Positions 1 through 64,000 of a stretch of DNA of 64,000 bases are shown here, in pieces. This stretch comes from Marivita sp. (GTDB taxonomy: Bacteria > Pseudomonadota > Alphaproteobacteria > Rhodobacterales > Rhodobacteraceae). Made by a program: the position numbers and the translations under genes. The notes under the pieces were generated by a model. That model worked only from the letters and a program-made list of their open reading frames with translations. It was not told where the DNA came from and made no database searches. Position 1 is the stretch's first letter. The number at the start of each line of letters is the position of its first letter. The DNA lies in assembly GCF_020055635.1 (NCBI RefSeq), contig NZ_JAIPUT010000005.1, positions 62,001-126,000 on the forward strand, read 5' to 3'.

Positions 1-143
1 TGGGTCTGTCGTCCGGTCTCACCGGGGCCGAAATGCAGACCCACCTGAAATATGTTCTGATGGCCGCGATGCTGCTGGGCCGATTGGAATTCCTTGCGTT
101 GCTTCTGGCGCTGTCGCCGGGCACGTGGATCAAACGGAGTTGA
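1..143 (+). CDS. trkH: TrkH-type potassium uptake protein, C-terminal fragment
   Basis: Only the last 46 codons are present; the gene enters from the left edge and ends in TGA at 141-143. The visible residues form one hydrophobic helix followed by the short basic tail WIKRS, and the segment MLLGRLEFLALL resembles the conserved last helix of TrkH/KtrB potassium channels, which ends in an R-L-E motif. The next gene is trkA, whose product gates this channel, and it starts 3 nt downstream, so the two form an operon. The family call rests on the short tail plus this context. Confidence 0.75.
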   Translation, partial: GLSSGLTGAEMQTHLKYVLMAAMLLGRLEFLALLLALSPGTWIKRS

Positions 144-146
144 ACC

Positions 147-833
147 ATGCGTATCGTCGTCGTCGGAGCCTCGCGCTTTGGGCAAGCCACAACCGAACAA
201 TTGCTGGACAAGGGACACGAGGTCGTTCTTGTCGACAGTGACCGTGCCAAGCTTGAGGAACTGGAAGAGGAGCTAGACTGCGGCATGCTGCATGGCGATG
301 GGTCTCTCCCTTCGGTCCAGCGCGAGGCCTATGGCGACCATGCCGATGCGCTGATCCTGCTCACAAACAGCGATGACGTGAACATTCTTGCTGCGACCGT
401 GGGAAGGTCGATCGGGTTCGAACGCGTGCTGCCGCAGATCGTGCGTGGCGAACTGATCTCGGTCTGCGAGGAACTGGGGCTCGAGGACGTGATCGCGCCG
501 CATCATCGCGTCGCGCGTTCCATCGTTCGACTCCTCGAAGACAATGACGACGCCTCGATGGAGTTGCGCTTTCACAAGGGGTTGCAACTTGTCGGGTATC
601 AGGTCCCGGACCGGCTGAGTGGCAAACGCGTCGGCGGCTTGGACCTGCCTGACCGCTGCCGCGCCATCGGCATCGCCCGCGGAGAGGATGAAAACCTCGT
701 ATCCGATGACACGGAACTCAATGCGGGCGACAAACTGGTCCTGTTGGTCGACGACTCCGCGAAATCCGAACTCGATGCGTTTTTCGAGGACGATGGTGAC
801 AATTCGCCGTCCCCGGAGGAGGACGACGACTGA
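147..833 (+). CDS. trkA: TrkA family potassium uptake regulatory protein
   Basis: This cytosolic regulator of the Trk/Ktr potassium channel has 228 residues. An N-terminal Rossmann (TrkA_N/RCK) domain at about 1-120 carries the nucleotide motif GASRFG, and the aspartate of LVDSD lies at the end of the second strand. A TrkA_C ligand domain follows at about 135-215. The last 20 residues are almost all acidic and look disordered. It is a single RCK unit, like KtrA, rather than the duplicated TrkA of E. coli. The gene starts 3 nt after trkH and converges with a response regulator gene. Confidence 0.9.
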   Translation: MRIVVVGASRFGQATTEQLLDKGHEVVLVDSDRAKLEELEEELDCGMLHGDGSLPSVQREAYGDHADALILLTNSDDVNILAATVGRSIGFERVLPQIVRGELISVCEELGLEDVIAPHHRVARSIVRLLEDNDDASMELRFHKGLQLVGYQVPDRLSGKRVGGLDLPDRCRAIGIARGEDENLVSDDTELNAGDKLVLLVDDSAKSELDAFFEDDGDNSPSPEEDDD

Positions 834-854
834 GCCTGTCGGCTCGATCCGGGG

Positions 855-1226
855 TCAGGAATGGTGCGACAGCCAGTTGCAGATCGTCTGGAACACCATC
901 GGTTTGGGCATTTTCGCAGCGGCGGGAAATTGTTGCAGGACCCTGGAACTGCGTTCCTCGTAGCCGGTCAGGAACAGGATGGGGACGTTCTTGTCCGTCA
1001 ACCGTCGGGCGACGTCTTCGCTGGTCTGGTCACGACCCAGGTTGACGTCGAGGATGGCCCATCGCGGCAGGGTGCCGGATTCCAGTTCGGCCAGCGCGGT
1101 TGCCGCGCAATGATACGGCCCCATGACCGCGTACCCGGCTTCTTCGAGCGACACCGCAAGGTCGATCGCTATGATGACCTCATCTTCAAGGACCAGGATA
1201 TGGTCGCGCTGCTCTTGGGGCGTCAT
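855..1226 (-). CDS. Single-domain response regulator (CheY-like receiver)
   Basis: The gene encodes a stand-alone receiver domain of about 123 residues with no output domain. The acidic pair appears in LVLEDE, the phospho-acceptor aspartate in AILDVNLG, the switch threonine in LFLTGYEE and the conserved lysine in MPKPM. I chose the ATG at 1226 because GGAG lies 6 nt upstream of it. Upstream in-frame ATGs at 1238 and 1268 lack a comparable site. Receivers of this form often work with HWE/HisKA_2 histidine kinases, but no kinase is adjacent here. It converges on trkA with a 21 nt gap. Confidence 0.85.
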   Translation of the reverse strand: MTPQEQRDHILVLEDEVIIAIDLAVSLEEAGYAVMGPYHCAATALAELESGTLPRWAILDVNLGRDQTSEDVARRLTDKNVPILFLTGYEERSSRVLQQFPAAAKMPKPMVFQTICNWLSHHS

Positions 1227-1534
1227 TTTCTGCTCCATTCCTGACGTCAAATCACACTCTCGCCGCATAGAGGACCTGGTGCCGGACCTGTCATCGCTGA
1301 GCGTCGGGTGTCAACAGATTTTCGGCAAGCTGCTGGAAAGGCGGAATAAAATTCCACCTTTAAGAGATATCGACGTTCAATCTTAGCAAAATTCAAAGCG
1401 TCTGCAAGTAGAGTACTTGCAGAAAATGCAACTTCTGGTCCCGCCTCCCTCAAGAACAGATTCCGCCGGATTTTGGGAACCAAGGCCTGACAGCCCCGTT
1501 CACAAGCAAGGCATCAGTCAACGGAGTGTGAGCC
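1227..1534. promoter_or_regulatory. Intergenic region with a long inverted repeat
   Basis: This gap of about 300 nt separates the divergent response regulator and the oxidase operon. Its right half is relatively AT-rich. It holds an exact inverted repeat at 1401-1423, with arms TCTGCAAGTA and TACTTGCAGA around a 3 nt spacer, about 110 nt before the first gene of the operon. It also holds the 8 bp palindrome TGACGTCA at 1242-1249, just upstream of the regulator start. No convincing coding frame is present. The repeat is a candidate operator for the operon that follows. Confidence 0.6.
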
Positions 1535-2248
1535 ATGACGCAGTTCTCGAGGCGCGCGATACTCAAACAAATGGGAGCCGTCGGATTGGCCTCTGCCGTC
1601 CCGCAGACCCTGGCCGCGCAGAACCCGTATGCCGAACTGGATGGTGTCCCGTGGTTCTTTCTGTCCGACACCGAAGCACGGTTCCTCTCGGCCTTCTGTG
1701 ACGTGCTCATCCCCGAAGACGAGTTTCCAAGCGCCACCCAGGCCGGAGTGATCGATTTCATCGATCTTCAGCTCGCCACGGGCTACGGCCAGGGCGCGGG
1801 CCTATACATGAAAGGCCCCTTTCGCAGGGGCACACTCTCGCAGGGCTACCAGGCCGAGATGGTTCCTGCCGCATTGATCCGCAATTTCATCGCCGCCGCA
1901 ATCGAGCAAGGTGGCGACCTTGCTGCCGCCGATGCCGAGCAGCGCGAAGGGGTGGTCAGCGCGCTGTCGGAAACCGAGGACTCCTTTGGCGGTGCGCAGG
2001 GGCGGGTCGTGTTCGAGGAACTCTGGGCGCTCACCAAGGAAGGCTATTTCGGCGATCCGCTTTATGGCGGCAATCGCGATTACGCGGGCTGGGAGATGGT
2101 CGGATTTCCGGGAGCGCACGCCTACTACCTTGAATTCGTCGACAAGAATGTCCCGTACCGCGCCCCGCCCAAGGGGATCGGACATATCCCCGGAACCAAC
2201 CGTTCTGCCTCGCTCGGGGCCAGCGCGATGATGAAGAAAGAGGGCTGA
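1535..2248 (+). CDS. Gluconate 2-dehydrogenase subunit 3 family protein (small subunit of GMC dehydrogenase)
   Basis: This 237-residue protein opens with a twin-arginine signal (SRRAILK at residues 5-11, a hydrophobic stretch, cleavage near AQN). The mature part resembles the gluconate 2-dehydrogenase subunit 3 family (segments FLSAFCDVLIPEDEFPSAT and AGVIDFID). In such enzymes the small subunit carries the Tat signal and takes the flavoprotein partner to the periplasm as a hitchhiker. The next gene, 1 nt downstream, encodes that GMC flavoprotein and shows no signal of its own, which fits. It is the first gene of an eight-gene operon. Confidence 0.85.
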   Translation: MTQFSRRAILKQMGAVGLASAVPQTLAAQNPYAELDGVPWFFLSDTEARFLSAFCDVLIPEDEFPSATQAGVIDFIDLQLATGYGQGAGLYMKGPFRRGTLSQGYQAEMVPAALIRNFIAAAIEQGGDLAAADAEQREGVVSALSETEDSFGGAQGRVVFEELWALTKEGYFGDPLYGGNRDYAGWEMVGFPGAHAYYLEFVDKNVPYRAPPKGIGHIPGTNRSASLGASAMMKKEG

Positions 2249-2249
2249 G

Positions 2250-4028
2250 ATGGTCACGGAACTGCCGAAAACAGATGTCGTCATCGTCGGATCGGGATGG
2301 ACCGGCCTTGCTGCGGCTTATGAGCTGGCCAATGCGGGGCAGCGGTGCGTGGTTCTCGAACGGGGCGGCTGGCGCCACTCGACCACCAGCTTTGGTGCGC
2401 CGGAAGAGCACGACGAGCTGAAATACGCGCGCCAGAAGGAACACATGATCGACACGCCGATCAAGACGCTGAGCTTTCGCAATGACGGGTCCCAGACGGC
2501 TTTGCCAATGCGCCGGTTGGGGTCGTTTCTTCCCGGCAAGGGGCTGGGTGGCGCCGGCATCCACTGGAACGGACAGCTCTGGCGGCCCTTGCCGAGCGAT
2601 CTCAACATGGCGTCCCATTATTCGGAACGGTATGGGCAAGGCATCCTCGACGGGCTCAGCGTGCAGGATTGGGGCGTCGACTATGACGAGCTGGAGCCGC
2701 ATCTGAATTTCTTCGAAAAGATATGCGGCACCGCAGGCATCGCCGGAAATGTCGAAGGCGAGGCTGCCGAGGGTGGCAATCCGTTCGAAGGCCGCCGCAG
2801 CGAGCCCTATCCCAACCCGCCGATGAAAAGCTCGCCGCCGCAGGACATCTTCCGACGCACCGCCGAGCAGATGGGCTACAACCCGTTCCATATGCCGTCT
2901 GCCAATGTCACGCGGGCATACGAAAACCCCTATGGTGCCCAGCTTCATCCCTGCGTCTATTGCGGCTTCTGCGAAAGGTTCGGCTGCGGCTATCTGGCCA
3001 AGGCCGACCCGATCATCTGCATCTACGACGTCCTGAAGGATCACGAGAACTTCGAGTTGCGCACCGGGGCGCATGTGCTGCGTGTCGAAAAATCGGCAGA
3101 TGGCCAGACCGCGACCGGCGTGACCTATGTCGACGAGGACGGCCGCGAGCTTTTCCAGCCGGCCGACACGGTGTGCCTCAATGCCTATGCACTCTGGAAC
3201 GTGCACCTGATGCTGGTCAGCGGTCTTGGCACACCCTATGACCCGCAAAGCGGCGAAGGCACGGTGGGACGCAATTATTCCTACCAGACGATGGCCGCGG
3301 CATCGGTGTTCTTCGAAAAGGATGTCTGGTCGAACCCGTTCATGGGGGCCGGTGCGATGGGCATGACCATCGACGACTTCAACGGCGACAATTTCGATCA
3401 CGCCGATCTGGGCTTTGTCGGCGGCGGGTATATCAGCGCCAACCAGACCAACGGACGCCCGATCAATTACCAGCCGACCCCGCCCGATACGCCTTCCTGG
3501 GGCCGCGAATGGAAGCAGGCGGTCCGAGAAAACTACCTGCACCATATCGGGATCGTCGTGCACGGATCATCGGTTTCGGTTCCGCAGAACTATCTCGACC
3601 TGGACCCCACCTATGTCGATGATTACGGCCAGCCGCTGTTGCGGATGACCTTCGACTTCCCCGAAAACGACCGCCGGATGTCCAGCTACGTGCTGTCCAA
3701 GGCCGAGGAAATCGCGCGGAACATGGATCATGTCCGGGCGGTGAGCACCTCGAACCAGGCGGCCGAGGGCGAAAGTTATTCGGTGGTCCCATACCAGACC
3801 ACGCACAATGTCGGCGGTGCGGTTATCGGCACCGATCCTTCGACAAGCGTCGTCAACAGGTTCGGGCAGATGTGGGATCACCACAATGTCTTCGTGTTCG
3901 GGGCCTGCCTGTTTCCGCAGAACCTTGGCTACAACCCGACGGGTCCGCTGATGGGTCTGGCATATTGGACGCTCGATCACATGAAGTCCGACTACCTCGA
4001 AAACCCACGCCCGCTGATGGATGCCTGA
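2250..4028 (+). CDS. GMC family oxidoreductase (FAD-dependent dehydrogenase, large subunit)
   Basis: At 592 residues this is a full-length GMC flavoprotein of the gluconate/sorbose-type dehydrogenase group. The FAD-binding GSGWTG motif sits near residue 14, with the ribose-binding glutamate in VVLERGG. A glycine-rich GKGLGGAGIHWNG segment lies near 90-102, and the C-terminal catalytic segment has the THNVGG histidine followed by NPTGPLMGLAYW. A Cys cluster (CVYCGFCERFGC) occurs near 235. It probably oxidises a sugar, sugar acid or alcohol in the periplasm and passes electrons to the cytochromes encoded next. The substrate cannot be read from sequence. Confidence 0.88.
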   Translation: MVTELPKTDVVIVGSGWTGLAAAYELANAGQRCVVLERGGWRHSTTSFGAPEEHDELKYARQKEHMIDTPIKTLSFRNDGSQTALPMRRLGSFLPGKGLGGAGIHWNGQLWRPLPSDLNMASHYSERYGQGILDGLSVQDWGVDYDELEPHLNFFEKICGTAGIAGNVEGEAAEGGNPFEGRRSEPYPNPPMKSSPPQDIFRRTAEQMGYNPFHMPSANVTRAYENPYGAQLHPCVYCGFCERFGCGYLAKADPIICIYDVLKDHENFELRTGAHVLRVEKSADGQTATGVTYVDEDGRELFQPADTVCLNAYALWNVHLMLVSGLGTPYDPQSGEGTVGRNYSYQTMAAASVFFEKDVWSNPFMGAGAMGMTIDDFNGDNFDHADLGFVGGGYISANQTNGRPINYQPTPPDTPSWGREWKQAVRENYLHHIGIVVHGSSVSVPQNYLDLDPTYVDDYGQPLLRMTFDFPENDRRMSSYVLSKAEEIARNMDHVRAVSTSNQAAEGESYSVVPYQTTHNVGGAVIGTDPSTSVVNRFGQMWDHHNVFVFGACLFPQNLGYNPTGPLMGLAYWTLDHMKSDYLENPRPLMDA

Positions 4029-4040
4029 AGGAGACACGCC

Positions 4041-4847
4041 ATGAAACAGATCCGCTACGCAGCGCTCATTTCTCTTCCTGTCCTGCTGGGGGTGACATGG
4101 GCTGTTCAGGCGCAGGATTTTTCGGACGGACCCTCGGTTCAATCGCTGGAGTCGCGGCTTGACGATGACGGCGTCAGCTTCAACGCCCAGGTCGAGCAAC
4201 GGCCGGATGATGACCTTCTCGAGATCGGTCGCCTGGTGGCGATGGGGGGGGCGGAAAACGGCGGGTCGGGCATGGCGTGCATCACCTGCCACGGAACGGA
4301 TGGCCACGGCGACGGATCGGGCGCGTTTCCCCGGCTCGACGGTCAGCCGGGCTGGTACCTGTACAAACAGCTGGTCGATTATGCGAGCGGCGCCCGGCCG
4401 AACCAGGTCATGAGCGCGATTGCCGATCGGTTGACGGAACATGAAATGGAGGCGGTCTCGGCTTATTACGGTGCGATGCCGACCGGAACCATTCCCAAGC
4501 ATGGCGACGTCGCCGGAACGCAGTTGCAATGGGGGGGGCAGCTTGCCGCCGTCGGATCGGCCGAAAAGGGCATCCCTGCCTGCGTCAATTGCCACGGGGC
4601 GAATGGAACGGGGCTCGCGCCGTCGGTGCCCTATCTCGCCGGTCAATACGCCAGCTACATGGAACTTCAGCTCCAGCTTTGGAAAGAGGGTGTCCGCGAC
4701 AATGACGCGATGAACGTCATGTCCTCCATCGCCAACAAGATGGACGAAAGCGACATGCATGCCGTGGCCGAATATTACGCGCGCGTCACCTCGGAAGAGG
4801 CGCAGGTCGAAGACGAGCAATACGTTTCGCCCTCCGCGATGGAGTAG
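4041..4847 (+). CDS. Diheme cytochrome c
   Basis: The 268-residue product has a Sec signal peptide (cleavage near VQAQD) and two cytochrome c domains with heme motifs CITCH at 80-84 and CVNCH at 181-185. This two-domain layout recalls cytochrome c4. Lying 12 nt after the GMC dehydrogenase and just before a membrane-bound cytochrome and oxidase subunits, it is the natural first electron acceptor of the dehydrogenase. Gluconate dehydrogenases use a triheme cytochrome subunit, so this one is smaller than the classical partner. Confidence 0.88.
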   Translation: MKQIRYAALISLPVLLGVTWAVQAQDFSDGPSVQSLESRLDDDGVSFNAQVEQRPDDDLLEIGRLVAMGGAENGGSGMACITCHGTDGHGDGSGAFPRLDGQPGWYLYKQLVDYASGARPNQVMSAIADRLTEHEMEAVSAYYGAMPTGTIPKHGDVAGTQLQWGGQLAAVGSAEKGIPACVNCHGANGTGLAPSVPYLAGQYASYMELQLQLWKEGVRDNDAMNVMSSIANKMDESDMHAVAEYYARVTSEEAQVEDEQYVSPSAME

Positions 4848-4853
4848 CGGCCC

Positions 4854-5372
4854 ATGTCTGATCGTGACCGCAATTCGGGTCTGTTGGGAACCGTATTCGC
4901 CATCCTGTCCGGAGTGATCGTCTCGCTCGCCGTGGGGGTCTGGGCCTTGGGGACACCTGGCAATGATCCCGTCGGCGCTGCTGCCGTGACGGCGGGGACG
5001 TTCATGGAGGGCAAATTTCGCTGGCTGCGCGCCGAACCCGAAAATGTGCCGCAAGACTGGGTGGAAATCAGCAAGACGGTCCGGGGCGGTGACCCGCAAC
5101 GCGGTGCGACGCTGATCGCCCAATATGGCTGCGGATCCTGCCACGTCGTTCCCGGTGTCGCACGTGCCCATGGCACGGTCGGCCCGGACCTCAGCGGCTT
5201 TCGCGATCGTGCCTATATCGGCGGCGTCCTGTCGAACGAGCCGGGCGATCTGGTTGACTGGCTGATGAACCCGACGACGCATGCGCCCGACACCGCCATG
5301 CCTGATCTTGGCGTGACCGAAACGGATGCGCGTCACATGGCGTCCTACCTCTACACGCTTCGAGGCTCGTGA
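4854..5372 (+). CDS. Membrane-anchored monoheme cytochrome c
   Basis: This 172-residue protein has one uncleaved N-terminal membrane helix (about 10-32), a short linker and a single cytochrome c domain. The heme site is CGSCH at 93-97, and M149 in DTAMP is the likely distal ligand. It starts 6 nt after the diheme cytochrome. The position between a soluble cytochrome and oxidase subunit II suggests an anchored electron shuttle on the periplasmic face. Confidence 0.87.
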   Translation: MSDRDRNSGLLGTVFAILSGVIVSLAVGVWALGTPGNDPVGAAAVTAGTFMEGKFRWLRAEPENVPQDWVEISKTVRGGDPQRGATLIAQYGCGSCHVVPGVARAHGTVGPDLSGFRDRAYIGGVLSNEPGDLVDWLMNPTTHAPDTAMPDLGVTETDARHMASYLYTLRGS

Positions 5373-6304
5373 TGGGCTCGACCCTGGACCAGTTCGGATC
5401 GCAGACGACGTTTGCAGATGCCGGGATTGGCGCTGCAAGAACGGTGTGGCTGACCAATTCGATGTCGATCATCAGCCTGGTGATCCTGGCCTTCGTCATG
5501 CTGGTTGCCCTGTTCGCGTGGCGCAGCACCGGGGGCGGACGGGTCTGGTGGATCATTGGCGGCGGCATCGTCTTTCCGCTGATCACGCTAAGCGTGCTGA
5601 CCGTGGCCTCGGCCACGACGCTTCGGAGCATCACGGGCGAGGCGCAGCCCGAAGCGCCGGTGATCGAGATCACGGCTTACCAGTACTGGTGGGACGTCGT
5701 GCATCACTCGGAAGGCCGGTCGCTGCGGGACGCGAATGAAATCGTGCTTCCGTTGAACATGGCCGTCACGCTGCAATTGAAATCCAACGACGTCATTCAC
5801 TCGTTCTGGGTGCCCTCGGTGTCGGGGAAAATGGACATGATCCCCGGCCGGATCAACGAATTGACCATCACCGCGACAAAGGAAGGCCGGTTTCGAGGCC
5901 AATGCGCCGAGTTCTGCGGCCTGTCTCATCCTCTCATGGCCTTCGAGGTCCTGGTTTTGCCGGTCGAGGAATACGCGGCCTATCTCGAAAGCCTCGACGA
6001 AGACGCCCGCGATGCCGTCACGCCCCAGCAGCGCCGTGGCAAGGAGGTCTTTCTGACATCCGGATGCACCGCCTGCCACGCGGTCAATGGCGTGTCCGAG
6101 AACGGACGCCTTGGCCCCGACCTGTCCCGCGTCGGGGCGCGCGCAAGCCTCGGAGCGGGCATGTGGCGGATGAACAGGGGCAACCTCGCAGGCTGGATCG
6201 CCGATGTCGGCGACATGAAGCCCGGCGCTCAGATGCCGTCCTACAACGACCTCAGCGGCCCTGACCTCCGCGCGGTGGCGGCCTGGTTGGAGAGCCTCAA
6301 ATGA
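5372..6304 (+). CDS. coxB: Cytochrome c oxidase subunit II with fused cytochrome c domain
   Basis: This subunit II is of the caa3 type. Two N-terminal helices (about 30-50 and 58-80) precede a cupredoxin domain with all CuA ligands: H143, C178, E180, C182, H186 and M189. A cytochrome c domain follows with CTACH at 232-236. The ATG at 5372 overlaps the preceding stop by 1 nt; an in-frame GTG at 5369 would add one residue. Such subunits receive electrons through their own heme domain. The protein is 310 residues long. Confidence 0.93.
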   Translation: MGSTLDQFGSQTTFADAGIGAARTVWLTNSMSIISLVILAFVMLVALFAWRSTGGGRVWWIIGGGIVFPLITLSVLTVASATTLRSITGEAQPEAPVIEITAYQYWWDVVHHSEGRSLRDANEIVLPLNMAVTLQLKSNDVIHSFWVPSVSGKMDMIPGRINELTITATKEGRFRGQCAEFCGLSHPLMAFEVLVLPVEEYAAYLESLDEDARDAVTPQQRRGKEVFLTSGCTACHAVNGVSENGRLGPDLSRVGARASLGAGMWRMNRGNLAGWIADVGDMKPGAQMPSYNDLSGPDLRAVAAWLESLK

Positions 6305-8820
6305 CGGCCGTCGACGAACCCCAAAGCTATTCCGGTACCAGGAAGGGTGAGCCGGACAAGACGATCGAAGAGGTCTGGGCGCAGCCGACCGGCTTGCGCT
6401 GGTGGTCGTCGGTCAGCCATCGGGTTGTCGGCAAGCGGTTCATCTATACCGGCTTCGCCTTCTTCATCATCGCCGGGTTCCTGGCCCTTCTGGTGCGCAC
6501 ACAGCTGATCGTGCCGGGCAACACGTTCCTCGACAACGAGACCTACAACCAGGTCTTCACGATGCACGGAACACTGATGATGTTCCTGTTCGCCATCCCC
6601 ATTCTCGAAGGGTTCGCGGTTTACCTGATCCCCATGATGCTGGGCGCGCGCGACCTGATCTTCCCGCGGCTCGGACAGTTCGGGTATTACTGCTATCTGT
6701 TCGGCGGGATCATCGTGCTGTCGTCCTTCCTTTTCGACGCGGCCCCGGACGGTGGCTGGTTCATGTACGTTCCGCTGACCACGAACGCCTTCACGCCGGG
6801 GGTCTCGGCGGATTTCTGGCTGATCGGCATCACCTTTGCCGAGATCGCGTCCGTCACCGCTGCGGTCGAACTCATCGTGGCGATCCTCTGCGCACGGGCG
6901 CCGGGAATGAGCCTGACCAAGATGCCGATCTTCGCCTGGTATATCCTGATCACCGCCTTCATGATCGCCATCGGCTTTCCGCCACTCATCATCGGGTCGA
7001 TCCTGCTCGAGGCGAACCGGCTTCTGGGGTTGCCGTTTTTCGACCCGACGGTGGGTGGCGATCCGCTGCTGTGGCAGCACCTGTTCTGGCTGTTCGGTCA
7101 TCCCGAGGTCTACATCATCTTCCTGCCTGCCGCCGGCATGGTCGCGACGATCCTGCCGACCTTTGTGGGCAAGCCGCTTTTCGGCTACGGGTTCGTCGTC
7201 GCCGCGGTGATCTCGATGGGGTTCATCAGCTTCGGCCTCTGGGCACACCACATGTTCACCACAGGTCTGCCGATCCTGTCCCTCTCGCTATTCTCGGCGG
7301 CGTCGACGATGGTCGCGGTGCCGACCGGTGTGCAGATATTCGCCTTCATTGCCACTCTGGCGCAGGGCAGGCCGCGCATGACGACACCCATGCTGTTCGT
7401 GATGGGCTTCCTCTTCATCTTCGTCCTTGGCGGTCTGACCGGGGTGATGCTCGCCAGCGTTCCGTTCAACTGGCAGGCACATGACAGTTACTTCGTGGTG
7501 GCGCACCTGCACTATGTCCTGATTGGCGGAATGGTGTTCCCGCTCTTTGCGGCCTTCTATTACTGGGCGCCGCACATCACCGGTCGCATGATGTCCGAAC
7601 GGCTGGGCAAATGGGTGTTCTGGCTGATGTTCATCGGCTTCAACGCGACCTTTTTCCTGATGCACGTGACCGGTCTGCGCGGCATGCCACGGCGCATTGC
7701 GACCTACCCGGAAGGCATCGGCTGGGACCGGCTGAACCTGCTCAGCACGCTGGGTTCCTACATCCTGGCCGCCGGGGTCGCGCTTTTCATCTTCGATTTC
7801 ATCCGCCATCTGCGTCACGGTGAACGCGCCGGACGCGACCCGTGGCGCGCGGGAACGATGGAGTGGCTCTACCCGACCGTGGCGATCGGCTTCAACTTTC
7901 ACGCCATCCCGCCGGTCGAGACCCGCGAGCCGCTGTGGAACAATCCGAACATGCTTGGCAAGAACGCCGAGGACGTCGAGGGTGTCATGCGCAAGATGCA
8001 TGATGGCCGGCGCGAAACCATCGGCTGCGATCCCGTCAGCGGTTCGCCCGTGCAGATCGTGCGCCTGCCGCACCCGACCTTCACCCCGATGTTCACGGCC
8101 TTCGCGCTGGCCGTGGCCTTCGCTGCCACGATTGCCAGTGCCTATTTCGTGGCCATCGCCGGGATCGTCGCGGGTCTTCTGGGGTTCACCATCTGGGCAT
8201 GGGAGCCGTCCGACAGCGGTGTGACCCGCGATGCGGGAATGGGATATGTCCTGCCCGTCAACATGATCGAGAAGCGCAGCCACATGCACATCGCGACTGT
8301 GGGCACGATGCTTGTCCTCTACGCGCTGCTAGGCTCCCTGATCTTTGCCCTGCTGTACCTGTGGAACGTGTACCCGAACTTTGCCGCGCAGACGGCGCAG
8401 CCGAACCTCCTCTGGACGGGTCTTTCCATGCTGGCCGGACTGGTCCTGTTGATCCTTGCCATGATCAACCGACGGGTCGCGGTGGCCGACAAGATCGGCC
8501 TTGCGACGGTGATGAACCTTGCCGTGATCCTTGCCAGTATCGCCTGCACGGCGTGCCTTGCTCTCGCAATCCAGCGGACGGACCCGTGGGGTACGGCGCT
8601 TGGAGCGACCATGTGGGCGACGCTTGGTTTTGTCGCGTTGAACCTTTTCATCACCCTGTACTGGGCCCTCTTCAACGCCGCGCGCAAGGTGACCGGGCGC
8701 GTCGGGGCGGGGCAGAGCCTGCCTGATTTCAATCTTGCAACCTATGCCAAGGGCACGGCCGTGATGGTGCTGATCACCGGCGGCCTGTTCCTGGCGGCAA
8801 CCTTGGGAGGTCTGTCATGA
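6301..8820 (+). CDS. ctaD: Cytochrome c oxidase subunit I fused to a subunit III-like domain
   Basis: The 839-residue protein starts with a full heme-copper oxidase subunit I. Low-spin heme ligands are H89 and H404, CuB ligands H267, H316 and H317, and the high-spin heme ligand H402. GHPEVY at 266-271 places it in the A1-type group with the helix-VI glutamate, and GARD near 115-118 matches the D-channel entrance. From about residue 590 a second block of several membrane helices follows that looks like a divergent subunit III. Subunit I-III fusions are known in caa3-like and SoxM-like oxidases. ATGA overlap with coxB. Confidence 0.92.
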   Translation: MTAVDEPQSYSGTRKGEPDKTIEEVWAQPTGLRWWSSVSHRVVGKRFIYTGFAFFIIAGFLALLVRTQLIVPGNTFLDNETYNQVFTMHGTLMMFLFAIPILEGFAVYLIPMMLGARDLIFPRLGQFGYYCYLFGGIIVLSSFLFDAAPDGGWFMYVPLTTNAFTPGVSADFWLIGITFAEIASVTAAVELIVAILCARAPGMSLTKMPIFAWYILITAFMIAIGFPPLIIGSILLEANRLLGLPFFDPTVGGDPLLWQHLFWLFGHPEVYIIFLPAAGMVATILPTFVGKPLFGYGFVVAAVISMGFISFGLWAHHMFTTGLPILSLSLFSAASTMVAVPTGVQIFAFIATLAQGRPRMTTPMLFVMGFLFIFVLGGLTGVMLASVPFNWQAHDSYFVVAHLHYVLIGGMVFPLFAAFYYWAPHITGRMMSERLGKWVFWLMFIGFNATFFLMHVTGLRGMPRRIATYPEGIGWDRLNLLSTLGSYILAAGVALFIFDFIRHLRHGERAGRDPWRAGTMEWLYPTVAIGFNFHAIPPVETREPLWNNPNMLGKNAEDVEGVMRKMHDGRRETIGCDPVSGSPVQIVRLPHPTFTPMFTAFALAVAFAATIASAYFVAIAGIVAGLLGFTIWAWEPSDSGVTRDAGMGYVLPVNMIEKRSHMHIATVGTMLVLYALLGSLIFALLYLWNVYPNFAAQTAQPNLLWTGLSMLAGLVLLILAMINRRVAVADKIGLATVMNLAVILASIACTACLALAIQRTDPWGTALGATMWATLGFVALNLFITLYWALFNAARKVTGRVGAGQSLPDFNLATYAKGTAVMVLITGGLFLAATLGGLS

Positions 8821-9125
8821 CGGCGCTTGGACGACAGGTCTGGGGGCTGACGATCCCGGCGGTGGCCTGGGCCGCGCATTTCATCGCGATATACGCTCTG
8901 ATCTCTGCCGCATGTGCCCCGCGTGGCCTGATCGATATCCCGCTCATGTTCGGGCTGGGCATCGTGGCGACGGTTCTTTTCGGGATCGCCGCGCTCTGGC
9001 CGACGATCCGGCCGCCAAAGGGCGCCGCCCTCACCGGTGCGATCCGGGTCGGGGGGCTGATTTTTGCGGTCGCCATCCTGTTCGACGTTCTGCCGCTCAT
9101 CTTTTCCTCAGGCTGTGGAGGCTGA
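8817..9125 (+). CDS. Small membrane protein of the oxidase operon
   Basis: This 102-residue protein has about three predicted membrane helices (roughly 10-32, 42-62 and 75-95) and ends in SSGCGG. It overlaps the oxidase subunit I-III gene by 4 nt (ATGA) and is followed 1 nt later by the assembly factor gene, so it is translationally coupled. I do not recognise a named family. The position suggests a small accessory or subunit IV-like part of the oxidase, or an assembly helper. Confidence 0.8.
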   Translation: MTALGRQVWGLTIPAVAWAAHFIAIYALISAACAPRGLIDIPLMFGLGIVATVLFGIAALWPTIRPPKGAALTGAIRVGGLIFAVAILFDVLPLIFSSGCGG

Positions 9126-9126
9126 C

Positions 9127-9885
9127 ATGGAAACCGAAACATACGTGCCCTTTTGCGGCATGCCACCCATGCCGGACGAACTTCTGACCCGGTGGACGCT
9201 TGACCCGCTTCTCCTGTCCGGTCTGGCTTTCGCGTTCGGTGCGATCCTCTGGATGGCAAATGGAACGGCACTCAGGCGCGGCGTCATGGGCTGGGCTTTG
9301 GTGGCCATCCTCTTCGTCTCGCCGCTGTGCGCGCTCTCGATGGCGCTCTTCTCGGCCCGCGTGGGGCAACATTTGCTTCTGACACTGGTTGCAGCACCGC
9401 TCCTGGCCCAGATGTGGCGCAGCCATGTTCCGCCGACATCCATTTCGGCCCTGGTCTTTGCGGCGCTGTTCTGGCTGTGGCACGCGGCTGAGCCCTACGC
9501 CTGGACCCTGCAATCCGACCTTGCCTATTGGGCGATGCACCTGAGCCTGTTGGGCAGCGCCATCAGCCTCTGGGCCGGGCTGCAAGAGCGGCTGGTCAAG
9601 AGGCCGTTCGAATGCACGATCGTGCTCGCCGCCACGGCGGCGCAGATGACCATGCTGTCGGTACTTCTCGTCTTTGCGCCAACGGCCTGGCACGGCTGGC
9701 ACGAAGCCGCGGCCTTGTCCTGGGGATTGTCCGGCATGGCCGATCAGACGCTGGCGGGCGCGATCATGTGGGTGGCCGGTGGCCTGCTCATGTTTGCGGC
9801 TGTGCTGGTGTTGTCCCGGCGCTTTGTTTCCGAGGCGTGGACAGACAATGCGGTCAGCCATCCGGCCTCGCCATCAACGCGTTGA
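9127..9885 (+). CDS. CtaG-type (Caa3_CtaG) cytochrome c oxidase assembly protein
   Basis: The 252-residue membrane protein has about six to seven helices. It resembles the Caa3_CtaG family, whose members support copper loading of caa3-type oxidases, with conserved histidines in FWLWHAAEPY and PTAWHGWHEAA. The start at 9127 has a strong GGAGG 5 nt upstream; longer in-frame readings begin inside the preceding gene and are unlikely. It closes the oxidase operon. This is distinct from the Cox11-type CtaG of mitochondrial-like oxidases. Confidence 0.87.
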   Translation: METETYVPFCGMPPMPDELLTRWTLDPLLLSGLAFAFGAILWMANGTALRRGVMGWALVAILFVSPLCALSMALFSARVGQHLLLTLVAAPLLAQMWRSHVPPTSISALVFAALFWLWHAAEPYAWTLQSDLAYWAMHLSLLGSAISLWAGLQERLVKRPFECTIVLAATAAQMTMLSVLLVFAPTAWHGWHEAAALSWGLSGMADQTLAGAIMWVAGGLLMFAAVLVLSRRFVSEAWTDNAVSHPASPSTR

Positions 9886-9912
9886 CGGCGCGTTCGGCAG
9901 GCACATGATCAA

Positions 9913-9942
9913 ACGCGCGCCGGAGAGGTCTCTCCGGCGCGC
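9913..9942. terminator. Strong GC-rich hairpin between convergent genes
   Basis: Arms CGCGCGCCGGAGAG and CTCTCCGGCGCGCG form an exact inverted repeat with a 2 nt centre (or 13 bp with a 4 nt loop). It lies 27 nt after the oxidase operon stop and 10 nt from the stop of the convergent binding-protein gene. Its position suits a bidirectional terminator, although no long T tract follows on either side. Confidence 0.7.
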
Positions 9943-9952
9943 GGTCTCTGGA

Positions 9953-11521
9953 TCAGGCGAAGGACCAACGCTCCATCCAGCGTTCGCCATCGACGTCATA
10001 GTTCGACGCCATGTCGCCATGCACGATCTCTTCGCTGTTCGCGAAGACGAAATTGGCGAACATCGGCAGGACGGACCCGCCATCCATCGTCACCAGTTCC
10101 TGCATCTCGTAATACATCTGGCGGCGCTTGTCCTCGTCCAGCTCGGCACGGGCAGTGCTGAGCAGTTCGTTGAACCGGGCGTTCGACCAGTTGGTTTCGT
10201 TCCATGCCGCATCGCTGGCATAGGCGGTCGAGAAGATCTGGTCTTCGGTCGGGCGTCCACCCCAATACACCGCGCAGAACGGATGCTTGAGCCATACGTC
10301 GGCCCAGTATCCGTCATTCGGCGTCCGGTTGACCGTCAGGTCGATCCCGGCGTCCTTGGCCGAGTTCTGATAGAGCACCGCCGCGTCGATGGCACCCGGG
10401 AAGGCTGCGTCAGCCGCCGAAAGCGTGACGTTCAGACCGTCGAGACCGGCTTCCTTGAGATGGAACTTCGCCCTGTCGGGGTCATAGGGGATCTGCGGCA
10501 GGTCCGGGTTGTGGAACCGGTAGCTTGGCCCGATGGGGTTGTCGTTCCCGACCGTGCCATGTCCGAACAGAACCTTCTCGATCAGCTCTTCGCGGTTGAT
10601 TGCATGCTTGAGCGCCATCCGCACATTCACGTCGTTGAACGGCGCGGTGTCGGTATGCGCTGCGAAGGTGTAGTATTGCGGTCCGGCGATCGAGTTGATG
10701 TTGATGCCGGGGCGTCTGGCCAGCAGGCCGACGGTCTTCAGGTCGAGCTTGTCGATGGACTGCACGTCGCCCGAGATCAGCGCCGTGGTACGCGCATTGA
10801 GATCGACGATGGACAGCATCTCGACCGCGTCGAAGAAGCCGCGCTCCTGCGTCCAGTCTTCGGTGTGGCGTTCGAAACGGGCAATCACGCCCGGATTGAA
10901 TTCGACCAGCTTGTAAGGGCCGCAGCCGTCGCCGGACCGCCAGTCGGGTTCCCCGTCCTTGGTCGGCATGATGGCAAGGTGATAGTCGGTGAACACGAAC
11001 GGAAAGTCGGCGTTGCCGCTTTCCAGATCGAAGACCACCGTGTCATTGCCTTCGGTGCGAATGTCGGTGATGCCCGCAACGATGGGCGCCGCGGCCGAGG
11101 TCGAATCCTCGCCCCGGTGGTGGTTGATCGACACGACGACATCTTCGAGCGTCAGCGGCTTGCCCGAATGGAACTGCACATCCTGACGGATCTTGAAGCG
11201 CCAGCTCGAGGCGGTGGCGTCGGCTTCCCAGCTTTCGGCCAGCGACGGTTCGAGCGATCCGTCCGTTCCGACACCGGTCAGGAACCCGTGCATGCCGTAG
11301 GACAGCGCGACGGTGAAGCCGTTGATGAACGAGCCCGGATCCAGCGTGTCGTTGGTCTGGCCGTGGCCCTTGGCGACGCGGATCGTGCCGCCGCGGGATT
11401 GCGCGCGGGCGCGCTGCGGGATCAGGCCTGTTGCGGCCAGCCCGGTGAAAGCGGCACCGGTGGCCAGAACGGACCGCCGTGTCAGGCCGGATCGTGGTGT
11501 AATGGGTGTCTTGAATGCCAT
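9953..11521 (-). CDS. ABC transporter substrate-binding protein, peptide/opine family 5
   Basis: This 522-residue periplasmic binding protein has a twin-arginine signal (LTRRSVLATG, cleavage near ARAQS) and the SBP_bac_5 layout, with LDPGSF and a late SGDVQS segment typical of dipeptide/oligopeptide binders. The start at 11521 has GGGAAG 5 nt upstream; a further start at 11542 is less likely. Permease and ATPase genes are absent on both sides, so it is an orphan that must use a transporter encoded elsewhere. The ligand is not predictable. Confidence 0.88.
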   Translation of the reverse strand: MAFKTPITPRSGLTRRSVLATGAAFTGLAATGLIPQRARAQSRGGTIRVAKGHGQTNDTLDPGSFINGFTVALSYGMHGFLTGVGTDGSLEPSLAESWEADATASSWRFKIRQDVQFHSGKPLTLEDVVVSINHHRGEDSTSAAAPIVAGITDIRTEGNDTVVFDLESGNADFPFVFTDYHLAIMPTKDGEPDWRSGDGCGPYKLVEFNPGVIARFERHTEDWTQERGFFDAVEMLSIVDLNARTTALISGDVQSIDKLDLKTVGLLARRPGININSIAGPQYYTFAAHTDTAPFNDVNVRMALKHAINREELIEKVLFGHGTVGNDNPIGPSYRFHNPDLPQIPYDPDRAKFHLKEAGLDGLNVTLSAADAAFPGAIDAAVLYQNSAKDAGIDLTVNRTPNDGYWADVWLKHPFCAVYWGGRPTEDQIFSTAYASDAAWNETNWSNARFNELLSTARAELDEDKRRQMYYEMQELVTMDGGSVLPMFANFVFANSEEIVHGDMASNYDVDGERWMERWSFA

Positions 11522-11749
11522 GTTGGCTTCCCTTCCTGTCAATTTGTGGTCTTGTTTTCAGGTCGCGGTCGCGTGCGGACCATGTGACGCGCAAACCATA
11601 GACTGTCCTTGGCCGGTTGGGAAACATACCTTTGATAAACTTTCGTGAAGATCCGCGCGGCGGTCCACTGAATCCGGTCGCAAATTCCGGAAAAGCGCGT
11701 CGGCAGAAAGGATTTCCGCGCGCATCGGACCGTCTTGTTGTTCCGCGTG

Positions 11750-12985
11750 TTACGCTGCGTTCGGTTTGGCGAAATCCGGCGATTGCACCACGCCCGCATC
11801 GAACAGCCGGGCAATCTCGGTTCCCGTGCAGCCTGCGATCTCGGACAGGATTTCCTCGGTATGCTGGCCGAGGGTCGGCGCGGGCCGTGCCATGCCACGG
11901 TCAAACGCGCTGAACGCCGCAGGATGCGACGGCACCGGGAAACGCCCGATGCCGGGCTGCATGACCTGCGAAAACATCGGGTTGTCGTCGCCAAGGTCCG
12001 GGTCCTCTGCGACGGCCTCGCGCGTCGTGCGAAATTCGGACCAGGTCAGCCCGGCCTCGTTGAAGGCCCGCTCGAAATCGGCCACGCGGCGCAGGGCGAA
12101 CCAGGGCGTCAGGATCGCCGTGATCTGGTCGCGGAACCGCCAGCGGTTGCCTTCGACCGACAGGGGCACGCCAAGCCGCTGTTCAAGCGACGCCATCGCC
12201 TCGGTCATGCCGGTTGCCTTGCAGATGCCGCGCCATTGCCTGTCAGTCAGGCCGATCACCATGACGCGGCGTCCGTCGGCGCAGACGAAATCCTGACCAT
12301 AGGCCCCATAAAGCGCGTTGCCCGCCTTTTCGCGGTCCCGATCGTTCAGGGACACGTCGCCGATCATCCCCAGGTGACCCAGCGTGGCTGCCGCGACATC
12401 CTTGAGGGCCAGCTCGACCTCTTGCCCGCCATGACCACGCAGGCGGTGCCGTTCTGCGGCAAGCAGGGCGGAAACACACATGTTGCCCGCGATCAGGTCC
12501 CAGGCGGGCAGGGCGTGGGCCACCGGGTCGTCGCTGCCGACGGGGCCGGTCATATGGGGAATGCCAAGCGCCGGGTTCACGGTGTAATCCACCTGGGGCC
12601 GCCCGTGCCGGTCGCCGGTCAGCGTGACCATGATCAGGTCGTCGCGATGCTTGCAAAGCGTCTCGTGATCCATCCAGCCGCGCACCCGGAGGTTGGTCAG
12701 GAACAGCCCTGCATCCTTTCCCGGCGCGGTGATGATCCGGGTGATCAATTCTCGCCCCTCGGGGGATTTCATGTCGACGGCGATCGATTTCTTGCCCTTG
12801 TTCATGCCCGCCCAGAACAGGCTCTGGCCGTTCGGTGCCAGCGGCCAGCGACCCGCGTCCAGACCGCCCCCCAGACGATCGAAGCGGATCACCTCCGCCC
12901 CCATCTGCGCCAGCGTCATCCCGGCCAGAGGCACCGCGACGAAGGCTGAACCCTCGACGACCCGCATCCCGGCGAGCACGCTCAT
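11750..12985 (-). CDS. CaiB/BaiF (family III) CoA-transferase, 2-methylfumaryl-CoA isomerase (Mct)-like
   Basis: The 411-residue protein is a family III CoA-transferase. The N-terminal part (GMRVVEGSAFVAVPLAGMTLAQMG and GAEVIRFDRLGGG) and the catalytic aspartate in LPAWDLIAG resemble Mct, which moves CoA between C1 and C4 of mesaconate within one molecule. The ATG at 12985 overlaps the stop of the upstream MaoC-type hydratase gene by 2 nt, and this pairing matches Mct and Meh of the 3-hydroxypropionate bicycle and related C5 acid routes. The family is certain; the specific reaction is inferred from the pair. Confidence 0.75.
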   Translation of the reverse strand: MSVLAGMRVVEGSAFVAVPLAGMTLAQMGAEVIRFDRLGGGLDAGRWPLAPNGQSLFWAGMNKGKKSIAVDMKSPEGRELITRIITAPGKDAGLFLTNLRVRGWMDHETLCKHRDDLIMVTLTGDRHGRPQVDYTVNPALGIPHMTGPVGSDDPVAHALPAWDLIAGNMCVSALLAAERHRLRGHGGQEVELALKDVAAATLGHLGMIGDVSLNDRDREKAGNALYGAYGQDFVCADGRRVMVIGLTDRQWRGICKATGMTEAMASLEQRLGVPLSVEGNRWRFRDQITAILTPWFALRRVADFERAFNEAGLTWSEFRTTREAVAEDPDLGDDNPMFSQVMQPGIGRFPVPSHPAAFSAFDRGMARPAPTLGQHTEEILSEIAGCTGTEIARLFDAGVVQSPDFAKPNAA

Positions 12986-13818
12986 TGCGCGTCCGCCCAG
13001 ATCGCCGTGGCCTGCATGCACTGGTGGCCGTCCTGACCCGTCCAGAGGCTGAGCACGGCATCCTCGGCTTTCATCGCGATGTCGCAGGGCGTCCCCGCGA
13101 ACATCGGATGCACACCGCGGAAATCGAAATACTTGGGCGTCGTGCCCCGCGCCCGAATGGCTGCGCGCATCAGCAGCGTGGCCTGCAACGGGCCATGCAC
13201 CACGAGGCCGGGATATTTCTCGACCTCCTTGGTGTAGGGCAGGTCATAATGGATGCGATGGGCGTTGAACGTGATGGCCGAGTACCGGAACAGCAGCGAC
13301 TCGGCGGTTTGGACCTGTTCGATCGGATCGCTTGGCAGCGGTTTCTTCTTCGGTGGCGTGAAGGTCTCGGGAATCTCGAGATAGACGATGTCCTGCCGTT
13401 CCTCGATGCCCAGACCGGAGGGTCCGTAGATCGCATGATCGACCGTCACGAACACCATCGGCCCGGCGGCGCCCTGCTTTTCGGTCACGGACCGGATCGA
13501 CGACCGCCGCTTGAGGGCATCGCCCACGCGCAGGGTGGGGCCGTAGAACTTGAGCGCACCGCCCGCCCACATGCGACGATCAAGCCGGACCGGCGGCAAG
13601 AGGTCGGTTTCACGCGGGTGCCCATCCTTGCCCAGATTTTCATTCGGTGTCGAAATGGGAAAGGCGCACCAGTGCCAAAGCGGTGGAAGAGGATCGCCAT
13701 GAACCGGAGCCTTGCCCGATCCGACAGTGGCCTGAATTTGCCGCGCCAGTTCGGGAGTGACGCAGCCCGCGTCGGTTGTCACCCGGCCCGTCCACGCATC
13801 AAGGTTCAACATGTCCAT
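12982..13818 (-). CDS. MaoC/FAS1-like dehydratase, mesaconyl-C4-CoA hydratase (Meh/Ich)-like
   Basis: This 278-residue protein looks like a fused double hotdog dehydratase. The C-terminal half has the hydratase-2-like motif FNAHRIHYDLPYT followed by YPGLVVHGPLQATLL, carrying the catalytic Asp/His region. The N-terminal hotdog includes PLPPLWHWCAF. Homologues hydrate mesaconyl-C4-CoA to citramalyl-CoA or act in itaconate breakdown. The start at 13818 has GGGAG 8 nt upstream. It is the first gene of the pair, with the CoA-transferase coupled downstream, and is divergent from the Mla operon. Confidence 0.75.
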   Translation of the reverse strand: MDMLNLDAWTGRVTTDAGCVTPELARQIQATVGSGKAPVHGDPLPPLWHWCAFPISTPNENLGKDGHPRETDLLPPVRLDRRMWAGGALKFYGPTLRVGDALKRRSSIRSVTEKQGAAGPMVFVTVDHAIYGPSGLGIEERQDIVYLEIPETFTPPKKKPLPSDPIEQVQTAESLLFRYSAITFNAHRIHYDLPYTKEVEKYPGLVVHGPLQATLLMRAAIRARGTTPKYFDFRGVHPMFAGTPCDIAMKAEDAVLSLWTGQDGHQCMQATAIWADAQ

Positions 13819-13896
13819 GATCTTCTCTCCCCCACGGCTTCGCACTGGATAACGCGAAGATCGAAAAAAATCAAATGATTTTAGGCACTTATGGGA

Positions 13897-13908
13897 ATAC
13901 CACGGTAT
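13897..13908. promoter_or_regulatory. Short inverted repeat in the divergent promoter region
   Basis: ATACC-AC-GGTAT lies 79 nt upstream of the hydratase start in the AT-richer part of the gap 13819-14079, which separates it from the Mla operon. The spacing from the minus-strand start fits an operator or promoter-proximal element. No regulator gene is near, so the assignment is only a suggestion. Confidence 0.35.
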
Positions 13909-14079
13909 ACCGGGAACAGTCTTTCGCAGGTGCGGCGTTTGAGAGGCAAGGATTATTCCGCAGTTTCTGCAGGTGCAGTATCGTGCAAAAAATCGCATCT
14001 GGACCGCGCCGGAGACCCGGATCGGGGGCTTTCGGCGTGGCATTAGACCGCTTCCGCGCACAGGCATGGCAGGGTAGCA

Positions 14080-15267
14080 ATGCATATGGACTCGCATGAC
14101 CCCACCGATGACACCCCGCGTGCGCCTGATGGCCACGCCGAGACGAATGGTGACACCGGCTTCTCGGTTCATCATGATCCAGCATCGGGCGCATTGCAGT
14201 TGTCCGGACCCTTCACGATCTCTGCGGTGACCCGGGCAAAAGCCGCGTTCGACGACGTGACCGCCGAGGCGCTCGAGAATGTCGATCTGTCGAAGCTGAC
14301 GCATCTGGACACCGCCGGGGCCTGGGCGCTGGTGACGCTGAGAACGCGCATCGGGCAGGCGGGCCGCGACCTGAAGATCACCGGGGCGAGCGACAAGATG
14401 GCCAGCTTGCTGGAAAGTGTCACCCGGGCGATGCCCGAACCCACATCGCCCAAGGATCAGCGGTTTTCTCTGTCCGTCTGGCTGGACGGGTTCGGCCGGA
14501 AGGTCTTCGCCGGTGTTCTGTTCCTGCGGGCGTTGACCGCGTACCTGGGCATGTTTCTCCACCGCCTGTTCCGGGCATTGCGCCACCCAAGCGAATTTCG
14601 CTTCACCGCGTTCGTGCATCACTGCGAAGAGGTTGGCTTGCGCGCCGTGCCCATCGTGGCGTTGATGGCATTCCTGATCGGTGTCGTTCTGGCCTTTCAG
14701 GGGTCCACCCAGCTGCGCCAGTTCGGGGCCGAGGTGTTCGTGGTCGACCTGATCGCGATCTCGATCCTGCGCGAACTGGGCATCCTGCTGACCTCGATCA
14801 TCGTGGCCGGTCGCACGGCGTCGGCCTTCACCGCCGCCATCGGGTCGATGAAGATGCGCGAAGAGATCGACGCGATGCGCACCCTGGGGCTCGATCCGGC
14901 GATGACGCTGTTTGTGCCGCGCATCCTTGCGCTGCTGGTCATGCTGCCGATCCTCGGGCTGATCGCCAACCTGGCGGGGTTGTTCGGTGGCGGGCTGATG
15001 GCGTGGATCGACCTCGGGATCTCGCCGGCGATGTTCCAGACGCGCCTGGTCGAAGGCACCTCGGTCGAACATGTCTTTGTCGGACTGATCAAGGCCCCGG
15101 TCTTTGCGCTCATCATCGGGGTGGTCGGATGCCATGCCGGGATGCAGGTGCAAAGCAACGCGGAATCGCTTGGGCGGATGACGTCGAACGCGGTTGTGAC
15201 GGCGATCTTTGCGGTGATCGTCGCGGATGCCGTGTTCTCGATCTTCTTCGCGCGGATCGGCATATGA
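14080..15267 (+). CDS. mlaE: MlaE-type ABC permease with N-terminal STAS domain
   Basis: The 395-residue protein joins a STAS domain (about 30-115, with LDTAGAWALVTL, like MlaB) to an MlaE permease domain (about 130-395, with five to six helices and the conserved stretch LRELGILLTSIIVAGRTASA followed by GSMKMREEIDAM). It is the inner-membrane part of a phospholipid transporter that keeps outer-membrane asymmetry. Start ATG 14080 has AGGG 5 nt upstream. It leads a four-gene operon coupled by overlaps. STAS-permease fusions are common in alphaproteobacteria. Confidence 0.9.
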   Translation: MHMDSHDPTDDTPRAPDGHAETNGDTGFSVHHDPASGALQLSGPFTISAVTRAKAAFDDVTAEALENVDLSKLTHLDTAGAWALVTLRTRIGQAGRDLKITGASDKMASLLESVTRAMPEPTSPKDQRFSLSVWLDGFGRKVFAGVLFLRALTAYLGMFLHRLFRALRHPSEFRFTAFVHHCEEVGLRAVPIVALMAFLIGVVLAFQGSTQLRQFGAEVFVVDLIAISILRELGILLTSIIVAGRTASAFTAAIGSMKMREEIDAMRTLGLDPAMTLFVPRILALLVMLPILGLIANLAGLFGGGLMAWIDLGISPAMFQTRLVEGTSVEHVFVGLIKAPVFALIIGVVGCHAGMQVQSNAESLGRMTSNAVVTAIFAVIVADAVFSIFFARIGI

Positions 15268-16061
15268 CCGAGCGCGAGATCGTCATCCGGTTGCGTGGCA
15301 TTCGCAACCAGTTCGGCACGCAGGTCGTGCACGAAGACCTGGATCTCGATGTCCATCGCGGCGAAATCCTTGGCGTGGTCGGCGGGTCGGGCACCGGCAA
15401 ATCGGTTCTCCTGCGCACGATCACCGGGTTGCAGAGACCGACGGCAGGCAGCGTCGAGGTGCTGGGAACCGATGTGCTGAATGCGGATGACGACACGCGG
15501 CAGGCATTGGAGACCCGCTGGGGGGTGATGTTTCAGGATGGCGCGCTGTTCTCGTCGCTGACAGTGCGCGAAAACGTCGAAACGCCGATGCGCGCCATCG
15601 ACGGACTGGACCCGGCGATCCGAAACGCGCTGGCCGACCTGAAGATCTCGATGGTCGGATTGCAATACTCGGCCGGCGACAAGTACCCCTCCGAACTGTC
15701 GGGCGGGATGCGCAAGCGGGCCGGGCTGGCGCGGGCGCTGGCGCTTGACCCCGATATCGTCTTTCTGGACGAACCGACCGCCGGGCTGGATCCGATCGGC
15801 GCGTCTGCGTTCGATCAGTTGATCCGGGGCCTGAGCCATTCGCTCGGGCTGACGGTGTTTCTGGTGACGCATGATCTCGACACGCTGCACGCGACCTGTG
15901 ACCGCATCGCGGTGCTGGCAGAGCGAAAGGTACTGGTGACTGGCACCATGACGGATATGCTGGACGTCGATCATCCCTGGGTGCACGAGTATTTCCACGG
16001 GCCCCGCGCCCGTGCCGCGGCGTCCGAAGGTCCGGCCAGAAGCGGCCAGAAAGGCGACTGA
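15264..16061 (+). CDS. mlaF: Mla-type ABC transporter ATP-binding protein
   Basis: The 265-residue ATPase has Walker A GGSGTGKS (about 40-47), signature LSGGMRKR, Walker B DIVFLDEPTAGLDP and the H-loop in LVTHDLDT. The MRKR form of the signature motif is typical of MlaF. The ATG at 15264 overlaps the permease stop (ATGA); longer in-frame readings start inside mlaE. It energises lipid transport with the permease and the MlaD protein encoded next. Confidence 0.92.
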   Translation: MTEREIVIRLRGIRNQFGTQVVHEDLDLDVHRGEILGVVGGSGTGKSVLLRTITGLQRPTAGSVEVLGTDVLNADDDTRQALETRWGVMFQDGALFSSLTVRENVETPMRAIDGLDPAIRNALADLKISMVGLQYSAGDKYPSELSGGMRKRAGLARALALDPDIVFLDEPTAGLDPIGASAFDQLIRGLSHSLGLTVFLVTHDLDTLHATCDRIAVLAERKVLVTGTMTDMLDVDHPWVHEYFHGPRARAAASEGPARSGQKGD

Positions 16062-16062
16062 C

Positions 16063-17802
16063 TTGGAAACCAAGGCGAATTTTGTCCTGATCGGAGCGTT
16101 CACCCTTGCGGGGCTGCTGGGCATCCTGGGGTTCTTTCTCTGGTTCGCGCAGGTCGAGCTGGACCGCCAGTTCGATTATTACGACATCCGGTTTTCCACC
16201 GTCGCGGGGCTTGGCAACGCGTCGGATGTGCGGTTCAGCGGTCTGCCGGTCGGGCGGGTCGTGGATGTGCAGCTGTCGCCTGACCAGGATGGTTCGGTTC
16301 TTGTCCGCGTCGAAGTGGATGCAGCCACCCCGGTGCGCACCGACAGCGTTGCCACCATCGAGGCGCAGGGCGTGACCGGCGTATCCTTTGTCAGCATCAG
16401 TTCAGGTTCGCCTTCTGCCGACCTGCTGGAACCGACGTCCGAAGACCCGGTCCCCGAGATCGAGTCGGGCCGGTCCACCTTGCAGAGCCTTTCGGAAGAC
16501 GCGCCGCAATTGCTTGAGGAAGCGTTGCAACTGGTGGCGGATCTCGGCGAACTTCTGGGCAGCGACAACCGGGAACGGCTGAACCGCATCATCTCGAACG
16601 TGGAGGCGGCCTCGGATGATTTCTCGACAACGCTCGAGGGGTTCTCGTCGGTGACGACGACGGTCAACGACTTCGCGGAACAGATCAACCGGTTCAACGA
16701 AACCCTGAACACCCTGACCGGCGATCTGACCGACGTGCTGCAAACCGCGGACCAGACGCTGGTGTCGATCGGCGAGTTGTCCGAGCAGGGCAAGGGCGTG
16801 CTCGCAAATGGTGACCAGACCTTGACCGCGGCGCAGTCAGCGATCGCTCGGACCGAAACCTTCGTGACGACCGAACTGAGCCAGACGACCGAGGAATTGC
16901 GCGCCACGGCAACAGCCCTTCAGGACGAGATTGCGGCCCTGAGCGCGGAGGCCCGCGCCCTGATGGCGACCCTGAACACGACTGGCGCAACCGCGACCGC
17001 GCGACTGGAAGAGGCACAAGCCACGCTTGATGCAGCCGATGCGCTGATCGCGCGTCTGGACGGAACGGCGGAAATCGTGGGCGATGCGGCCGGCACCTTC
17101 GACACGCTGATGCGCGAGGAAGGCGCACCGCTCCTGGCCGAGACGCGGGCGATGGTGGCCGAGGCGGATCGCGCGGTGGCGTCGGTCGCCGGGATCGCCA
17201 CGACGGACCTTCCGATGATCATCGCCGACATTCGCGAGACCGCCGGCACCTTCCGCACCGTGACAACGGAAGTCGGCGAAAACCTGACCGCGTCGAGCCA
17301 GTCCGCCGAAGAGGTTCTGCAAACCGCGCGGGTCACGCTGGAAGATGCTCGGGTGTCCTTTGCAAACGCAAATGATACGCTGGTGGCGATCAATGACGCG
17401 CTGGAAACCGGCGACCGCGCGCTGAGCGCAGCAGAGCGGGCCTTCACCGGGGCGGATCGCGTCATCAACGAAGACATCACGGGTATTCTCGACGGGCTGG
17501 AACAGTCGCTGGACAGCCTGAACGCAGCGGTGGGGCAGGTATCCGAGGATCTGCCCGGAATTTCCCAGGATCTGCGCGCTGCAGGCCGGTCTGCGTCGGA
17601 AACCTTTGCCGAGCTGCGCCGTTTGACCGACGCGGCCTCGCCGCCGATCCGCGAATTCACCAGCACCGCGCTGCCGCTTTATTCGCGATTGGCACAGGAA
17701 AGCCGCGCGTTGATTGCGAATCTCGACCGTTTGACCGATCAGATACAGAAAGACCCAGCGCGATTCTTCCTTGATCGCGAAACGCCGGAGTTCAGGCGAT
17801 GA
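16063..17802 (+). CDS. mlaD: MlaD/MCE-domain lipid transport protein, long form
   Basis: A TTG start at 16063 gives METKANFVLIGAFTL, the usual opening of this family, and has AAGG 8 nt upstream; reading further upstream would run into mlaF. The 579-residue protein has one N-terminal anchor helix, one MCE domain (about 35-110, with GLPVGRVVDV) and then about 450 residues rich in Ala, Thr and Glu that predict long helices or coiled coil. E. coli MlaD has only 183 residues. The long tail could form a periplasm-spanning helical tube or needle as in larger MCE proteins. Confidence 0.88.
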   Translation: METKANFVLIGAFTLAGLLGILGFFLWFAQVELDRQFDYYDIRFSTVAGLGNASDVRFSGLPVGRVVDVQLSPDQDGSVLVRVEVDAATPVRTDSVATIEAQGVTGVSFVSISSGSPSADLLEPTSEDPVPEIESGRSTLQSLSEDAPQLLEEALQLVADLGELLGSDNRERLNRIISNVEAASDDFSTTLEGFSSVTTTVNDFAEQINRFNETLNTLTGDLTDVLQTADQTLVSIGELSEQGKGVLANGDQTLTAAQSAIARTETFVTTELSQTTEELRATATALQDEIAALSAEARALMATLNTTGATATARLEEAQATLDAADALIARLDGTAEIVGDAAGTFDTLMREEGAPLLAETRAMVAEADRAVASVAGIATTDLPMIIADIRETAGTFRTVTTEVGENLTASSQSAEEVLQTARVTLEDARVSFANANDTLVAINDALETGDRALSAAERAFTGADRVINEDITGILDGLEQSLDSLNAAVGQVSEDLPGISQDLRAAGRSASETFAELRRLTDAASPPIREFTSTALPLYSRLAQESRALIANLDRLTDQIQKDPARFFLDRETPEFRR

Positions 17803-18422
17803 CCCGATTGACCCATCTCCGACAGGCCGTTCTTGTGAGCGGTCTGGCCCTGCTCTCCGGATGTGCCGCGATTTCCGCGGTCGGCGATGCCGCGACGCCC
17901 CTCGACGTCTACGAGCTTCGGGCGCCGGACAGTATTCAGCCCGCCAATCGGGCGGCGGCGCGCGACGTGATCGTCGAGCAGCCGACCACGAGCGGGGCGC
18001 TCGAGACAGACCGGATCATGATCCGTCCCGACCCTTTGCAGGCACAATATCTGCCCGAAGTGCGGTGGAGCGAGCCGACCCCGGTGATGGTCCAGACCTT
18101 GATGCTGCGCTCGATCGAGGCCACCGGCGCGGTGCGCTATGTCGGTCGCACACCGCTTGGGGCGAGCGGCGATATCGCGCTTGTCACCGAAATCATTGAT
18201 TTCCAGGCAGAGGTGAACCCCGACGGCGACACGGCCACCGTCGAGGTCAGACTGCTGGTGCGCATGGTGCGCGAACGCGACGCGCAAATCCTGGCCAGCC
18301 GCACCTTCTCCGCCAGCACGCCCTCGGCCTCGACCGAAACAGAAGTCCTCATCGACGCGTTCAGTGCCGCGTCGGACCGGGTGTTCGTGGACCTCGCCGC
18401 GTGGGTCCGTGACCTGATCTGA
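17799..18422 (+). CDS. ABC-type transport auxiliary lipoprotein (PqiC-like)
   Basis: This 207-residue protein has a lipoprotein signal with lipobox LLSGC (Cys at 22) and belongs by layout to the ABC_trans_aux (PqiC/YmbA) family, which sits in the outer membrane and partners MCE proteins. It overlaps mlaD by 4 nt (ATGA) and ends the operon. It takes the place of the soluble MlaC found in E. coli, suggesting a system closer to Pqi or Let than to classical Mla. Confidence 0.82.
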   Translation: MTRLTHLRQAVLVSGLALLSGCAAISAVGDAATPLDVYELRAPDSIQPANRAAARDVIVEQPTTSGALETDRIMIRPDPLQAQYLPEVRWSEPTPVMVQTLMLRSIEATGAVRYVGRTPLGASGDIALVTEIIDFQAEVNPDGDTATVEVRLLVRMVRERDAQILASRTFSASTPSASTETEVLIDAFSAASDRVFVDLAAWVRDLI

Positions 18423-18513
18423 TATCGACCGGACAGGGTTCACTGCAACACGCGGAACATCCGTCTCGCGGCATCCGTTCATCCTGCACCAATGGTGAAC
18501 AAGGATCCTCTCG

Positions 18514-19992
18514 ATGCCCCCGACCGACCCGATGAGCCCGCCCGAGACCGTCGCCGCGTCCATCGAAGCATCGCAATGGCTCGACGCGCCCGCCTACAGG
18601 GTGGCCAATCTGGTGTCCACCACGCTTGAACTGGCCCCGGTAACGGCGCGCAAGGTGCAGGATGCGCTGCACGGAACCTGGCTCGGACATCCCTTGCATC
18701 CTGCTTTGGCAACGCTGCCGATCGGGACGTGGACGCTGGCCTTCGGTCTTGATACCGCCGCAAGCCTTCGCCTCAACCAAAGCACGCGAGTGGCGAAGAC
18801 GGCGGATATCGCGCTGCAGGTGGGCGCGGCCGGAGCCGTGGTTGCGGCGGCGTCGGGCATGGCGGACTGGCGGCAGATTCACGGCCGCGACCGGCGGACC
18901 GGGCTGGTCCATGCCGCCGTCAATGCGACCGCCTTGGGTCTGACGCTTGGCTCCCTCGCATTGCGACGGCGTGGGCGGCGTGCTCCGGCGCGTGCCCTGA
19001 GTGCCGCAGGGTGGCTGGCGTTGATGGGCGGAGCCTGGCTCGGCGGGCACATGGTCTATCGGCGCGGCGTGGGGACTGACCACGCCGACCGGTCACCCGA
19101 ACCGCGCGAATACGTTCCGGTGATCGCCGCCGACGCGCTGAAGGAAGACCGTCCGGTCCGTGTCGCCGTGCCGGACCCCGCGGCCCGCGCCGAAGTGGGG
19201 ATCGTCCTCGTGCGGCACCGTGGCCGCATCCATGCGATGGGATCGCGCTGTTCGCACATGGGTGGTCCGCTTGACGAGGGGTGGGTGCAGGATGGCGGCA
19301 TCGTCTGTCCCTGGCACGGATCACGCTACTGCCTTGCCAGCGGACGCGTTCAGAACGGCCCGTCAACGGCCCCGCAGCCGCGCCATGCGGTGCGCGTGAG
19401 GGACGGAGTGGTGGAAATCCGCCGCCAGCAGGAGCCCGGCGACGAGGCGCTGACGCTCGATGACATGAAACGCGCCGCCGCTGCACCCATGCCAGAGGTG
19501 CCCGAGGGTGCCCGCAAGGCGGACGAGGTGCTTTTCGAACACCACGAGATGATGCGGCGGCTGTTCGAGCGGATCGCAGCGATGTCGCCCGACGACCCGG
19601 AGCGGCGGGACATGATGCGCGTTCTCGCCGGCGAGCTGGAAATACACGAGCATGTCGAGGACGAGATATTCTATCCCGCCGTCCGCGCCGTCAGCGAAGA
19701 TGTCCCGGTCGCCCATGCCGAGCATCAGCAGCTTGCGGACATGCTCGCGGTGACGCTGCGCCTTGGCACGTCCTCGCCGGAGTTCGAGGCGCAGTTGCAG
19801 GCGCTGCATCAGGCCGTCGATCACCATGCCAGTTCCGAGGAACACTCGATGTTCGTCGAGGCGCAAAGATTGGGCGATGCGCGACTGAGGGTGCTGGGTG
19901 CGCAGATCGAGGACATGCTCGACGAGGAACGCGAGAGCCGCGCCCGCACTGCGTTCCGAAACCTGAAGACACGGTTACTGGAAGGCCTCTGA
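18514..19992 (+). CDS. DUF2231 - Rieske [2Fe-2S] - hemerythrin fusion protein
   Basis: This 492-residue protein combines three modules. Residues about 55-185 form a DUF2231-like membrane part with the motif LGHPLHPALATLPIG and roughly four helices. Residues about 195-302 form a Rieske domain with both ligand pairs, C246/H248 (CSHMGGPL) and C265/H268 (CPWHGSRY). Residues about 338-450 form a hemerythrin-type domain with H343/H344, HEHVEDE, HAEH and HHASSEEH di-iron ligands. A redox or oxygen/NO-sensing role at the membrane is likely but not shown. Start 18514 has AAGGA upstream. It stands alone between the Mla operon and a convergent cellulase. Confidence 0.85.
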   Translation: MPPTDPMSPPETVAASIEASQWLDAPAYRVANLVSTTLELAPVTARKVQDALHGTWLGHPLHPALATLPIGTWTLAFGLDTAASLRLNQSTRVAKTADIALQVGAAGAVVAAASGMADWRQIHGRDRRTGLVHAAVNATALGLTLGSLALRRRGRRAPARALSAAGWLALMGGAWLGGHMVYRRGVGTDHADRSPEPREYVPVIAADALKEDRPVRVAVPDPAARAEVGIVLVRHRGRIHAMGSRCSHMGGPLDEGWVQDGGIVCPWHGSRYCLASGRVQNGPSTAPQPRHAVRVRDGVVEIRRQQEPGDEALTLDDMKRAAAAPMPEVPEGARKADEVLFEHHEMMRRLFERIAAMSPDDPERRDMMRVLAGELEIHEHVEDEIFYPAVRAVSEDVPVAHAEHQQLADMLAVTLRLGTSSPEFEAQLQALHQAVDHHASSEEHSMFVEAQRLGDARLRVLGAQIEDMLDEERESRARTAFRNLKTRLLEGL

Positions 19993-20040
19993 AACCGCAG
20001 GTCCAGAGGCAGATCACGCCCTGTGCGTCCCGGCTCCGGC

Positions 20041-22620
20041 CTACACGATGGCGAGGTCGTCGAAAATCAGGCCCGTCTGCACGGCGACAAAGCCGACGTC
20101 CTCGGGCTTGTGCCAGACCTCCCAGTCAGACGAGCGCTCCTCTTCGAGGAACACCGAGACGCGGTTGTCCTGCATCGTTCCCAGCCGAACGGTTGTCGGG
20201 TCGGACCCGTCCATTGTCTGCATGTCGGCGAGAAATGCAAAACTGGACGGGTCGAACCCCGGCATATCGATCTTGTGGATGTCATTGGACACGACCTTGC
20301 CGGTGTTGCCCGACAGGAATTCCGCATCAGCACCGTTGCCTTGGGAAACCGCGATCCAAGACAGGTTTTCGGTGCCGTAGCCGGATTTGCTTTCCTGCGA
20401 TTGCAGACGGATGTCGAAAGACGCGTTCGTCACGTTGCTGATCCGGTCGGTGACCGCGGCGCTGTTGGTGTCGCTGGCCACCTGCGCCAGAACCGTTGGC
20501 GCTGCGTCGAATGCGGTTCCGAACGCGACCGTACCAAGCGTTCCGTTGGTTGCGTCCGATCCGGCGACAAGGGTCTGGCCGTTGACCGTGTGGACACCGC
20601 TTTCGACCGCGAGCCAGCTGACCGTCTCGGTCTTGTGGCGACCGTCGAGGTAATCCCATTCGTCCAGTTGGAACTCGAAGCCGGTCTCGTCGATATTGCG
20701 CACCCGCATGGTCGAGGGGGCCGATCCGTCGCTGGTTGGCGGACCCATCACCACCGAGGCATCGTCGAGCGCTTCGGCAAAGTCGACGCGGAACCAGGTC
20801 TTCGCATCGGTCTGCCTGAACGTGACCGTGCCGGCCTCTCCGATCAGCGCGTCCTTTGCCTCGGCCTCGCCGACCGGCGTGCCGATGTCCTCGGCCTCGT
20901 CGATCACCGCATCCGTTTCCGTGTTGGCGCCGATGGCCAACCCGGCCAGCGCCCCCGAGAGACCCGCGTTGTAATCCAGCGACACTTCGTTGCGGACGTA
21001 ATCCCACCGGTCGTCGGCATAGCTGCCCGACTTGTCCGGACCACCGACCAGACCGCCAGACAGCGTGTGCTCGTTCGGCAAGGATGTGTCCCAGTTATGG
21101 CCGGACGCATTGCGGTGATGCGGATTTTCCGGGAAGTCTTCGCCGAAACCGATGAGATAGCTGAAGGCGTCGGGGTTGTCGCCCAGCAGGTAGTCGATCT
21201 GGTCAGCGGCGAAGGCGCGCGTCATGTCGGCCTGTTCCGCCTTGTTCTGCCCGTCAAGCACATCGGCGAATTGCATCGAAATGAACGCGGTGTTGGCCGC
21301 ATAGCGGTTCGCGCCCCACTCGTGAAGCCAGACAAGCCCCTCGTTGGTTTCGGTGCCCTCGAGCCGATGGAGCTTTGCCGTCCATTCCGACATGTAGGTT
21401 TCCAGATGCGAGACATACTTGTCGTTGCCGGTGAATTCGGCGAGACGCACCGCGGTGCCCATGGATTTGTCATCCCACCCGAAGGACCAGTACATGCCGC
21501 TTGGGGCATAGTAGGATTGGGCCTTTTGCAGGTATTCCGTCTCTCCCGTCGCCTCGTAGAGCCATGTCGCGGCCCAGGCCAGTTCGTCCTTGTAGCCCGA
21601 CCAGGACTTATAAAATTCAGCGGCCTCGGGCACCGTGTCGTTGTACGTGCCCTGGTAAGCCTCGGAAAAGGCGAACAGTTGCCGGGCATCGGCGAGCAAC
21701 TCTGCCGCGCGCTGGTCCTGACCGTTCTGGCCCAGAAGGATCGCGCCTGCCGCAAGGGCCGCAGCGGTTTCGGCCGAGACCTCGGTTCCCGGGGCCTGTG
21801 CCGACACCGCGTAGGTCGGGCGTGCCATGGTCATGTCTTCGGCAGCCCCCCAATCGGCGTGATCCAGACCGCCATTTCCGACCTGAACATAGACCACGTC
21901 ATCGGCCAGGGTTGCCGTCCCATTGTCGTCATAGGTGCGCGCAAGGTAATCCGTGACCCAGGAAATATGCGCGAGGATATCGCCGTCGCTGTCCGACGCT
22001 CGGTAGCCCTCGGCATAGTCGATGGCGCCCCAGGCAAGCGTCGTTGCGGCGTAGGCCATGGGCAGACCGAACTTGACGTGATCGCCCGCGTCGTACCATC
22101 CGCCGGTCAGATCGCGACCGACATCGGCGCCGTCCTGAAGCGCGCTGTCTCCACGCCACCCAATCGGGTGATCTTCGGGCAGATCGCCGGAATATTGCGC
22201 GTAGTAGAAGTCCATCGACAGATCGAGCGCGCTTGCATAGTCGCCGGTTCCGAAGGGCGACAAGGCAGCGACGTCGTTGCCCGCCACCGTAACATCCGAC
22301 AGGAAGTCCAGATCGTCCGGCGGCGTACCGGCCCCGGTGAAGCCGACGGTCACGCTTTGCCAGGGTCCGATGGATTTGCCCCATTCCGCGCCCGAAAGGG
22401 CAATGTGATCCGCGTCGATCCGGGTCGCGTTCATCCCCCAGGCGTTCTGGATGATCAGGTCATCCGACGCGACGATCAGATCCCAGCTGTCGATCCAGTC
22501 CTTGCTGGTGTTGGTCACGGTGATCGCCCCGTTGAAGCCGCCGTTCCAGACGGCAGAGACGCGATATCCGGCTTCGATATGCGGTGTGACAGTGTGGTTT
22601 TCTTGACCTGCGGAACTCAT
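20041..22620 (-). CDS. Glycoside hydrolase family 9 endoglucanase with CBM2 and C-terminal repeats
   Basis: The 859-residue protein starts with a CBM2-like cellulose-binding domain (about 10-98, W25, W47 and W87). A GH9 domain follows (about 125-565) with the nucleophile/base pair D177 and D180 in GGWYDAGDHVKFG, the HHR motif at 501-503 and the acid E545 in NEVSLDYNAG. Residues about 595-859 hold three related repeats of 70-80 residues that resemble H-type lectin-like modules. It should cut beta-1,4-glucan. No Sec or Tat signal is visible, so export by a type I or other route is inferred. It stands alone. Confidence 0.88.
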   Translation of the reverse strand: MSSAGQENHTVTPHIEAGYRVSAVWNGGFNGAITVTNTSKDWIDSWDLIVASDDLIIQNAWGMNATRIDADHIALSGAEWGKSIGPWQSVTVGFTGAGTPPDDLDFLSDVTVAGNDVAALSPFGTGDYASALDLSMDFYYAQYSGDLPEDHPIGWRGDSALQDGADVGRDLTGGWYDAGDHVKFGLPMAYAATTLAWGAIDYAEGYRASDSDGDILAHISWVTDYLARTYDDNGTATLADDVVYVQVGNGGLDHADWGAAEDMTMARPTYAVSAQAPGTEVSAETAAALAAGAILLGQNGQDQRAAELLADARQLFAFSEAYQGTYNDTVPEAAEFYKSWSGYKDELAWAATWLYEATGETEYLQKAQSYYAPSGMYWSFGWDDKSMGTAVRLAEFTGNDKYVSHLETYMSEWTAKLHRLEGTETNEGLVWLHEWGANRYAANTAFISMQFADVLDGQNKAEQADMTRAFAADQIDYLLGDNPDAFSYLIGFGEDFPENPHHRNASGHNWDTSLPNEHTLSGGLVGGPDKSGSYADDRWDYVRNEVSLDYNAGLSGALAGLAIGANTETDAVIDEAEDIGTPVGEAEAKDALIGEAGTVTFRQTDAKTWFRVDFAEALDDASVVMGPPTSDGSAPSTMRVRNIDETGFEFQLDEWDYLDGRHKTETVSWLAVESGVHTVNGQTLVAGSDATNGTLGTVAFGTAFDAAPTVLAQVASDTNSAAVTDRISNVTNASFDIRLQSQESKSGYGTENLSWIAVSQGNGADAEFLSGNTGKVVSNDIHKIDMPGFDPSSFAFLADMQTMDGSDPTTVRLGTMQDNRVSVFLEEERSSDWEVWHKPEDVGFVAVQTGLIFDDLAIV

Positions 22621-22989
22621 GGGAAATGACCCTTTTCATGCTGGCATGGTGCGAAATTGCAGACTGATGAAACTGGTGACGGGCCATCCGACGGCCTCGG
22701 AAACCCTGTGCAGGTTTCGAGTGACGGGCGGCGTCTATGATGCCGCTGGAACCTCGGCAAGTGCGACACGAAACGCTGTTGGGAGTGCTCGGCACGAACC
22801 CGCCGAACGCTTTACGGCGACAATGCGTAGGCATGGAATAAGGCGGGATTGTGGTGCCGATTTGGCCAGGACTGGCAAAAATGTCCACGGAGGCCATGCC
22901 TGTCTCATGACGTTGCGGAAGGGGCGTCCGCGCCGGGATGTGCTGTCATTCCGCCGGACGTGCCGGGCCCGTGTTTGCGTCAGGGTCGG
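22621..22989. other. Intergenic stretch upstream of the GH9 gene
   Basis: About 370 nt lie between the start of the GH9 gene and the stop of the CoA-transferase gene, both on the minus strand. A short hairpin-forming repeat GTCGGTCA/TGACCGAC with a short loop spans the CoA-transferase stop (22985-23005) and may end that transcript. I see no supported gene, RNA or clear promoter motif in the rest. Confidence 0.5.
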
Positions 22990-24144
22990 TCAGTCCTTGA
23001 CCGACCAACCCGACGTCCGGACGATGTCCGTATGTGCGCCAAGCGACGGGGCCGTTTTGTCCAGGGCAAGATCCGAGGCGCTGAAAGTGATCGGCGTGCG
23101 CACACCGGGCACGCCTTCCGGCGCGATCTGCATCCCGCGATGCACGATCTGCGGATCCGAGAACACCTCGGCCACCGTGTTGATCGGAGACGAGGGCACC
23201 TTGACCGCTTTCAGCGCATCCAGAAGATCCGCCTTGGTCCATTTCGCAGTCTCGGCCTTGAGGATCGGCACCAGACTGCCGCGATATTTCACCCGGCTCG
23301 CATTGGTCAGGTAATCCGGATGTTCGGCCAGGTCGGTGCGGTTCAGGACCCCGCACAGGCGCTGATATTGCGCGTCATTGCCCGAGGCGATGATGATGTC
23401 CCCGTCCGAGACCGGAAACACTTCGTAGGGTACGATATTGGGATGCTGGTTGCCCATGCGGTTGGGCGACTGGCCCGTCGCCAGAAAGTTCATCGCCTGG
23501 TTGGCAAGGCTTCCGGTTCCGGCATCCAGCAGGCTCATGTCGATATGCTGGCCGTGCCCGGTCTTGTCGCGCGCGGTCAGCGCGGCCTGGATGGCGATCA
23601 CGGAATACAGCCCGGTGTAGATATCGGTGACGGCAACGCCCACCTTCTGCGGCTCGCCGTTCGGGTCACCGGTGATCGACATCAGGCCGGACATGCCCTG
23701 CACGAGATAGTCATATCCTGCCCGGTCGGCATACGGCCCGGTCTGGCCGAAACCGGTGATCGAACAATAGACCAGCCCGGGATTGACCGCCGCCAAGCTG
23801 GCGTAGTCGAGCCCGTATTTCGCCAATCCCCCGACCTTGAAGTTCTCGATCAGGACATCCGCCTCGCGCGCCAGGTCCAGGACAAACGCGCGGCCTTCCT
23901 CGGTGGCAAGGTCCGCCGTGACCGAATACTTGCCGCGGTTGCAGCTGTAGAAATAGGCGGCCGAGGGCGTGTCCTCGCCCTCGCGGTCGATGAAGGGAGG
24001 GCCCCAACTGCGGGTGTCGTCGCCCTTGGGGCTTTCCACCTTGATGACCGTGGCGCCCAGGTCGGCCAGGGTCTGACCGACAATTGGCCCGGCAAGGATG
24101 CGGGCCAATTCCAGAACCTTCAGCCCTTCCAGAGGTGCCGGCAT
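22990..24144 (-). CDS. CaiB/BaiF family CoA-transferase, probably glutarate-linked
   Basis: The 384-residue protein is a family III CoA-transferase (LEGLKVLELARILAGP, GATVIKVESP, LYSVIAIQAAL) with the catalytic aspartate in AVTDIYTGL. It starts on the stop codon of the upstream glutaryl-CoA dehydrogenase gene (1 nt overlap). This pairing suggests a succinyl-CoA:glutarate CoA-transferase, like human SUGCT, that supplies glutaryl-CoA for lysine or glutarate breakdown. The acyl donor and acceptor are inferred from context only. Confidence 0.85.
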   Translation of the reverse strand: MPAPLEGLKVLELARILAGPIVGQTLADLGATVIKVESPKGDDTRSWGPPFIDREGEDTPSAAYFYSCNRGKYSVTADLATEEGRAFVLDLAREADVLIENFKVGGLAKYGLDYASLAAVNPGLVYCSITGFGQTGPYADRAGYDYLVQGMSGLMSITGDPNGEPQKVGVAVTDIYTGLYSVIAIQAALTARDKTGHGQHIDMSLLDAGTGSLANQAMNFLATGQSPNRMGNQHPNIVPYEVFPVSDGDIIIASGNDAQYQRLCGVLNRTDLAEHPDYLTNASRVKYRGSLVPILKAETAKWTKADLLDALKAVKVPSSPINTVAEVFSDPQIVHRGMQIAPEGVPGVRTPITFSASDLALDKTAPSLGAHTDIVRTSGWSVKD

Positions 24145-25358
24145 CAGAAGAACGCCTGCAACCCTGTCTGGGCACGACCAAGGATCAGGGCGTGCACGTC
24201 ATGCGTGCCCTCGTAGGTGTTGACCGTTTCAAGGTTCTGCGCGTGGCGCATGACGTGGTATTCCGCCATGATCCCGTTGCCGCCATGCATGTCGCGGGCA
24301 TGCCGCGCGATCTCGAGCGCCTTGCCGCAATTGTTGCGCTTGATCAGGCTGATCGCCTCGGGGGCGGCGGTGCCCGCATCCAGCATCCGACCGACCTGAA
24401 GCGCGGCGTGAAGCCCCAGCGTTATCTCGGTCTGCATGTCGGCCAGTTTCTTCTGGAAGAGCTGCGTCTGCGCCAGCGGACGCCCGAACTGCACCCGGTC
24501 CAACCCGTATTTGCGCGCCCGGTGCCAGCTGTCCTCTGCTGCCCCCATCACGCCCCAGGCGATGCCATAGCGTGCGCGGTTGAGGCAGCCGAACGGTCCC
24601 TTGAGGCCCTCGACGCCCGGCAAAAGCGCGTCTTCGCCAACCTCGACATCCTTCATCACGATCTCGCCGGTGATCGAGGCGCGCAGCGACAGCTTGCCGT
24701 GGATCTTGGGTGCCGACAGACCCTTCATGCCTTTTTCCAGCACGAATCCCCGGATCTTGCCGCCATGCGCCTCGGACTTGGCCCAGACCACGAACACATC
24801 CGCGATCGGGCTGTTCGAAATCCACATCTTGGCGCCGTTCAGGACGTATCCACCGTCGGTTTTCCTTGCGACTGTCTTCATGCCACCGGGGTCGGACCCG
24901 GCATCCGGTTCGGTGAGACCAAAGCAGCCGATCAACGTACCCGCGGCCAAACCCGGCAGGTATTTCCTGCGCTGCTCATCCGTTCCGTAAGCGTGGATCG
25001 GGTACATCACCAAAGAGCTTTGAACGCTCATCATCGACCGGTAGCCGCTGTCCACGCGTTCCACTTCGCGTGCGACGAGGCCGTAACTGACATAGCCCGC
25101 GCCCAGCCCGCCGAACTCTTCCGGGATGGTGATGCCCAGCAGGCCCATCTCGCCCATCTCGGCGAAGATCTCGGGCGCGACGCCTTCGTTGAGATACATG
25201 TCCGAAACCCGTGGCATCAGCTTGTCCGCCGCGTATGCGGCCGCGCTGTCCGCGATCATGCGCTCGTCTTCTTCCAGCGACGCGCGCAGGGCAAGCGGGT
25301 CTTCCCAGTCGAATTTGCCGAGAGAGGGTCCATGACCCGCGTTTGATGCATCAAGCAT
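24144..25358 (-). CDS. gcdH: Glutaryl-CoA dehydrogenase
   Basis: This acyl-CoA dehydrogenase has 404 residues, the usual GCDH length. The catalytic base is the glutamate of [17 protein letters not shown], and the FAD/substrate segments [16 protein letters not shown] and [17 protein letters not shown] are typical. The substrate carboxylate-binding Arg fits [14 protein letters not shown]. It oxidises and decarboxylates glutaryl-CoA to crotonyl-CoA in lysine, tryptophan and glutarate catabolism. ATG 25358 starts the two-gene operon with the CoA-transferase. Confidence 0.93.
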
Positions 25359-25781
25359 GTAAAAATCCTCATTTTTTCGGCAGCGCCCGGGCGATCACGC
25401 AAGATCCCGCCGGTGGGTGCTGCCAGACTCCATTTGTCACGACTGATACCCTGAATTTCAGCAAGCTGAAACACCCACGTCGGCCCTGTTTCGGCACGTC
25501 ACGTCACCGGTGCGTGCAACGCTTCTGTTGCGTCCCGTTTGATAAAGGAAAAACAAGGGCTTGCCAAGTTCGAGACTTGTCTTCCATCCTGCGAGGCCTG
25601 CGGACGAAGCGCCTCGTTTCGGGTGGGTATGGCCCGCTCTCTCGGCGTGGATCCGCAAGGCGGATGTCGGCAGGATCATTCCCTGCCCAAGAATTAGGCA
25701 AAGCGCGACATGTTTGGGCGCGCCGCGTGGGTTGCGGGTCCATCTCCTTGCACCGTGGCGATATTTGGGCAACGCTGAAGT
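25359..25781. promoter_or_regulatory. Divergent promoter region of gcdH and the Anbu operon
   Basis: This gap of 423 nt separates gcdH (minus) from the Anbu operon (plus). It holds the inverted repeat TTTCAGC-AA-GCTGAAA at 25456-25471, about 100 nt upstream of gcdH, which could be an operator. Reading frames that cross the gap have no domain or start support. I see no RNA gene. Confidence 0.45.
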
Positions 25782-27206
25782 ATGACCGAACAGCCTGTCT
25801 TTGATGAAATGTGGGGCCGCGACGAGCAGTTGCGCGCTCCTTATCGCAATTATCACAACTGGTTCGACAAGGAAGATCCCAAGCGATTGCGCGCCAAGAA
25901 CCGCGAAGCCGAAGACCTTTTCCGACTGACCGGCATCACCTTCAACGTCTATGGACGATCGGAAGCGGAAGAACGGCTGATCCCGTTCGACATCATTCCG
26001 CGGATCATCTCGGGCGCCGAGTGGGCCAAGCTGTCGCGCGGGATCGAACAGCGAGTCAGGGCGATCAACGCCTTCCTGCATGACATCTACCATACCCAGG
26101 AAATCGTGAAGGCAGGCCGCATCCCGCGCGAGATGATCTCGCAGAACGACGCGTTCCTGCCGCAGATGATCGGCGTCGATGTGCCCGGCGGGGTCTATAC
26201 CCATATCGTCGGCATCGACCTGGTGCGGACCGGGCCGGGAGAGTTCTTTGTCCTCGAAGACAACGCCCGGACACCCTCCGGGGTGAGCTACATGCTCGAG
26301 AACCGTGAAACCATGTTGCAGATGTTTCCCGAGCTTTTTTCGAAGAACCGCGTCCAGCCGGTGCAGCAATACCCGACAGACCTGTGCCGGTCCCTCGAAG
26401 CCTGCGCGCCCCGGATGGCCGGGCCGAACCCGACCGTCGCGGTTCTCACGCCCGGCATCTACAATTCCGCCTATTTCGAACACGCCTTCCTGGCTGACCA
26501 GATGGGGGTCGAACTGGTCGAGGGTCATGACCTGCGGGTGGTCGATGGCCGCGTGGCGATGCGCACGACGCATGGGTACAAGCCCATCGATGTGCTTTAT
26601 CGCCGGGTCGACGACGATTTCCTCGACCCGCTGAATTTCAACCCCGAAAGCCAGCTGGGCGTGCCGGGGATCATGGATGTCTACCGCGCCGGCGGCATCA
26701 CGATCGCCAATGCGCCCGGAACCGGGATCTCGGACGACAAGGCGGTCTATTCCTACATGCCGGAAATCGTCGAATTCTACACCGGAGAGCGCCCCTTGCT
26801 TAAGAACGTGCCGACATGGCGCTGTTCCGAACCCGAGTCGCTGGCCTACGTGCTCGACAATCTCGAACATCTTGTCGTCAAGGAGGTGCACGGCTCCGGC
26901 GGGTACGGCATGCTGATCGGCCCGACCGCGACCAAGAAGGACCTCTCGGCCTTTCGCAGGAAACTCAAGGCCCGGCCCAAGAATTACATCGCGCAACCGA
27001 CGCTCAGCCTGTCCACCGTTCCGATCTTTTCGCGCACCGGGCTTGCGCCTCGCCATGTCGATCTGCGCCCCTACGTTCTTGTCAGCCCGGACGGAATCAA
27101 GATCACGCCGGGGGGGCTTACGCGGGTTGCTCTCAAGAAAGGGTCGCTTGTCGTGAATTCGTCCCAGGGTGGCGGCACGAAAGACACCTGGGTGCTGGAG
27201 GAGTAG
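25782..27206 (+). CDS. Circularly permuted ATP-grasp protein of the Anbu operon
   Basis: The 474-residue protein belongs to the circularly permuted ATP-grasp group (former DUF404/DUF407), recognised by GVYTHIVGIDLVR, FFVLEDNARTPSGVSYMLEN and VVKEVHGSGGYGM. Such enzymes are thought to form an amide or peptide bond with ATP. It starts the conserved four-gene set ATP-grasp, alpha-E, transglutaminase and Anbu peptidase; its likely role is to build or ligate a small peptide that the later genes process. The start is consistent with family length. Confidence 0.9.
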   Translation: MTEQPVFDEMWGRDEQLRAPYRNYHNWFDKEDPKRLRAKNREAEDLFRLTGITFNVYGRSEAEERLIPFDIIPRIISGAEWAKLSRGIEQRVRAINAFLHDIYHTQEIVKAGRIPREMISQNDAFLPQMIGVDVPGGVYTHIVGIDLVRTGPGEFFVLEDNARTPSGVSYMLENRETMLQMFPELFSKNRVQPVQQYPTDLCRSLEACAPRMAGPNPTVAVLTPGIYNSAYFEHAFLADQMGVELVEGHDLRVVDGRVAMRTTHGYKPIDVLYRRVDDDFLDPLNFNPESQLGVPGIMDVYRAGGITIANAPGTGISDDKAVYSYMPEIVEFYTGERPLLKNVPTWRCSEPESLAYVLDNLEHLVVKEVHGSGGYGMLIGPTATKKDLSAFRRKLKARPKNYIAQPTLSLSTVPIFSRTGLAPRHVDLRPYVLVSPDGIKITPGGLTRVALKKGSLVVNSSQGGGTKDTWVLEE

Positions 27207-27210
27207 GGGC

Positions 27211-28152
27211 ATGTTGGGAAAAACCGCAAATGGCCTCTTCTGGATGTATCGCTACATGGAACGGGCCGAAAACACGGCACGGCTGATCGAAACCGGCCAG
27301 CGCATCGCGCTGACGCGGCTCAACCAGACTGACGAAGAATGGAAGTCCGTTCTGAAATCGGCCGATTGCCTGTCGGGCTACCGGGCCGCGCATGACGACA
27401 TGTCCCGCGATCAGGCGGTGGACTGGATGCTGCGCAGCAAGGACAATTCCTCCTCCGTCGTGTCCAGCGTGAATGCCGCGCGCCAGAATGCCAGGCTGGT
27501 CCGCACCGCGATCACCGGCGAGGTCTGGGAGGCGGTGAACTCGGCCTACATGGCTCTGAAATCCGCCTTGTCGCGCAAGGTGTCCGAACGCGATCTGCCC
27601 AGTGTCCTCCGCCTGATCCGGCATCACGCGGCGCTGGTGCGCGGGGTCACGCATGGCACGATGCTGCGCAATCAAATCTACGATTTCGCGCGCCTCGGCA
27701 CCTTCATCGAACGGGCCGACAACACGGCACGGATCCTGGACGTGAAATACTATGTGCTGCTGCCTTCGGCCAAGTCGGTCGGAACGTCGATCGACAACGT
27801 GCAATGGGAATCGATCCTGCGCTCGGTCTCGGCGCGCGGCGGCTTCCGCATGGAGTTCGGCGCCGGTGGCGGGCCGCGTGAAATCGCGGAATTCCTGATC
27901 CTCGACAGGCGGATGCCCCGCTCTCTGGCCTTCTGTGCCGGCAAACTGGGGGACAACCTGAATTACCTGGCTGATGATCACGGGGCCGGTGCGGCGTCAC
28001 GCGAACGGGTCAGCGCGCTTGAAAACGGACTGCTGTCCAAGGACATCAACGATATCTTTCAATTCGGCCTGCACGAATTCCTGCAAAAAACCATCGAGGA
28101 AATCACCAATATTTCCCGCCAGATCGAACAGGATTTCCGTTTCTATGCCTGA
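27211..28152 (+). CDS. Alpha-E domain protein of the Anbu operon (DUF403)
   Basis: This 313-residue helical protein begins MLGKTANGLFWMYRYMERAENTARL, the standard opening of the alpha-E family, so the ATG at 27211, with GGAGGAG upstream, is preferred over longer readings. A second ERADNTARILD copy near 170 reflects the internal repeat. It lies 4 nt after the ATP-grasp gene. Its biochemical role is unknown, but it always travels with a permuted ATP-grasp enzyme and probably forms a complex with it. Confidence 0.9.
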   Translation: MLGKTANGLFWMYRYMERAENTARLIETGQRIALTRLNQTDEEWKSVLKSADCLSGYRAAHDDMSRDQAVDWMLRSKDNSSSVVSSVNAARQNARLVRTAITGEVWEAVNSAYMALKSALSRKVSERDLPSVLRLIRHHAALVRGVTHGTMLRNQIYDFARLGTFIERADNTARILDVKYYVLLPSAKSVGTSIDNVQWESILRSVSARGGFRMEFGAGGGPREIAEFLILDRRMPRSLAFCAGKLGDNLNYLADDHGAGAASRERVSALENGLLSKDINDIFQFGLHEFLQKTIEEITNISRQIEQDFRFYA

Positions 28153-28173
28153 CCCAGATGGGGATCTCACGCC

Positions 28174-28971
28174 ATGCGCCTGAGCATCGAACACACGACC
28201 CGCTACCGCTTTGACGCGCCCGTCGTCTACGGTCTTCAGCAACTGCGGAAGACGCCGAAAAGCACGTATAATCAGTCTGTCACGAACTGGACCACGCAGA
28301 TCGTCGGAGGCCGCAAGGAGGTCGCGTTCGAGGATCACCATCACAACACCACGGAACTGATCAGCTTTGATCCCGATACCACCGAACTATCGGTAACAAG
28401 CGCGGGCGAGGTCGAGATCGAAGACAATGCCGGTGTTCTGGGGCCGCATCACGGCAATGCGCCGCTGTGGCTGTACCTGATGACCACCTCGCGAACCGAA
28501 GCCGGATCGGGCGCGCGTGCCCTGATCAGGGATTTCAACGCGCCGATGGATATCTCGGATTTGCACGCGCTCTCGGAGCGTATCCGGACGGCCATCCCCT
28601 ATACGCTGGGCTCGTCCGAACCAAGCTGGTCCGCAGAAGATGCGATCTCGGCCGCCAAAGGCGTCTGCCAGGACCATACCCATGTCTTCATCGCCTGCCT
28701 GCGTGCCTTGTCGATCCCGGCGCGATACGTCTCCGGCTACCTGATGCTCAACGAGACAACCAGCCAGGACGCCATGCATGCCTGGGCCGAAGCCTTTGTC
28801 GAAGGTCTGGGATGGGTCGGGTTCGACGTGTCCAACGGTGTTTCGCCGGACACACGTTACGTTCGCGTTGCGACGGGGCTGGACTATTCCGATGCAGCGC
28901 CGATATCTGGAACCCGGATCGGCGGCGCCAACGAGGAACTGCATGTCCGCATCAACGTGGTTCAGCAGTAA
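28174..28971 (+). CDS. Transglutaminase-like protein of the Anbu operon
   Basis: The 265-residue protein has an N-terminal beta domain (MRLSIEHTTRYRFDAPV, typical of the Bact_transglu_N family) and a transglutaminase-like domain with the triad C165 (KGVCQDHTH), H202 (MHAWAEAF) and D218 (GFDVSN). It probably acts as a cysteine protease or acyl-transferase on a peptide. It is the third gene of the Anbu operon, 21 nt after the alpha-E gene. Confidence 0.9.
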   Translation: MRLSIEHTTRYRFDAPVVYGLQQLRKTPKSTYNQSVTNWTTQIVGGRKEVAFEDHHHNTTELISFDPDTTELSVTSAGEVEIEDNAGVLGPHHGNAPLWLYLMTTSRTEAGSGARALIRDFNAPMDISDLHALSERIRTAIPYTLGSSEPSWSAEDAISAAKGVCQDHTHVFIACLRALSIPARYVSGYLMLNETTSQDAMHAWAEAFVEGLGWVGFDVSNGVSPDTRYVRVATGLDYSDAAPISGTRIGGANEELHVRINVVQQ

Positions 28972-28980
28972 GGGCTTGAA

Positions 28981-29721
28981 GTGACATATTGCGTGGGAAT
29001 GATGCTCCGAAGGGGGCTTGTGTTCATGTCGGACACCCGCACCAATGCCGGCCTCGACAATATCTCGACATTCAGGAAGATGACGGTCTGGAACGAACCG
29101 GGCGATCGGGTTCTCACGATCATGTCGGCGGGCAACCTGGCCACGACCCAGGCCGTGATCAGTCTGCTGGACGAGCGCAGCAAGCTTCCGGCAGACCGCA
29201 AACCGTCGCTGATGAAAGCTCCGTCGATGTTTCAGGCGGCCTGCATGGTGGGCGACACGCTGCGCGAGGTCATCCGCGACCTCAAGGATGGCGGTCAGCG
29301 TGCCGAAAGCAATTTCGATGCGACCCTGATTCTTGGCGGCCAGATCGCGGGCAGCCCGTCGCGCCTGTTCCTGATCTATCCCGAGGGCAACTTCATCGAA
29401 GCCGGAGAGGACACGCCATTCTTTCAGATCGGCGAGATCAAGTACGGCCGCCCCATCCTCGTCCGCGCCTACGATCCCGACCTGAGTTTCGAAAGCGCGA
29501 TGAAGCTCTTGCTGGTCAGCTTCGACTCGACCCTGAAGGCCAATCTTTCGGTCGGAGCGCCGCTCGACTACTTCTGCTACGAGGCGGACAGCCTCATCAA
29601 GAAACATGTCGGCCGTGTGGAGGCGGACAACAAGCAGTTCCAGACGATCTCGACTCAATGGGGTGACGCGCTTAAACAGGCGCTGGATACGTTGCCAGAC
29701 GTAACCCTGACCACGGACTGA
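28981..29721 (+). CDS. Anbu-type (ancestral beta subunit) proteasome-like peptidase
   Basis: The 246-residue product begins with GTG and the sequence MTYCVGMMLRRGLVFMSDTR. Removal of Met exposes Thr2 as the N-terminal nucleophile, as in proteasome beta subunits. TNAGLDNISTF and ILTIMSAGNLATTQ match the Anbu family, which forms large open-ring assemblies. It lies 9 nt after the transglutaminase gene with AGGG before the start. Genetic context is the classic Anbu operon; the natural substrate is not established. Confidence 0.9.
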   Translation: MTYCVGMMLRRGLVFMSDTRTNAGLDNISTFRKMTVWNEPGDRVLTIMSAGNLATTQAVISLLDERSKLPADRKPSLMKAPSMFQAACMVGDTLREVIRDLKDGGQRAESNFDATLILGGQIAGSPSRLFLIYPEGNFIEAGEDTPFFQIGEIKYGRPILVRAYDPDLSFESAMKLLLVSFDSTLKANLSVGAPLDYFCYEADSLIKKHVGRVEADNKQFQTISTQWGDALKQALDTLPDVTLTTD

Positions 29722-29746
29722 TACGTCCAAGCCAGAAAGAGCCCCG

Positions 29747-30700
29747 ATGTCCTCGAACCCAGTCATCTGCGTTGGCGGTGAAAACCTGATCGATCACGTG
29801 ACCCGGGACGGTGTCGTCTCGACCTTGCCCGGAGGGTCGCCGTTCAACGTCGCGATGGCGTTGGGAAGACAGGCGGCAGAGGTGCATTACCTCACGCCGA
29901 TCTCCACCGACAGCTGGGGCGACCTGCTGGCCGAAACGCTCGATGCGTCCGGCGTCACTTTGAGCGGCGGGCGTGTTGGAGCCCCCAGTACCATTGCGCG
30001 GGTGACGGTGACCAAGGGCATTCCGTCCTACCTGTTCGAACGTGACGGCACCGCCGAACGCAGCGTCAGCGCGTCGTCGATCGCGGCGGCCATGCCGGCA
30101 AACACCCAGGCATTGCACACCGGATCCCTGGCCATTTCCGAAGGCCATGACGCGGATGCTTGGGAGCAGGCCTGCAAGACCACCTACGAGGCCGGAACGC
30201 TTGTTTCGCTTGATCCGAACGTGCGTCTGTCGATCATCGCGGATGTCGACACCTATCGCGCGCGCATCTTCCGGATGATCCAAAGCGCCCATGTCCTCAA
30301 GCTGAGCGACGAAGATCTCGACGGGCTCTGCCCCGGCATGGCACAGGCCGAGGCGCTGGACCTGGTGCGGTCGCGCACCTCGGCTGCACTTCTGGTCATG
30401 ACCAAGGGGCCGGATGGCGCGATGGCATGGTGCGACGATGGATGGATCGACGTTCCCGCCCCGCCGGTGCCCGGACTGGTCGACACGGTTGGGGCAGGGG
30501 ACACGTTCATGGCCACCCTGCTGGCCGGTCTTGCCCGGCTGGACGCGCTGTCGCCGCCCGCCCTTGCCCATCTGACCGCCCCGGATGTCGAAGGCCTGCT
30601 GCGCCGCGCCGGCATGGCTGCCGCCATCAACTGTAGCCGCGCCGGGTGCAACCCGCCGTCACAAAAAGACCTCGACGCGGCGATGTCCGGCGCAGGCTGA
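29747..30700 (+). CDS. PfkB family carbohydrate kinase (fructokinase-like)
   Basis: This 317-residue kinase has the PfkB substrate motif PGGSPFNVAMALGR near the N-terminus and the C-terminal catalytic motif DTVGAGDTFMATLLAGL, with the GAGD aspartate as base. The length and motifs fit fructokinase or a related sugar kinase. It begins 25 nt after the Anbu gene, so read-through from that operon is possible, but no functional link is obvious. It converges with the small gene at 30708. Confidence 0.85.
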   Translation: MSSNPVICVGGENLIDHVTRDGVVSTLPGGSPFNVAMALGRQAAEVHYLTPISTDSWGDLLAETLDASGVTLSGGRVGAPSTIARVTVTKGIPSYLFERDGTAERSVSASSIAAAMPANTQALHTGSLAISEGHDADAWEQACKTTYEAGTLVSLDPNVRLSIIADVDTYRARIFRMIQSAHVLKLSDEDLDGLCPGMAQAEALDLVRSRTSAALLVMTKGPDGAMAWCDDGWIDVPAPPVPGLVDTVGAGDTFMATLLAGLARLDALSPPALAHLTAPDVEGLLRRAGMAAAINCSRAGCNPPSQKDLDAAMSGAG

Positions 30701-30707
30701 GGTCCGT

Positions 30708-31010
30708 TCAAAGCGACAGCCGACGTTCCCGCGCACCGCCGCGACGGCGCGGCTTTGGCAGCGCAAGGTCGAGCGGCTGCAAGGGGGTTTCAATCGACCG
30801 GTTCAGCAGGTCGCAGAACTCCGCAACCGCGGGATCGGTGTCCCGGAACGGGGCGGCCGACAGATAGGCGCGCGAGGCTTCGGTAAGATAACAGGCATTC
30901 GCGGGCAACCCGCCAAGCCATTGCATGTAGCCCAGCTGACCAATCTCGCGCGCCCGTTCGGGCGTTGACGGGTTGACCTGCAACTGGGTCAGGGTTCGTT
31001 CGATCGACAT
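30708..31010 (-). CDS. Uncharacterised 100-residue protein under a cobalamin riboswitch
   Basis: I do not recognise this family. The 100-residue product is soluble, with no signal or membrane segment. It has a mostly helical core (ERAREIGQLGYMQWL, LTEASRAYLSAA, AVAEFCDLLNRSIE) and a basic tail (PKPRRRGGARERRLSL). The ATG at 31010 has AGGG upstream. A B12 riboswitch precedes it on the same strand with no other gene between, so its expression is probably shut down when cobalamin is plentiful. That suggests a role in B12 uptake, synthesis or a B12-independent bypass. Confidence 0.7.
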   Translation of the reverse strand: MSIERTLTQLQVNPSTPERAREIGQLGYMQWLGGLPANACYLTEASRAYLSAAPFRDTDPAVAEFCDLLNRSIETPLQPLDLALPKPRRRGGARERRLSL

Positions 31011-31125
31011 ACAGCGCCCTCCGCGCAGGGACGGTGTGTCGGAAGGTACGAATAATGCCCGACGCGGGAAGCGCCGTGCAGATCGACCCTCCGGTGCACC
31101 CCGCCCGGGTTCAGTTCTCTTGCGA

Positions 31126-31295
31126 TGGCAGGTCTCCTGACTCGCGGGTCATCATGTCGATCGCACCTTCCCAGGCGGTGAGCCCAGTGGTCTTGCGCGA
31201 AGCACTTGCCGCTTACAGTTGCGGGGGCAGTCACGGATTTTCACCGTATTCCCTAATCGGCCGACGCGGTTGGCGCCGACCACCATCACCACGAT
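31126..31295 (-). promoter_or_regulatory. Cobalamin (AdoCbl) riboswitch
   Basis: Read on the minus strand, three hallmark blocks occur in order: GGGAATACGGTGAAAATCCG (31234-31253), GCCCCCGCAACTGTAAGC (31211-31228) and the B12 box GCGAGTCAGGAGACCTGCC (31127-31145). A CCACTGGG segment and a GGGAAGG segment lie between them, as in the consensus. The 5' G-rich part lies near 31280-31293. The element ends about 115 nt before the ATG of the 100-residue gene at 31010. The fold is inferred from these conserved blocks. Confidence 0.93.
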
Positions 31296-31546
31296 ATTCC
31301 CAGAAGTCGCGATTCCAATCAATGTGGATTGTGAAGATGCGTCGAATTTGACCCGCCTTCAGGGCAAGCAGGGAATTGTTAAGACCTTGGTGCAAAGTTG
31401 GGCCGAAATGGGGCCAACCGCCCCAATCCGCATTTGAAAAGGACGGCCCGAACATGCCAGCGACCCTGACAATCGTGCAGCTGTTCCTGTACCTGGTCCG
31501 TCGCATCAGGGCCGCCCGCAACATGCGGGCAGCCCGGTGTCTCGGC
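31296..31546. other. Gap between the riboswitch and the giant secreted protein gene
   Basis: These 251 nt should hold the promoter of the riboswitch transcript and the 3' end of the gene at 31547. A 7 bp hairpin (GCCCGCA, ACA loop, TGCGGGC) lies at 31514-31530, shortly after that gene's stop on the minus strand, and may serve as a weak terminator. Nothing else could be supported. Confidence 0.4.
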
Positions 31547-34500
31547 TCAGACCGCGAAAAGATCGTCGGCGACCCCGACAAGCTGCATCAGGAACCCGTC
31601 CGATGTCCCGTCAAGGATGTCGGAATAGACCGCATCGCTCTGGTTCAGCCCTGCCTGCAAGCTGGCATCGGAACCGTCGAAGCCTTGCATGATGGCATTG
31701 GCCATCTCGATATCCGACATGCCCCGCGTCACCGCGAAATGCCCGCCCAGCAGAACCTTGTTGGCAAGATAGGCCGCATCCGCCGCTCCGCCGGTTTCCG
31801 CCTTGGCACCGCCCAGGATGGCCTGGATGAAGTTCGCGGGCGTCACACCCGCTTCATCCTCAAGCTGGTCAAGCCAATACGCCATGCCCTGCGGGTCAGG
31901 ATCGCGGCCAAGCACGTTTTCATAGACCGTCGTGACAAAGGACGACAGGTCATCAAGGTTCCCGTAAAGCGCGCGCGTTTCCGGCTGGTCGAAGAAACGC
32001 GTTGCGATCTCTTCAAGACGCATCCCGTTCGCCATCTGGTCGCCCCAGAAGAACAGCCCGACAGCATCCGGTGCGCGGTTGAAATAGGCGATGTAAAGCT
32101 CGGTCAGGGCCGCCATGGACGCACCGTCCAGGCCCGCCATCCCATCGAACATGTCGATCGAAACACCGTCATTTCCGAACGGTGCAACGCCGGTGTCGAA
32201 CTCGATCCACTCGATATTGCGCGCGGTCAGAGCGGAGCCGCCGTCCTCTCGGTTCTCGATCACGATGTCGTTCCCCGAGAAGCGCAGCGAATAGGCGGAC
32301 TGGTTTCCGTCCAACACCAGACTGTCCGTACCGGCGCCTCCGTCGAACAGCGTGGCGCTGCCGTCTGCGATGATCCGGTCGTCGCCGTCGGTGTTGTCCC
32401 GCTCCGGGTCGGGCGTTTGCCCAAGTCCTGCATCCGATTGATCGGTGAACGGGTTGACGATCGGAGTGGGCAGGTCGTCGTCCAGCCTTTCTGCCAGCCA
32501 CTCGGCAATCGCCCCGAAATTCTGCGCCACGGCGGGATGAATGCTGCCCGGAAGCGCCATGTCATCTGGCGGTGCCGATCCGAACACGGTCGTGTAATGC
32601 ACCATCGAGGCCAGCAGGTAGAGCGTCGGCGTGCCATGCGGACCGTCATCGACATAAAGGTCGGCCGGCCGCAATGCCCCCAGACCAAGGTCGGGGTCGC
32701 CAAGCATCGCCGAGATATCCGGCCCGACGCTGATCAGACGGACTTCCAGATCCGGGCGGGCATCTCGGATGATATCGGTCAGCGACACCCACCAGTCGTG
32801 CCAGTCTCCGTTCATGTAGGTTTGCCATGCCGCGAATTCGGCGTCCGAGGGAGGGAAGGACGAGATGAAACCCTCCATTTCCGGCCAGGTTTCGTAGATG
32901 TTGATTGCAGCCCCGGGAGCCCGGTCTTCAGCCCATTCGATGATCCGGAGCGCCGATGTTGCGGGCGAGGTGCTGGGGTCGATCCAGTAGGGGCTGTCGG
33001 GTGACTGATCCTGGACGAAATTCACCGCCGAGATCGTGATCTGGTTGAAACCGGCATCTGCAAAGCTGTCTCCGGTGTCACGATCCCACGCCTCGGATAC
33101 CGTGGGAAGGCCGATATGCGGATCAGGTGGAAGATCATCATGCCTCGTCAGCATCCCGGTCTGCATGCCCACGGCATACGACTGCCCGTTGGCATCGGCG
33201 AACTGGTTCACCCAATGCGCCACGGAAAGTTCCGGATTTCCAACGGCCCAGACATACAGGCTGTTGCCAAAGACATATTCGCGCACGTCATCCGTCGGAG
33301 TGATCGGGTTGTAAGTCGGCTCGGATTCGGGGTCCGGGTCCGGCCGCGGATCTGGTCGTGGATCTGGTTGCTGATCGGGCTCAGGCTCGGGATCGGGCTC
33401 TCGTTCCGGATCGGGTCTTTCGGAGGGGTCTGGCAATTGGTCGAAATCCCAGGGGGTCGAAGCCCATGTTCCATCCTTCATGTGCCCGGGTGCGGGGTGG
33501 CTGTCCATGAACGCGACCACCGCGTCATGGCGCGGGGTCGAATCCTCCAGATGCCGCATCGAGCCCCAACTGCCCCATTTGCTCGGTTCCGAGACGTCGA
33601 CAAACGCGTTGAACAGGGTCCCGCCTGCCGCCTCCCACCCTTCCAGAAGCTCTGTGTAGAGCTGACCCATTCCTTCGGAATAGTTCAGATGCGTGAAGAA
33701 TTCGGTCAGCCTGTCATTGTCGACCCATTGACCGATCCCGACCACATGCGTGCCGCCTTCATACATCACGAGGTCGAGCCCATGCGCATCGGCCACGCCC
33801 TTGTGATAGCGAAACAGTTCGAACAGGCCCTGAAGCGAATCCTCGGCGTCACCGGTCACCGATCCGTCGCGCAATTCCCGCACGGCCAGCGCTTCTGCCA
33901 GATCGAAACGGTGCTCTGCAACATAGGCGTTTGCCGCCGCACCGGAGAGGCCCTGTGCGCTGGCGTCCTGCCGCGCCTGTGCCTCGCTTTGGGAAATCCA
34001 GTCCAAGACGGTGCCGGCCTTGGCATCCGTGCCCAGACTGTTGCCGAAATACCCCGTGATCGCGTAGGTGTCGAAGGACAGGTACGGGGCTGCGTTTGCC
34101 TGACCTTGTGCCTGCCAGTTCGGGGCGTTCAGAACGGAATTTTCCAGCCCCGGCCAATACGTGTGGGTCGAGATCACCTTGACCAGCTGATCCTCGGACC
34201 CGGCGTAAACCTGATCCAGGATGCGTGCCATTTCTGCGGATCGCGCACCATATTCCTGCACCCACCCATCGCCCAGATCCTGTCCGAACCGCTCTTGTGC
34301 GGCCTGGGCCGCATCCTGTGCCTGCTCGAACATCCAGTTCCAGACTTCGTTCGAAAGTTCGATATGCGCCCGCAGATCGGGGTTCAGGTTGTCGCGCACA
34401 TAGGTGGCGAATTCGCGGATATAGGTCGCATCCGCATGCCAGGGAATGTTGAACCAGGGTTCGGTCCCGGTGGCATTGGCCAGCGCGACCATGATTTCGA

Positions 34501-35158
34501 CCGGGACGCCGCCGTGGTAGGTGTAGTCACCGGCCTGCGGCCGCTCCGACCAGTTCCGGATCGTGGAATCGTTGGTTGCCTGCCAATCCATGAATCGCAG
34601 CGAATGCGCATCGCCGATGATGTCGAGCCAGAGCGGATTGAAGAGCTGACCCGCCTCATGCGCCGGAATGTGTTCCTGCTTTACGACCTCGATGTTGCGC
34701 AGATAGTTTCCGGTGTTCTGCGGATCGGTCGAACTGATCGAGATCGTGACCATCCCATCGCCGGTCGGGCGATGGTCGAACCAGATCTCGCCATCTGTCC
34801 GTGAAACGATTTCGGCACCGTACACGGTGATGTCGCCGTCGCCGTCAAAGCTCAGCCGGTAGAGACCGCTGGTATATTGCGCCTCGGCCGGCATCTCGGT
34901 CAGGATGAAGGTCTGGATCTGCTCGACCCCCTCGGGGAATTCGGTGATCCAGCCGTTGTCGTCAAGCACGCCCAACGCGCCGAGGTCGTCTGCCGAGTAG
35001 GCGCCCCACTGACTGTCCGTGTGGGCATGCCACGGCCGGGCCGTCTTGAAAACATCAAGGAAAGGTTGTTGTACGCTCCAGTCGACGACACCCCGCAATC
35101 CAAATGCCATCGCCGCCGCAGAAGTCTGCGTTCCGAACACGTCGGTCAAGGGTTCCAT
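31547..35158 (-). CDS. Giant secreted protein: GH-A-like glycosidase, SGNH-like domain, DUF4214 tail
   Basis: The 1203-residue protein appears to have four parts. Residues about 1-570 look like a (beta/alpha)8 glycosidase of clan GH-A type, with NE at 270-271 (HIELSNEVWNW) as acid/base and E467 (VMYEGG) as nucleophile. A Pro-Asp-rich linker spans about 576-614. Residues about 620-930 resemble an SGNH esterase (GNSL near the start, IHPAVAQNFGAIAEWL near the end). An RTX-like segment (DGGAGTDSLVLDG) and DUF4214-like repeats (YIAYFNRAPDAVGLFFWG) close the protein, which suits type I secretion. ATG 35158 has GGAG 6 nt upstream. The glycan target is unknown. Confidence 0.75.
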   Translation of the reverse strand: MEPLTDVFGTQTSAAAMAFGLRGVVDWSVQQPFLDVFKTARPWHAHTDSQWGAYSADDLGALGVLDDNGWITEFPEGVEQIQTFILTEMPAEAQYTSGLYRLSFDGDGDITVYGAEIVSRTDGEIWFDHRPTGDGMVTISISSTDPQNTGNYLRNIEVVKQEHIPAHEAGQLFNPLWLDIIGDAHSLRFMDWQATNDSTIRNWSERPQAGDYTYHGGVPVEIMVALANATGTEPWFNIPWHADATYIREFATYVRDNLNPDLRAHIELSNEVWNWMFEQAQDAAQAAQERFGQDLGDGWVQEYGARSAEMARILDQVYAGSEDQLVKVISTHTYWPGLENSVLNAPNWQAQGQANAAPYLSFDTYAITGYFGNSLGTDAKAGTVLDWISQSEAQARQDASAQGLSGAAANAYVAEHRFDLAEALAVRELRDGSVTGDAEDSLQGLFELFRYHKGVADAHGLDLVMYEGGTHVVGIGQWVDNDRLTEFFTHLNYSEGMGQLYTELLEGWEAAGGTLFNAFVDVSEPSKWGSWGSMRHLEDSTPRHDAVVAFMDSHPAPGHMKDGTWASTPWDFDQLPDPSERPDPEREPDPEPEPDQQPDPRPDPRPDPDPESEPTYNPITPTDDVREYVFGNSLYVWAVGNPELSVAHWVNQFADANGQSYAVGMQTGMLTRHDDLPPDPHIGLPTVSEAWDRDTGDSFADAGFNQITISAVNFVQDQSPDSPYWIDPSTSPATSALRIIEWAEDRAPGAAINIYETWPEMEGFISSFPPSDAEFAAWQTYMNGDWHDWWVSLTDIIRDARPDLEVRLISVGPDISAMLGDPDLGLGALRPADLYVDDGPHGTPTLYLLASMVHYTTVFGSAPPDDMALPGSIHPAVAQNFGAIAEWLAERLDDDLPTPIVNPFTDQSDAGLGQTPDPERDNTDGDDRIIADGSATLFDGGAGTDSLVLDGNQSAYSLRFSGNDIVIENREDGGSALTARNIEWIEFDTGVAPFGNDGVSIDMFDGMAGLDGASMAALTELYIAYFNRAPDAVGLFFWGDQMANGMRLEEIATRFFDQPETRALYGNLDDLSSFVTTVYENVLGRDPDPQGMAYWLDQLEDEAGVTPANFIQAILGGAKAETGGAADAAYLANKVLLGGHFAVTRGMSDIEMANAIMQGFDGSDASLQAGLNQSDAVYSDILDGTSDGFLMQLVGVADDLFAV

Positions 35159-35399
35159 GCCCCACTCCACTCATCCAAAGCCCCCGGAAAGAGCGTTGGG
35201 CGGTGAAATGTGAAGGCGGACTTAAAGTTCCGATTTGTCGCAAACTGTCCCGGGGCCCGATCGCACTCACGCCGTGCAGACCGGCAATGCCGTGCTCAGG
35301 ACTTTCCTCTTGAAACAACGGGTTGAACGACCAGCAGGCGAAGTTCCGCCAAAACGGAGCGCGCCCCGTCCCGCCGATGCGGAGTGCGTAGAATTTTAG

Positions 35400-35768
35400 T
35401 CAACCGCCCCGTGCCATGATCAGGAGCCCGACCACGATCAAGACCAGACCGATCACCCGGCTGGGCTGAAACGGCTCGCCAAGCAAGAGCATGCCCGATC
35501 CTGCGACCATCACGAAGCTCATCGCGACGAAAGGGTAGGCGAGGGAGAGATCGAGCTGCCGCAATGCGAACAGCCAGAACACCGTCCCGACGCCGTACAG
35601 CGCAAGACCCAGCATGACCATCGGCGAAAAAACCATGGCCGCCGTCTTGATCCAGACGCTTGCGTCAGGGGACGCCGTGGATTGACCGACACCCACCTTG
35701 AACGCGGTCTGCCCAAGAGCGGACAGCGAGACGCTTGTGAAGATCAGCGCGAATGCGCCCCATGTCAT
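35400..35768 (-). CDS. Small DMT/EamA-type membrane transporter (ArnE/SMR-like)
   Basis: This 122-residue protein has four membrane helices (about 3-23, 43-65, 70-90 and 98-118) and the SMR/EamA layout, with AYPFVAMSFVMVAGSGMLLLGEP in the third and fourth helices. Its ATG at 35768 overlaps the stop of the UbiA-HAD gene (ATGA). Members next to polyprenyl-sugar genes act as flippases for undecaprenyl-linked sugars, such as ArnE/ArnF. That role is the best inference here; drug export is the alternative. Confidence 0.75.
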   Translation of the reverse strand: MTWGAFALIFTSVSLSALGQTAFKVGVGQSTASPDASVWIKTAAMVFSPMVMLGLALYGVGTVFWLFALRQLDLSLAYPFVAMSFVMVAGSGMLLLGEPFQPSRVIGLVLIVVGLLIMARGG

Positions 35769-37258
35769 GATGCGACCCAGGAGATGTCGACACTGCGGGA
35801 TGTGATGATGATCAGCAGGATGGTCGCCACGCAAACCCGGCTGATGTTGTCCCTGAGTGCGAAGACGACGGGGTCGTCGCCGATCTTGCCGCGGCTGGCC
35901 CAGGTCCAGCTGCGATAGATCCAGAACATCATGACCGGAACGATCAGCCAGAGCATGAACGGCGTGGCGTAGTAGGCATAGACCGATGTCGAGTTCACGT
36001 ATTGCGCCAGCGTCAGGATGGAAAGGGCACCGTTCGCGATGCCGAAGGTCAGGACCAGTTGCAGTTCCGAGGCGTAGTAGTTTCGCGAAGGCAGCCTGAC
36101 GTCTTCGACTTCCGTGCTGCTGATCCCGTCAAGTTCGATATACCGCTTCATGTAGGCAAGGCTGAGGAAGAAAAAGAGCGAAAAGCTGAGCAGCCACGGG
36201 CTTGGCGCCAGCAAGGTCGCGGCCGACCCCGCGAGGATGCGCACGGTATAGAGTAGCGAAAGCGCAACCACGTCGATGGTCGAAAAGCGTTTGAGCAAGA
36301 ACGTGTATGCCGAGGTCAGGATGGCATAGCCGGTGATCACGACGCCGAAGAGCACGTTCACCAGGATAAACGCCCCGAACACCGCGCTGGCCAACAGAAC
36401 CACTGCGGCCATCAAACCGTGCCTGATCGACAGGTGCCCGGCGGCGAAGGGGCGTTTGTGTTTCGTGGCGTGGCGGCGGTCTGACTGGATGTCGGCGATA
36501 TCATTGATCAGGTAGACGCCGGACGCGCAGAGGCTGAAACAGACAAAGGCCAGAATGCCGGCCACAAGCACGTCGAAATGCATGTATTCATGGGCAAAAA
36601 GGATAGGGACGAAGACAAGAACGTTCTTCGCCCATTGATGCGGGCGCATGGCCTTGATCAGGGCTGCGGCGGTTGTCATCTCCTTGTCGAGCTGGAAGCT
36701 CACGCTGTCTGCGGAACGCTCCATTTCGCGTCTTGCGGCGGGGCTTGGGCTGACAAAGCCGGACTTTTCCGCAACCCGCCAGACGGGAATGTCGGCATCA
36801 CTGTCGCCGAGGTATTCGAACGGCCCCTGCGCCATCTCGCGGATCGCTTCCAGCTTGGCCGCTCCCTTGAGGTTTCGGCCCGGCACGGTTCCGATCACGT
36901 CGTCGAAGAGGCCAAGATGCGCGGCCACTTGGCGCGCGATCGTGATGTCTGTCGCGGTCGCCAAGACGATGCGCCGACCCGAATTGCGCGCGACCCGCAG
37001 GTAGTCAAGGACCTCTTCACGGTATGGAAGCGTCGCGACATCCGGAGCGGCGTTTTCGGCAAGCGACCTCTTGAGCCCGGACAGCCCCCCCGAGACATAG
37101 CCGAGAACCGCATCCCGAAACACCTGCGGGTCGCGCGTGGCCTGGGCCAGCGATTCTTGCGCGATGTCGCCTGCAATCAGGGTTCCATCAAGATCGACGA
37201 ACAGATCGAGCGTGTCGCTTTGGATGGAATTGGAAACGATCTCTGGCATAGTTGTCAT
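35765..37258 (-). CDS. HAD-like phosphatase fused to UbiA family prenyltransferase
   Basis: The 497-residue protein starts with a HAD domain (about 15-200; DLDGTL with D22/D24, later GDSDAD). A UbiA-type membrane prenyltransferase follows (about 215-497) with the metal motif NDIADIQSDRRHATKHKRP and about eight helices. The UbiA half resembles decaprenyl-phosphate phosphoribosyltransferase, and the HAD half would remove a phosphate, so one chain could make a polyprenyl-phosphate pentose. The ATG at 37258 is preferred over 37321. It is coupled to the small transporter gene and divergent from a GT-C gene. Confidence 0.82.
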   Translation of the reverse strand: MTTMPEIVSNSIQSDTLDLFVDLDGTLIAGDIAQESLAQATRDPQVFRDAVLGYVSGGLSGLKRSLAENAAPDVATLPYREEVLDYLRVARNSGRRIVLATATDITIARQVAAHLGLFDDVIGTVPGRNLKGAAKLEAIREMAQGPFEYLGDSDADIPVWRVAEKSGFVSPSPAARREMERSADSVSFQLDKEMTTAAALIKAMRPHQWAKNVLVFVPILFAHEYMHFDVLVAGILAFVCFSLCASGVYLINDIADIQSDRRHATKHKRPFAAGHLSIRHGLMAAVVLLASAVFGAFILVNVLFGVVITGYAILTSAYTFLLKRFSTIDVVALSLLYTVRILAGSAATLLAPSPWLLSFSLFFFLSLAYMKRYIELDGISSTEVEDVRLPSRNYYASELQLVLTFGIANGALSILTLAQYVNSTSVYAYYATPFMLWLIVPVMMFWIYRSWTWASRGKIGDDPVVFALRDNISRVCVATILLIIITSRSVDISWVAS

Positions 37259-37386
37259 TGTACTCACCACGCGCAACAAAACCGCGATAAATGTCGAAAA
37301 CGCCCCTTTTTTGCGACGCAATCGTTAACTTCTTGTCACTGATGTCCTCTTTACGCAGCTTCAACATCAGGAGTGGACAAGCGATA

Positions 37387-39102
37387 ATGGTTAAATCCGG
37401 CCAAAAAGCGACAAATTTCGCAATTTGCTTTGGCGTGTTCGTGGCAGCCGTCCTGTTTCGGGCGGTCGGGGCGGATTTCGGCTTTTTCAACGGCGATGAG
37501 CGGGTGAACGATGCGGCCCGGTTTCTGGCGGGTGAACTGATCCCGACCCAGCACTTCTATCCCCCCTTCTTCAACTACCTGAACGGGCTCGCCTTTGCCG
37601 GGCTGTTTGTCGTTGGCCTGTTCTCGGATCTGTGGTCCGATACCGCCGGGTTCCGCGATGTCTATTTCACGGACCCGACGCCGTTTTATCTCACCGCGCG
37701 ATACGTGACGGCTGTGATCGGGGCACTTTGCGCGCCCCTGTTCTATTCTTCCGCCCGGCGCGTCGGTCTGTCACCGGTCCAGGCGCTGATGTCTGGCGGT
37801 TTTGCCGCGGTCTTCCCGATCGGTGTCTTCATGGCGCATATCGCCAAGGGTGACACCGGCTTGGCAACAGCTTGCCTTGCGGTTGTCTGGGCCTTCCTGA
37901 TGCGCATCGACACGCCGCATGTGCGCCGCTGGGATATCGTCCTTGGAGTGACCGTCGCCTTGGCCTTCGGCTTCAAACAATCCGCGCTGCTGGTTCTGGG
38001 GCCCTTGGCCATGGGCATGATCTTCGTTCTGGCGCGCCGCGAAGGTCCTGCGGCGTCTCTGAAATCCTTCGGGCTGGCACTGCTCGTGCTTCTGGTCCTG
38101 TGGCCGGTCATGAATATCGGCATCCTGCTGGACATCGACGGATTTCTTGCGTTCCAGAAAATCCAGACGGTGATGTCCGTGCGCGAGGAAGACCCGTTCG
38201 GCATCGGGCTTCCGATCACCCTGGCAATCTTCGGAGATGCCGTGACCGGTCTCAATCCGGTGGTTTTCGCGATGTCCGCGGTGGTCCCGTTCTGGCTTGT
38301 CGGCACGGCCTGCAGGCTTGATCTGCGCGACGCGTTGATCGCGATCTGGATCATGAACCTCCTGTCGGTCCTCGCGATTTCCCTGACCGTCGGCACCCGA
38401 CAGCCGGAGCACCTGTTTCTGCCCAACCTCTATATCCAGCTACTGCTGGCGGTTGTGGTCATGATGGACATGCTGCGGGCCTATGTCGGCATCCCGAGGG
38501 TCATCGTCGCGACCGCGGCCCTTGCAGGCTTTGCCATCATGGTCGCTGGTGCGACGAACGTGCTTCAGCAGGCCCTGGTCACCCCGAACGCGACACGCCT
38601 CGTCGCGTTTCTGGACGAGTCCTATCCCGGCGCAAGGGTCCAGACTGGGATCGCCCTGCCGGTTCCGCAGACGGTCGCGGCCCAGCAGATGGAATTCGCC
38701 CGGCTGGATCGACTTGGCGCGAAATACGGCATCGACATGCCCGAGATCGCCGAGGAACGGATCCTGACACACGACGCGGAAAACGCGATTTTCTGGGTGA
38801 ACGTGCCCTTCGTGATGTCGGGGCTGGAAGGTGAAGAAGCCAAGGACGCCGATTTCCCGATGCAACCGCATACCTGGCCAATCCAGCCCGAGGAATGGAC
38901 GCTCGAAACCTGGGTGAAGGACGATTTCGACGTCTTCGTCGTCAATGATTTCGATTATCTTCTGACCAACAGCCGGTCCCCCGACATCCGCCGCTTTCAT
39001 GCCGAACTGCTGTCCCGATGTGACAGGGTGCGCGATTACACCGCGCGCAAGCCGCTGTTTCTGGAATTCGACCTGACGGTGTTCGACTGCTCGGCGTTGT
39101 GA
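37387..39102 (+). CDS. GT-C family (PMT/ArnT-like, GT39/83) glycosyltransferase
   Basis: The 571-residue membrane protein has about ten helices and, in its first periplasmic loop, the acidic motif NGDERVNDAARF expected for GT-C enzymes that use polyprenyl-phosphate sugars. A soluble C-terminal part of about 150 residues follows. The ATG at 37387 follows AGGAG at a long spacing of about 13 nt; the other in-frame starts are worse. Divergent from the UbiA-HAD gene, it could transfer the lipid-linked sugar made and flipped by that pair to an envelope acceptor. Confidence 0.78.
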   Translation: MVKSGQKATNFAICFGVFVAAVLFRAVGADFGFFNGDERVNDAARFLAGELIPTQHFYPPFFNYLNGLAFAGLFVVGLFSDLWSDTAGFRDVYFTDPTPFYLTARYVTAVIGALCAPLFYSSARRVGLSPVQALMSGGFAAVFPIGVFMAHIAKGDTGLATACLAVVWAFLMRIDTPHVRRWDIVLGVTVALAFGFKQSALLVLGPLAMGMIFVLARREGPAASLKSFGLALLVLLVLWPVMNIGILLDIDGFLAFQKIQTVMSVREEDPFGIGLPITLAIFGDAVTGLNPVVFAMSAVVPFWLVGTACRLDLRDALIAIWIMNLLSVLAISLTVGTRQPEHLFLPNLYIQLLLAVVVMMDMLRAYVGIPRVIVATAALAGFAIMVAGATNVLQQALVTPNATRLVAFLDESYPGARVQTGIALPVPQTVAAQQMEFARLDRLGAKYGIDMPEIAEERILTHDAENAIFWVNVPFVMSGLEGEEAKDADFPMQPHTWPIQPEEWTLETWVKDDFDVFVVNDFDYLLTNSRSPDIRRFHAELLSRCDRVRDYTARKPLFLEFDLTVFDCSAL

Positions 39103-39114
39103 CGCGACCCGGTC

Positions 39115-39531
39115 TCAGGTGCGGCGCAGCTTGATCACCACGTTGACGCTGGAAATCTCGGCCCCGTCCGGCGGGCCGGGAATGCGCGCAATCTCGAGCT
39201 CATCCGCAGGGGCGTCGGTCAGGCGGCCTTCGTCTTCCCAGAAGAAATGCGGGTGGTCATGCGTGTTCGTGTCGAAATAGCTGCGCGCGCCATCGACGGT
39301 GACTTCCTGCATCAGCCCGGCATCGCAGAAGGCCCGCAGCGTGTTGTAGACCGTCGCAAGCGAAACCTGCTCTCCGGTGTCCTGAACTGCGGCGAACAGG
39401 CTTTCGGCGGTGACGTGGCGGTTCTTGCCGTCTCCGACCAGAAGAGACGCCAGCGCCACGCGCTGCCGCGTCGGGCGCACGCCGCCTTTTGAAAGCCATT
39501 CAGTTCCGCGCTCGATTGCTGGTGAAGACAT
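39115..39531 (-). CDS. irr: Fur family iron response regulator Irr
   Basis: This 138-residue Fur-family protein has the winged-helix part VRPTRQRVALASLL and VSLATVYNTLRAFCDAGL, and the Irr-type HxHxH metal/heme segment NTHDHPHFFWE (H91, H93, H95). It ends NVVIKLRR, as in Irr of Rhodobacterales. Irr controls iron and heme genes. It is divergent from fabA, an arrangement common in alphaproteobacteria. ATG 39531 fits the family length; a longer reading from 39588 is less likely. Confidence 0.88.
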   Translation of the reverse strand: MSSPAIERGTEWLSKGGVRPTRQRVALASLLVGDGKNRHVTAESLFAAVQDTGEQVSLATVYNTLRAFCDAGLMQEVTVDGARSYFDTNTHDHPHFFWEDEGRLTDAPADELEIARIPGPPDGAEISSVNVVIKLRRT

Positions 39532-39703
39532 ACCGATCCCATTGCGTTGCTGAGGTAATATATAGGGCGCGACGGGGCATTTGTTCAATTAATTTTCCTG
39601 TCGCACCTTGTCTCAGGTCCGCGATGCGGCGGGCTTGCACGGGCGCGGGACCCGGTGATAGAGGGTTCTGGATGTCGCCAACCTACCGGGAGCCTTGTCG
39701 AAC

Positions 39704-40213
39704 ATGACCGATTTTCCAACCAGCTTCGACCGCGATGACCTTCTGAAATGCGCGCGGGGAGAACTGTTCGGGCCGGGCAACGCGCAGCTTCCCGAACCTC
39801 CGATGCTGATGATGGACCGGATCACCGACATTTCCGGCGACGGCGGGGCCCATGGCAAGGGCCATGTCGTGGCCGAGTTCGACATCACGCCGGACCTGTG
39901 GTTCTTCGAATGTCACTTTCCGGGCAATCCGATCATGCCGGGCTGTCTTGGCCTTGACGGTCTGTGGCAGCTGACCGGCTTCAACCTCGGCTGGCGCGGC
40001 TGGCAGGGGCGCGGTTATGCCCTGGGCGTGGGCGAAGTGAAGCTGACGGGCATGGTGCGCCCCGATCGCAAGATGCTGACCTACTACGTCGATTTCACCA
40101 AGGCCGTTCAGACCCGTCGCCTGACCATGGGTGTCGCCGACGGACGGGTCGAGGCGGATGGCGAAACCATCTATCTTGTCAAGGACATGAAGGTCGCCCT
40201 GTCGGAAAGCTGA
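39704..40213 (+). CDS. fabA: 3-hydroxydecanoyl-ACP dehydratase/isomerase
   Basis: FabA makes the cis double bond that starts unsaturated fatty acid synthesis. The 169-residue protein has the active-site segment [20 protein letters not shown] with H71 and D85, matching H70 and D84 of E. coli. The ATG at 39704 gives the family length; a TTG at 39695 is in frame. It is divergent from irr. In related genomes fabB follows directly; here an inverted three-gene module lies between them. Confidence 0.95.
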
Positions 40214-40313
40214 TGGCGCGGACCCGTGTCGTGTCGGTGTCTCTGGAGAAGGTTCGGGAAAACAGTGGCACCGAGGCCCCCAAGAAGAGGTGGCGTGAGG
40301 GAAAGCATTTGCC

Positions 40314-40847
40314 TCAGGAGACCGCCGGTTTCGGGATGTCTCCGTCATCGGCAAGAAGTTCCTCCAGAAAGATGCTGATCAGTTGCGCGCGCCCGTCGAC
40401 GCCGGCCTTGGCATAGATGGAAGACGCCTGCGCCCGTACCGTGCCTTTTGCGGTCCCGCGCAGGGTCGCGATGCTTTCGTTGTCGAATCCCTTGAGCAGC
40501 AGCAGCGCGACGTCGCGTTCGGCGGCGCTCAGGTTCCAGCTGTCGAAAAAGGCTTCGATCACAGTGACCATGTCTCCGCGCGCCGCGCGCAAGCCGGTCT
40601 CGATGTCGCGCATCCGGCTGATGATCTGGCGCAGTTCCCGCATCAGGATCACCACACCGGCGACCAATGCGGCAGCGGCCATCGTTTCGACGAGAAGGTG
40701 GATCTCAAGGATCCGCCCGGCTTCGAGATAATCCGCGATCACGTCCCCGACAAAGAACATCGCACAAAGTGCCTGCGCGAGGATGATCACGGCGAGCAGG
40801 GCTGCTCGCCGTTCCGATTTGCCGAAGAAAACGCGCTGTAATGTCAT
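40314..40847 (-). CDS. Membrane-bound LuxR-type transcription regulator
   Basis: The 177-residue protein has two N-terminal membrane helices (about 14-36 and 48-68), a short helical linker (MRELRQIISRMRDIETGL) and a C-terminal LuxR-type helix-turn-helix (LSAAERDVALLLLKGFDNESIATLRGTA). It is thus an anchored one-component regulator. The ATG at 40847 overlaps the stop of the cytochrome b gene (ATGA), so it is coupled to the PepSY and cytochrome b genes and may sense their redox state. Confidence 0.82.
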   Translation of the reverse strand: MTLQRVFFGKSERRAALLAVIILAQALCAMFFVGDVIADYLEAGRILEIHLLVETMAAAALVAGVVILMRELRQIISRMRDIETGLRAARGDMVTVIEAFFDSWNLSAAERDVALLLLKGFDNESIATLRGTAKGTVRAQASSIYAKAGVDGRAQLISIFLEELLADDGDIPKPAVS

Positions 40848-41416
40848 TCGGTCCGTGCCGTTTCCCGGATGGTCTTGCGTCCCGTCACCATCGCCTTGGC
40901 CAGCGGAACCTTTGTCAGCCAAGTGTCGAACACAATGCCGGCCACATGCAATGCGACAGAGGCGATCAGCCACGCGAACGCCGCTTCATGCATCTCTTCG
41001 ACCCAATCGATGCCGAAAAACCGCATCGTGCCCATCATGTAGCCTGTCACACCCAGGGCGATCAGCGTCAGCCAGAGGTTGTAGACCATCAGCGCACCCA
41101 GCGGGTTGTGCGACAGGTGGATCGGTCTCTGACCTGTCAGGATCGACCGCACATGCGCAACAGCTGCGACCGGGTTCGGCGGGAAGGCCGAGAACCGAGC
41201 AGGGGGTGGGCCGACCAGCCCCCAGAGCAGGCGGATCGCGACGAGGCCCATCGCGGTGTAGCCGACCCATGCATGGAAGGTGGATTCATCTTCCGAAAAG
41301 GCGTTGATCAAGACCGTCAGGGCGACGCCCCAATGGATGAGGCGCACCAGCGGGTCCCAGACGCGGACCTCGCGGGCGCCAGAGCGCCCGCTGGTGGATG
41401 TCACTGTGCCCGCCAT
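40844..41416 (-). CDS. Cytochrome b561-type membrane protein
   Basis: This 190-residue protein has four helices and the heme-ligand histidines of the di-heme cytochrome b561/Ni-hydrogenase b group: RLIHWGVAL, FHAWVGYTAMG and, near the end, HEAAFAW and ALHVAGIVFD. ATG 41416 overlaps the PepSY gene stop by 1 nt; longer readings run through that gene. It should move electrons across the inner membrane to or from a periplasmic partner. Confidence 0.87.
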   Translation of the reverse strand: MAGTVTSTSGRSGAREVRVWDPLVRLIHWGVALTVLINAFSEDESTFHAWVGYTAMGLVAIRLLWGLVGPPPARFSAFPPNPVAAVAHVRSILTGQRPIHLSHNPLGALMVYNLWLTLIALGVTGYMMGTMRFFGIDWVEEMHEAAFAWLIASVALHVAGIVFDTWLTKVPLAKAMVTGRKTIRETARTE

Positions 41417-41673
41417 CACTTGATCTCGAGCTTCATGGGCTTTCCCGTCCGGGCATCGACATAGACTTCGCCCATCTGGTTGTTGCCGACGAAGTAGACT
41501 TCGATCTTGCCGTCTTCCATTTCCGATTTGCGGACTTCGTAGCCCATCTCGGCCAAGGAGGCCGTCACGGCTTCGACGGTGGTGCCAAGCACCGTATCCA
41601 TCGAAAGAGTGGCGGCGAAAGCCTGCGTTGCGAACACGGCGGCGGTGAGGGAGGAGAGTATGATCTTGCGCAT
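41416..41673 (-). CDS. Small periplasmic PepSY-domain protein
   Basis: The 85-residue protein has a Sec signal peptide (cleavage after TQAFA) and one PepSY-like domain ending in GEVYVDARTGKPMKLEIK. PepSY modules often occur next to cytochrome b or ferric-reductase-like proteins. It is the first gene of a coupled set with cytochrome b561 and the anchored LuxR regulator. The molecular role is not known. Confidence 0.85.
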   Translation of the reverse strand: MRKIILSSLTAAVFATQAFAATLSMDTVLGTTVEAVTASLAEMGYEVRKSEMEDGKIEVYFVGNNQMGEVYVDARTGKPMKLEIK

Positions 41674-42065
41674 TGAGAGGTATCCTTTTCCAATCAGGTG
41701 TCTGCGCTCCGGTCATCCGAAGCACGGCCCTGATCTGGCGCATCGACCGCCAAGGCGATATTGGTCTCAGGCTTGTTTGGCTCGAATAAGCGCCTGCTTA
41801 GAGCGCGATTTCGCCGAAGCCACAGGCATGTGTCCCTACACGACGCGCCGGAATGCCCGGCCGGAACTCTCGAAAACTCGAAACCTCCGGCCGTTTCTGA
41901 CGTTGCAGGAAATGGGGTCCGGTCCCGAAGGAAAGCCGCATTTTGCGCAACGCGGGTGGCAGGATGCGCCGAAGTGATCCGGGTGCGGGCACAGGGGCCT
42001 TGGAAACGCTTGCTCCTCTGCGCCAGCTTCCCTACACACGCTTGCAACAATTGTAAGGAGCCGTG
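41674..42065. promoter_or_regulatory. Divergent promoter region of the PepSY module and fabBI
   Basis: This gap of 392 nt separates the minus-strand PepSY gene from fabB. The right end holds the fabB ribosome binding site AAGGAG (5 nt before ATG 42066), preceded by an AT-rich CAACAATTG. Reading frames that cross the gap show no domain or start support. No RNA gene is seen. Confidence 0.5.
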
Positions 42066-43295
42066 ATGCGCCGTGTTGTCGTGACAGGATTGGGAATTGT
42101 TTCGTCCATCGGGAACAATACCGAAGAAGTGGCCGCGAGCCTGAAGGCGGGCCGGTCCGGAATCACCGCAAATGCCGATATGGCAGAGCATGGCTTCCGG
42201 TCGCAGGTGGCCGGGTCGCTTGATCTGGACGTGTCCGAGCACGTGGACAAGCGCACGCTGCGCTTCATGGGGCCGGGGGCGGCCTATGCCCATATCGCGA
42301 TGGGGCAGGCGATTGCCGATGCCGGGCTGACGCAGGACGATGTGGTGAACCCGATGACCGGTCTCATTGCCGGGTCGGGTGGGCCGTCGACCAGCGCGAT
42401 GCTGGCCGCGCACCAGACCGTGCTCAAGACCGGCGGAACCAAGCGGATCGGGCCGTTTGCCGTGCCCAAGACGATGTCCTCGACGGTGAGCGCGAACCTT
42501 GCGACCGCCTACCAGATCAAGGGCATGAACTTTTCGATCACATCGGCCTGTTCGACGTCGCTGCACTGCATCGGCATGGCGGCGCAGCAGGTGGCTCTTG
42601 GCCTTCAGGACGTGATGTTCGCAGGTGGTGGCGAGGAACTGGACTGGACGCTGTCCTGCCTCTTCGATGCGATGGGCGCGATGTCGTCCAAGTATAACGA
42701 CACACCCGAAAAGGCGTCGCGGGCCTTTGATGAAGGGCGCGACGGATTCGTGATCTCGGGCGGCGGCGCGATGGTGGTTCTCGAACCGCTGGAGCGGGCC
42801 TTGGCGCGCGGTGCCACGATCTATGCCGAAGTCACCGGGTTCTCGGCCACATCCGACGGGGCCGACATGGTCGCGCCGTCTGGCGAAGGTGGCGAACGGG
42901 CGATGCGCGGCGCATTGAGAACACTCCCGGATGGCCGCCGCGTGAGCTATATCAACGCCCATGGCACCTCGACGCCGGTGGGGGACGTGGGCGAAATCGA
43001 AGCGGTCCGCCGCGTCTTTGGCGAGGGCGACACGCCGCCTGTCAGTTCGACGAAATCCATGACCGGGCACAGCCAGGGCGCCACAGGTGCACAAGAGGCG
43101 ATCTATTGCCTGCTCGCGCTGCGCGATGATTTCATCATCCCGTCGATCAACGTGGAAACGCTGGACCCGGCGCTCAAACCCGAAGAGATTGCAACCAGCC
43201 TTGTCGAAAACGCCGGGCTGGACACGGTGATGACCAATTCCTTCGGGTTTGGCGGCACCAACGGATCGATGTTGTTGTCGAAATATATGGATTGA
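42066..43295 (+). CDS. fabB: 3-oxoacyl-ACP synthase I
   Basis: This 409-residue KAS I has the full triad: C162 ([10 protein letters not shown]), H299 (NAHGTSTP) and H335 (KSMTGHSQG). It elongates cis-3-decenoyl-ACP made by FabA and is needed for unsaturated fatty acids. ATG 42066 is preferred over GTG 42063 because AAGGAG lies 5 nt upstream. fabI follows 2 nt later. FabA lies 1.85 kb upstream beyond an inverted module, so fabBI must have its own promoter. Confidence 0.95.
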
Positions 43296-43297
43296 AC

Positions 43298-44089
43298 ATG
43301 GCAGGACAATTGCAGGGCAAGCGCGGCCTCATCATGGGTGTCGCGAACGAACGCTCCATCGCGTGGGGAATTGCCAAGGCGATGGCAGAGGCCGGGGCAG
43401 AGCTTGCCTTCACGTACCAGGGCGACGCATTCGGTAAACGGCTGGAACCCCTGGCGGCCAGTGTCGGGTCGGATTTCATGGTCGATGTGGATGTCACCGA
43501 CGATGCGTCACTTGATACCGCCTTCGACCAGCTGGGCGCGCGCTGGCCGACGATCGATTTCCTTGTCCACGCGATCGCCTTTTCCGACAAGTCGGAATTG
43601 CAGGGCCGCATCCTCAACACCAGCCGGGCCAACTTCAAGACGTCGCTCGATATCTCTGCCTACAGCTTCATCGACGTGGCGCGGCGCGCGCATCCCCTGA
43701 TGGTCGAAAACGGCGGTACGCTGCTGACCCTGACCTATATGGGATCCACCCGAGTGACGCCGAATTACAACGTGATGGGGGTGGCAAAAGCCGCGCTCGA
43801 AGCTTCGGTGCGCTACCTTGCCAACGACCTGGGGCCCGAGGCCATCCGCGTGAACGCCATCAGCCCCGGACCGATGAAAACCCTGGCCGGTGCGGCTATC
43901 GGCGGCGCGCGGAAGACCTACAAGCACACCGACCAGAACGCCCCCTTGCGGTCGAACGCGTCACTTGAGGCAGTGGGCGGCACCGCCGTCTATCTTGCCT
44001 CTGATGCGGGCGCGTGCACCACCGGCGAGATCATCCGCGTCGATGGCGGGTTCCACGTTCTGGGCATGCCGCAATACGAGCATCTGTAA
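43298..44089 (+). CDS. fabI: Enoyl-ACP reductase FabI
   Basis: The 263-residue short-chain dehydrogenase-like enzyme performs the last step of each fatty acid elongation cycle. It has the NADH motif GVANERSIAWG and the FabI signature with Y147, Y157 and K164 (NYNVMGVAK, a Y-x6-K pattern). It starts just after fabB; a TTG at 43292 overlapping the fabB stop is an alternative. The target of triclosan-type inhibitors belongs to this family. Confidence 0.94.
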   Translation: MAGQLQGKRGLIMGVANERSIAWGIAKAMAEAGAELAFTYQGDAFGKRLEPLAASVGSDFMVDVDVTDDASLDTAFDQLGARWPTIDFLVHAIAFSDKSELQGRILNTSRANFKTSLDISAYSFIDVARRAHPLMVENGGTLLTLTYMGSTRVTPNYNVMGVAKAALEASVRYLANDLGPEAIRVNAISPGPMKTLAGAAIGGARKTYKHTDQNAPLRSNASLEAVGGTAVYLASDAGACTTGEIIRVDGGFHVLGMPQYEHL

Positions 44090-44161
44090 CCGCTTGGCGG
44101 CGCAACCACGCGCACGACCCGGATAGGTGAGGCCGGGATCGCACGTCAGGATTTTTCGCGA

Positions 44162-44650
44162 TCAGGCGTTTCGATTGTAGTTCTTGTTCTTCCCGTCGAA
44201 CCACGTGAATGAATACGAGTCGTTCCCGGCGCCATCCCCGCCACTGTGGCCGCCAACGCCGAAGATCCGCAGGTCGTCGCCCTGCCAGTCGAAAAAGACC
44301 GTCCGGTTGGCCGCCTTTTGCGTCTGGTGGTAAATCTGGCAGCCATGCACCGTTTCAGGACGATCACCATGTGGGCCCTGGGCCAAAATGGCGAAGAAGC
44401 GGTCGGCATACTCGTCACACTCGGCCTTGAACTTCGGATGCGGAGTCGTTGTCCCTTCTGGGCAGATCAACACGATCTTGGCATTCGGCCTGGCGCTTTT
44501 CGCCGCCGCCTCCGCTGCCGCCGTGGCATTTTCGCGACTGACATGCTGCGCCTTGGTGATCTTCTTGATGGGCTGCGTATTTGCGCAAAGTGCACAGATA
44601 TCGCCCGTCAACGCATAGGCGCCGCATCCTTCGACCAGACATTGTCCCAT
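44162..44650 (-). CDS. Uncharacterised protein with N-terminal Cys4 cluster
   Basis: I do not recognise this 162-residue protein. Its N-terminus has four cysteines (C4, C9, C19, C22) that could bind zinc. An Ala-rich helical stretch follows (about 40-60), then a domain with CPEGTTTPHPKFKAECDEYADRF and a beta-rich end with FFDWQGDDLRIFGVGGHSGGDG. ATG 44650 has GGAG upstream; longer readings cross the promoter region. It is divergent from the flavoprotein gene, with an inverted repeat between them. Confidence 0.65.
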   Translation of the reverse strand: MGQCLVEGCGAYALTGDICALCANTQPIKKITKAQHVSRENATAAAEAAAKSARPNAKIVLICPEGTTTPHPKFKAECDEYADRFFAILAQGPHGDRPETVHGCQIYHQTQKAANRTVFFDWQGDDLRIFGVGGHSGGDGAGNDSYSFTWFDGKNKNYNRNA

Positions 44651-44700
44651 CTGTTTCTCTCCAGTTGAAATTGATTTGCAGAAAACCTCTGTGGAAGACC

Positions 44701-44715
44701 TTGACGCTACGTCAA
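44701..44715. promoter_or_regulatory. Inverted repeat TTGACG-CTA-CGTCAA
   Basis: This exact 15 nt inverted repeat lies in the divergent gap, 51 nt upstream of the gene at 44650 and 135 nt upstream of the flavoprotein gene. Its 13 nt core TGACG-CTA-CGTCA occurs again with one change (TGACG-CTT-CGTCA) at 45535-45547, before the LOV kinase gene. Such a shared repeat suggests a common operator. The regulator is unknown. Confidence 0.5.
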
Positions 44716-44849
44716 AAGACGATTCCGGGCAAGGAACTCGCTGGACCGATGCCCTTGCACCTTTGCTCCGCGATCCGTCCGATCCCTCCGGCACCGGCGG
44801 AACCCTGCCATCCGGCACACGTTGACCGGCCGAGGGAGACATCTGTCGA

Positions 44850-45524
44850 ATGACGTACACACTGACATTGCAAAGCATCGAACCCGTAACCCACGACACG
44901 CATCACCTGGTTTTCAACAAGCCGTCCGGATACACCTACGAACCCGGTCAGGCGTGCGAATTCGCCTTGGCGCGAAAGGGATGGGAGGACGAACAGCGCC
45001 CATTCACCTTTACCGGGCTGCCCACCGATCCGACCCTCGAATTCGTCATCAAGTCCTATCCCGACCATCATGGCGTGACCGATCAGATCGCGGATTTGCA
45101 GCTGACCGACCAGGTGGAAATCGGTGAGGCCTGGGGCGCCATCGAAGACAGGGGACCGGGCATCTTCATCGCGGGCGGCGCCGGCGTCACGCCGTTCATC
45201 GCCATCCTGAAGCGCCGCTTGCAGACGCATGGATCCCTGGGCGGTTCTCAGCTGGTGTTTTCCAACAAGACCGAACAGGACATCATCCTGCGCGACACCT
45301 TCACGTCGATGCCGGGGCTGACCTGCCATTTCTTGGTCACGGATGATCCCGAAAGCGAATTTGCCCATGCCCGGATCGACAAGGATTACCTCAAGGAAAT
45401 CGTCGCCGGCACCAAGGGCCCGATCTACATCTGCGGACCGAAGCCGATGGTGAAGGATATCCAGAGCGCCTTGATTTCTCTGGGGATCGAGGACAAGCGC
45501 CTGGTCACCGAGGATCTTGGCTGA
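44850..45524 (+). CDS. Ferredoxin/flavodoxin reductase-like FAD protein
   Basis: The 224-residue protein has an FAD-binding beta-barrel with RPFTFTG and an NAD(P)-binding domain with GGAGVTPFIAIL and YICGPKPMV, the ferredoxin-NADP reductase superfamily plan. It has no iron-sulfur domain. It probably transfers electrons between NAD(P)H and a small redox protein or reduces flavin or iron. It sits between an unknown Cys-rich gene and a LOV kinase gene, with related inverted repeats on both sides. Confidence 0.87.
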   Translation: MTYTLTLQSIEPVTHDTHHLVFNKPSGYTYEPGQACEFALARKGWEDEQRPFTFTGLPTDPTLEFVIKSYPDHHGVTDQIADLQLTDQVEIGEAWGAIEDRGPGIFIAGGAGVTPFIAILKRRLQTHGSLGGSQLVFSNKTEQDIILRDTFTSMPGLTCHFLVTDDPESEFAHARIDKDYLKEIVAGTKGPIYICGPKPMVKDIQSALISLGIEDKRLVTEDLG

Positions 45525-45534
45525 AGCGGGACGC

Positions 45535-45547
45535 TGACGCTTCGTCA
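45535..45547. promoter_or_regulatory. Inverted repeat TGACG-CTT-CGTCA
   Basis: This 13 nt inverted repeat lies 11 nt after the flavoprotein stop and 124 nt before the LOV kinase start. It differs from the repeat at 44702-44714 only in the middle base of the spacer region. It may be an operator for the kinase gene, or a short hairpin ending the upstream transcript; the second copy in a divergent promoter favours an operator. Confidence 0.45.
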
Positions 45548-45551
45548 GGCT

Positions 45552-45565
45552 GCGCAACGTTGCGC
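45552..45565. promoter_or_regulatory. 14 bp palindrome GCGCAACGTTGCGC
   Basis: This perfect palindrome lies 4 nt beyond the inverted repeat at 45535-45547 and about 105 nt upstream of the LOV kinase start, just before an AT-rich stretch that could hold the promoter. The clustering of two symmetric sites suggests regulator binding upstream of the photoreceptor gene. Confidence 0.4.
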
Positions 45566-45670
45566 TTATATGCTTGGAAACCGCCGCTTTTAGGTTGAAA
45601 AAATTTATTTTTGCGACAATTCATCTGTGCGTGGTGGGCGGGAGCCCCGTGGCAGACAGATGGCTTGTTG

Positions 45671-46693
45671 ATGGACAGAGACGTTTCATTTCATCCCGGG
45701 GATATCAGCGATCAGGACGCGACCGCGATCTTCAGTGCCTCGAAGGTTGCAATGGTCCTGACCAATCCGCGCCTGCCCGACAACCCGATCGTCTACGTCA
45801 ACCGCGCCTTCCAGAACCTGACCGGTTACACGTCGGATATGGCACTTGGCCGCAATTGCCGCTTCCTGCAATGCGACCAGACATCCGAGGCCAAGGTCGC
45901 CGATCTGCGCAACGCGGTTGCGCAGGGCGAAGAACATTCGACCGTCCTTCTGAACGCGCGCGCCAACGGCGAACAGTATCTCAACGCGCTTCTGATCGCG
46001 CCGATCCATGACGACGAAGGAGATCTCGTCTATTTCGTCGGCCTGCAGAGCGAAGTCGCCCAGGATCATCAGGCCGAACGGCTTGAGCAGTTCGAGACCG
46101 TGATGGCGGAAATTCAGCACAGGGTCAAAAACCACCTGTCGATGATCCTCGGTCTGATCCGCATGAAGGCCCGCCGAAGCGACGATCCGAACGAATTCAA
46201 GGATCTGTCACGTCGTGTCGAAAGCCTTCAATTGCTCTACGAGGAAATGTCCGGAGCCACGCTCGAGCGCAATGACGGCAAGATCAAGCTGGGCGCCTAT
46301 CTTGGCCGCGTCGCCAATGCGATTGCGTATCTGGATTCGCGGCCGGGTGTCCGCATGAACATCTATGTCGAACCGCTCATGGTGGACACGGAAACCGCCG
46401 TGCGGATAGGTCTGATCCTGTCCGAGGTTCTGACCAATGCGATGCAGCATGCCTTCCGCGAGCAGAAATCCGGGCTGGTCGAATTGCGGGTCTCACGCAC
46501 CGACAATGGCGGCATGCGCGCCATCGTCAGCGATGACGGGGTCGGCATTCCCGAAGACGTCACCTGGCCAAATTCCGAAAGCCTGGGCGGCCGGATCGTT
46601 CAGGGCCTGTGCGAGGGCCTGCAAGCCAGCCTCCAGGTCACACGCGGCGCAGTCGGAACCATCGTCATGATGGACGTGCCGATGGCCGAGTGA
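45671..46693 (+). CDS. LOV-domain blue-light sensor histidine kinase (HisKA_2/HWE type)
   Basis: The 340-residue soluble protein has an N-terminal LOV domain (about 15-130) with the full flavin motif GRNCRFLQ; C63 would form the light-induced adduct with FMN. A HisKA_2-type kinase follows with phospho-acceptor H150 in EIQHRVKNHLSMILGLI and an ATPase part with LILSEVLTNAMQHAF and DDGVGIP. The ATG at 45671 lacks a strong ribosome site; an earlier in-frame start at 45611 is possible. No response regulator is adjacent. Confidence 0.9.
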   Translation: MDRDVSFHPGDISDQDATAIFSASKVAMVLTNPRLPDNPIVYVNRAFQNLTGYTSDMALGRNCRFLQCDQTSEAKVADLRNAVAQGEEHSTVLLNARANGEQYLNALLIAPIHDDEGDLVYFVGLQSEVAQDHQAERLEQFETVMAEIQHRVKNHLSMILGLIRMKARRSDDPNEFKDLSRRVESLQLLYEEMSGATLERNDGKIKLGAYLGRVANAIAYLDSRPGVRMNIYVEPLMVDTETAVRIGLILSEVLTNAMQHAFREQKSGLVELRVSRTDNGGMRAIVSDDGVGIPEDVTWPNSESLGGRIVQGLCEGLQASLQVTRGAVGTIVMMDVPMAE

Positions 46694-46740
46694 CCGGCAC
46701 CTGCCCGCAGCTCAGCGCGCGCGCTCCGGGGCCTCTTCCA

Positions 46741-47607
46741 CTAGAACCACTGGCCCGGTTCCATCAAGCCAAGATCCAGCAACTGGCGCGAATGCCATTC
46801 GAAAGCCACCGAATTGTGCCAGCGGAAGGTTTCGATCTCGAAGGCCGAGCCGGGATTGCGCTTGAGCGCCTTTGCGGTGCGGAACGACACGATGGACGCC
46901 GTCAGGTTATGGTGCCACGGGCAGGCATATGTGTTGAATTCTTCATCGTTGAACGTGTGATCCGAACGCAGTTTCAAACCGGGAGCCGCGCGGAACAGGG
47001 CAATGCGGTCGATCTTGCGGCGTTCCGGCGGCACGTGTTCCTCGTAGCGCCAGCGCAGCCCACCGAAGAAATCAAGCTGCCGTTCCTTGGGATGGTTGGT
47101 CGTCGGATCGGGCCGGCCAAGCGCGTAATAGCCCGACCGGTCGAGATACGCCTCCTCGAGGCAGACCGCATCGGGATAGGTGTCGAGATCGCTGGCATAG
47201 AGGTCCACCGCGTAACACAGCATCGCGTCTCGGCGCTCCTCGGTGTGGAACGCAAGCAGTTCCCCGATCGTGCGCGTCTCGCAGAACGGAAAGAACAGGT
47301 ATTCGGCGTTGTAGCAGACATACATCCAGACGCCCGGCGCCTTGGCGATCACGGCGTTGACGATCTCTTCGCGGTTTCCATCTCGCGCGATATGCGCATC
47401 CACGCGCAGCACGCAGTCCTCGACATCCGGGGCCAGATCGAATTCCGGCGCCATGAAGACGATCACCGACGTGAAGCCAAGCTGCAGGTTGTGCCGCAGG
47501 GTCGAGTCGATTTCGACCGCGTCTTCTGCGAAGACAAGCGCAACCGGCCCCTTGGCGACAGCGTCGGGGGCTCTGGAAAGAAGATCGTTGATGCCTGCAT
47601 AGCGCAT
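46741..47607 (-). CDS. Conserved protein of uncertain function, glycosyltransferase-like
   Basis: This 288-residue soluble protein resembles proteins annotated as family 2 glycosyltransferase-like in Rhodobacterales (FTSVIVFMAPEFDLAP, VDAHIARDGNREEIVNAVI, DAVCLEEAYLDRSGYYALG), but I cannot point to a clear DxD catalytic motif, so the activity is uncertain. ATG 47607 has GAGG upstream; a reading from 47658 is longer without support. It is divergent from miaB and convergent with the LOV kinase gene. Confidence 0.65.
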   Translation of the reverse strand: MRYAGINDLLSRAPDAVAKGPVALVFAEDAVEIDSTLRHNLQLGFTSVIVFMAPEFDLAPDVEDCVLRVDAHIARDGNREEIVNAVIAKAPGVWMYVCYNAEYLFFPFCETRTIGELLAFHTEERRDAMLCYAVDLYASDLDTYPDAVCLEEAYLDRSGYYALGRPDPTTNHPKERQLDFFGGLRWRYEEHVPPERRKIDRIALFRAAPGLKLRSDHTFNDEEFNTYACPWHHNLTASIVSFRTAKALKRNPGSAFEIETFRWHNSVAFEWHSRQLLDLGLMEPGQWF

Positions 47608-47720
47608 GAGCGGACCTCTGCGGGATTTCACACCAGAATCGATGAAAAAAGCGTGCATTGCAAGACAGGGGTGACATGCGCTATCGCCACGCCCTGAACC
47701 CCGCCCCGGAGGATTGGCCC

Positions 47721-49043
47721 ATGTCCGAACCGAAGAAGCTCTATATCAAGACCTATGGCTGTCAGATGAACGTCTATGACAGCGAACGCATGGCCGAGGC
47801 GCTGGGCGGGCAGGGCTATGTCGAAACGCAGTCTCCGGACGATGCCGACATGATCCTGCTCAACACCTGCCACATCCGCGAAAAGGCCGCCGAAAAGGTT
47901 TATTCCGAACTTGGCCGCTACAAGGGGCTCAAGGCCGAAAGGCCCGACCTCAAGATCGGTGTCGCGGGCTGCGTTGCGCAGGCCGAGGGGCAGGAGATCA
48001 TGCGCCGTCAGCCGATGGTCGATCTCGTGGTCGGCCCGCAAAGCTATCACCGCCTGCCCGAGCTTGAGGCCAGGACGCGCAAGGGCGAAAAGGCGCTCGA
48101 TACGGATTTTCCCGAAGAGGACAAGTTCGAGGTTCTCAAGAACCGCCCCAAGGCGAAACGCGGCCCCACCGCGTTCCTCACCGTGCAGGAAGGCTGCGAC
48201 AAGTTCTGCGCCTTCTGCGTCGTGCCTTACACGCGCGGCGCCGAGGTCAGCCGTCCTGCCGACCGCATCCTTACCGAGGCGCGCGATCTGGTCGATCGTG
48301 GCGTGCGCGAGATCACGCTGCTGGGCCAGAATGTCAACGCCTATCACGGGGCCGGAGAGGGCGGTGACTGGTCGCTCGCCCGCCTGATCTGGGCGCTCAA
48401 CGACATCGACGGGCTGAAGCGCATCCGCTTCACCACCAGCCATCCCAACGACATGACCGACGACCTGATCGAGGCGCATGGCACCTGCCCGAAACTGATG
48501 CCTTACCTGCATTTGCCCGTGCAATCCGGCTCGGACCGCATCCTGAAACGGATGAACCGCCAGCATACGGCGGAAAGCTACATGAAGATCATCGAGAAAC
48601 TGCGCGCGGCGCGCCCCGATCTGCTGCTGTCGGGCGACTTCATCGTCGGTTTTCCCGAAGAGACTGAAGAAGATTTCCAGGCCACGCTCGATATCATCCG
48701 CGCCTCAAATTACGGCTACGCCTACAGCTTCAAGTACTCCACCCGCCCCGGCACCCCGGCAGCTGAACGCGACCAGCTTTCCGAAGACGTCAAGGATGAC
48801 CGCCTGCAACGCCTGCAAGCGCTGATCACCGAACAGCAGAAGGCGGCCCAGGACGCGATGGTCGGCCAAGAGGTCGGCGTGCTGTTCGAAAAGCCGGGTC
48901 GCCTGCCGGGCCAGATGGTCGGCAAGTCCGATCACCTGCACGCGGTCCACGTGCAGGCCGACGGGGTGAAGGCCGGTGATCTGCGCCGGGTGCGGATCGT
49001 CGCTTCGGGGCGTAACTCGCTTGGTGGAGAATTGGTCGTCTGA
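47721..49043 (+). CDS. miaB: tRNA-2-methylthio-N6-dimethylallyladenosine synthase
   Basis: MiaB adds a methylthio group to i6A37 of tRNAs. The 440-residue protein has the UPF0004 cluster cysteines ([31 protein letters not shown]), the radical SAM motif [15 protein letters not shown] and a C-terminal TRAM domain. The start at 47721 has GGAGG upstream. It begins the conserved run toward phoH, ybeY and metK. Confidence 0.95.
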
Positions 49044-49176
49044 CACAGCAGATGTGCTTTTACCGCGACATGTTGCGGTTGGCTCTTCCCTGAACCGCAG
49101 TCTCTGGTAGTATTCTCTTGAATCAGCCCCACCAACCATGGTGGTGACGGGCATCGTGGTAACGAGGGATATGGCA

Positions 49177-49707
49177 ATGAAGACGCGGATCTCTGCCTGG
49201 ATCATAGGGTTCGCCCTGGCGGCGCCACAGATTGCCGTGGCCCAGCAAGGCGAACAGTATATTCCGGGCATCTGGATCGATCCGGACGGGTGCGAACACT
49301 GGGTCATGGATGACGGTGTCGAAGGCTACATGAGTCCGCATCTGCGCCGCGACGGCACACCGGTCTGCCATCAGATCAGCCGTTGTGCCGTGGTCCCCAC
49401 CGACACGATGTTCGCCACCGGCAGCGCGCGGATCTCGTCCGCCGGCGCCGCCGGGCTGCAAAGCTTCTTTGCCTCGCATCCGGCCAATGGCTTCGTCATC
49501 GAGGGCCACACCGATTCCCGCGCCTCCGAACGGTCGAACCTCGCGCTGAGCGAACGGCGCGCCGACGCGGTGGCGCGGATCGCCCGGCAGGTCGGGGCGC
49601 GGGTCTACGCGATCCGGGGCTTCGGCGAAAGCCGCCCGCTGGCGGACAACACGACGGCGGGCGGCATGGCCAAGAACCGTCGGGTCGAAATCCTGTGCAT
49701 GCGGTGA
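49177..49707 (+). CDS. OmpA-family periplasmic protein with N-terminal GIWIDP domain
   Basis: The 176-residue protein has a Sec signal peptide (cleavage near AVAQQ), an N-terminal module PGIWIDPDGCEHWVMDDGVEG continuing to PVC, and a C-terminal OmpA-like peptidoglycan-binding domain (GHTDSRASERSNLALSERRA, NRRVEI). The ATG at 49177 has GAGGG 8 nt upstream. The N-terminal module recurs in the next gene. It is probably attached to peptidoglycan. Confidence 0.82.
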   Translation: MKTRISAWIIGFALAAPQIAVAQQGEQYIPGIWIDPDGCEHWVMDDGVEGYMSPHLRRDGTPVCHQISRCAVVPTDTMFATGSARISSAGAAGLQSFFASHPANGFVIEGHTDSRASERSNLALSERRADAVARIARQVGARVYAIRGFGESRPLADNTTAGGMAKNRRVEILCMR

Positions 49708-49717
49708 GGGGCAAATG

Positions 49718-50023
49718 ATGCGACGCAAAATTTCTGTGCTGGGCCTGATTGCCGCAATGACCCTGTCGGCCTGTGCCGTGGGGCCCGACAAGACCCGGGA
49801 TCGCGGCTTCGACAGCAAATCCCTGAGCGAGTTGCAGGCGGGCATCTGGATCGACCCGAACGGCTGCGACCACTGGATCATCGACGACGGCGTCGAAGGC
49901 TACCTGTCCCAGCGCCTCGACCGCAGCGGCAAGCCGGTGTGCTCGGGTACGCCGCAGCGGGGCAGTTCAACACTTGGTGATTTCAAGGGCAGCAGCACGG
50001 GTTTGCTCGGGGATCCGCTTTGA
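49718..50023 (+). CDS. Small lipoprotein sharing the GIWIDP domain
   Basis: This 101-residue lipoprotein (lipobox TLSAC) carries the module AGIWIDPNGCDHWIIDDGVEG followed by LDRSGKPVC, nearly the same as in the neighbouring OmpA protein 10 nt upstream. The rest is short and low in features. ATG 49715 and 49718 are both possible after GAGGG. The pair looks like a domain duplication, with one copy on a lipid anchor and one on an OmpA anchor. Confidence 0.78.
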   Translation: MRRKISVLGLIAAMTLSACAVGPDKTRDRGFDSKSLSELQAGIWIDPNGCDHWIIDDGVEGYLSQRLDRSGKPVCSGTPQRGSSTLGDFKGSSTGLLGDPL

Positions 50024-50099
50024 TTTTCGCGGGGCACCGCTTGCACTGGGCTGTGGAACTTGCCACCTTCAACCAGCGACCCATGCACCGGAGACCCGC

Positions 50100-51077
50100 G
50101 TGACCACAGACACCTTGTCAGAAGCGCTTGTTGAATTCCCCGATAACCGTTTGCTCATCGACCTTTGCGGCGAATACGACCGCAACCTGACCGAGATCGA
50201 AACCCGTCTCGGGGTGCAGATCCTGCGCCGCGGGAATCAGTTGGCGATCCACGGCGAACCCGACGCGCAGGCGGATGCACGCGATGTGCTGATGGCGCTC
50301 TACCAGCGGCTCGAACAGGGACGCAGCGTCAATCCCGGCGATATCGACCGCGAATTCCGCATGGCCCCCGAAGACGCCGGCCCGGACAAGCAGATCGAGA
50401 TGTTCGAGGGTGGCCCGGTCGAGATCAAGACCCGCAAGAAGCTGGTGGAGCCGCGCACCGACGCGCAAAAGGCCTATGTCCGGTCGCTGTTCGAGAACGA
50501 ACTGGCCTTCGGCATCGGCCCGGCAGGCACCGGCAAGACCTATCTTGCGGTGGCCGTCGGCGTGAACATGTTCATCACCGGCCAGGTCGACAAGATCATC
50601 CTGTCGCGCCCCGCCGTCGAGGCGGGCGAAAAGCTGGGCTACCTGCCCGGTGACATGAAGGACAAGGTCGACCCCTACATGCAGCCGCTCTACGACGCGC
50701 TGAACGATTTCCTGCCGGGCAAGCAGCTGGCCAAGATGATCGAGGAAAAGACCGTCGAAATCGCGCCGCTTGCCTTCATGCGCGGTCGGACGCTCTCCAA
50801 CGCCTTCGTGGTTCTGGACGAGGCGCAGAACGCCACGTCGATGCAGATGAAGATGTTCCTCACCCGTCTCGGCGAAGGTTCGCGCATGGTCATCACCGGC
50901 GACCGCACCCAGGTCGACCTGCCGCGCGGCGTGGCGTCAGGCCTGTCCGACGCGGAACGCCTGCTGAAAACCATTCCGAAGATCAGCTTCAACTACTTCA
51001 CGTCCAGGGATGTCGTGCGCCACCCGCTTGTGGCCGCGATCATCAACGCCTACGAGAAGGACGCGGAAACGCCCTGA
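50100..51077 (+). CDS. phoH: PhoH family ATPase
   Basis: The 325-residue cytosolic protein has Walker A GPAGTGKTYLA, Walker B VVLDEAQNAT and the PhoH motif RGRTLSNAF. It starts with GTG at 50100 with GGAG 7 nt upstream; longer readings overlap the lipoprotein gene. PhoH-like ATPases next to ybeY are linked to RNA metabolism. The order phoH-ybeY-corC-lnt is conserved in alphaproteobacteria. Confidence 0.93.
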   Translation: MTTDTLSEALVEFPDNRLLIDLCGEYDRNLTEIETRLGVQILRRGNQLAIHGEPDAQADARDVLMALYQRLEQGRSVNPGDIDREFRMAPEDAGPDKQIEMFEGGPVEIKTRKKLVEPRTDAQKAYVRSLFENELAFGIGPAGTGKTYLAVAVGVNMFITGQVDKIILSRPAVEAGEKLGYLPGDMKDKVDPYMQPLYDALNDFLPGKQLAKMIEEKTVEIAPLAFMRGRTLSNAFVVLDEAQNATSMQMKMFLTRLGEGSRMVITGDRTQVDLPRGVASGLSDAERLLKTIPKISFNYFTSRDVVRHPLVAAIINAYEKDAETP

Positions 51078-51107
51078 TCTTCATCTTGCCCGATAAACTC
51101 CGGGGGT

Positions 51108-51125
51108 TTGGGGGCTGGCCCCCAA
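51108..51125. repeat. Palindromic hairpin TTGGGGGC-TG-GCCCCCAA
   Basis: An 8 bp exact inverted repeat lies in the short phoH-ybeY gap, ending 10 nt before the GTG start of ybeY. Very similar G-rich palindromes are, to my knowledge, scattered in Rhodobacteraceae genomes. It could pause or attenuate transcription, or mark a small repeat family. Confidence 0.5.
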
Positions 51126-51135
51126 TGGACAACCA

Positions 51136-51645
51136 GTGACCAACTTGACCGACATCGTGTTTGAAGACCCGCGCTGGCAACCGGCGGGGCTGGCGGATAT
51201 CGCCGAACGCGCATCGGCCAACACTCTGGAATACCTGCACCTTTCCCCGGATGGCTACGAGATCGCCATTCTCGGCTGCGACGATGCCCGCATTGCCGGG
51301 CTGAACGCGGAATTTCGCGACAAGGCCGGCCCCACCAATGTGCTGAGCTGGCCCGCCCATGAACTCGCCGCCGACAAGGAGGGCGACACGCCCCACGCGC
51401 CGCCGCCGCCCGATCCGCTGATGGGCGAGGCACTGGGCGATATCGCCATTGCCTATGACACCTGCCTGCGCGAAGCCGACGCGTCCGGCAAGCCATTTCC
51501 GGATCATGTGGCGCATCTGGTGGTTCACGGAGTGTTGCATCTTCTGGGCTATGATCACATTCGTGACCGCGATGCCACGCTGATGGAACAGTTGGAGACC
51601 CGCATACTTGGCAAAATGGGCATTGCAGACCCATATAGGGAATAG
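51136..51645 (+). CDS. ybeY: Endoribonuclease YbeY (16S rRNA maturation)
   Basis: The 169-residue metalloprotein has the zinc motif HLVVHGVLHLLGYDH (H-x3-H-x5-H), the YbeY signature, and TNVLSWP. It acts in 16S rRNA 3' end maturation and ribosome quality control. Start is GTG 51136. An acidic/Pro-rich insert (about 80-95) is typical for alphaproteobacterial members. Confidence 0.94.
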   Translation: MTNLTDIVFEDPRWQPAGLADIAERASANTLEYLHLSPDGYEIAILGCDDARIAGLNAEFRDKAGPTNVLSWPAHELAADKEGDTPHAPPPPDPLMGEALGDIAIAYDTCLREADASGKPFPDHVAHLVVHGVLHLLGYDHIRDRDATLMEQLETRILGKMGIADPYRE

Positions 51646-51680
51646 TACGGGCTTTACGGCTTTTACCGGAACAGGAAAAA

Positions 51681-52616
51681 ATGGGCGATAACGACGACTC
51701 GTCTAACGCGGCGCAACGCGCGCGGGAGATGAATGAGAGTGATGAGGCACACGGGATCATGTCGCGTGTCCGTGATTGGTTTGGCGGTTCTTCTCAGCAG
51801 GCGCAGCAGCGCCATGCGCCAGAGGTGTCCCGGACGATGGCTCCGATCCATGGAATGATGAACTTGCGCAGGATGCGCGTCGAAGACGTGGCGGTGCCGC
51901 GTGCAGAGATCGTCGCGGTGGCCGATACGGTCACGCGCGACGAACTGGTCGAGGTGTTCCGCGACAGCGGGCTGACCCGTCTGCCTGTCTACACGGGCAC
52001 GCTCGACACGCCTGTGGGCATGGCCCACCTCAAGGATTTCGCGCTCAAGCACGGTTTCAACGGCAAGGACAGCAGCTTCGACCTCAAGCAATTGCTGCGC
52101 CCCTTGCTCTTCGTGCCGCCCTCGATGCCGATCGGCGTCCTGCTGACCAAGATGCAGACCGAACGGCGGCACATGGCGCTGGTGATCGACGAATATGGCG
52201 GCGTCGACGGGCTCGTGACGATCGAGGATCTGATCGAGCAGGTCATCGGAGAGATCGAGGACGAACACGACCTTGACGAGGGCCGCAATTTCTCCCGCGA
52301 AAAGCCGGGCGTCTACATGGCCTTCGCGCGCACGCCGCTCGAGGAATTCGAGGCCGAGATCGGGCTCAACCTGACCGATCACGACGATATCGACGGCGAA
52401 GAGATCGACACGCTTGGTGGCCTGGTCTTCATGCTGGCCGGGCATGTCCCGGCGCGGGGCGAAGTGGTGCCACATCCCGAGGGTCCGGAATTCGAGGTGA
52501 TCGACGCCGATCCGCGCCGCGTCAAGCGCATGCGGGTGCGGCTGAACGCGACCCCGGGCGAGGCGTCGTCCCGCACGCGACCCGTCGTCGAAACCGCCGC
52601 CGCGACCTCTGCCTGA
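51681..52616 (+). CDS. CorC/HlyC family CBS-domain protein
   Basis: This 311-residue cytosolic protein has two CBS domains (about 70-195; motif VPRAEIVAV, VIDEYGGVDGLVTIEDLIEQVIGEIEDE) and a CorC_HlyC C-terminal domain (GEEIDTLGGLVFMLAGHVP). It lacks the DUF21 membrane part and matches CorC, linked to magnesium and cobalt efflux. It is 35 nt after ybeY and 4 nt before lnt, in the conserved order. Confidence 0.9.
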   Translation: MGDNDDSSNAAQRAREMNESDEAHGIMSRVRDWFGGSSQQAQQRHAPEVSRTMAPIHGMMNLRRMRVEDVAVPRAEIVAVADTVTRDELVEVFRDSGLTRLPVYTGTLDTPVGMAHLKDFALKHGFNGKDSSFDLKQLLRPLLFVPPSMPIGVLLTKMQTERRHMALVIDEYGGVDGLVTIEDLIEQVIGEIEDEHDLDEGRNFSREKPGVYMAFARTPLEEFEAEIGLNLTDHDDIDGEEIDTLGGLVFMLAGHVPARGEVVPHPEGPEFEVIDADPRRVKRMRVRLNATPGEASSRTRPVVETAAATSA

Positions 52617-52620
52617 CACC

Positions 52621-54108
52621 ATGACGCTGGTCCGTCGTCTGGCTGCGTTGTGTCTCGGCGCGCTGTTCGCGCTGGGACAGCCGCCTTTCGACCTGTGGTG
52701 GCTGGCGGTCGCGTCGCTTGTCGGGATTTTCGTCCTCGTCCAGCGTGATCTGCGCGCAAGATCGGCGGCCTGGTCGGGCTGGCTTTTCGGCACGGGCTAT
52801 TTCACCCTGTCGCTGCATTGGATCCTGGAGCCGTTCCAGGTCGATGCGGCCGCGACCGGCTGGATGGCGCCCTTTGCGCTGGTCGGACTGGCCGGGGGGC
52901 TGGCGCTGATCTGGGCGCTTGCCTTCTGGGCGGGGCGGCGCGTCGGCGGCGGCGGCTTCGGCATCGCCCTTTGCTGGGCGCTCGCGGAACTGGCCCGCGC
53001 CTATGTGCTGACCGGCTTTCCCTGGGGATTGCTGGGCTATCTCTGGGCGCCGACTCCGGTTGCGCAATGGCAGGCCGTGATCGGACCGCACGGCCTGGGC
53101 CTTGTGACCGGTCTTGTGGCGGCACTGGTCGCGCTCGGGCTGACACGGCGCAGCTGGATCACGCTGGCGGGTGGCATCGCCATGCTTGCGGGCATGTGGG
53201 GCGCGGGGCTGGTGATCACGCCACCACCGCAAGACCTGACCGGGCGGCCCGTGGCAAGGTTGATCCAGCCCAATGCGCCGCAACACCAGAAATGGGACCC
53301 GGCGCATATTCCCACCTTCTTCAACCGCCAGGTGGATTTCACCGCGCAACAGCCCCGGCCCGACCTGGTCGTCTGGCCGGAAACCGCCGTGCCGAATCTG
53401 CTCGACACTGCCGGCCCCGCCTTCGAGGTGATCGCCCAAGCGGCGGCGGGCACCCCGGTGGTGCTGGGCATCCAGCGCGAAGAGCAGGGGCGCTACTACA
53501 ATTCGCTGGTGACACTGGACAACACCGGGGCGGTGGCAGACCTCTACGACAAGCACCATCTCGTGCCGTTCGGAGAATACATGCCGCTTGCCGGCTTTTT
53601 CGCGCGCTTCAACATCCTCGGTCTCGCCGCGCGGGCTGAGGCGGGATATTCGGCGGGGCCGGGGCCTGCTATGATCGACCTGGGGCCGTTCGGTCAGGCC
53701 TTGCCGCTGATCTGTTACGAGGCGGTGTTCCCACAGGATGTGAACGGCGCGCCATCGCGACCGGATGTCCTGCTCCAGATCACCAATGACGCCTGGTTCG
53801 GAACCTATGCCGGGCCGCAACAGCATCTGTCACAGGCCCGCCTGCGCGCCATCGAACAGGGCCTGCCGATGATCCGGGTCGCCAATACCGGTATCTCGGC
53901 GGTGATCGACCCGGCCGGGCGCATCGTCGATGCTTTGCCCCTGGGGCGGGCCGGATTCATCGACGTGCCGCTACCTGCGCCATCGCCTCCGACGCTCTAT
54001 GCCCGGACAGGCGATTTGCTTGCGCTTCTCGCCTGGGCCGTGGCTTTCGCGACTCTGCTGCTGTGGAAACGCCGCAGACCCATTGACCCGCCCGCTCCGC
54101 AGGCGTAA
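52621..54108 (+). CDS. lnt: Apolipoprotein N-acyltransferase
   Basis: Lnt adds the third acyl chain to lipoproteins in the inner membrane. The 495-residue protein has about seven N-terminal helices, a nitrilase-type periplasmic domain with the triad E254 (VWPETAVP), K311 (DLYDKHHLVPFGEYMP) and C365 (LICYEAVFP), and a final C-terminal helix. It starts 4 nt after corC. Confidence 0.95.
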   Translation: MTLVRRLAALCLGALFALGQPPFDLWWLAVASLVGIFVLVQRDLRARSAAWSGWLFGTGYFTLSLHWILEPFQVDAAATGWMAPFALVGLAGGLALIWALAFWAGRRVGGGGFGIALCWALAELARAYVLTGFPWGLLGYLWAPTPVAQWQAVIGPHGLGLVTGLVAALVALGLTRRSWITLAGGIAMLAGMWGAGLVITPPPQDLTGRPVARLIQPNAPQHQKWDPAHIPTFFNRQVDFTAQQPRPDLVVWPETAVPNLLDTAGPAFEVIAQAAAGTPVVLGIQREEQGRYYNSLVTLDNTGAVADLYDKHHLVPFGEYMPLAGFFARFNILGLAARAEAGYSAGPGPAMIDLGPFGQALPLICYEAVFPQDVNGAPSRPDVLLQITNDAWFGTYAGPQQHLSQARLRAIEQGLPMIRVANTGISAVIDPAGRIVDALPLGRAGFIDVPLPAPSPPTLYARTGDLLALLAWAVAFATLLLWKRRRPIDPPAPQA

Positions 54109-54122
54109 CGCAGATCATCATT

Positions 54123-54168
54123 CCCGTCACAACGGCTTCCTGACGTGACGGCAGACCCCAATGGAGCA
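54123..54168 (+). promoter_or_regulatory. SAM/SAH riboswitch upstream of metK
   Basis: The leader contains CCGTCACAACGGCTTCCTGA then CGTGACGG, followed about 11 nt later by TGGAGCA. This matches the SAM/SAH riboswitch consensus: arms GTCAC and GTGAC enclose the AACGGCTTCCTG loop, and the 3' part with the ribosome binding site GGAG pairs back as a pseudoknot. Binding of SAM (or SAH) would hide GGAG (54163-54166) and stop translation of metK, which starts 5 nt later. The class is known from Rhodobacterales metK leaders. Confidence 0.93.
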
Positions 54169-54171
54169 CTC

Positions 54172-55353
54172 ATGTCCCGACAGAATTATATCTTCACCTC
54201 GGAATCCGTGTCCGAGGGCCACCCGGATAAGGTCTGTGACCGTATCTCCGACGCGATCCTCGATGCCTTTCTTTCCGAAGAGCCCGAAGCACGGGTGGCC
54301 TGCGAAACCTTTGCCACGACCAACCGTGTCGTCATCGGTGGAGAGGTGGGGCTGTCGGATCAGAACCGTCTTGCCACCTACATGGACCGAATCCCCGACA
54401 TCGCCCGCGCCTGCATCAAGGATATCGGCTACGAGCAGGACAAGTTTCACCACGCCACCTGCGAGATCACCAACCTGTTGCACCAGCAATCGGCGCATAT
54501 CGCGCAAGGTGTGAACGCCGGCGACAACAAGGACGAAGGCGCAGGCGATCAGGGCATCATGTTCGGCTATGCCACGAACGAGACCGATGCGCTCATGCCC
54601 GCGCCGATCCTGTTCAGCCACGCGATTCTCAAACGGCTCGCCGAGGTGCGCAAATCGGGCGCCGAGCCGCTGCTGCGTCCGGATGCCAAATCGCAGATCT
54701 CGGTGCGCTATGAACACGGCAAACCGATGGGCGTGACCTCGATCGTGCTGTCCACCCAGCACGCCGATGCCAGCCAAAGCTCTGCCGACATCCGCGCGAT
54801 CGTCGAGCCTTACATTCGCGAGGTTCTGCCAGCGGGCTGGATCACCGACGAAACCGAATGGTGGGTCAACCCGACCGGCACTTTCGTGATCGGCGGTCCG
54901 GACGGCGACGCGGGCCTCACGGGCCGCAAGATCATCGTCGACACATATGGCGGGGCCGCCCCGCATGGCGGCGGCGCGTTTTCGGGCAAGGATCCGACCA
55001 AGGTGGACCGCTCGGCGGCCTATGCCGCGCGCTATCTTGCCAAGAACGTGGTGGCCGCCGGGATGGCCGAACGCTGCACCATTCAGCTCAGCTATGCCAT
55101 CGGCGTGTCCAAGCCGCTGTCGATCTATGCCGACACGCATGGCACCGGCGAACTCGAGGCGGCAGCCATCGAGGCGGCGATCCCGAAGGTGATGGACCTC
55201 ACGCCGCGCGGCATCCGCACCCATCTGGAACTGAACAAGCCGATCTATGAACGCACCGCGGCCTACGGCCATTTCGGCCGTGCGCCCGAAGCCGATGGCG
55301 GCTTCAGCTGGGAACGCACCGATCTGGTGGACGCGCTCAAGTCGTCTGTCTGA
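54172..55353 (+). CDS. metK: S-adenosylmethionine synthase
   Basis: The 393-residue enzyme makes SAM from methionine and ATP. It has [20 protein letters not shown] at the N-terminus, [15 protein letters not shown] and [19 protein letters not shown]. The correct start is ATG 54172, 5 nt after GGAG; an in-frame GTG at 54145 lies inside the riboswitch and would give nine spurious residues. Expression is probably feedback-controlled by the riboswitch. Confidence 0.97.
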
Positions 55354-55359
55354 ACCGGG

Positions 55360-55389
55360 GGCAGGCCGGACAGCCCGGTCCGGCCTGCC
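55360..55389 (+). terminator. GC-rich hairpin after metK
   Basis: Arms GGCAGGCCGGAC and GTCCGGCCTGCC form a 12 bp stem with a 6 nt loop starting 7 nt after the metK stop. There is no T tract, so it may stabilise the 3' end or act as a factor-assisted terminator. The next gene has its own ribosome site and probably its own promoter. Confidence 0.6.
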
Positions 55390-55497
55390 TCGCGCCCGTA
55401 TCTCTTCCCGGTCTCCGGCACGGCCGACCGGTGACAAGACCTCCTTGCGGAACTAGGCTGGCGCGGAACACGCGTCGTCTTCCCGGAGGAAACCACC

Positions 55498-56091
55498 ATG
55501 AAACATCTGACCCTGTGCCTTGCGATCTTCGCTCTGACCGGTCCGGCTCTGGCCGACACGCCGGTGGCCATCACCAAGGACATGCCCTCGGCCAGCGTCG
55601 AGACCCGCAGCGGCCCTGTCGAGATCAAGCGCATCCAGGACGTCGACAACGAAGTGACGGGCGAATGGGCGCGTACCTCGCGGCCCTGTCCCGATTTCTG
55701 CATCCAGCCGATGGCGCCCGCGCCCGGTGTCGGCACCATCGGCGAGCTTGAGCTGATCGACTTGCTCCGCGATCCGGACGCGGTGGTGGTCGACAGCCGC
55801 ACCTCCGATTGGTTCCAGGGGGGCACCATACCCGGTGCGATCAACATCCCGTATACCTACATCCTCGACGAACTGGCCCAGCTGGGCTGCGAGCCGGATT
55901 TCGAAGGCTGGGATTGCGCAGAGGCCAAGCGGGTCGCGCTCTTCTGCAACGGGATTTGGTGCGGCCAATCCCCCACGGCGATCCGCAACATGATCGAGGC
56001 GGGATACCCAGCCGACCGGATTTCGTACTACCGTGGCGGTATGCAGGTCTGGCGTCTGCTCGGACTGACCGTGACCGGAGGCGACAGCTAG
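55498..56091 (+). CDS. Exported rhodanese-like protein
   Basis: The 197-residue protein has a Sec signal peptide (cleavage after ALA) and a rhodanese domain (about 80-190) with VVVDSRTSDWFQGGTIPGAINIPY and the active-site loop LFCNGIWCGQSPTA, where the first Cys is the likely sulfur carrier. GGAGG lies 9 nt before the start. The substrate is unknown. It leads a short cluster of exported enzymes placed between metK and trmB. Confidence 0.87.
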   Translation: MKHLTLCLAIFALTGPALADTPVAITKDMPSASVETRSGPVEIKRIQDVDNEVTGEWARTSRPCPDFCIQPMAPAPGVGTIGELELIDLLRDPDAVVVDSRTSDWFQGGTIPGAINIPYTYILDELAQLGCEPDFEGWDCAEAKRVALFCNGIWCGQSPTAIRNMIEAGYPADRISYYRGGMQVWRLLGLTVTGGDS

Positions 56092-56161
56092 GCCCGGGCG
56101 CGGCTTTCCTTTTTGCGCGGCGCGCTATTTTTCCAGCCAGAAGCGAAAGAGGAGTTTCCCC

Positions 56162-56905
56162 ATGTTCAGAACCGCATGTGCCGTCCTGGCGTTGACCGCA
56201 ACCGCCGCGCAGGCCGAGATTTCCGCCGACTACCATCGCTACACCGTCGGGGATCGCGAATACGAAGGCTATGTCGCGACCAACACGGCGATCGAACCCA
56301 AGGGCACCGTCCTGATCGTGCATGACTGGGATGGACTGACCGACTACGAGGAACGCCGCGCCGAGATGCTGGCGGCGCTGGGCTATACCGCTTTTGCCAT
56401 CGACGTCTACGGCGCGGACGAAGATCCGCAGGGCATGGACGCCTATCGCGCCCTGTCCGGTGCGATGTACAGCGACCGCGAAGAATTCCAGGCAAGGTTG
56501 ATGGGGGCGATCGAAGAGGCGGCGAACATCACCGGTGCCACCGACAACCACGTCATGATGGGGTATTGCTTTGGCGGCGCGGCGGTGCTCGAGGCGGCGC
56601 GGGCCGGGGCCGACCTGAACGGATTTGTCAGCTTTCATGGCGGTCTGGGAACGCCGGAGGGACAGGACTATTCGGCGACAAGCGCACCGATCATGCTGTT
56701 TCACGGGTCCGCCGACCCGGTGTCCGGCATGCCCGAACTGGCCAGTCTGCTGGACCAGCTGCAAGAGGCCGGTGTGGACCACGGCGCCGAGGTGTTCGGC
56801 GGCGCACGGCACAGCTTCACCGTCTACGGGTCGAACGACTATGATCTTGCGGCAGATCAGGGCAGCTGGGAAGGGCTTCTGGAGTTCCTCGAAGAACAGC
56901 TGTGA
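56162..56905 (+). CDS. Exported dienelactone hydrolase family protein
   Basis: This 247-residue alpha/beta hydrolase has a signal peptide (cleavage near AQA) and the dienelactone hydrolase triad: nucleophile Cys in MMGYCFGGAA, Asp in HGSADPVSG and His in GARHSFTVYG. The start has GAGGAG upstream. Most family members are cytosolic, so export is notable. The substrate is not known. Confidence 0.88.
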   Translation: MFRTACAVLALTATAAQAEISADYHRYTVGDREYEGYVATNTAIEPKGTVLIVHDWDGLTDYEERRAEMLAALGYTAFAIDVYGADEDPQGMDAYRALSGAMYSDREEFQARLMGAIEEAANITGATDNHVMMGYCFGGAAVLEAARAGADLNGFVSFHGGLGTPEGQDYSATSAPIMLFHGSADPVSGMPELASLLDQLQEAGVDHGAEVFGGARHSFTVYGSNDYDLAADQGSWEGLLEFLEEQL

Positions 56906-57444
56906 TCCAGCGGTTTTTCCTGATCCTCGGCCTGCTGTGGCCGGGGATCGCCCTGGCCAATGATTGGGACGCCCTGGAAAGACCCGGCGCTTTCGCCATC
57001 ATGCGGCACGCGCTGGCGCCGGGCATCGGCGATCCCCCGGGCTTCACGCTCGGCGCGTGCGACACGCAGCGCAACCTCGATGACCAAGGTCGCGAACAGG
57101 CCAGCAGGATCGGCGAGGCGTTCCGCGACCGCGGACATGGCTTTGACGTGGTCCTGACCAGCCAATGGTGCCGCTGCCGCGAGACGGCGGACCTTCTCGG
57201 CCTCGGCCCGGTCCGGGACGTACCCGCCTTCAATTCCTTCTTTCGGGATGTCTCGGCGCGCGATCGCCAGACCCGGACCGCGCTGGAAGTTCTGAAAGAC
57301 ACCTCCGACAGGCCCTTCATCGTGACCCATCAGGTCAATATCCGCGCCCTCACCGGCCGGACCACCCGGTCGGGAGAGGTTCTTGTCGTGCGGCTTGCGG
57401 ATGACCGGCTGGAGGTCCTCGGGTCGATCCTGTTCGAGCCCTGA
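56902..57444 (+). CDS. Exported histidine phosphatase family protein
   Basis: The 180-residue protein has a short signal peptide (cleavage near ALA) and histidine phosphatase features: the catalytic block AIMRHALAPG (RH motif), VVLTSQWCRCRETA and the second histidine in FIVTHQVNIRAL. Its GTG start overlaps the stop of the hydrolase gene by 4 nt, so the two are coupled. It may remove phosphate from a periplasmic metabolite. Confidence 0.85.
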   Translation: MIQRFFLILGLLWPGIALANDWDALERPGAFAIMRHALAPGIGDPPGFTLGACDTQRNLDDQGREQASRIGEAFRDRGHGFDVVLTSQWCRCRETADLLGLGPVRDVPAFNSFFRDVSARDRQTRTALEVLKDTSDRPFIVTHQVNIRALTGRTTRSGEVLVVRLADDRLEVLGSILFEP

Positions 57445-57552
57445 CCGGGCGCCACGAACCGGGGCTGCGCGACCCGCGCGATCCTGCACCTGCCGCATTA
57501 AATTGTCCCACCTCCGTTGCGACGGGTCGGGGGCGCGGATACATGACACGCC

Positions 57553-58269
57553 ATGAACAGTTCGAGACACCCCTCCGGCGCGCCCTGGCGCAACTTCTAT
57601 GGTCGGTTCAAGGGCAAGACCCTGCGACCGAACCAGAAAGACTATCTGGAAACCGACCTCGAGGCGCTCAGCCCCGGCGCGGTCTCCTGGGAGGAAAACC
57701 CCGACCGGACGCCGCTTGACCTGAAAGACCTGTTCGGCGGCAAACCTGTCTGGCTCGAAATAGGGTTCGGCGGCGGCGAACACCTCGTGCATCAGGCGCA
57801 GTCCTACCCGGATGTCGGGATCATCGGCTGCGAGCCCTTCATCAACGGCGTGGCGATGCTGCTGGGCAAGATCCGCGACTCGGGCGTGACCAACCTGCGG
57901 GTGCATCCCGGCGATGCGCGCGACATGTTCGACGTGCTGCCGCCCGGGTCGGTGGAAAAGGCGTTCCTGCTCTACCCCGACCCGTGGCCGAAGAAACGGC
58001 ATCACCGGCGGCGCTTCGTCACGCAGGAGCATCTTGCCCCGCTCTACGACGTGCTGGCTCCGGGGGCCGAGTTCCGCGTCGCCACCGACATTCCCGACTA
58101 CGTCCGCCAGACCCTGATCGAGGTGCCGAAAGCCGGGTTCGACTGGCTGGCCGAACGGCCCGGCGACTGGCGTCACCCGTGGGGCGACTGGTACTCGACC
58201 CGCTACGAGATGAAGGCGCTGCGCGAAAAGCGGATGCCGCATTACATGACCTTCCGGAAGCCGTTGTGA
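57553..58269 (+). CDS. trmB: tRNA (guanine-N7-)-methyltransferase
   Basis: TrmB methylates G46 of tRNAs. The 238-residue protein has the SAM motif [11 protein letters not shown], the substrate motif [15 protein letters not shown] and the C-terminal STRYEMKAL motif. It ends on the start of cmk. The usual neighbours are metK and lnt; here three exported enzymes lie between. Confidence 0.95.
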
Positions 58270-58883
58270 TGTCCCCGTTCACCATCGCCATCGACGGCCC
58301 GGCCGCAGCGGGCAAGGGCACGATCAGCAAGGCGGTCGCTGCGCATTTCGGCGTGGCGCATCTGGACACAGGGCTGCTCTACCGGGCGGTTGGCGCGCGC
58401 ATGCTCCGGGGCGACGACCCGATCGAGGCGGCGCGAAAACTCGAGGCTGATGATCTGGAAAACCCCGACCTGCGCACCGCTGAAGTGGCGCAGGCCGCGT
58501 CGCGCGTGGCGATCATCCCCGAGGTGCGTGCCGCCCTGCTGGATTTTCAACGCGCCTTTGCCCGGCGCTCGGGCGGGGCCGTGCTCGACGGACGCGACAT
58601 CGGAACGGTGATCTGCCCGCGCGCCGAGGTGAAGCTCTTCGTGACGGCAAGCGCCGAGATCCGCGCCAGGCGGCGTCTCGCGGAATTGCTCGACCACGGG
58701 TTCGACACCGATTTCGAAGCGGTGCTGGCCGATGTCAAAGCCCGCGACGACCGCGACATGAACCGCGCCGATGCCCCGCTGCGCCCGGCCGAGGATGCGG
58801 TGACGATCGACACCTCGACGCTTGACGTGGACGCAGCCATCGCCGCAGCCATCGCCGCAGTGGAGGCGCGTCGCGCAGGGTAA
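58269..58883 (+). CDS. cmk: Cytidylate kinase
   Basis: The 204-residue enzyme phosphorylates CMP and dCMP. It has the P-loop [37 protein letters not shown] and a lid segment [16 protein letters not shown] 58269 shares one base with the trmB stop; longer readings overlap trmB. rpsA follows, as in many proteobacteria, after 270 nt. Confidence 0.94.
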
Positions 58884-58900
58884 CCTGCGCGCAATTGCGC
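58872..58900 (+). terminator. Hairpin over the cmk stop codon
   Basis: Arms CGCGCAGG and CCTGCGCG with loop GTAA span the cmk stop, followed at 58889-58900 by the 12 bp palindrome GCGCAATTGCGC. No T tract follows. The structure may limit read-through into rpsA or protect the 3' end; the gap to 59153 also must hold the rpsA promoter and leader. Confidence 0.45.
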
Positions 58901-59153
58901 TCAAGCCCGCCAATACGGCGCCGGGATGCGTCCCGGACTTGCGCTGTCTCACGCGCTCTGCTAAGGCCCACGCGTCGCCAAAAGGCAAATAACGCCACGG
59001 GACAAAGATCGGGCAGGGGTCGGCACTCACCGGCCCTCTTTGTTTTGCGGATGCCTTGACCAACCCCGTTCGCCGCAAGTGCGGACACCACCCCAGACCG
59101 GCGGAGACAACCGCACGGCCAGAAAAATGATACGTAAAGGAAACAGACGCCAC

Positions 59154-60839
59154 ATGGCTCAGAACGCATCTATGGAAGAATTCGAAGCGCTTTTGAATGA
59201 AAGCCTCGAAATGGACACACCGGACGAAGGGTCCGTTGTCAAAGGCAAGGTCATCGCAATCGAAGCGGGCCAGGCCATCATCGACGTCGGCTACAAGATG
59301 GAAGGCCGCGTTGATCTCAAGGAATTCGCGAACCCCGGCGAAGCGCCCGACATCTCGGTCGGTGACGAAGTCGAGGTCTACCTGCGCTCCGCAGAGAACG
59401 CGCGCGGCGAAGCGGTCATCTCCCGCGAGATGGCGCGCCGCGAAGAAGCATGGGATCGCCTTGAAAAGGCCTATGCCGACGACGCCCGCGTCGAAGGCGC
59501 GATCTTTGGCCGTGTCAAGGGCGGCTTCACTGTCGATCTCGGCGGTGCCGTGGCCTTCCTGCCCGGCTCCCAGGTCGATGTGCGCCCGGTGCGCGACGCA
59601 GGCCCGCTCATGGGTCTCAAGCAGCCGTTCCAGATCCTCAAGATGGACCGTCGCCGCGGCAACATCGTCGTCTCGCGCCGCGCGATCCTCGAAGAATCCC
59701 GCGCCGAACAGCGCGCCGAAGTCATCGGCAACCTTACCGAAGGTCAGGCAGTCGACGGCGTGGTCAAGAATATCACCGAATACGGTGCCTTCGTCGACCT
59801 TGGTGGCGTGGACGGCCTGCTGCACGTGACCGACATGGCATGGCGCCGTGTGAACCACCCCTCCGAGATCCTGTCGATCGGCGAGACGGTCAAGGTTCAG
59901 GTCATCAAGATCAACAAGGAAACCCACCGCATCAGCCTCGGCATGAAGCAGCTTCAGGAAGATCCGTGGGATCTGGTCGCCGCCAAATACCCGCTGGAAT
60001 CGGTGCATATGGGCCGCGTGACGAACATCACGGATTACGGTGCGTTTGTTGAACTGGAGCCGGGCGTCGAAGGTCTGGTCCACGTCTCTGAAATGAGCTG
60101 GACCAAGAAGAACGTCCATCCGGGCAAGATCGTTTCCACCTCGCAGGAAGTGGAAGTCATGGTGCTCGAAATCGACAGCGCCAAGCGCCGCGTGTCGCTG
60201 GGTCTCAAGCAGACCATGCGCAACCCGTGGGAAGTGTTTGCAGAAACCCATCCCGAGGGCACCGAGGTCGAAGGCGAAGTCAAGAACATCACCGAATTCG
60301 GTCTGTTCGTCGGCCTAGAAGGCGACATCGACGGCATGGTTCACCTGTCGGACCTCAGCTGGGACGAACGTGGCGAAGACGCGATCCAGAACTACCGCAA
60401 GGGCGACATGGTTCAGGCCGTCGTCACCGAGGTGGATGTCGAGAAAGAGCGGATTTCGCTCTCGATCAAGGCACTGGGCGGTGACAAGTTCGCCGAGGCC
60501 GTCGGTGGCACCAAGCGTGGCTCGATCATCACCGTTCAGGTGACCGCGATCGAAGATGGCGGGATCGAAGTGGAATATGAAGGCATGAAGTCCTTCATCC
60601 GCCGCTCCGACCTCAGCCGTGACCGTGCCGAACAGCGTCCCGAGCGGTTCTCGGTCGGTGACAAGGTCGATGTGCGCGTGACCAACGTGGACAGCAAGAC
60701 CCGCCGTCTGGGCCTGTCGATCAAGGCGCGCGAGATTGCCGAAGAGAAAGAGGCCGTGCAGCAATACGGCTCCTCGGACTCCGGTGCCTCGCTGGGCGAC
60801 ATCCTCGGCGCCGCACTCAAGAGCGGCGACGACGACTGA
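59154..60839 (+). CDS. rpsA: 30S ribosomal protein S1
   Basis: The 561-residue protein has six S1 RNA-binding repeats, each with a version of YGAFVDLGGVDGLLHVTDM (for example near 200-270, 285-355, 375-445 and 460-530). It helps mRNA bind the ribosome. ATG 59154 fits the family opening MAQNASMEEFEALL, with AAGGAA about 11 nt upstream. The 270 nt leader after cmk is long enough for autoregulation by S1, a known feature of this gene. ihfB, often next, is absent. Confidence 0.97.
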   Translation: MAQNASMEEFEALLNESLEMDTPDEGSVVKGKVIAIEAGQAIIDVGYKMEGRVDLKEFANPGEAPDISVGDEVEVYLRSAENARGEAVISREMARREEAWDRLEKAYADDARVEGAIFGRVKGGFTVDLGGAVAFLPGSQVDVRPVRDAGPLMGLKQPFQILKMDRRRGNIVVSRRAILEESRAEQRAEVIGNLTEGQAVDGVVKNITEYGAFVDLGGVDGLLHVTDMAWRRVNHPSEILSIGETVKVQVIKINKETHRISLGMKQLQEDPWDLVAAKYPLESVHMGRVTNITDYGAFVELEPGVEGLVHVSEMSWTKKNVHPGKIVSTSQEVEVMVLEIDSAKRRVSLGLKQTMRNPWEVFAETHPEGTEVEGEVKNITEFGLFVGLEGDIDGMVHLSDLSWDERGEDAIQNYRKGDMVQAVVTEVDVEKERISLSIKALGGDKFAEAVGGTKRGSIITVQVTAIEDGGIEVEYEGMKSFIRRSDLSRDRAEQRPERFSVGDKVDVRVTNVDSKTRRLGLSIKAREIAEEKEAVQQYGSSDSGASLGDILGAALKSGDDD

Positions 60840-60864
60840 TCCGGATCGCCGGTTCTGAATTTGG

Positions 60865-60899
60865 AAACCCCCGCATCACGGGTGCGGGGGTTTTCTTTT
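60865..60899 (+). terminator. Intrinsic terminator of rpsA
   Basis: An 11 bp stem (AAACCCCCGCA and TGCGGGGGTTT) with a 7 nt loop is followed by TTCTTTT. It lies 26 nt after the rpsA stop and is the clearest intrinsic terminator in the window. Confidence 0.92.
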
Positions 60900-60925
60900 G
60901 TGTGACGCCTTGAGTGAAGCGGGGT

Positions 60926-60965
60926 CGATGCGTCAACGCATCGATTGTTTCCGTCGACGGAAACA
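60926..60965. repeat. Two adjacent perfect palindromes
   Basis: CGATGCGT-CA-ACGCATCG at 60926-60943 and the 20 bp palindrome TGTTTCCGTCGACGGAAACA at 60946-60965 lie side by side between rpsA and the convergent beta-keto acid cleavage gene. They may end the minus-strand transcript, whose stop is at 61010, or act as protein-binding or recombination sites. Confidence 0.6.
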
Positions 60966-61009
60966 CGGCCGCGCTCCCCAAAGCGGTCGGCTACCGGACA
61001 GGTACAGGG

Positions 61010-61849
61010 TCAGGCGGCGACCTTGCGTAATCCCAGCAAGTCCCGCGCCTGCTGCCACGTGGCGACGGGGCGGTCATACTTGTCGCACAGCGCAACCGCG
61101 CGCTTGACCAGCGCCGCGTTCGACGGGGCCAGCGTGTCGCGATCAAGCCGGATATTGTCCTCGAGTCCGGTACGGGCATGCCCGCCCGACGAGATCGCCC
61201 ATTCGTTCAGCACGATCTGGTTCGGCCCGATGCCCGCGGCACACCAGGGCGCATCTGGCCCGAACAGCCGCTTGACCGTGTGGATGTAGAAATCGAACAC
61301 CTCTCGGTCGACCGGCATCGCGTTCTTCACGCCCATGACGAACTGCACGTAAGGCGTATCGACGATCTCGCCCGCCTTGTGCATCGCGGCGGCGCGAAAG
61401 ATATGCGACAGGTCGAAGGCCTCGACCTCGGGCTTGATGTCATGGGCAATCATCTCGGAGGCGAGCCATTCCACGAGGTCGGGCGGATTTTCGTAGACCC
61501 GGGTGGGAAAGTTGTTCGACCCCACCGAGAGCGACGCCATGTCGGGCTTGAGCGGCAGCATCCCGCCGCGCGTCTTGCCTGCGCCGGAGCGCCCGCCGGT
61601 GGAAAGCTGCACGATCATGCCGGGGCAGTGTCTCTCGACGCCCTCCTTGAGCAAGGCAAAGCGATCGGGATCGGAGGACGGGGTTTCATCGTCGTTGCGC
61701 ACATGGGCATGCACGATGCTGGCACCCGCCTCGAAGGCCGCGTGGGTGCTTTCGATCTGCTCGGTCACGGTGGTGGGAACGGCGGGGTTGTCGGCCTTCG
61801 TCGGAAGCGATCCGGTGATGGCGACACAGATGATGCAAGGGGTGGTCAT
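61010..61849 (-). CDS. BKACE family beta-keto acid cleavage enzyme
   Basis: The 279-residue TIM-barrel enzyme belongs to the BKACE family (former DUF849), typified by 3-keto-5-aminohexanoate cleavage enzyme of lysine fermentation. It has the zinc-binding HAHVR motif (about 48-52), STGGRSGAGKTRGG and the glutamate of PEVEAFDLSH. Members cleave a beta-keto acid with acetyl-CoA. The actual keto acid is not readable; it stands alone between convergent rpsA and a divergent transglycosylase gene. Confidence 0.87.
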   Translation of the reverse strand: MTTPCIICVAITGSLPTKADNPAVPTTVTEQIESTHAAFEAGASIVHAHVRNDDETPSSDPDRFALLKEGVERHCPGMIVQLSTGGRSGAGKTRGGMLPLKPDMASLSVGSNNFPTRVYENPPDLVEWLASEMIAHDIKPEVEAFDLSHIFRAAAMHKAGEIVDTPYVQFVMGVKNAMPVDREVFDFYIHTVKRLFGPDAPWCAAGIGPNQIVLNEWAISSGGHARTGLEDNIRLDRDTLAPSNAALVKRAVALCDKYDRPVATWQQARDLLGLRKVAA

Positions 61850-62060
61850 AGGGGGTTCGGTGGTCCTGAAGTTCTGATGATGCGCAGTCTGGCAGGAAAG
61901 CCAAGGGTGTCAAACGCTTCGGCCCGGCAGCGCCTGTCGGTCGGTGGGATCTCCGGGGCGCGCCCATCCGCTCAAATCCGTCGGGCGGGATCTGGCCCAT
62001 TGTGTGCCGGGCGACTTGGCCTCACAATGGCGCAAAAGCGATCCAGAGGTGAGCAGACCG

Positions 62061-63191
62061 ATGCAGATCAATCGACGCATCTTCGGGCTGGGGCTTGTGG
62101 CCTCGGGCCTGTCCGCCTGTTCGCGTGGGCTTTCGGGCAGCGCGAACACAAGTCCCCCATCCGGCCTGCCCGCCGATCTGCGGCCGGTGTCGAACCCCGC
62201 CTATGACGGCTGGGTGGCGTCGTTTCGCGACCGTGCGGCGGCGCAGGGGATTTCGCAATCCACGCTCGCCGCGGCGTTTCGCGGCACCGGCTATCTGCCC
62301 GGCGTCGTGACGCGGGATCGCAACCAGACCGAATTCAGGCGCAGCCTCGAGGATTACCTCTCCATCGCCGCGTCCGAGGAACGGGTCAAAAAGGGCCGCG
62401 CCGCCTTTGCCAGGCACCGTGGCACACTCGACGCGCTGGAGGACCGCTACGGCGTCGATGCGCGCATCATCACGGCGATCTGGGGGCTGGAAAGCTTTTA
62501 CGGTGAACGGCGCGGCGAAGTCCCGGTGATCTCGGCGACCTCGACCCTGGCCTTCGACGGGCGGCGCGGGCAGTTTTTTGAACAGCAACTCATCGCGGCG
62601 CTGCGCATACTCGAGAACGGCGACATCCCGGCATCGCAAATGACCGGAAGCTGGGCCGGGGCGATGGGGCACACGCAGTTCATTCCGACCTCCTACCTGC
62701 AATTCGCAGTCGACCATACCGGCGACGGGCGACGTGACATCTGGTCGGACGATCCCAGCGATGCGCTGGCCTCGGCGGCCGCCTACCTGCAACGCAACGG
62801 CTGGACGCGCGGGCAAGGCTGGGGAAGCGAATCGCCGCAAGGATCGCTCCAGCCGCAACCCGGCGGGCCGCGCTTTGCCGTGACCGGCAATTTCCGCGTT
62901 ATCAAGCGATACAACAATTCCGATGCCTACGCGATCGGGGTGGGCCACCTGTCCGACCGGATCGGCGGCGCAGGGCCGTTGCGCACGCCGTTTCCGCCCG
63001 ATGCAAACGGGCTGACCAAGGCGGATCGGATCACCCTGCAACAACGCCTCACCGCGCGCGGTTTCGACACGCAGGGGGCCGATGGCGTGATCGGGGCGAA
63101 CACCGAAACCGCCATCCGCGCCTACCAGGCAAGCCGGGGTCTGCCTCCGACCGGAACCCCGTCGCAGGCTTTGCTGCAAAGCTTGCGGTAG
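62061..63191 (+). CDS. Lytic murein transglycosylase (MltB-type) with peptidoglycan-binding domain
   Basis: The 376-residue protein has an N-terminal export signal with RRIFGLGLVASGLSAC, a likely lipobox Cys and also a twin-arginine pair. The SLT_2 catalytic domain carries the glutamate of IWGLESFYGERRGE and the segment GSWAGAMGHTQFIPTSYLQ. A peptidoglycan-binding domain (about 305-370, LTKADRITLQQRL, GADGVIGANTETAI) closes it. It cuts murein glycan strands. ATG 62061 follows GAGGTGAG. Confidence 0.9.
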   Translation: MQINRRIFGLGLVASGLSACSRGLSGSANTSPPSGLPADLRPVSNPAYDGWVASFRDRAAAQGISQSTLAAAFRGTGYLPGVVTRDRNQTEFRRSLEDYLSIAASEERVKKGRAAFARHRGTLDALEDRYGVDARIITAIWGLESFYGERRGEVPVISATSTLAFDGRRGQFFEQQLIAALRILENGDIPASQMTGSWAGAMGHTQFIPTSYLQFAVDHTGDGRRDIWSDDPSDALASAAAYLQRNGWTRGQGWGSESPQGSLQPQPGGPRFAVTGNFRVIKRYNNSDAYAIGVGHLSDRIGGAGPLRTPFPPDANGLTKADRITLQQRLTARGFDTQGADGVIGANTETAIRAYQASRGLPPTGTPSQALLQSLR

Positions 63192-63195
63192 GCCG

Positions 63196-63645
63196 GTGTT
63201 CCGCTTGTTGAAAGGAGTGCGCAATGCCGTGGTGCTGGTCTGGCTCTGCGCGGCTCTGGCGGTCAGCACTTTGGCGCTGGGGATACAGGCCCTGACCCTG
63301 TCGGCACAGGTCGCGACGGCGACGGCCAGTGCCTCGGCCGCCGCGCTGCGCCATCGCAAGGAGCTTGCCAAGGCGGTGTCCAAAGCCAGGGCCAAGGCAC
63401 GGCTGCGGCGTATGCTCGTCGCGGTGCCGGTTCTGGGCACCGGGGCTGCCGTGGCATTCGAGGCACAGGATTTCCACGACTGGCAGACCGACAACCCCGA
63501 GGGCAGCTTTGCCGACTATTCCTGTGACGTGGCCGAACTGAGCGCCGAGGTGGTGGACGAGGTGCTCCAGGACCTGCCGGAAGCTGTGCGACCGTCGCGG
63601 GATCTATTGCTCGGCCGGCTTCCGGACTGCCAGACTCCGGCCTGA
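63196..63645 (+). CDS. Uncharacterised small membrane protein
   Basis: This 149-residue protein has one long N-terminal helix (about 10-40), an Ala/Lys-rich linker (about 45-70), a second short hydrophobic stretch (about 72-88, MLVAVPVLGTGAAVAF) and a soluble acidic tail with two cysteines. It starts with GTG 4 nt after the transglycosylase gene, so the two may be co-expressed. I do not recognise a family. Confidence 0.72.
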   Translation: MFRLLKGVRNAVVLVWLCAALAVSTLALGIQALTLSAQVATATASASAAALRHRKELAKAVSKARAKARLRRMLVAVPVLGTGAAVAFEAQDFHDWQTDNPEGSFADYSCDVAELSAEVVDEVLQDLPEAVRPSRDLLLGRLPDCQTPA

Positions 63646-63818
63646 GCCCCGGCGTTTCTTATGTGTTCAATATTTAATCCTTAAGCCGAAATTTGCTGAC
63701 GTTTTAAGCGAAGCTGTCGGATGGCGCCCGGTTTTTGCCCGATAAAACGCCAGTTTTGATGCATGTCCCGGAAATGCAATGGAAGTCCGTCCCGACGGAT
63801 TGCTAGCGTTTCGGAACG
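63646..63818. promoter_or_regulatory. AT-rich gap before ureD
   Basis: The gap of 173 nt has an AT-rich block near 63658-63690 (TTATGTGTTCAATATTTAATCC) that probably holds the promoter of the urease gene cluster. No precise -35/-10 pair could be set with confidence. Confidence 0.4.
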
Positions 63819-64000
63819 ATGACCCATTTGACCGCCCTTGCCACCTTGCCGCCGCGTTCCCATGGCAAGCTGACCATCGCCGCCAAGACGCGCGGTGACG
63901 GCGTGTCGGCGCTTGCCGATCTGCACCAGTCCGGGTCGGCGAAGATCCTGATGACCCCGGCGCGCGACGCGGTCGAGGGAGTGATCCTCAACACGTCCGG
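63819..64000 (+). CDS. ureD: Urease accessory protein UreD, N-terminal fragment
   Basis: The first 60 codons of a gene that runs off the right edge. The segment PPRSHGKLTIAAKTRGDGVSA, then LADLHQSGSAKILM and VILNTSG, matches the N-terminal part of UreD, which helps load nickel into urease and usually opens the ure cluster in Rhodobacterales. The ATG at 63819 has GGAA just upstream. The rest of the urease genes should follow beyond the window. Confidence 0.88.
   Translation, partial: MTHLTALATLPPRSHGKLTIAAKTRGDGVSALADLHQSGSAKILMTPARDAVEGVILNTS

Follow-up and report, generated by a model that had tools for sequence, protein, structure and literature searches.

What might a membrane protein do that carries a Rieske [2Fe-2S] domain and a hemerythrin domain in the same chain? 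The question arises from a gene at 18514..19992 on the forward strand of the window, as the whole 64,000-nucleotide stretch of Marivita sp. DNA analyzed here is called. The gene is supported by its ORF call, by Pfam and by homologs. It starts with ATG and encodes a DUF2231-Rieske-hemerythrin fusion of 492 amino acids. A probable ribosome-binding site, recognized from the upstream sequence (AAGGA, 18501..18505, + strand), lies 8 bases upstream of the ATG. Proteins of the hemerythrin-like type are reactive toward NO, peroxide or O2, and joining a hemerythrin to a one-electron Rieske partner and a membrane anchor in one chain makes a candidate electron path. The answer put forward here, tentatively, is that the fusion may be a redox protein anchored in the membrane that belongs to the general stress response of Alphaproteobacteria and handles NO/peroxide (or O2).

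Architecture and Conservation of the Fusion

A Pfam scan of the ORF at 18514–19992 placed all three domains above their curated cut-offs in a single 492-residue chain, and the three-module protein described in an earlier note on this DNA is borne out by the ORF and Pfam calls. An AlphaFold model of the whole fusion was of middling quality (12-sequence input, mean pLDDT only 68, pTM 0.41). In order, the model presents a set of three short helices at the N-terminus, four long ones (residues 61–183), a β domain and a helical bundle that ends in a long C-terminal helix. When the model was searched with Foldseek, the hemerythrin-like protein (HLP) of Mycobacterium kansasii ranked first (PDB: 6q09, E = 9.8e-6, TM-score 0.80 when normalized by target length), ahead of Rieske ferredoxins.

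One scan of genome contigs, which reached close relatives only, identified seven further fusion loci (L004–L010). Their hosts include Loktanella (L005), Jannaschia (L006 and L008), Falsirhodobacter (L007) and Citreimonas (L009), all genera of the Rhodobacterales; L004 and L010 are two copies in one Alphaproteobacteria MAG and are 77% identical to each other in DNA. Two additional fusions (L105 and L106) were found in genomes of the window's own family. The copy of Citreimonas salinaria (L009, taken to be identical with G047/L017) has its frame interrupted around residue 181, near 5513, between the DUF2231 and Rieske domains, and is either a decayed gene or the product of a sequencing error. 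An uninterrupted frame is found in nine copies, that of the window included, and any two of these differ at about 19% or more of their DNA positions. Since their mutual DNA identity is at most about 81%, all nine are separate sequences. The eight further in-frame copies, which are alphaproteobacterial and mostly from the Rhodobacterales, are 70–74% identical and rule out a chance or assembly chimera.

Among the nine members, the mean pairwise dN/dS is about 0.17 for DUF2231, 0.12 for the Rieske domain and 0.09 for the hemerythrin domain, values that are rough given a dS of about 1.2; the N-terminus and the linker gave 0.30 and 0.31. The averages were taken over 36 pairs with saturated-dS pairs omitted (0 to 8 depending on the segment, and 1, 0 and 2 in the modules themselves). 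Since dN/dS is low in each, all three modules are kept by purifying selection. Mean pairwise identity decreases from the hemerythrin (86%) to the Rieske (80%) and the DUF2231 domain (74%).

Distribution of the Fusion

A search for the same architecture had been proposed in the earlier note. It was carried out and the fusion proved rare in the genomes sampled; the names of the three domains did not occur together in the literature searched, which covered few subscription journals. Counting its own genome, the fusion is present in 1 of 17 genomes of the genus and in 3 of 390 genomes of the order, and the single whole-fusion match among 289 genomes of the class is the window's own. A family sample of 295 genomes from 295 genera held the whole span in two, its own and the frame-broken G047. 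The genome G048 (contig 16; L018/L113) contains the hemerythrin part only (residues 354–491, 86% identity), which is read as a probable fusion remnant because the first 87 residues of its frame do not match the fusion. The lipoprotein gene upstream of the fusion is present in 17/17 members of the genus, and the fusion is absent from the other 16; thus, the occurrence of the fusion is the pattern of a gene gained and lost.

The idea that the fusion might be widespread in Pseudomonadota was not borne out in the samples. DUF2231 was matched in 55/299 genomes of the phylum, own included, and among 30 phylum DUF2231 loci, Rieske and hemerythrin domains were found on the DUF2231 ORF only in the window's own (L097); a weak Rieske match at L104 (E = 0.003) is on an ORF other than that of DUF2231. 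No place in 72,556 plasmid records covered 80% of the fusion query, and no relative was found in viral contigs. A plasmid of Roseomonas marmotae bears a short piece of hemerythrin sequence (67% identity over residues 347–416), with an IS110 transposase about 200 bases away. The contig scan reached close relatives only and actinobacterial chromosomes were covered narrowly, so the fusion may also occur elsewhere.

The Hemerythrin Domain

The hemerythrin HHE domain (residues 337–447; 19522..19854, + strand) was identified by Pfam (PF01814, E = 2.4e-12, 47.9 bits against a cut-off of 25.3) and is HLP-like by PDB comparison and by Foldseek. A full set of His and Glu ligands had been read from the sequence earlier and the alignment agrees, with the H, HxxxE, H and HxxxxE positions present in 9/9 in-frame members and the ligand candidates H343/H344, H378, E382, H401/H404, H437/H438 and E442/E443 all invariant. 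The di-iron ligand candidates H378-x3-E382 are encoded at 19645..19659 (+ strand), and H437/H438 with E442/E443, which lie on the last bundle helix, at 19822..19842 (+ strand).

When the PDB was searched to E = 10, the sole distinct sequence to match the domain was M. kansasii HLP (PDB: 6q09, 6tyj, 6u3l; E = 6.8e-20). From the available part of its published description (PMC8913304), this protein acts as an NO peroxidase, converting NO and H2O2 to nitrite, and shows weak catalase activity; NO turnover by HLP alone proceeds only with H2O2 as a cosubstrate. Its reduction is limited to a single electron and yields a mixed-valence state (PMC8913304). The same portion of text lists four His, two Glu and one Tyr as the iron ligands and describes the Tyr as unique to mycobacterial HLPs. 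Residues Y62/Y63 of 6q09 align with F386/Y387 of the fusion, and the text available does not number the Tyr ligand. When compared with NF053874, the PA2171 ribosome-binding persister family, the domain scored 48.3 bits, below the equivalog cut-off of 190. Two other hemerythrins encoded in the same genome are unlike that of the fusion (BLAST: 23% identity, E = 0.46; 29% identity, E = 0.007).

Binding of O2 or iron by the hemerythrin domain could make the fusion a membrane iron/oxygen sensor or store, with the Rieske center only reporting or resetting the oxidation state. Hemerythrin domains are indeed known as O2/redox and iron sensors from the accessible parts of two reports (PMC9388753, PMC12022348); however, none of the Pfam domains in the chain is a signalling or degradation output and crude gene calls revealed no regulator among the common neighbors, and a sensor or store is considered unlikely. 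The earlier note had proposed a membrane-bound sensor or reductase that joins a [2Fe-2S] center to a di-iron site. The membrane-bound pairing of the two centers fits the sequence; the sensor part gains no support, as Pfam shows no signalling output in the chain.

The Rieske Domain and the Origin of the Parts

The Rieske domain (residues 201–288; 19114..19377, + strand; PF00355, E = 9.2e-17) is predicted to have a fold like that of the Rieske ferredoxins. Its motif, C246-x-H248-x16-C265-x2-H268, is complete in 9/9 in-frame members. The 9-member alignment thereby confirms the four ligands that had been claimed for it, C246 and H248 in C246-S-H248 (19249..19257, + strand) and C265 and H268 in C265-P-W-H268 (19306..19317, + strand), as invariant. 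Ser270 is kept as well. The cluster loops (residues 244–255 and 266–269) were modeled by AlphaFold with a pLDDT below 50.

By fold, the nearest structures identified by Foldseek are electron-donating Rieske ferredoxins. In the PDB sequence comparison, the top places go to a Rieske domain-containing protein (PDB: 3d89) and the iron-sulfur subunit of b6f (PDB: 8hn2), with most ferredoxins ranked lower. Since the two rankings differ, the class of the Rieske domain is not firm. The nearest NCBIfam profiles, HcaC and AndAb, were matched with 44–46 bits, below their equivalog cut-offs of 113–150.

The first 314 residues of the fusion match two-module proteins from Streptomyces, Rhodococcus, Nonomuraea and Kitasatospora with 37–42% identity (5 proteins), the matches running from residue 10–47 to residue 303–314 of the fusion. 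No hemerythrin match was found in stretches of 7–11 kb around the five genes. As both halves of the fusion point to Actinobacteria, the sequences suggest, but do not show, an actinobacterial origin of its parts.

With DUF2231 and Rieske domains joined and no hemerythrin in 5/5 of the actinobacterial records, and with a Rieske domain closest in fold to ferredoxins that feed oxygenases, the fusion might be an electron-transfer protein for some other partner. The DUF2231-Rieske part would then be the working one and the hemerythrin would shield it from oxygen or deliver iron/O2. This reading is somewhat doubtful: a Pfam scan of 27 neighbor genes identified no oxygenase, and the standing of the hemerythrin as the most conserved of the modules speaks against an accessory role.

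The DUF2231 Domain

DUF2231 is described in Pfam as a "predicted membrane protein". In the fusion, the domain (PF09990, E = 1e-17, 64.9 bits against a cut-off of 26.4) covers residues 58–189 (18685..19080, + strand) and is composed of four long predicted helices according to Pfam and AlphaFold. It was aligned in a set of 44 sequences made up of 9 fusions, 5 actinobacterial proteins and 30 others. The alignment leaves out L097, which duplicates the window's own sequence, as well as L094 and L102, whose frames were badly cut; L103 had no profile hit and L104 was not included.

The fusion conforms to a pattern that was derived from this same alignment, HPxHP in TM1 and a His in TM3. The first element is H59-P-L-H62 at the start of TM1 (18688..18699, + strand), where H62 is found in 43/44 and H59 in 40/44 sequences, and the second is H133 (18910..18912, + strand), present in 43/44. 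An acidic residue, D80, is present in 42/44. A fourth His differs in its placement, being at position 184 in 24/30 of the other sequences and at position 179, near the end of TM4 (19048..19050, + strand), in 14/14 of the Rieske-linked sequences, which are largely close relatives, versus 5/30 of the others. Across the 9 in-frame fusions H53, H59, H62, H123, H133 and H179 are invariant. In the model, the conserved histidines sit near helix ends, and they are a candidate metal, heme or quinone site. The fusion offers DUF2231 a testable redox role.

Modeled alone, the DUF2231 domain reached a pLDDT of 77. Foldseek returned no match with E < 0.001 and none that stands out, and VIA-align of the model produced generic four-helix bundles only. 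A longer DUF2231 partner was sought in the frames of L092, L094 and L095 (408, 430 and 241 residues) and rejected, as these contained no second Pfam domain.

Charge counts place the C-terminus in the cytoplasm for 27/30 of the other DUF2231 proteins and the Rieske domain outside for 4/5 of the actinobacterial DUF2231-Rieske proteins. For the fusion family the counts tie (mean K+R of 8.0 versus 7.7; members 4 versus 2, with 3 equal) and do not decide on which side of the membrane the Rieske and hemerythrin domains lie.

The conserved histidines, the shift of the fourth His in Rieske-linked proteins and the outside placement in the actinobacterial relatives would all suit a quinol-linked enzyme built as a much reduced bc1. 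The DUF2231 histidines would hold heme b or a quinone, and electrons would pass to a Rieske domain outside the membrane and from there to an external di-iron site. This arrangement seems quite improbable, however, given that the DUF2231 model lacks a Foldseek match at the threshold above and that charges do not decide the topology of the fusion family.

Upstream Sequence and Gene Neighborhood

The reading favored here, that of a stress-response redox protein, draws on the 91-base gap before the fusion gene. A pattern match identified an exact EcfG-type box within it, GGAAC-N17-CGTT, at 18454..18479 on the + strand and 60 bases before the ATG (GGAACATCCGTCTCGCGGCATCCGTT). In the available parts of two studies, EcfG promoters are given as GGAAC-N16-CGTT for Sphingopyxis (PMC7083833) and GGAAC-N17-20-GTT for Sphingomonas (PMC6599016). 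Neither hemerythrin nor Rieske occurs in the main texts of these two papers, and hemerythrin and EcfG were not found together in the literature searched.

With both strands counted, the genome contains 51 exact N17 matches versus 59 for a reversed control; the pattern is thus not over-represented, which means that most single matches are due to chance. The notable point is the position of the box in the 91-base gap before the fusion, where about 0.0005 exact boxes are expected on one strand at the genome's own rate. Within 300 bases upstream, exact boxes occur for 4 of the 55 predicted genes of the window versus about 0.65 expected. All of these box statistics are post hoc, the EcfG hypothesis having been formed after stress-type neighbors were seen and not as a pre-planned test. 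The search also covered the anti-sigma factor NepR, for which the genome has two matches above the cut-off.

The comparison of upstream sequences was extended to 14 regions from 10 loci. Exact N16–18 boxes lie within 300 bases upstream at three of them (the fusions of the window and L009, and the metallo-hydrolase gene of L008), with 0.012 expected per region. One-mismatch boxes (0.135 expected per region) lie before the L008 fusion, the metallo-hydrolase genes of L006 and L112 and the esterase gene of L112. The fusion gene itself has no exact or one-mismatch box within 300 bases upstream in 7/10 loci (L004, L005, L006, L007, L010, L111 and L112), with distances at L006 counted from a point three bases upstream of the ATG; for L004, L005, L007, L010 and L111 there is none within that distance in any upstream region examined.

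Other boxes were observed in the same genome. Contig 44 (158 kb) holds 8 of the 51 exact matches versus about 1.6 expected by length. In the window, exact GGAAC-N16/18-CGTT boxes are found 167 bases before an mlaE-like gene (14080) and 51 bases before 44850, and an exact EcfG-type box is found 59 bases before 1535. From 1535 to 8817, genes for a Gluconate-dehydrogenase-3-like protein, a GMC oxidoreductase, a cytochrome c, COX2 and COX1 are encoded on one strand, possibly a stress-controlled unit for sugar oxidation with a terminal oxidase.

The neighborhoods of ten loci were compared with six proteins as queries and with crude gene calls, and no neighbor gene was common to all of them. At three loci (L006, L008 and L112) the fusion is preceded by a metallo-β-lactamase-fold gene, with an erythromycin-esterase family gene between the two in L112. 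DUF2254 is found downstream in two loci (L004 and L006), and sodium/proton exchangers upstream in L004 and L010, the copies that share a MAG. Neither the metallo-hydrolase nor the L010 exchanger nor DUF2254 was matched in the window. After the L009 fusion, and at this one locus only, is a gene of the FMN-reductase family whose product is a possible electron donor. In the window, a convergent gene (20041–22620, - strand) encodes a GH9 glycoside hydrolase with CBM2 and H-type lectin domains identified by Pfam.

Proposed Function

A stress-induced NO/peroxide enzyme is favored because the one-electron site of an HLP would suit a fused one-electron Rieske partner. Under stress, EcfG would become active and the fusion gene would be transcribed. 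The Rieske [2Fe-2S] cluster would act as a one-electron relay linking the di-iron site to a donor, which could be in the membrane (quinol, or a cofactor on histidines of DUF2231) or else be a soluble reductase. The di-iron site would then react with NO and/or H2O2, and possibly O2, as the M. kansasii HLP does, so that nitrosative or oxidative species may be cleared at the membrane. Fusion to a Rieske domain would provide the electron supply for repeated turnover. A more specific version, in which electrons run from the quinol pool through cofactor histidines of DUF2231 and the Rieske domain to a hemerythrin di-iron site that reduces NO, H2O2 or O2, would make the fusion a self-contained membrane enzyme, and it is held to be improbable.

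A role in NO or oxygen defense had already been raised for this protein. As far as NO is concerned, the suggestion gains some support from an NO peroxidase as the only PDB sequence match of the hemerythrin domain and from the general-stress promoter match. Through the EcfG box, a link between the fusion and the general stress response of Alphaproteobacteria can be tested directly. If the more specific, quinol-fed version is true, the fusion would provide both a hemerythrin enzyme fed by a Rieske domain and a redox function for DUF2231.

Comparison with Known Systems

For residues 201–306, the closest hits in NCBIfam and in Foldseek are the Rieske-type ferredoxins of ring-hydroxylating oxygenases (HcaC, AndAb, BphA3, CarAc); unlike these ferredoxins, the Rieske domain of the fusion belongs to a membrane chain. 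The Rieske proteins of the bc1 type have an extra disulfide Cys pair beside the ligands. This pair is absent from the fusion, which reads C-S-H-M-G-G and C-P-W-H at those places.

An electron-providing module and a di-iron, peroxide-reducing domain also share one chain in the [FeFe] hydrogenase-rubrerythrin fusion of Clostridium perfringens, judging by the title of its report (PMC11926857). The domains are different, however, and the part of that report available names no membrane or Rieske part.

Mycobacterial HLPs of the Rv2633c class include the closest solved relative of residues 336–474 (PDB: 6q09, M. kansasii), and the same His and Glu positions are found in both. In contrast to the fusion, the M. 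kansasii HLP was solved as a stand-alone monomer with neither a Rieske nor a membrane part.

The actinobacterial DUF2231-Rieske proteins, which include WP_331749106.1 and WP_331741223.1 and go by the name "Rieske 2Fe-2S domain-containing protein", have their domains in the same order as the fusion, with HPxHP or EPxHP, H133, GGH179 and the C-x-H...C-P-W-H ligands, and differ from it in having no hemerythrin domain in any of the five. Since the DUF2231-Rieske pair is known in Actinobacteria and the hemerythrin is akin to M. kansasii HLP, the fusion appears to be a new architecture built from known parts, and one that is undescribed as far as the literature searched goes.
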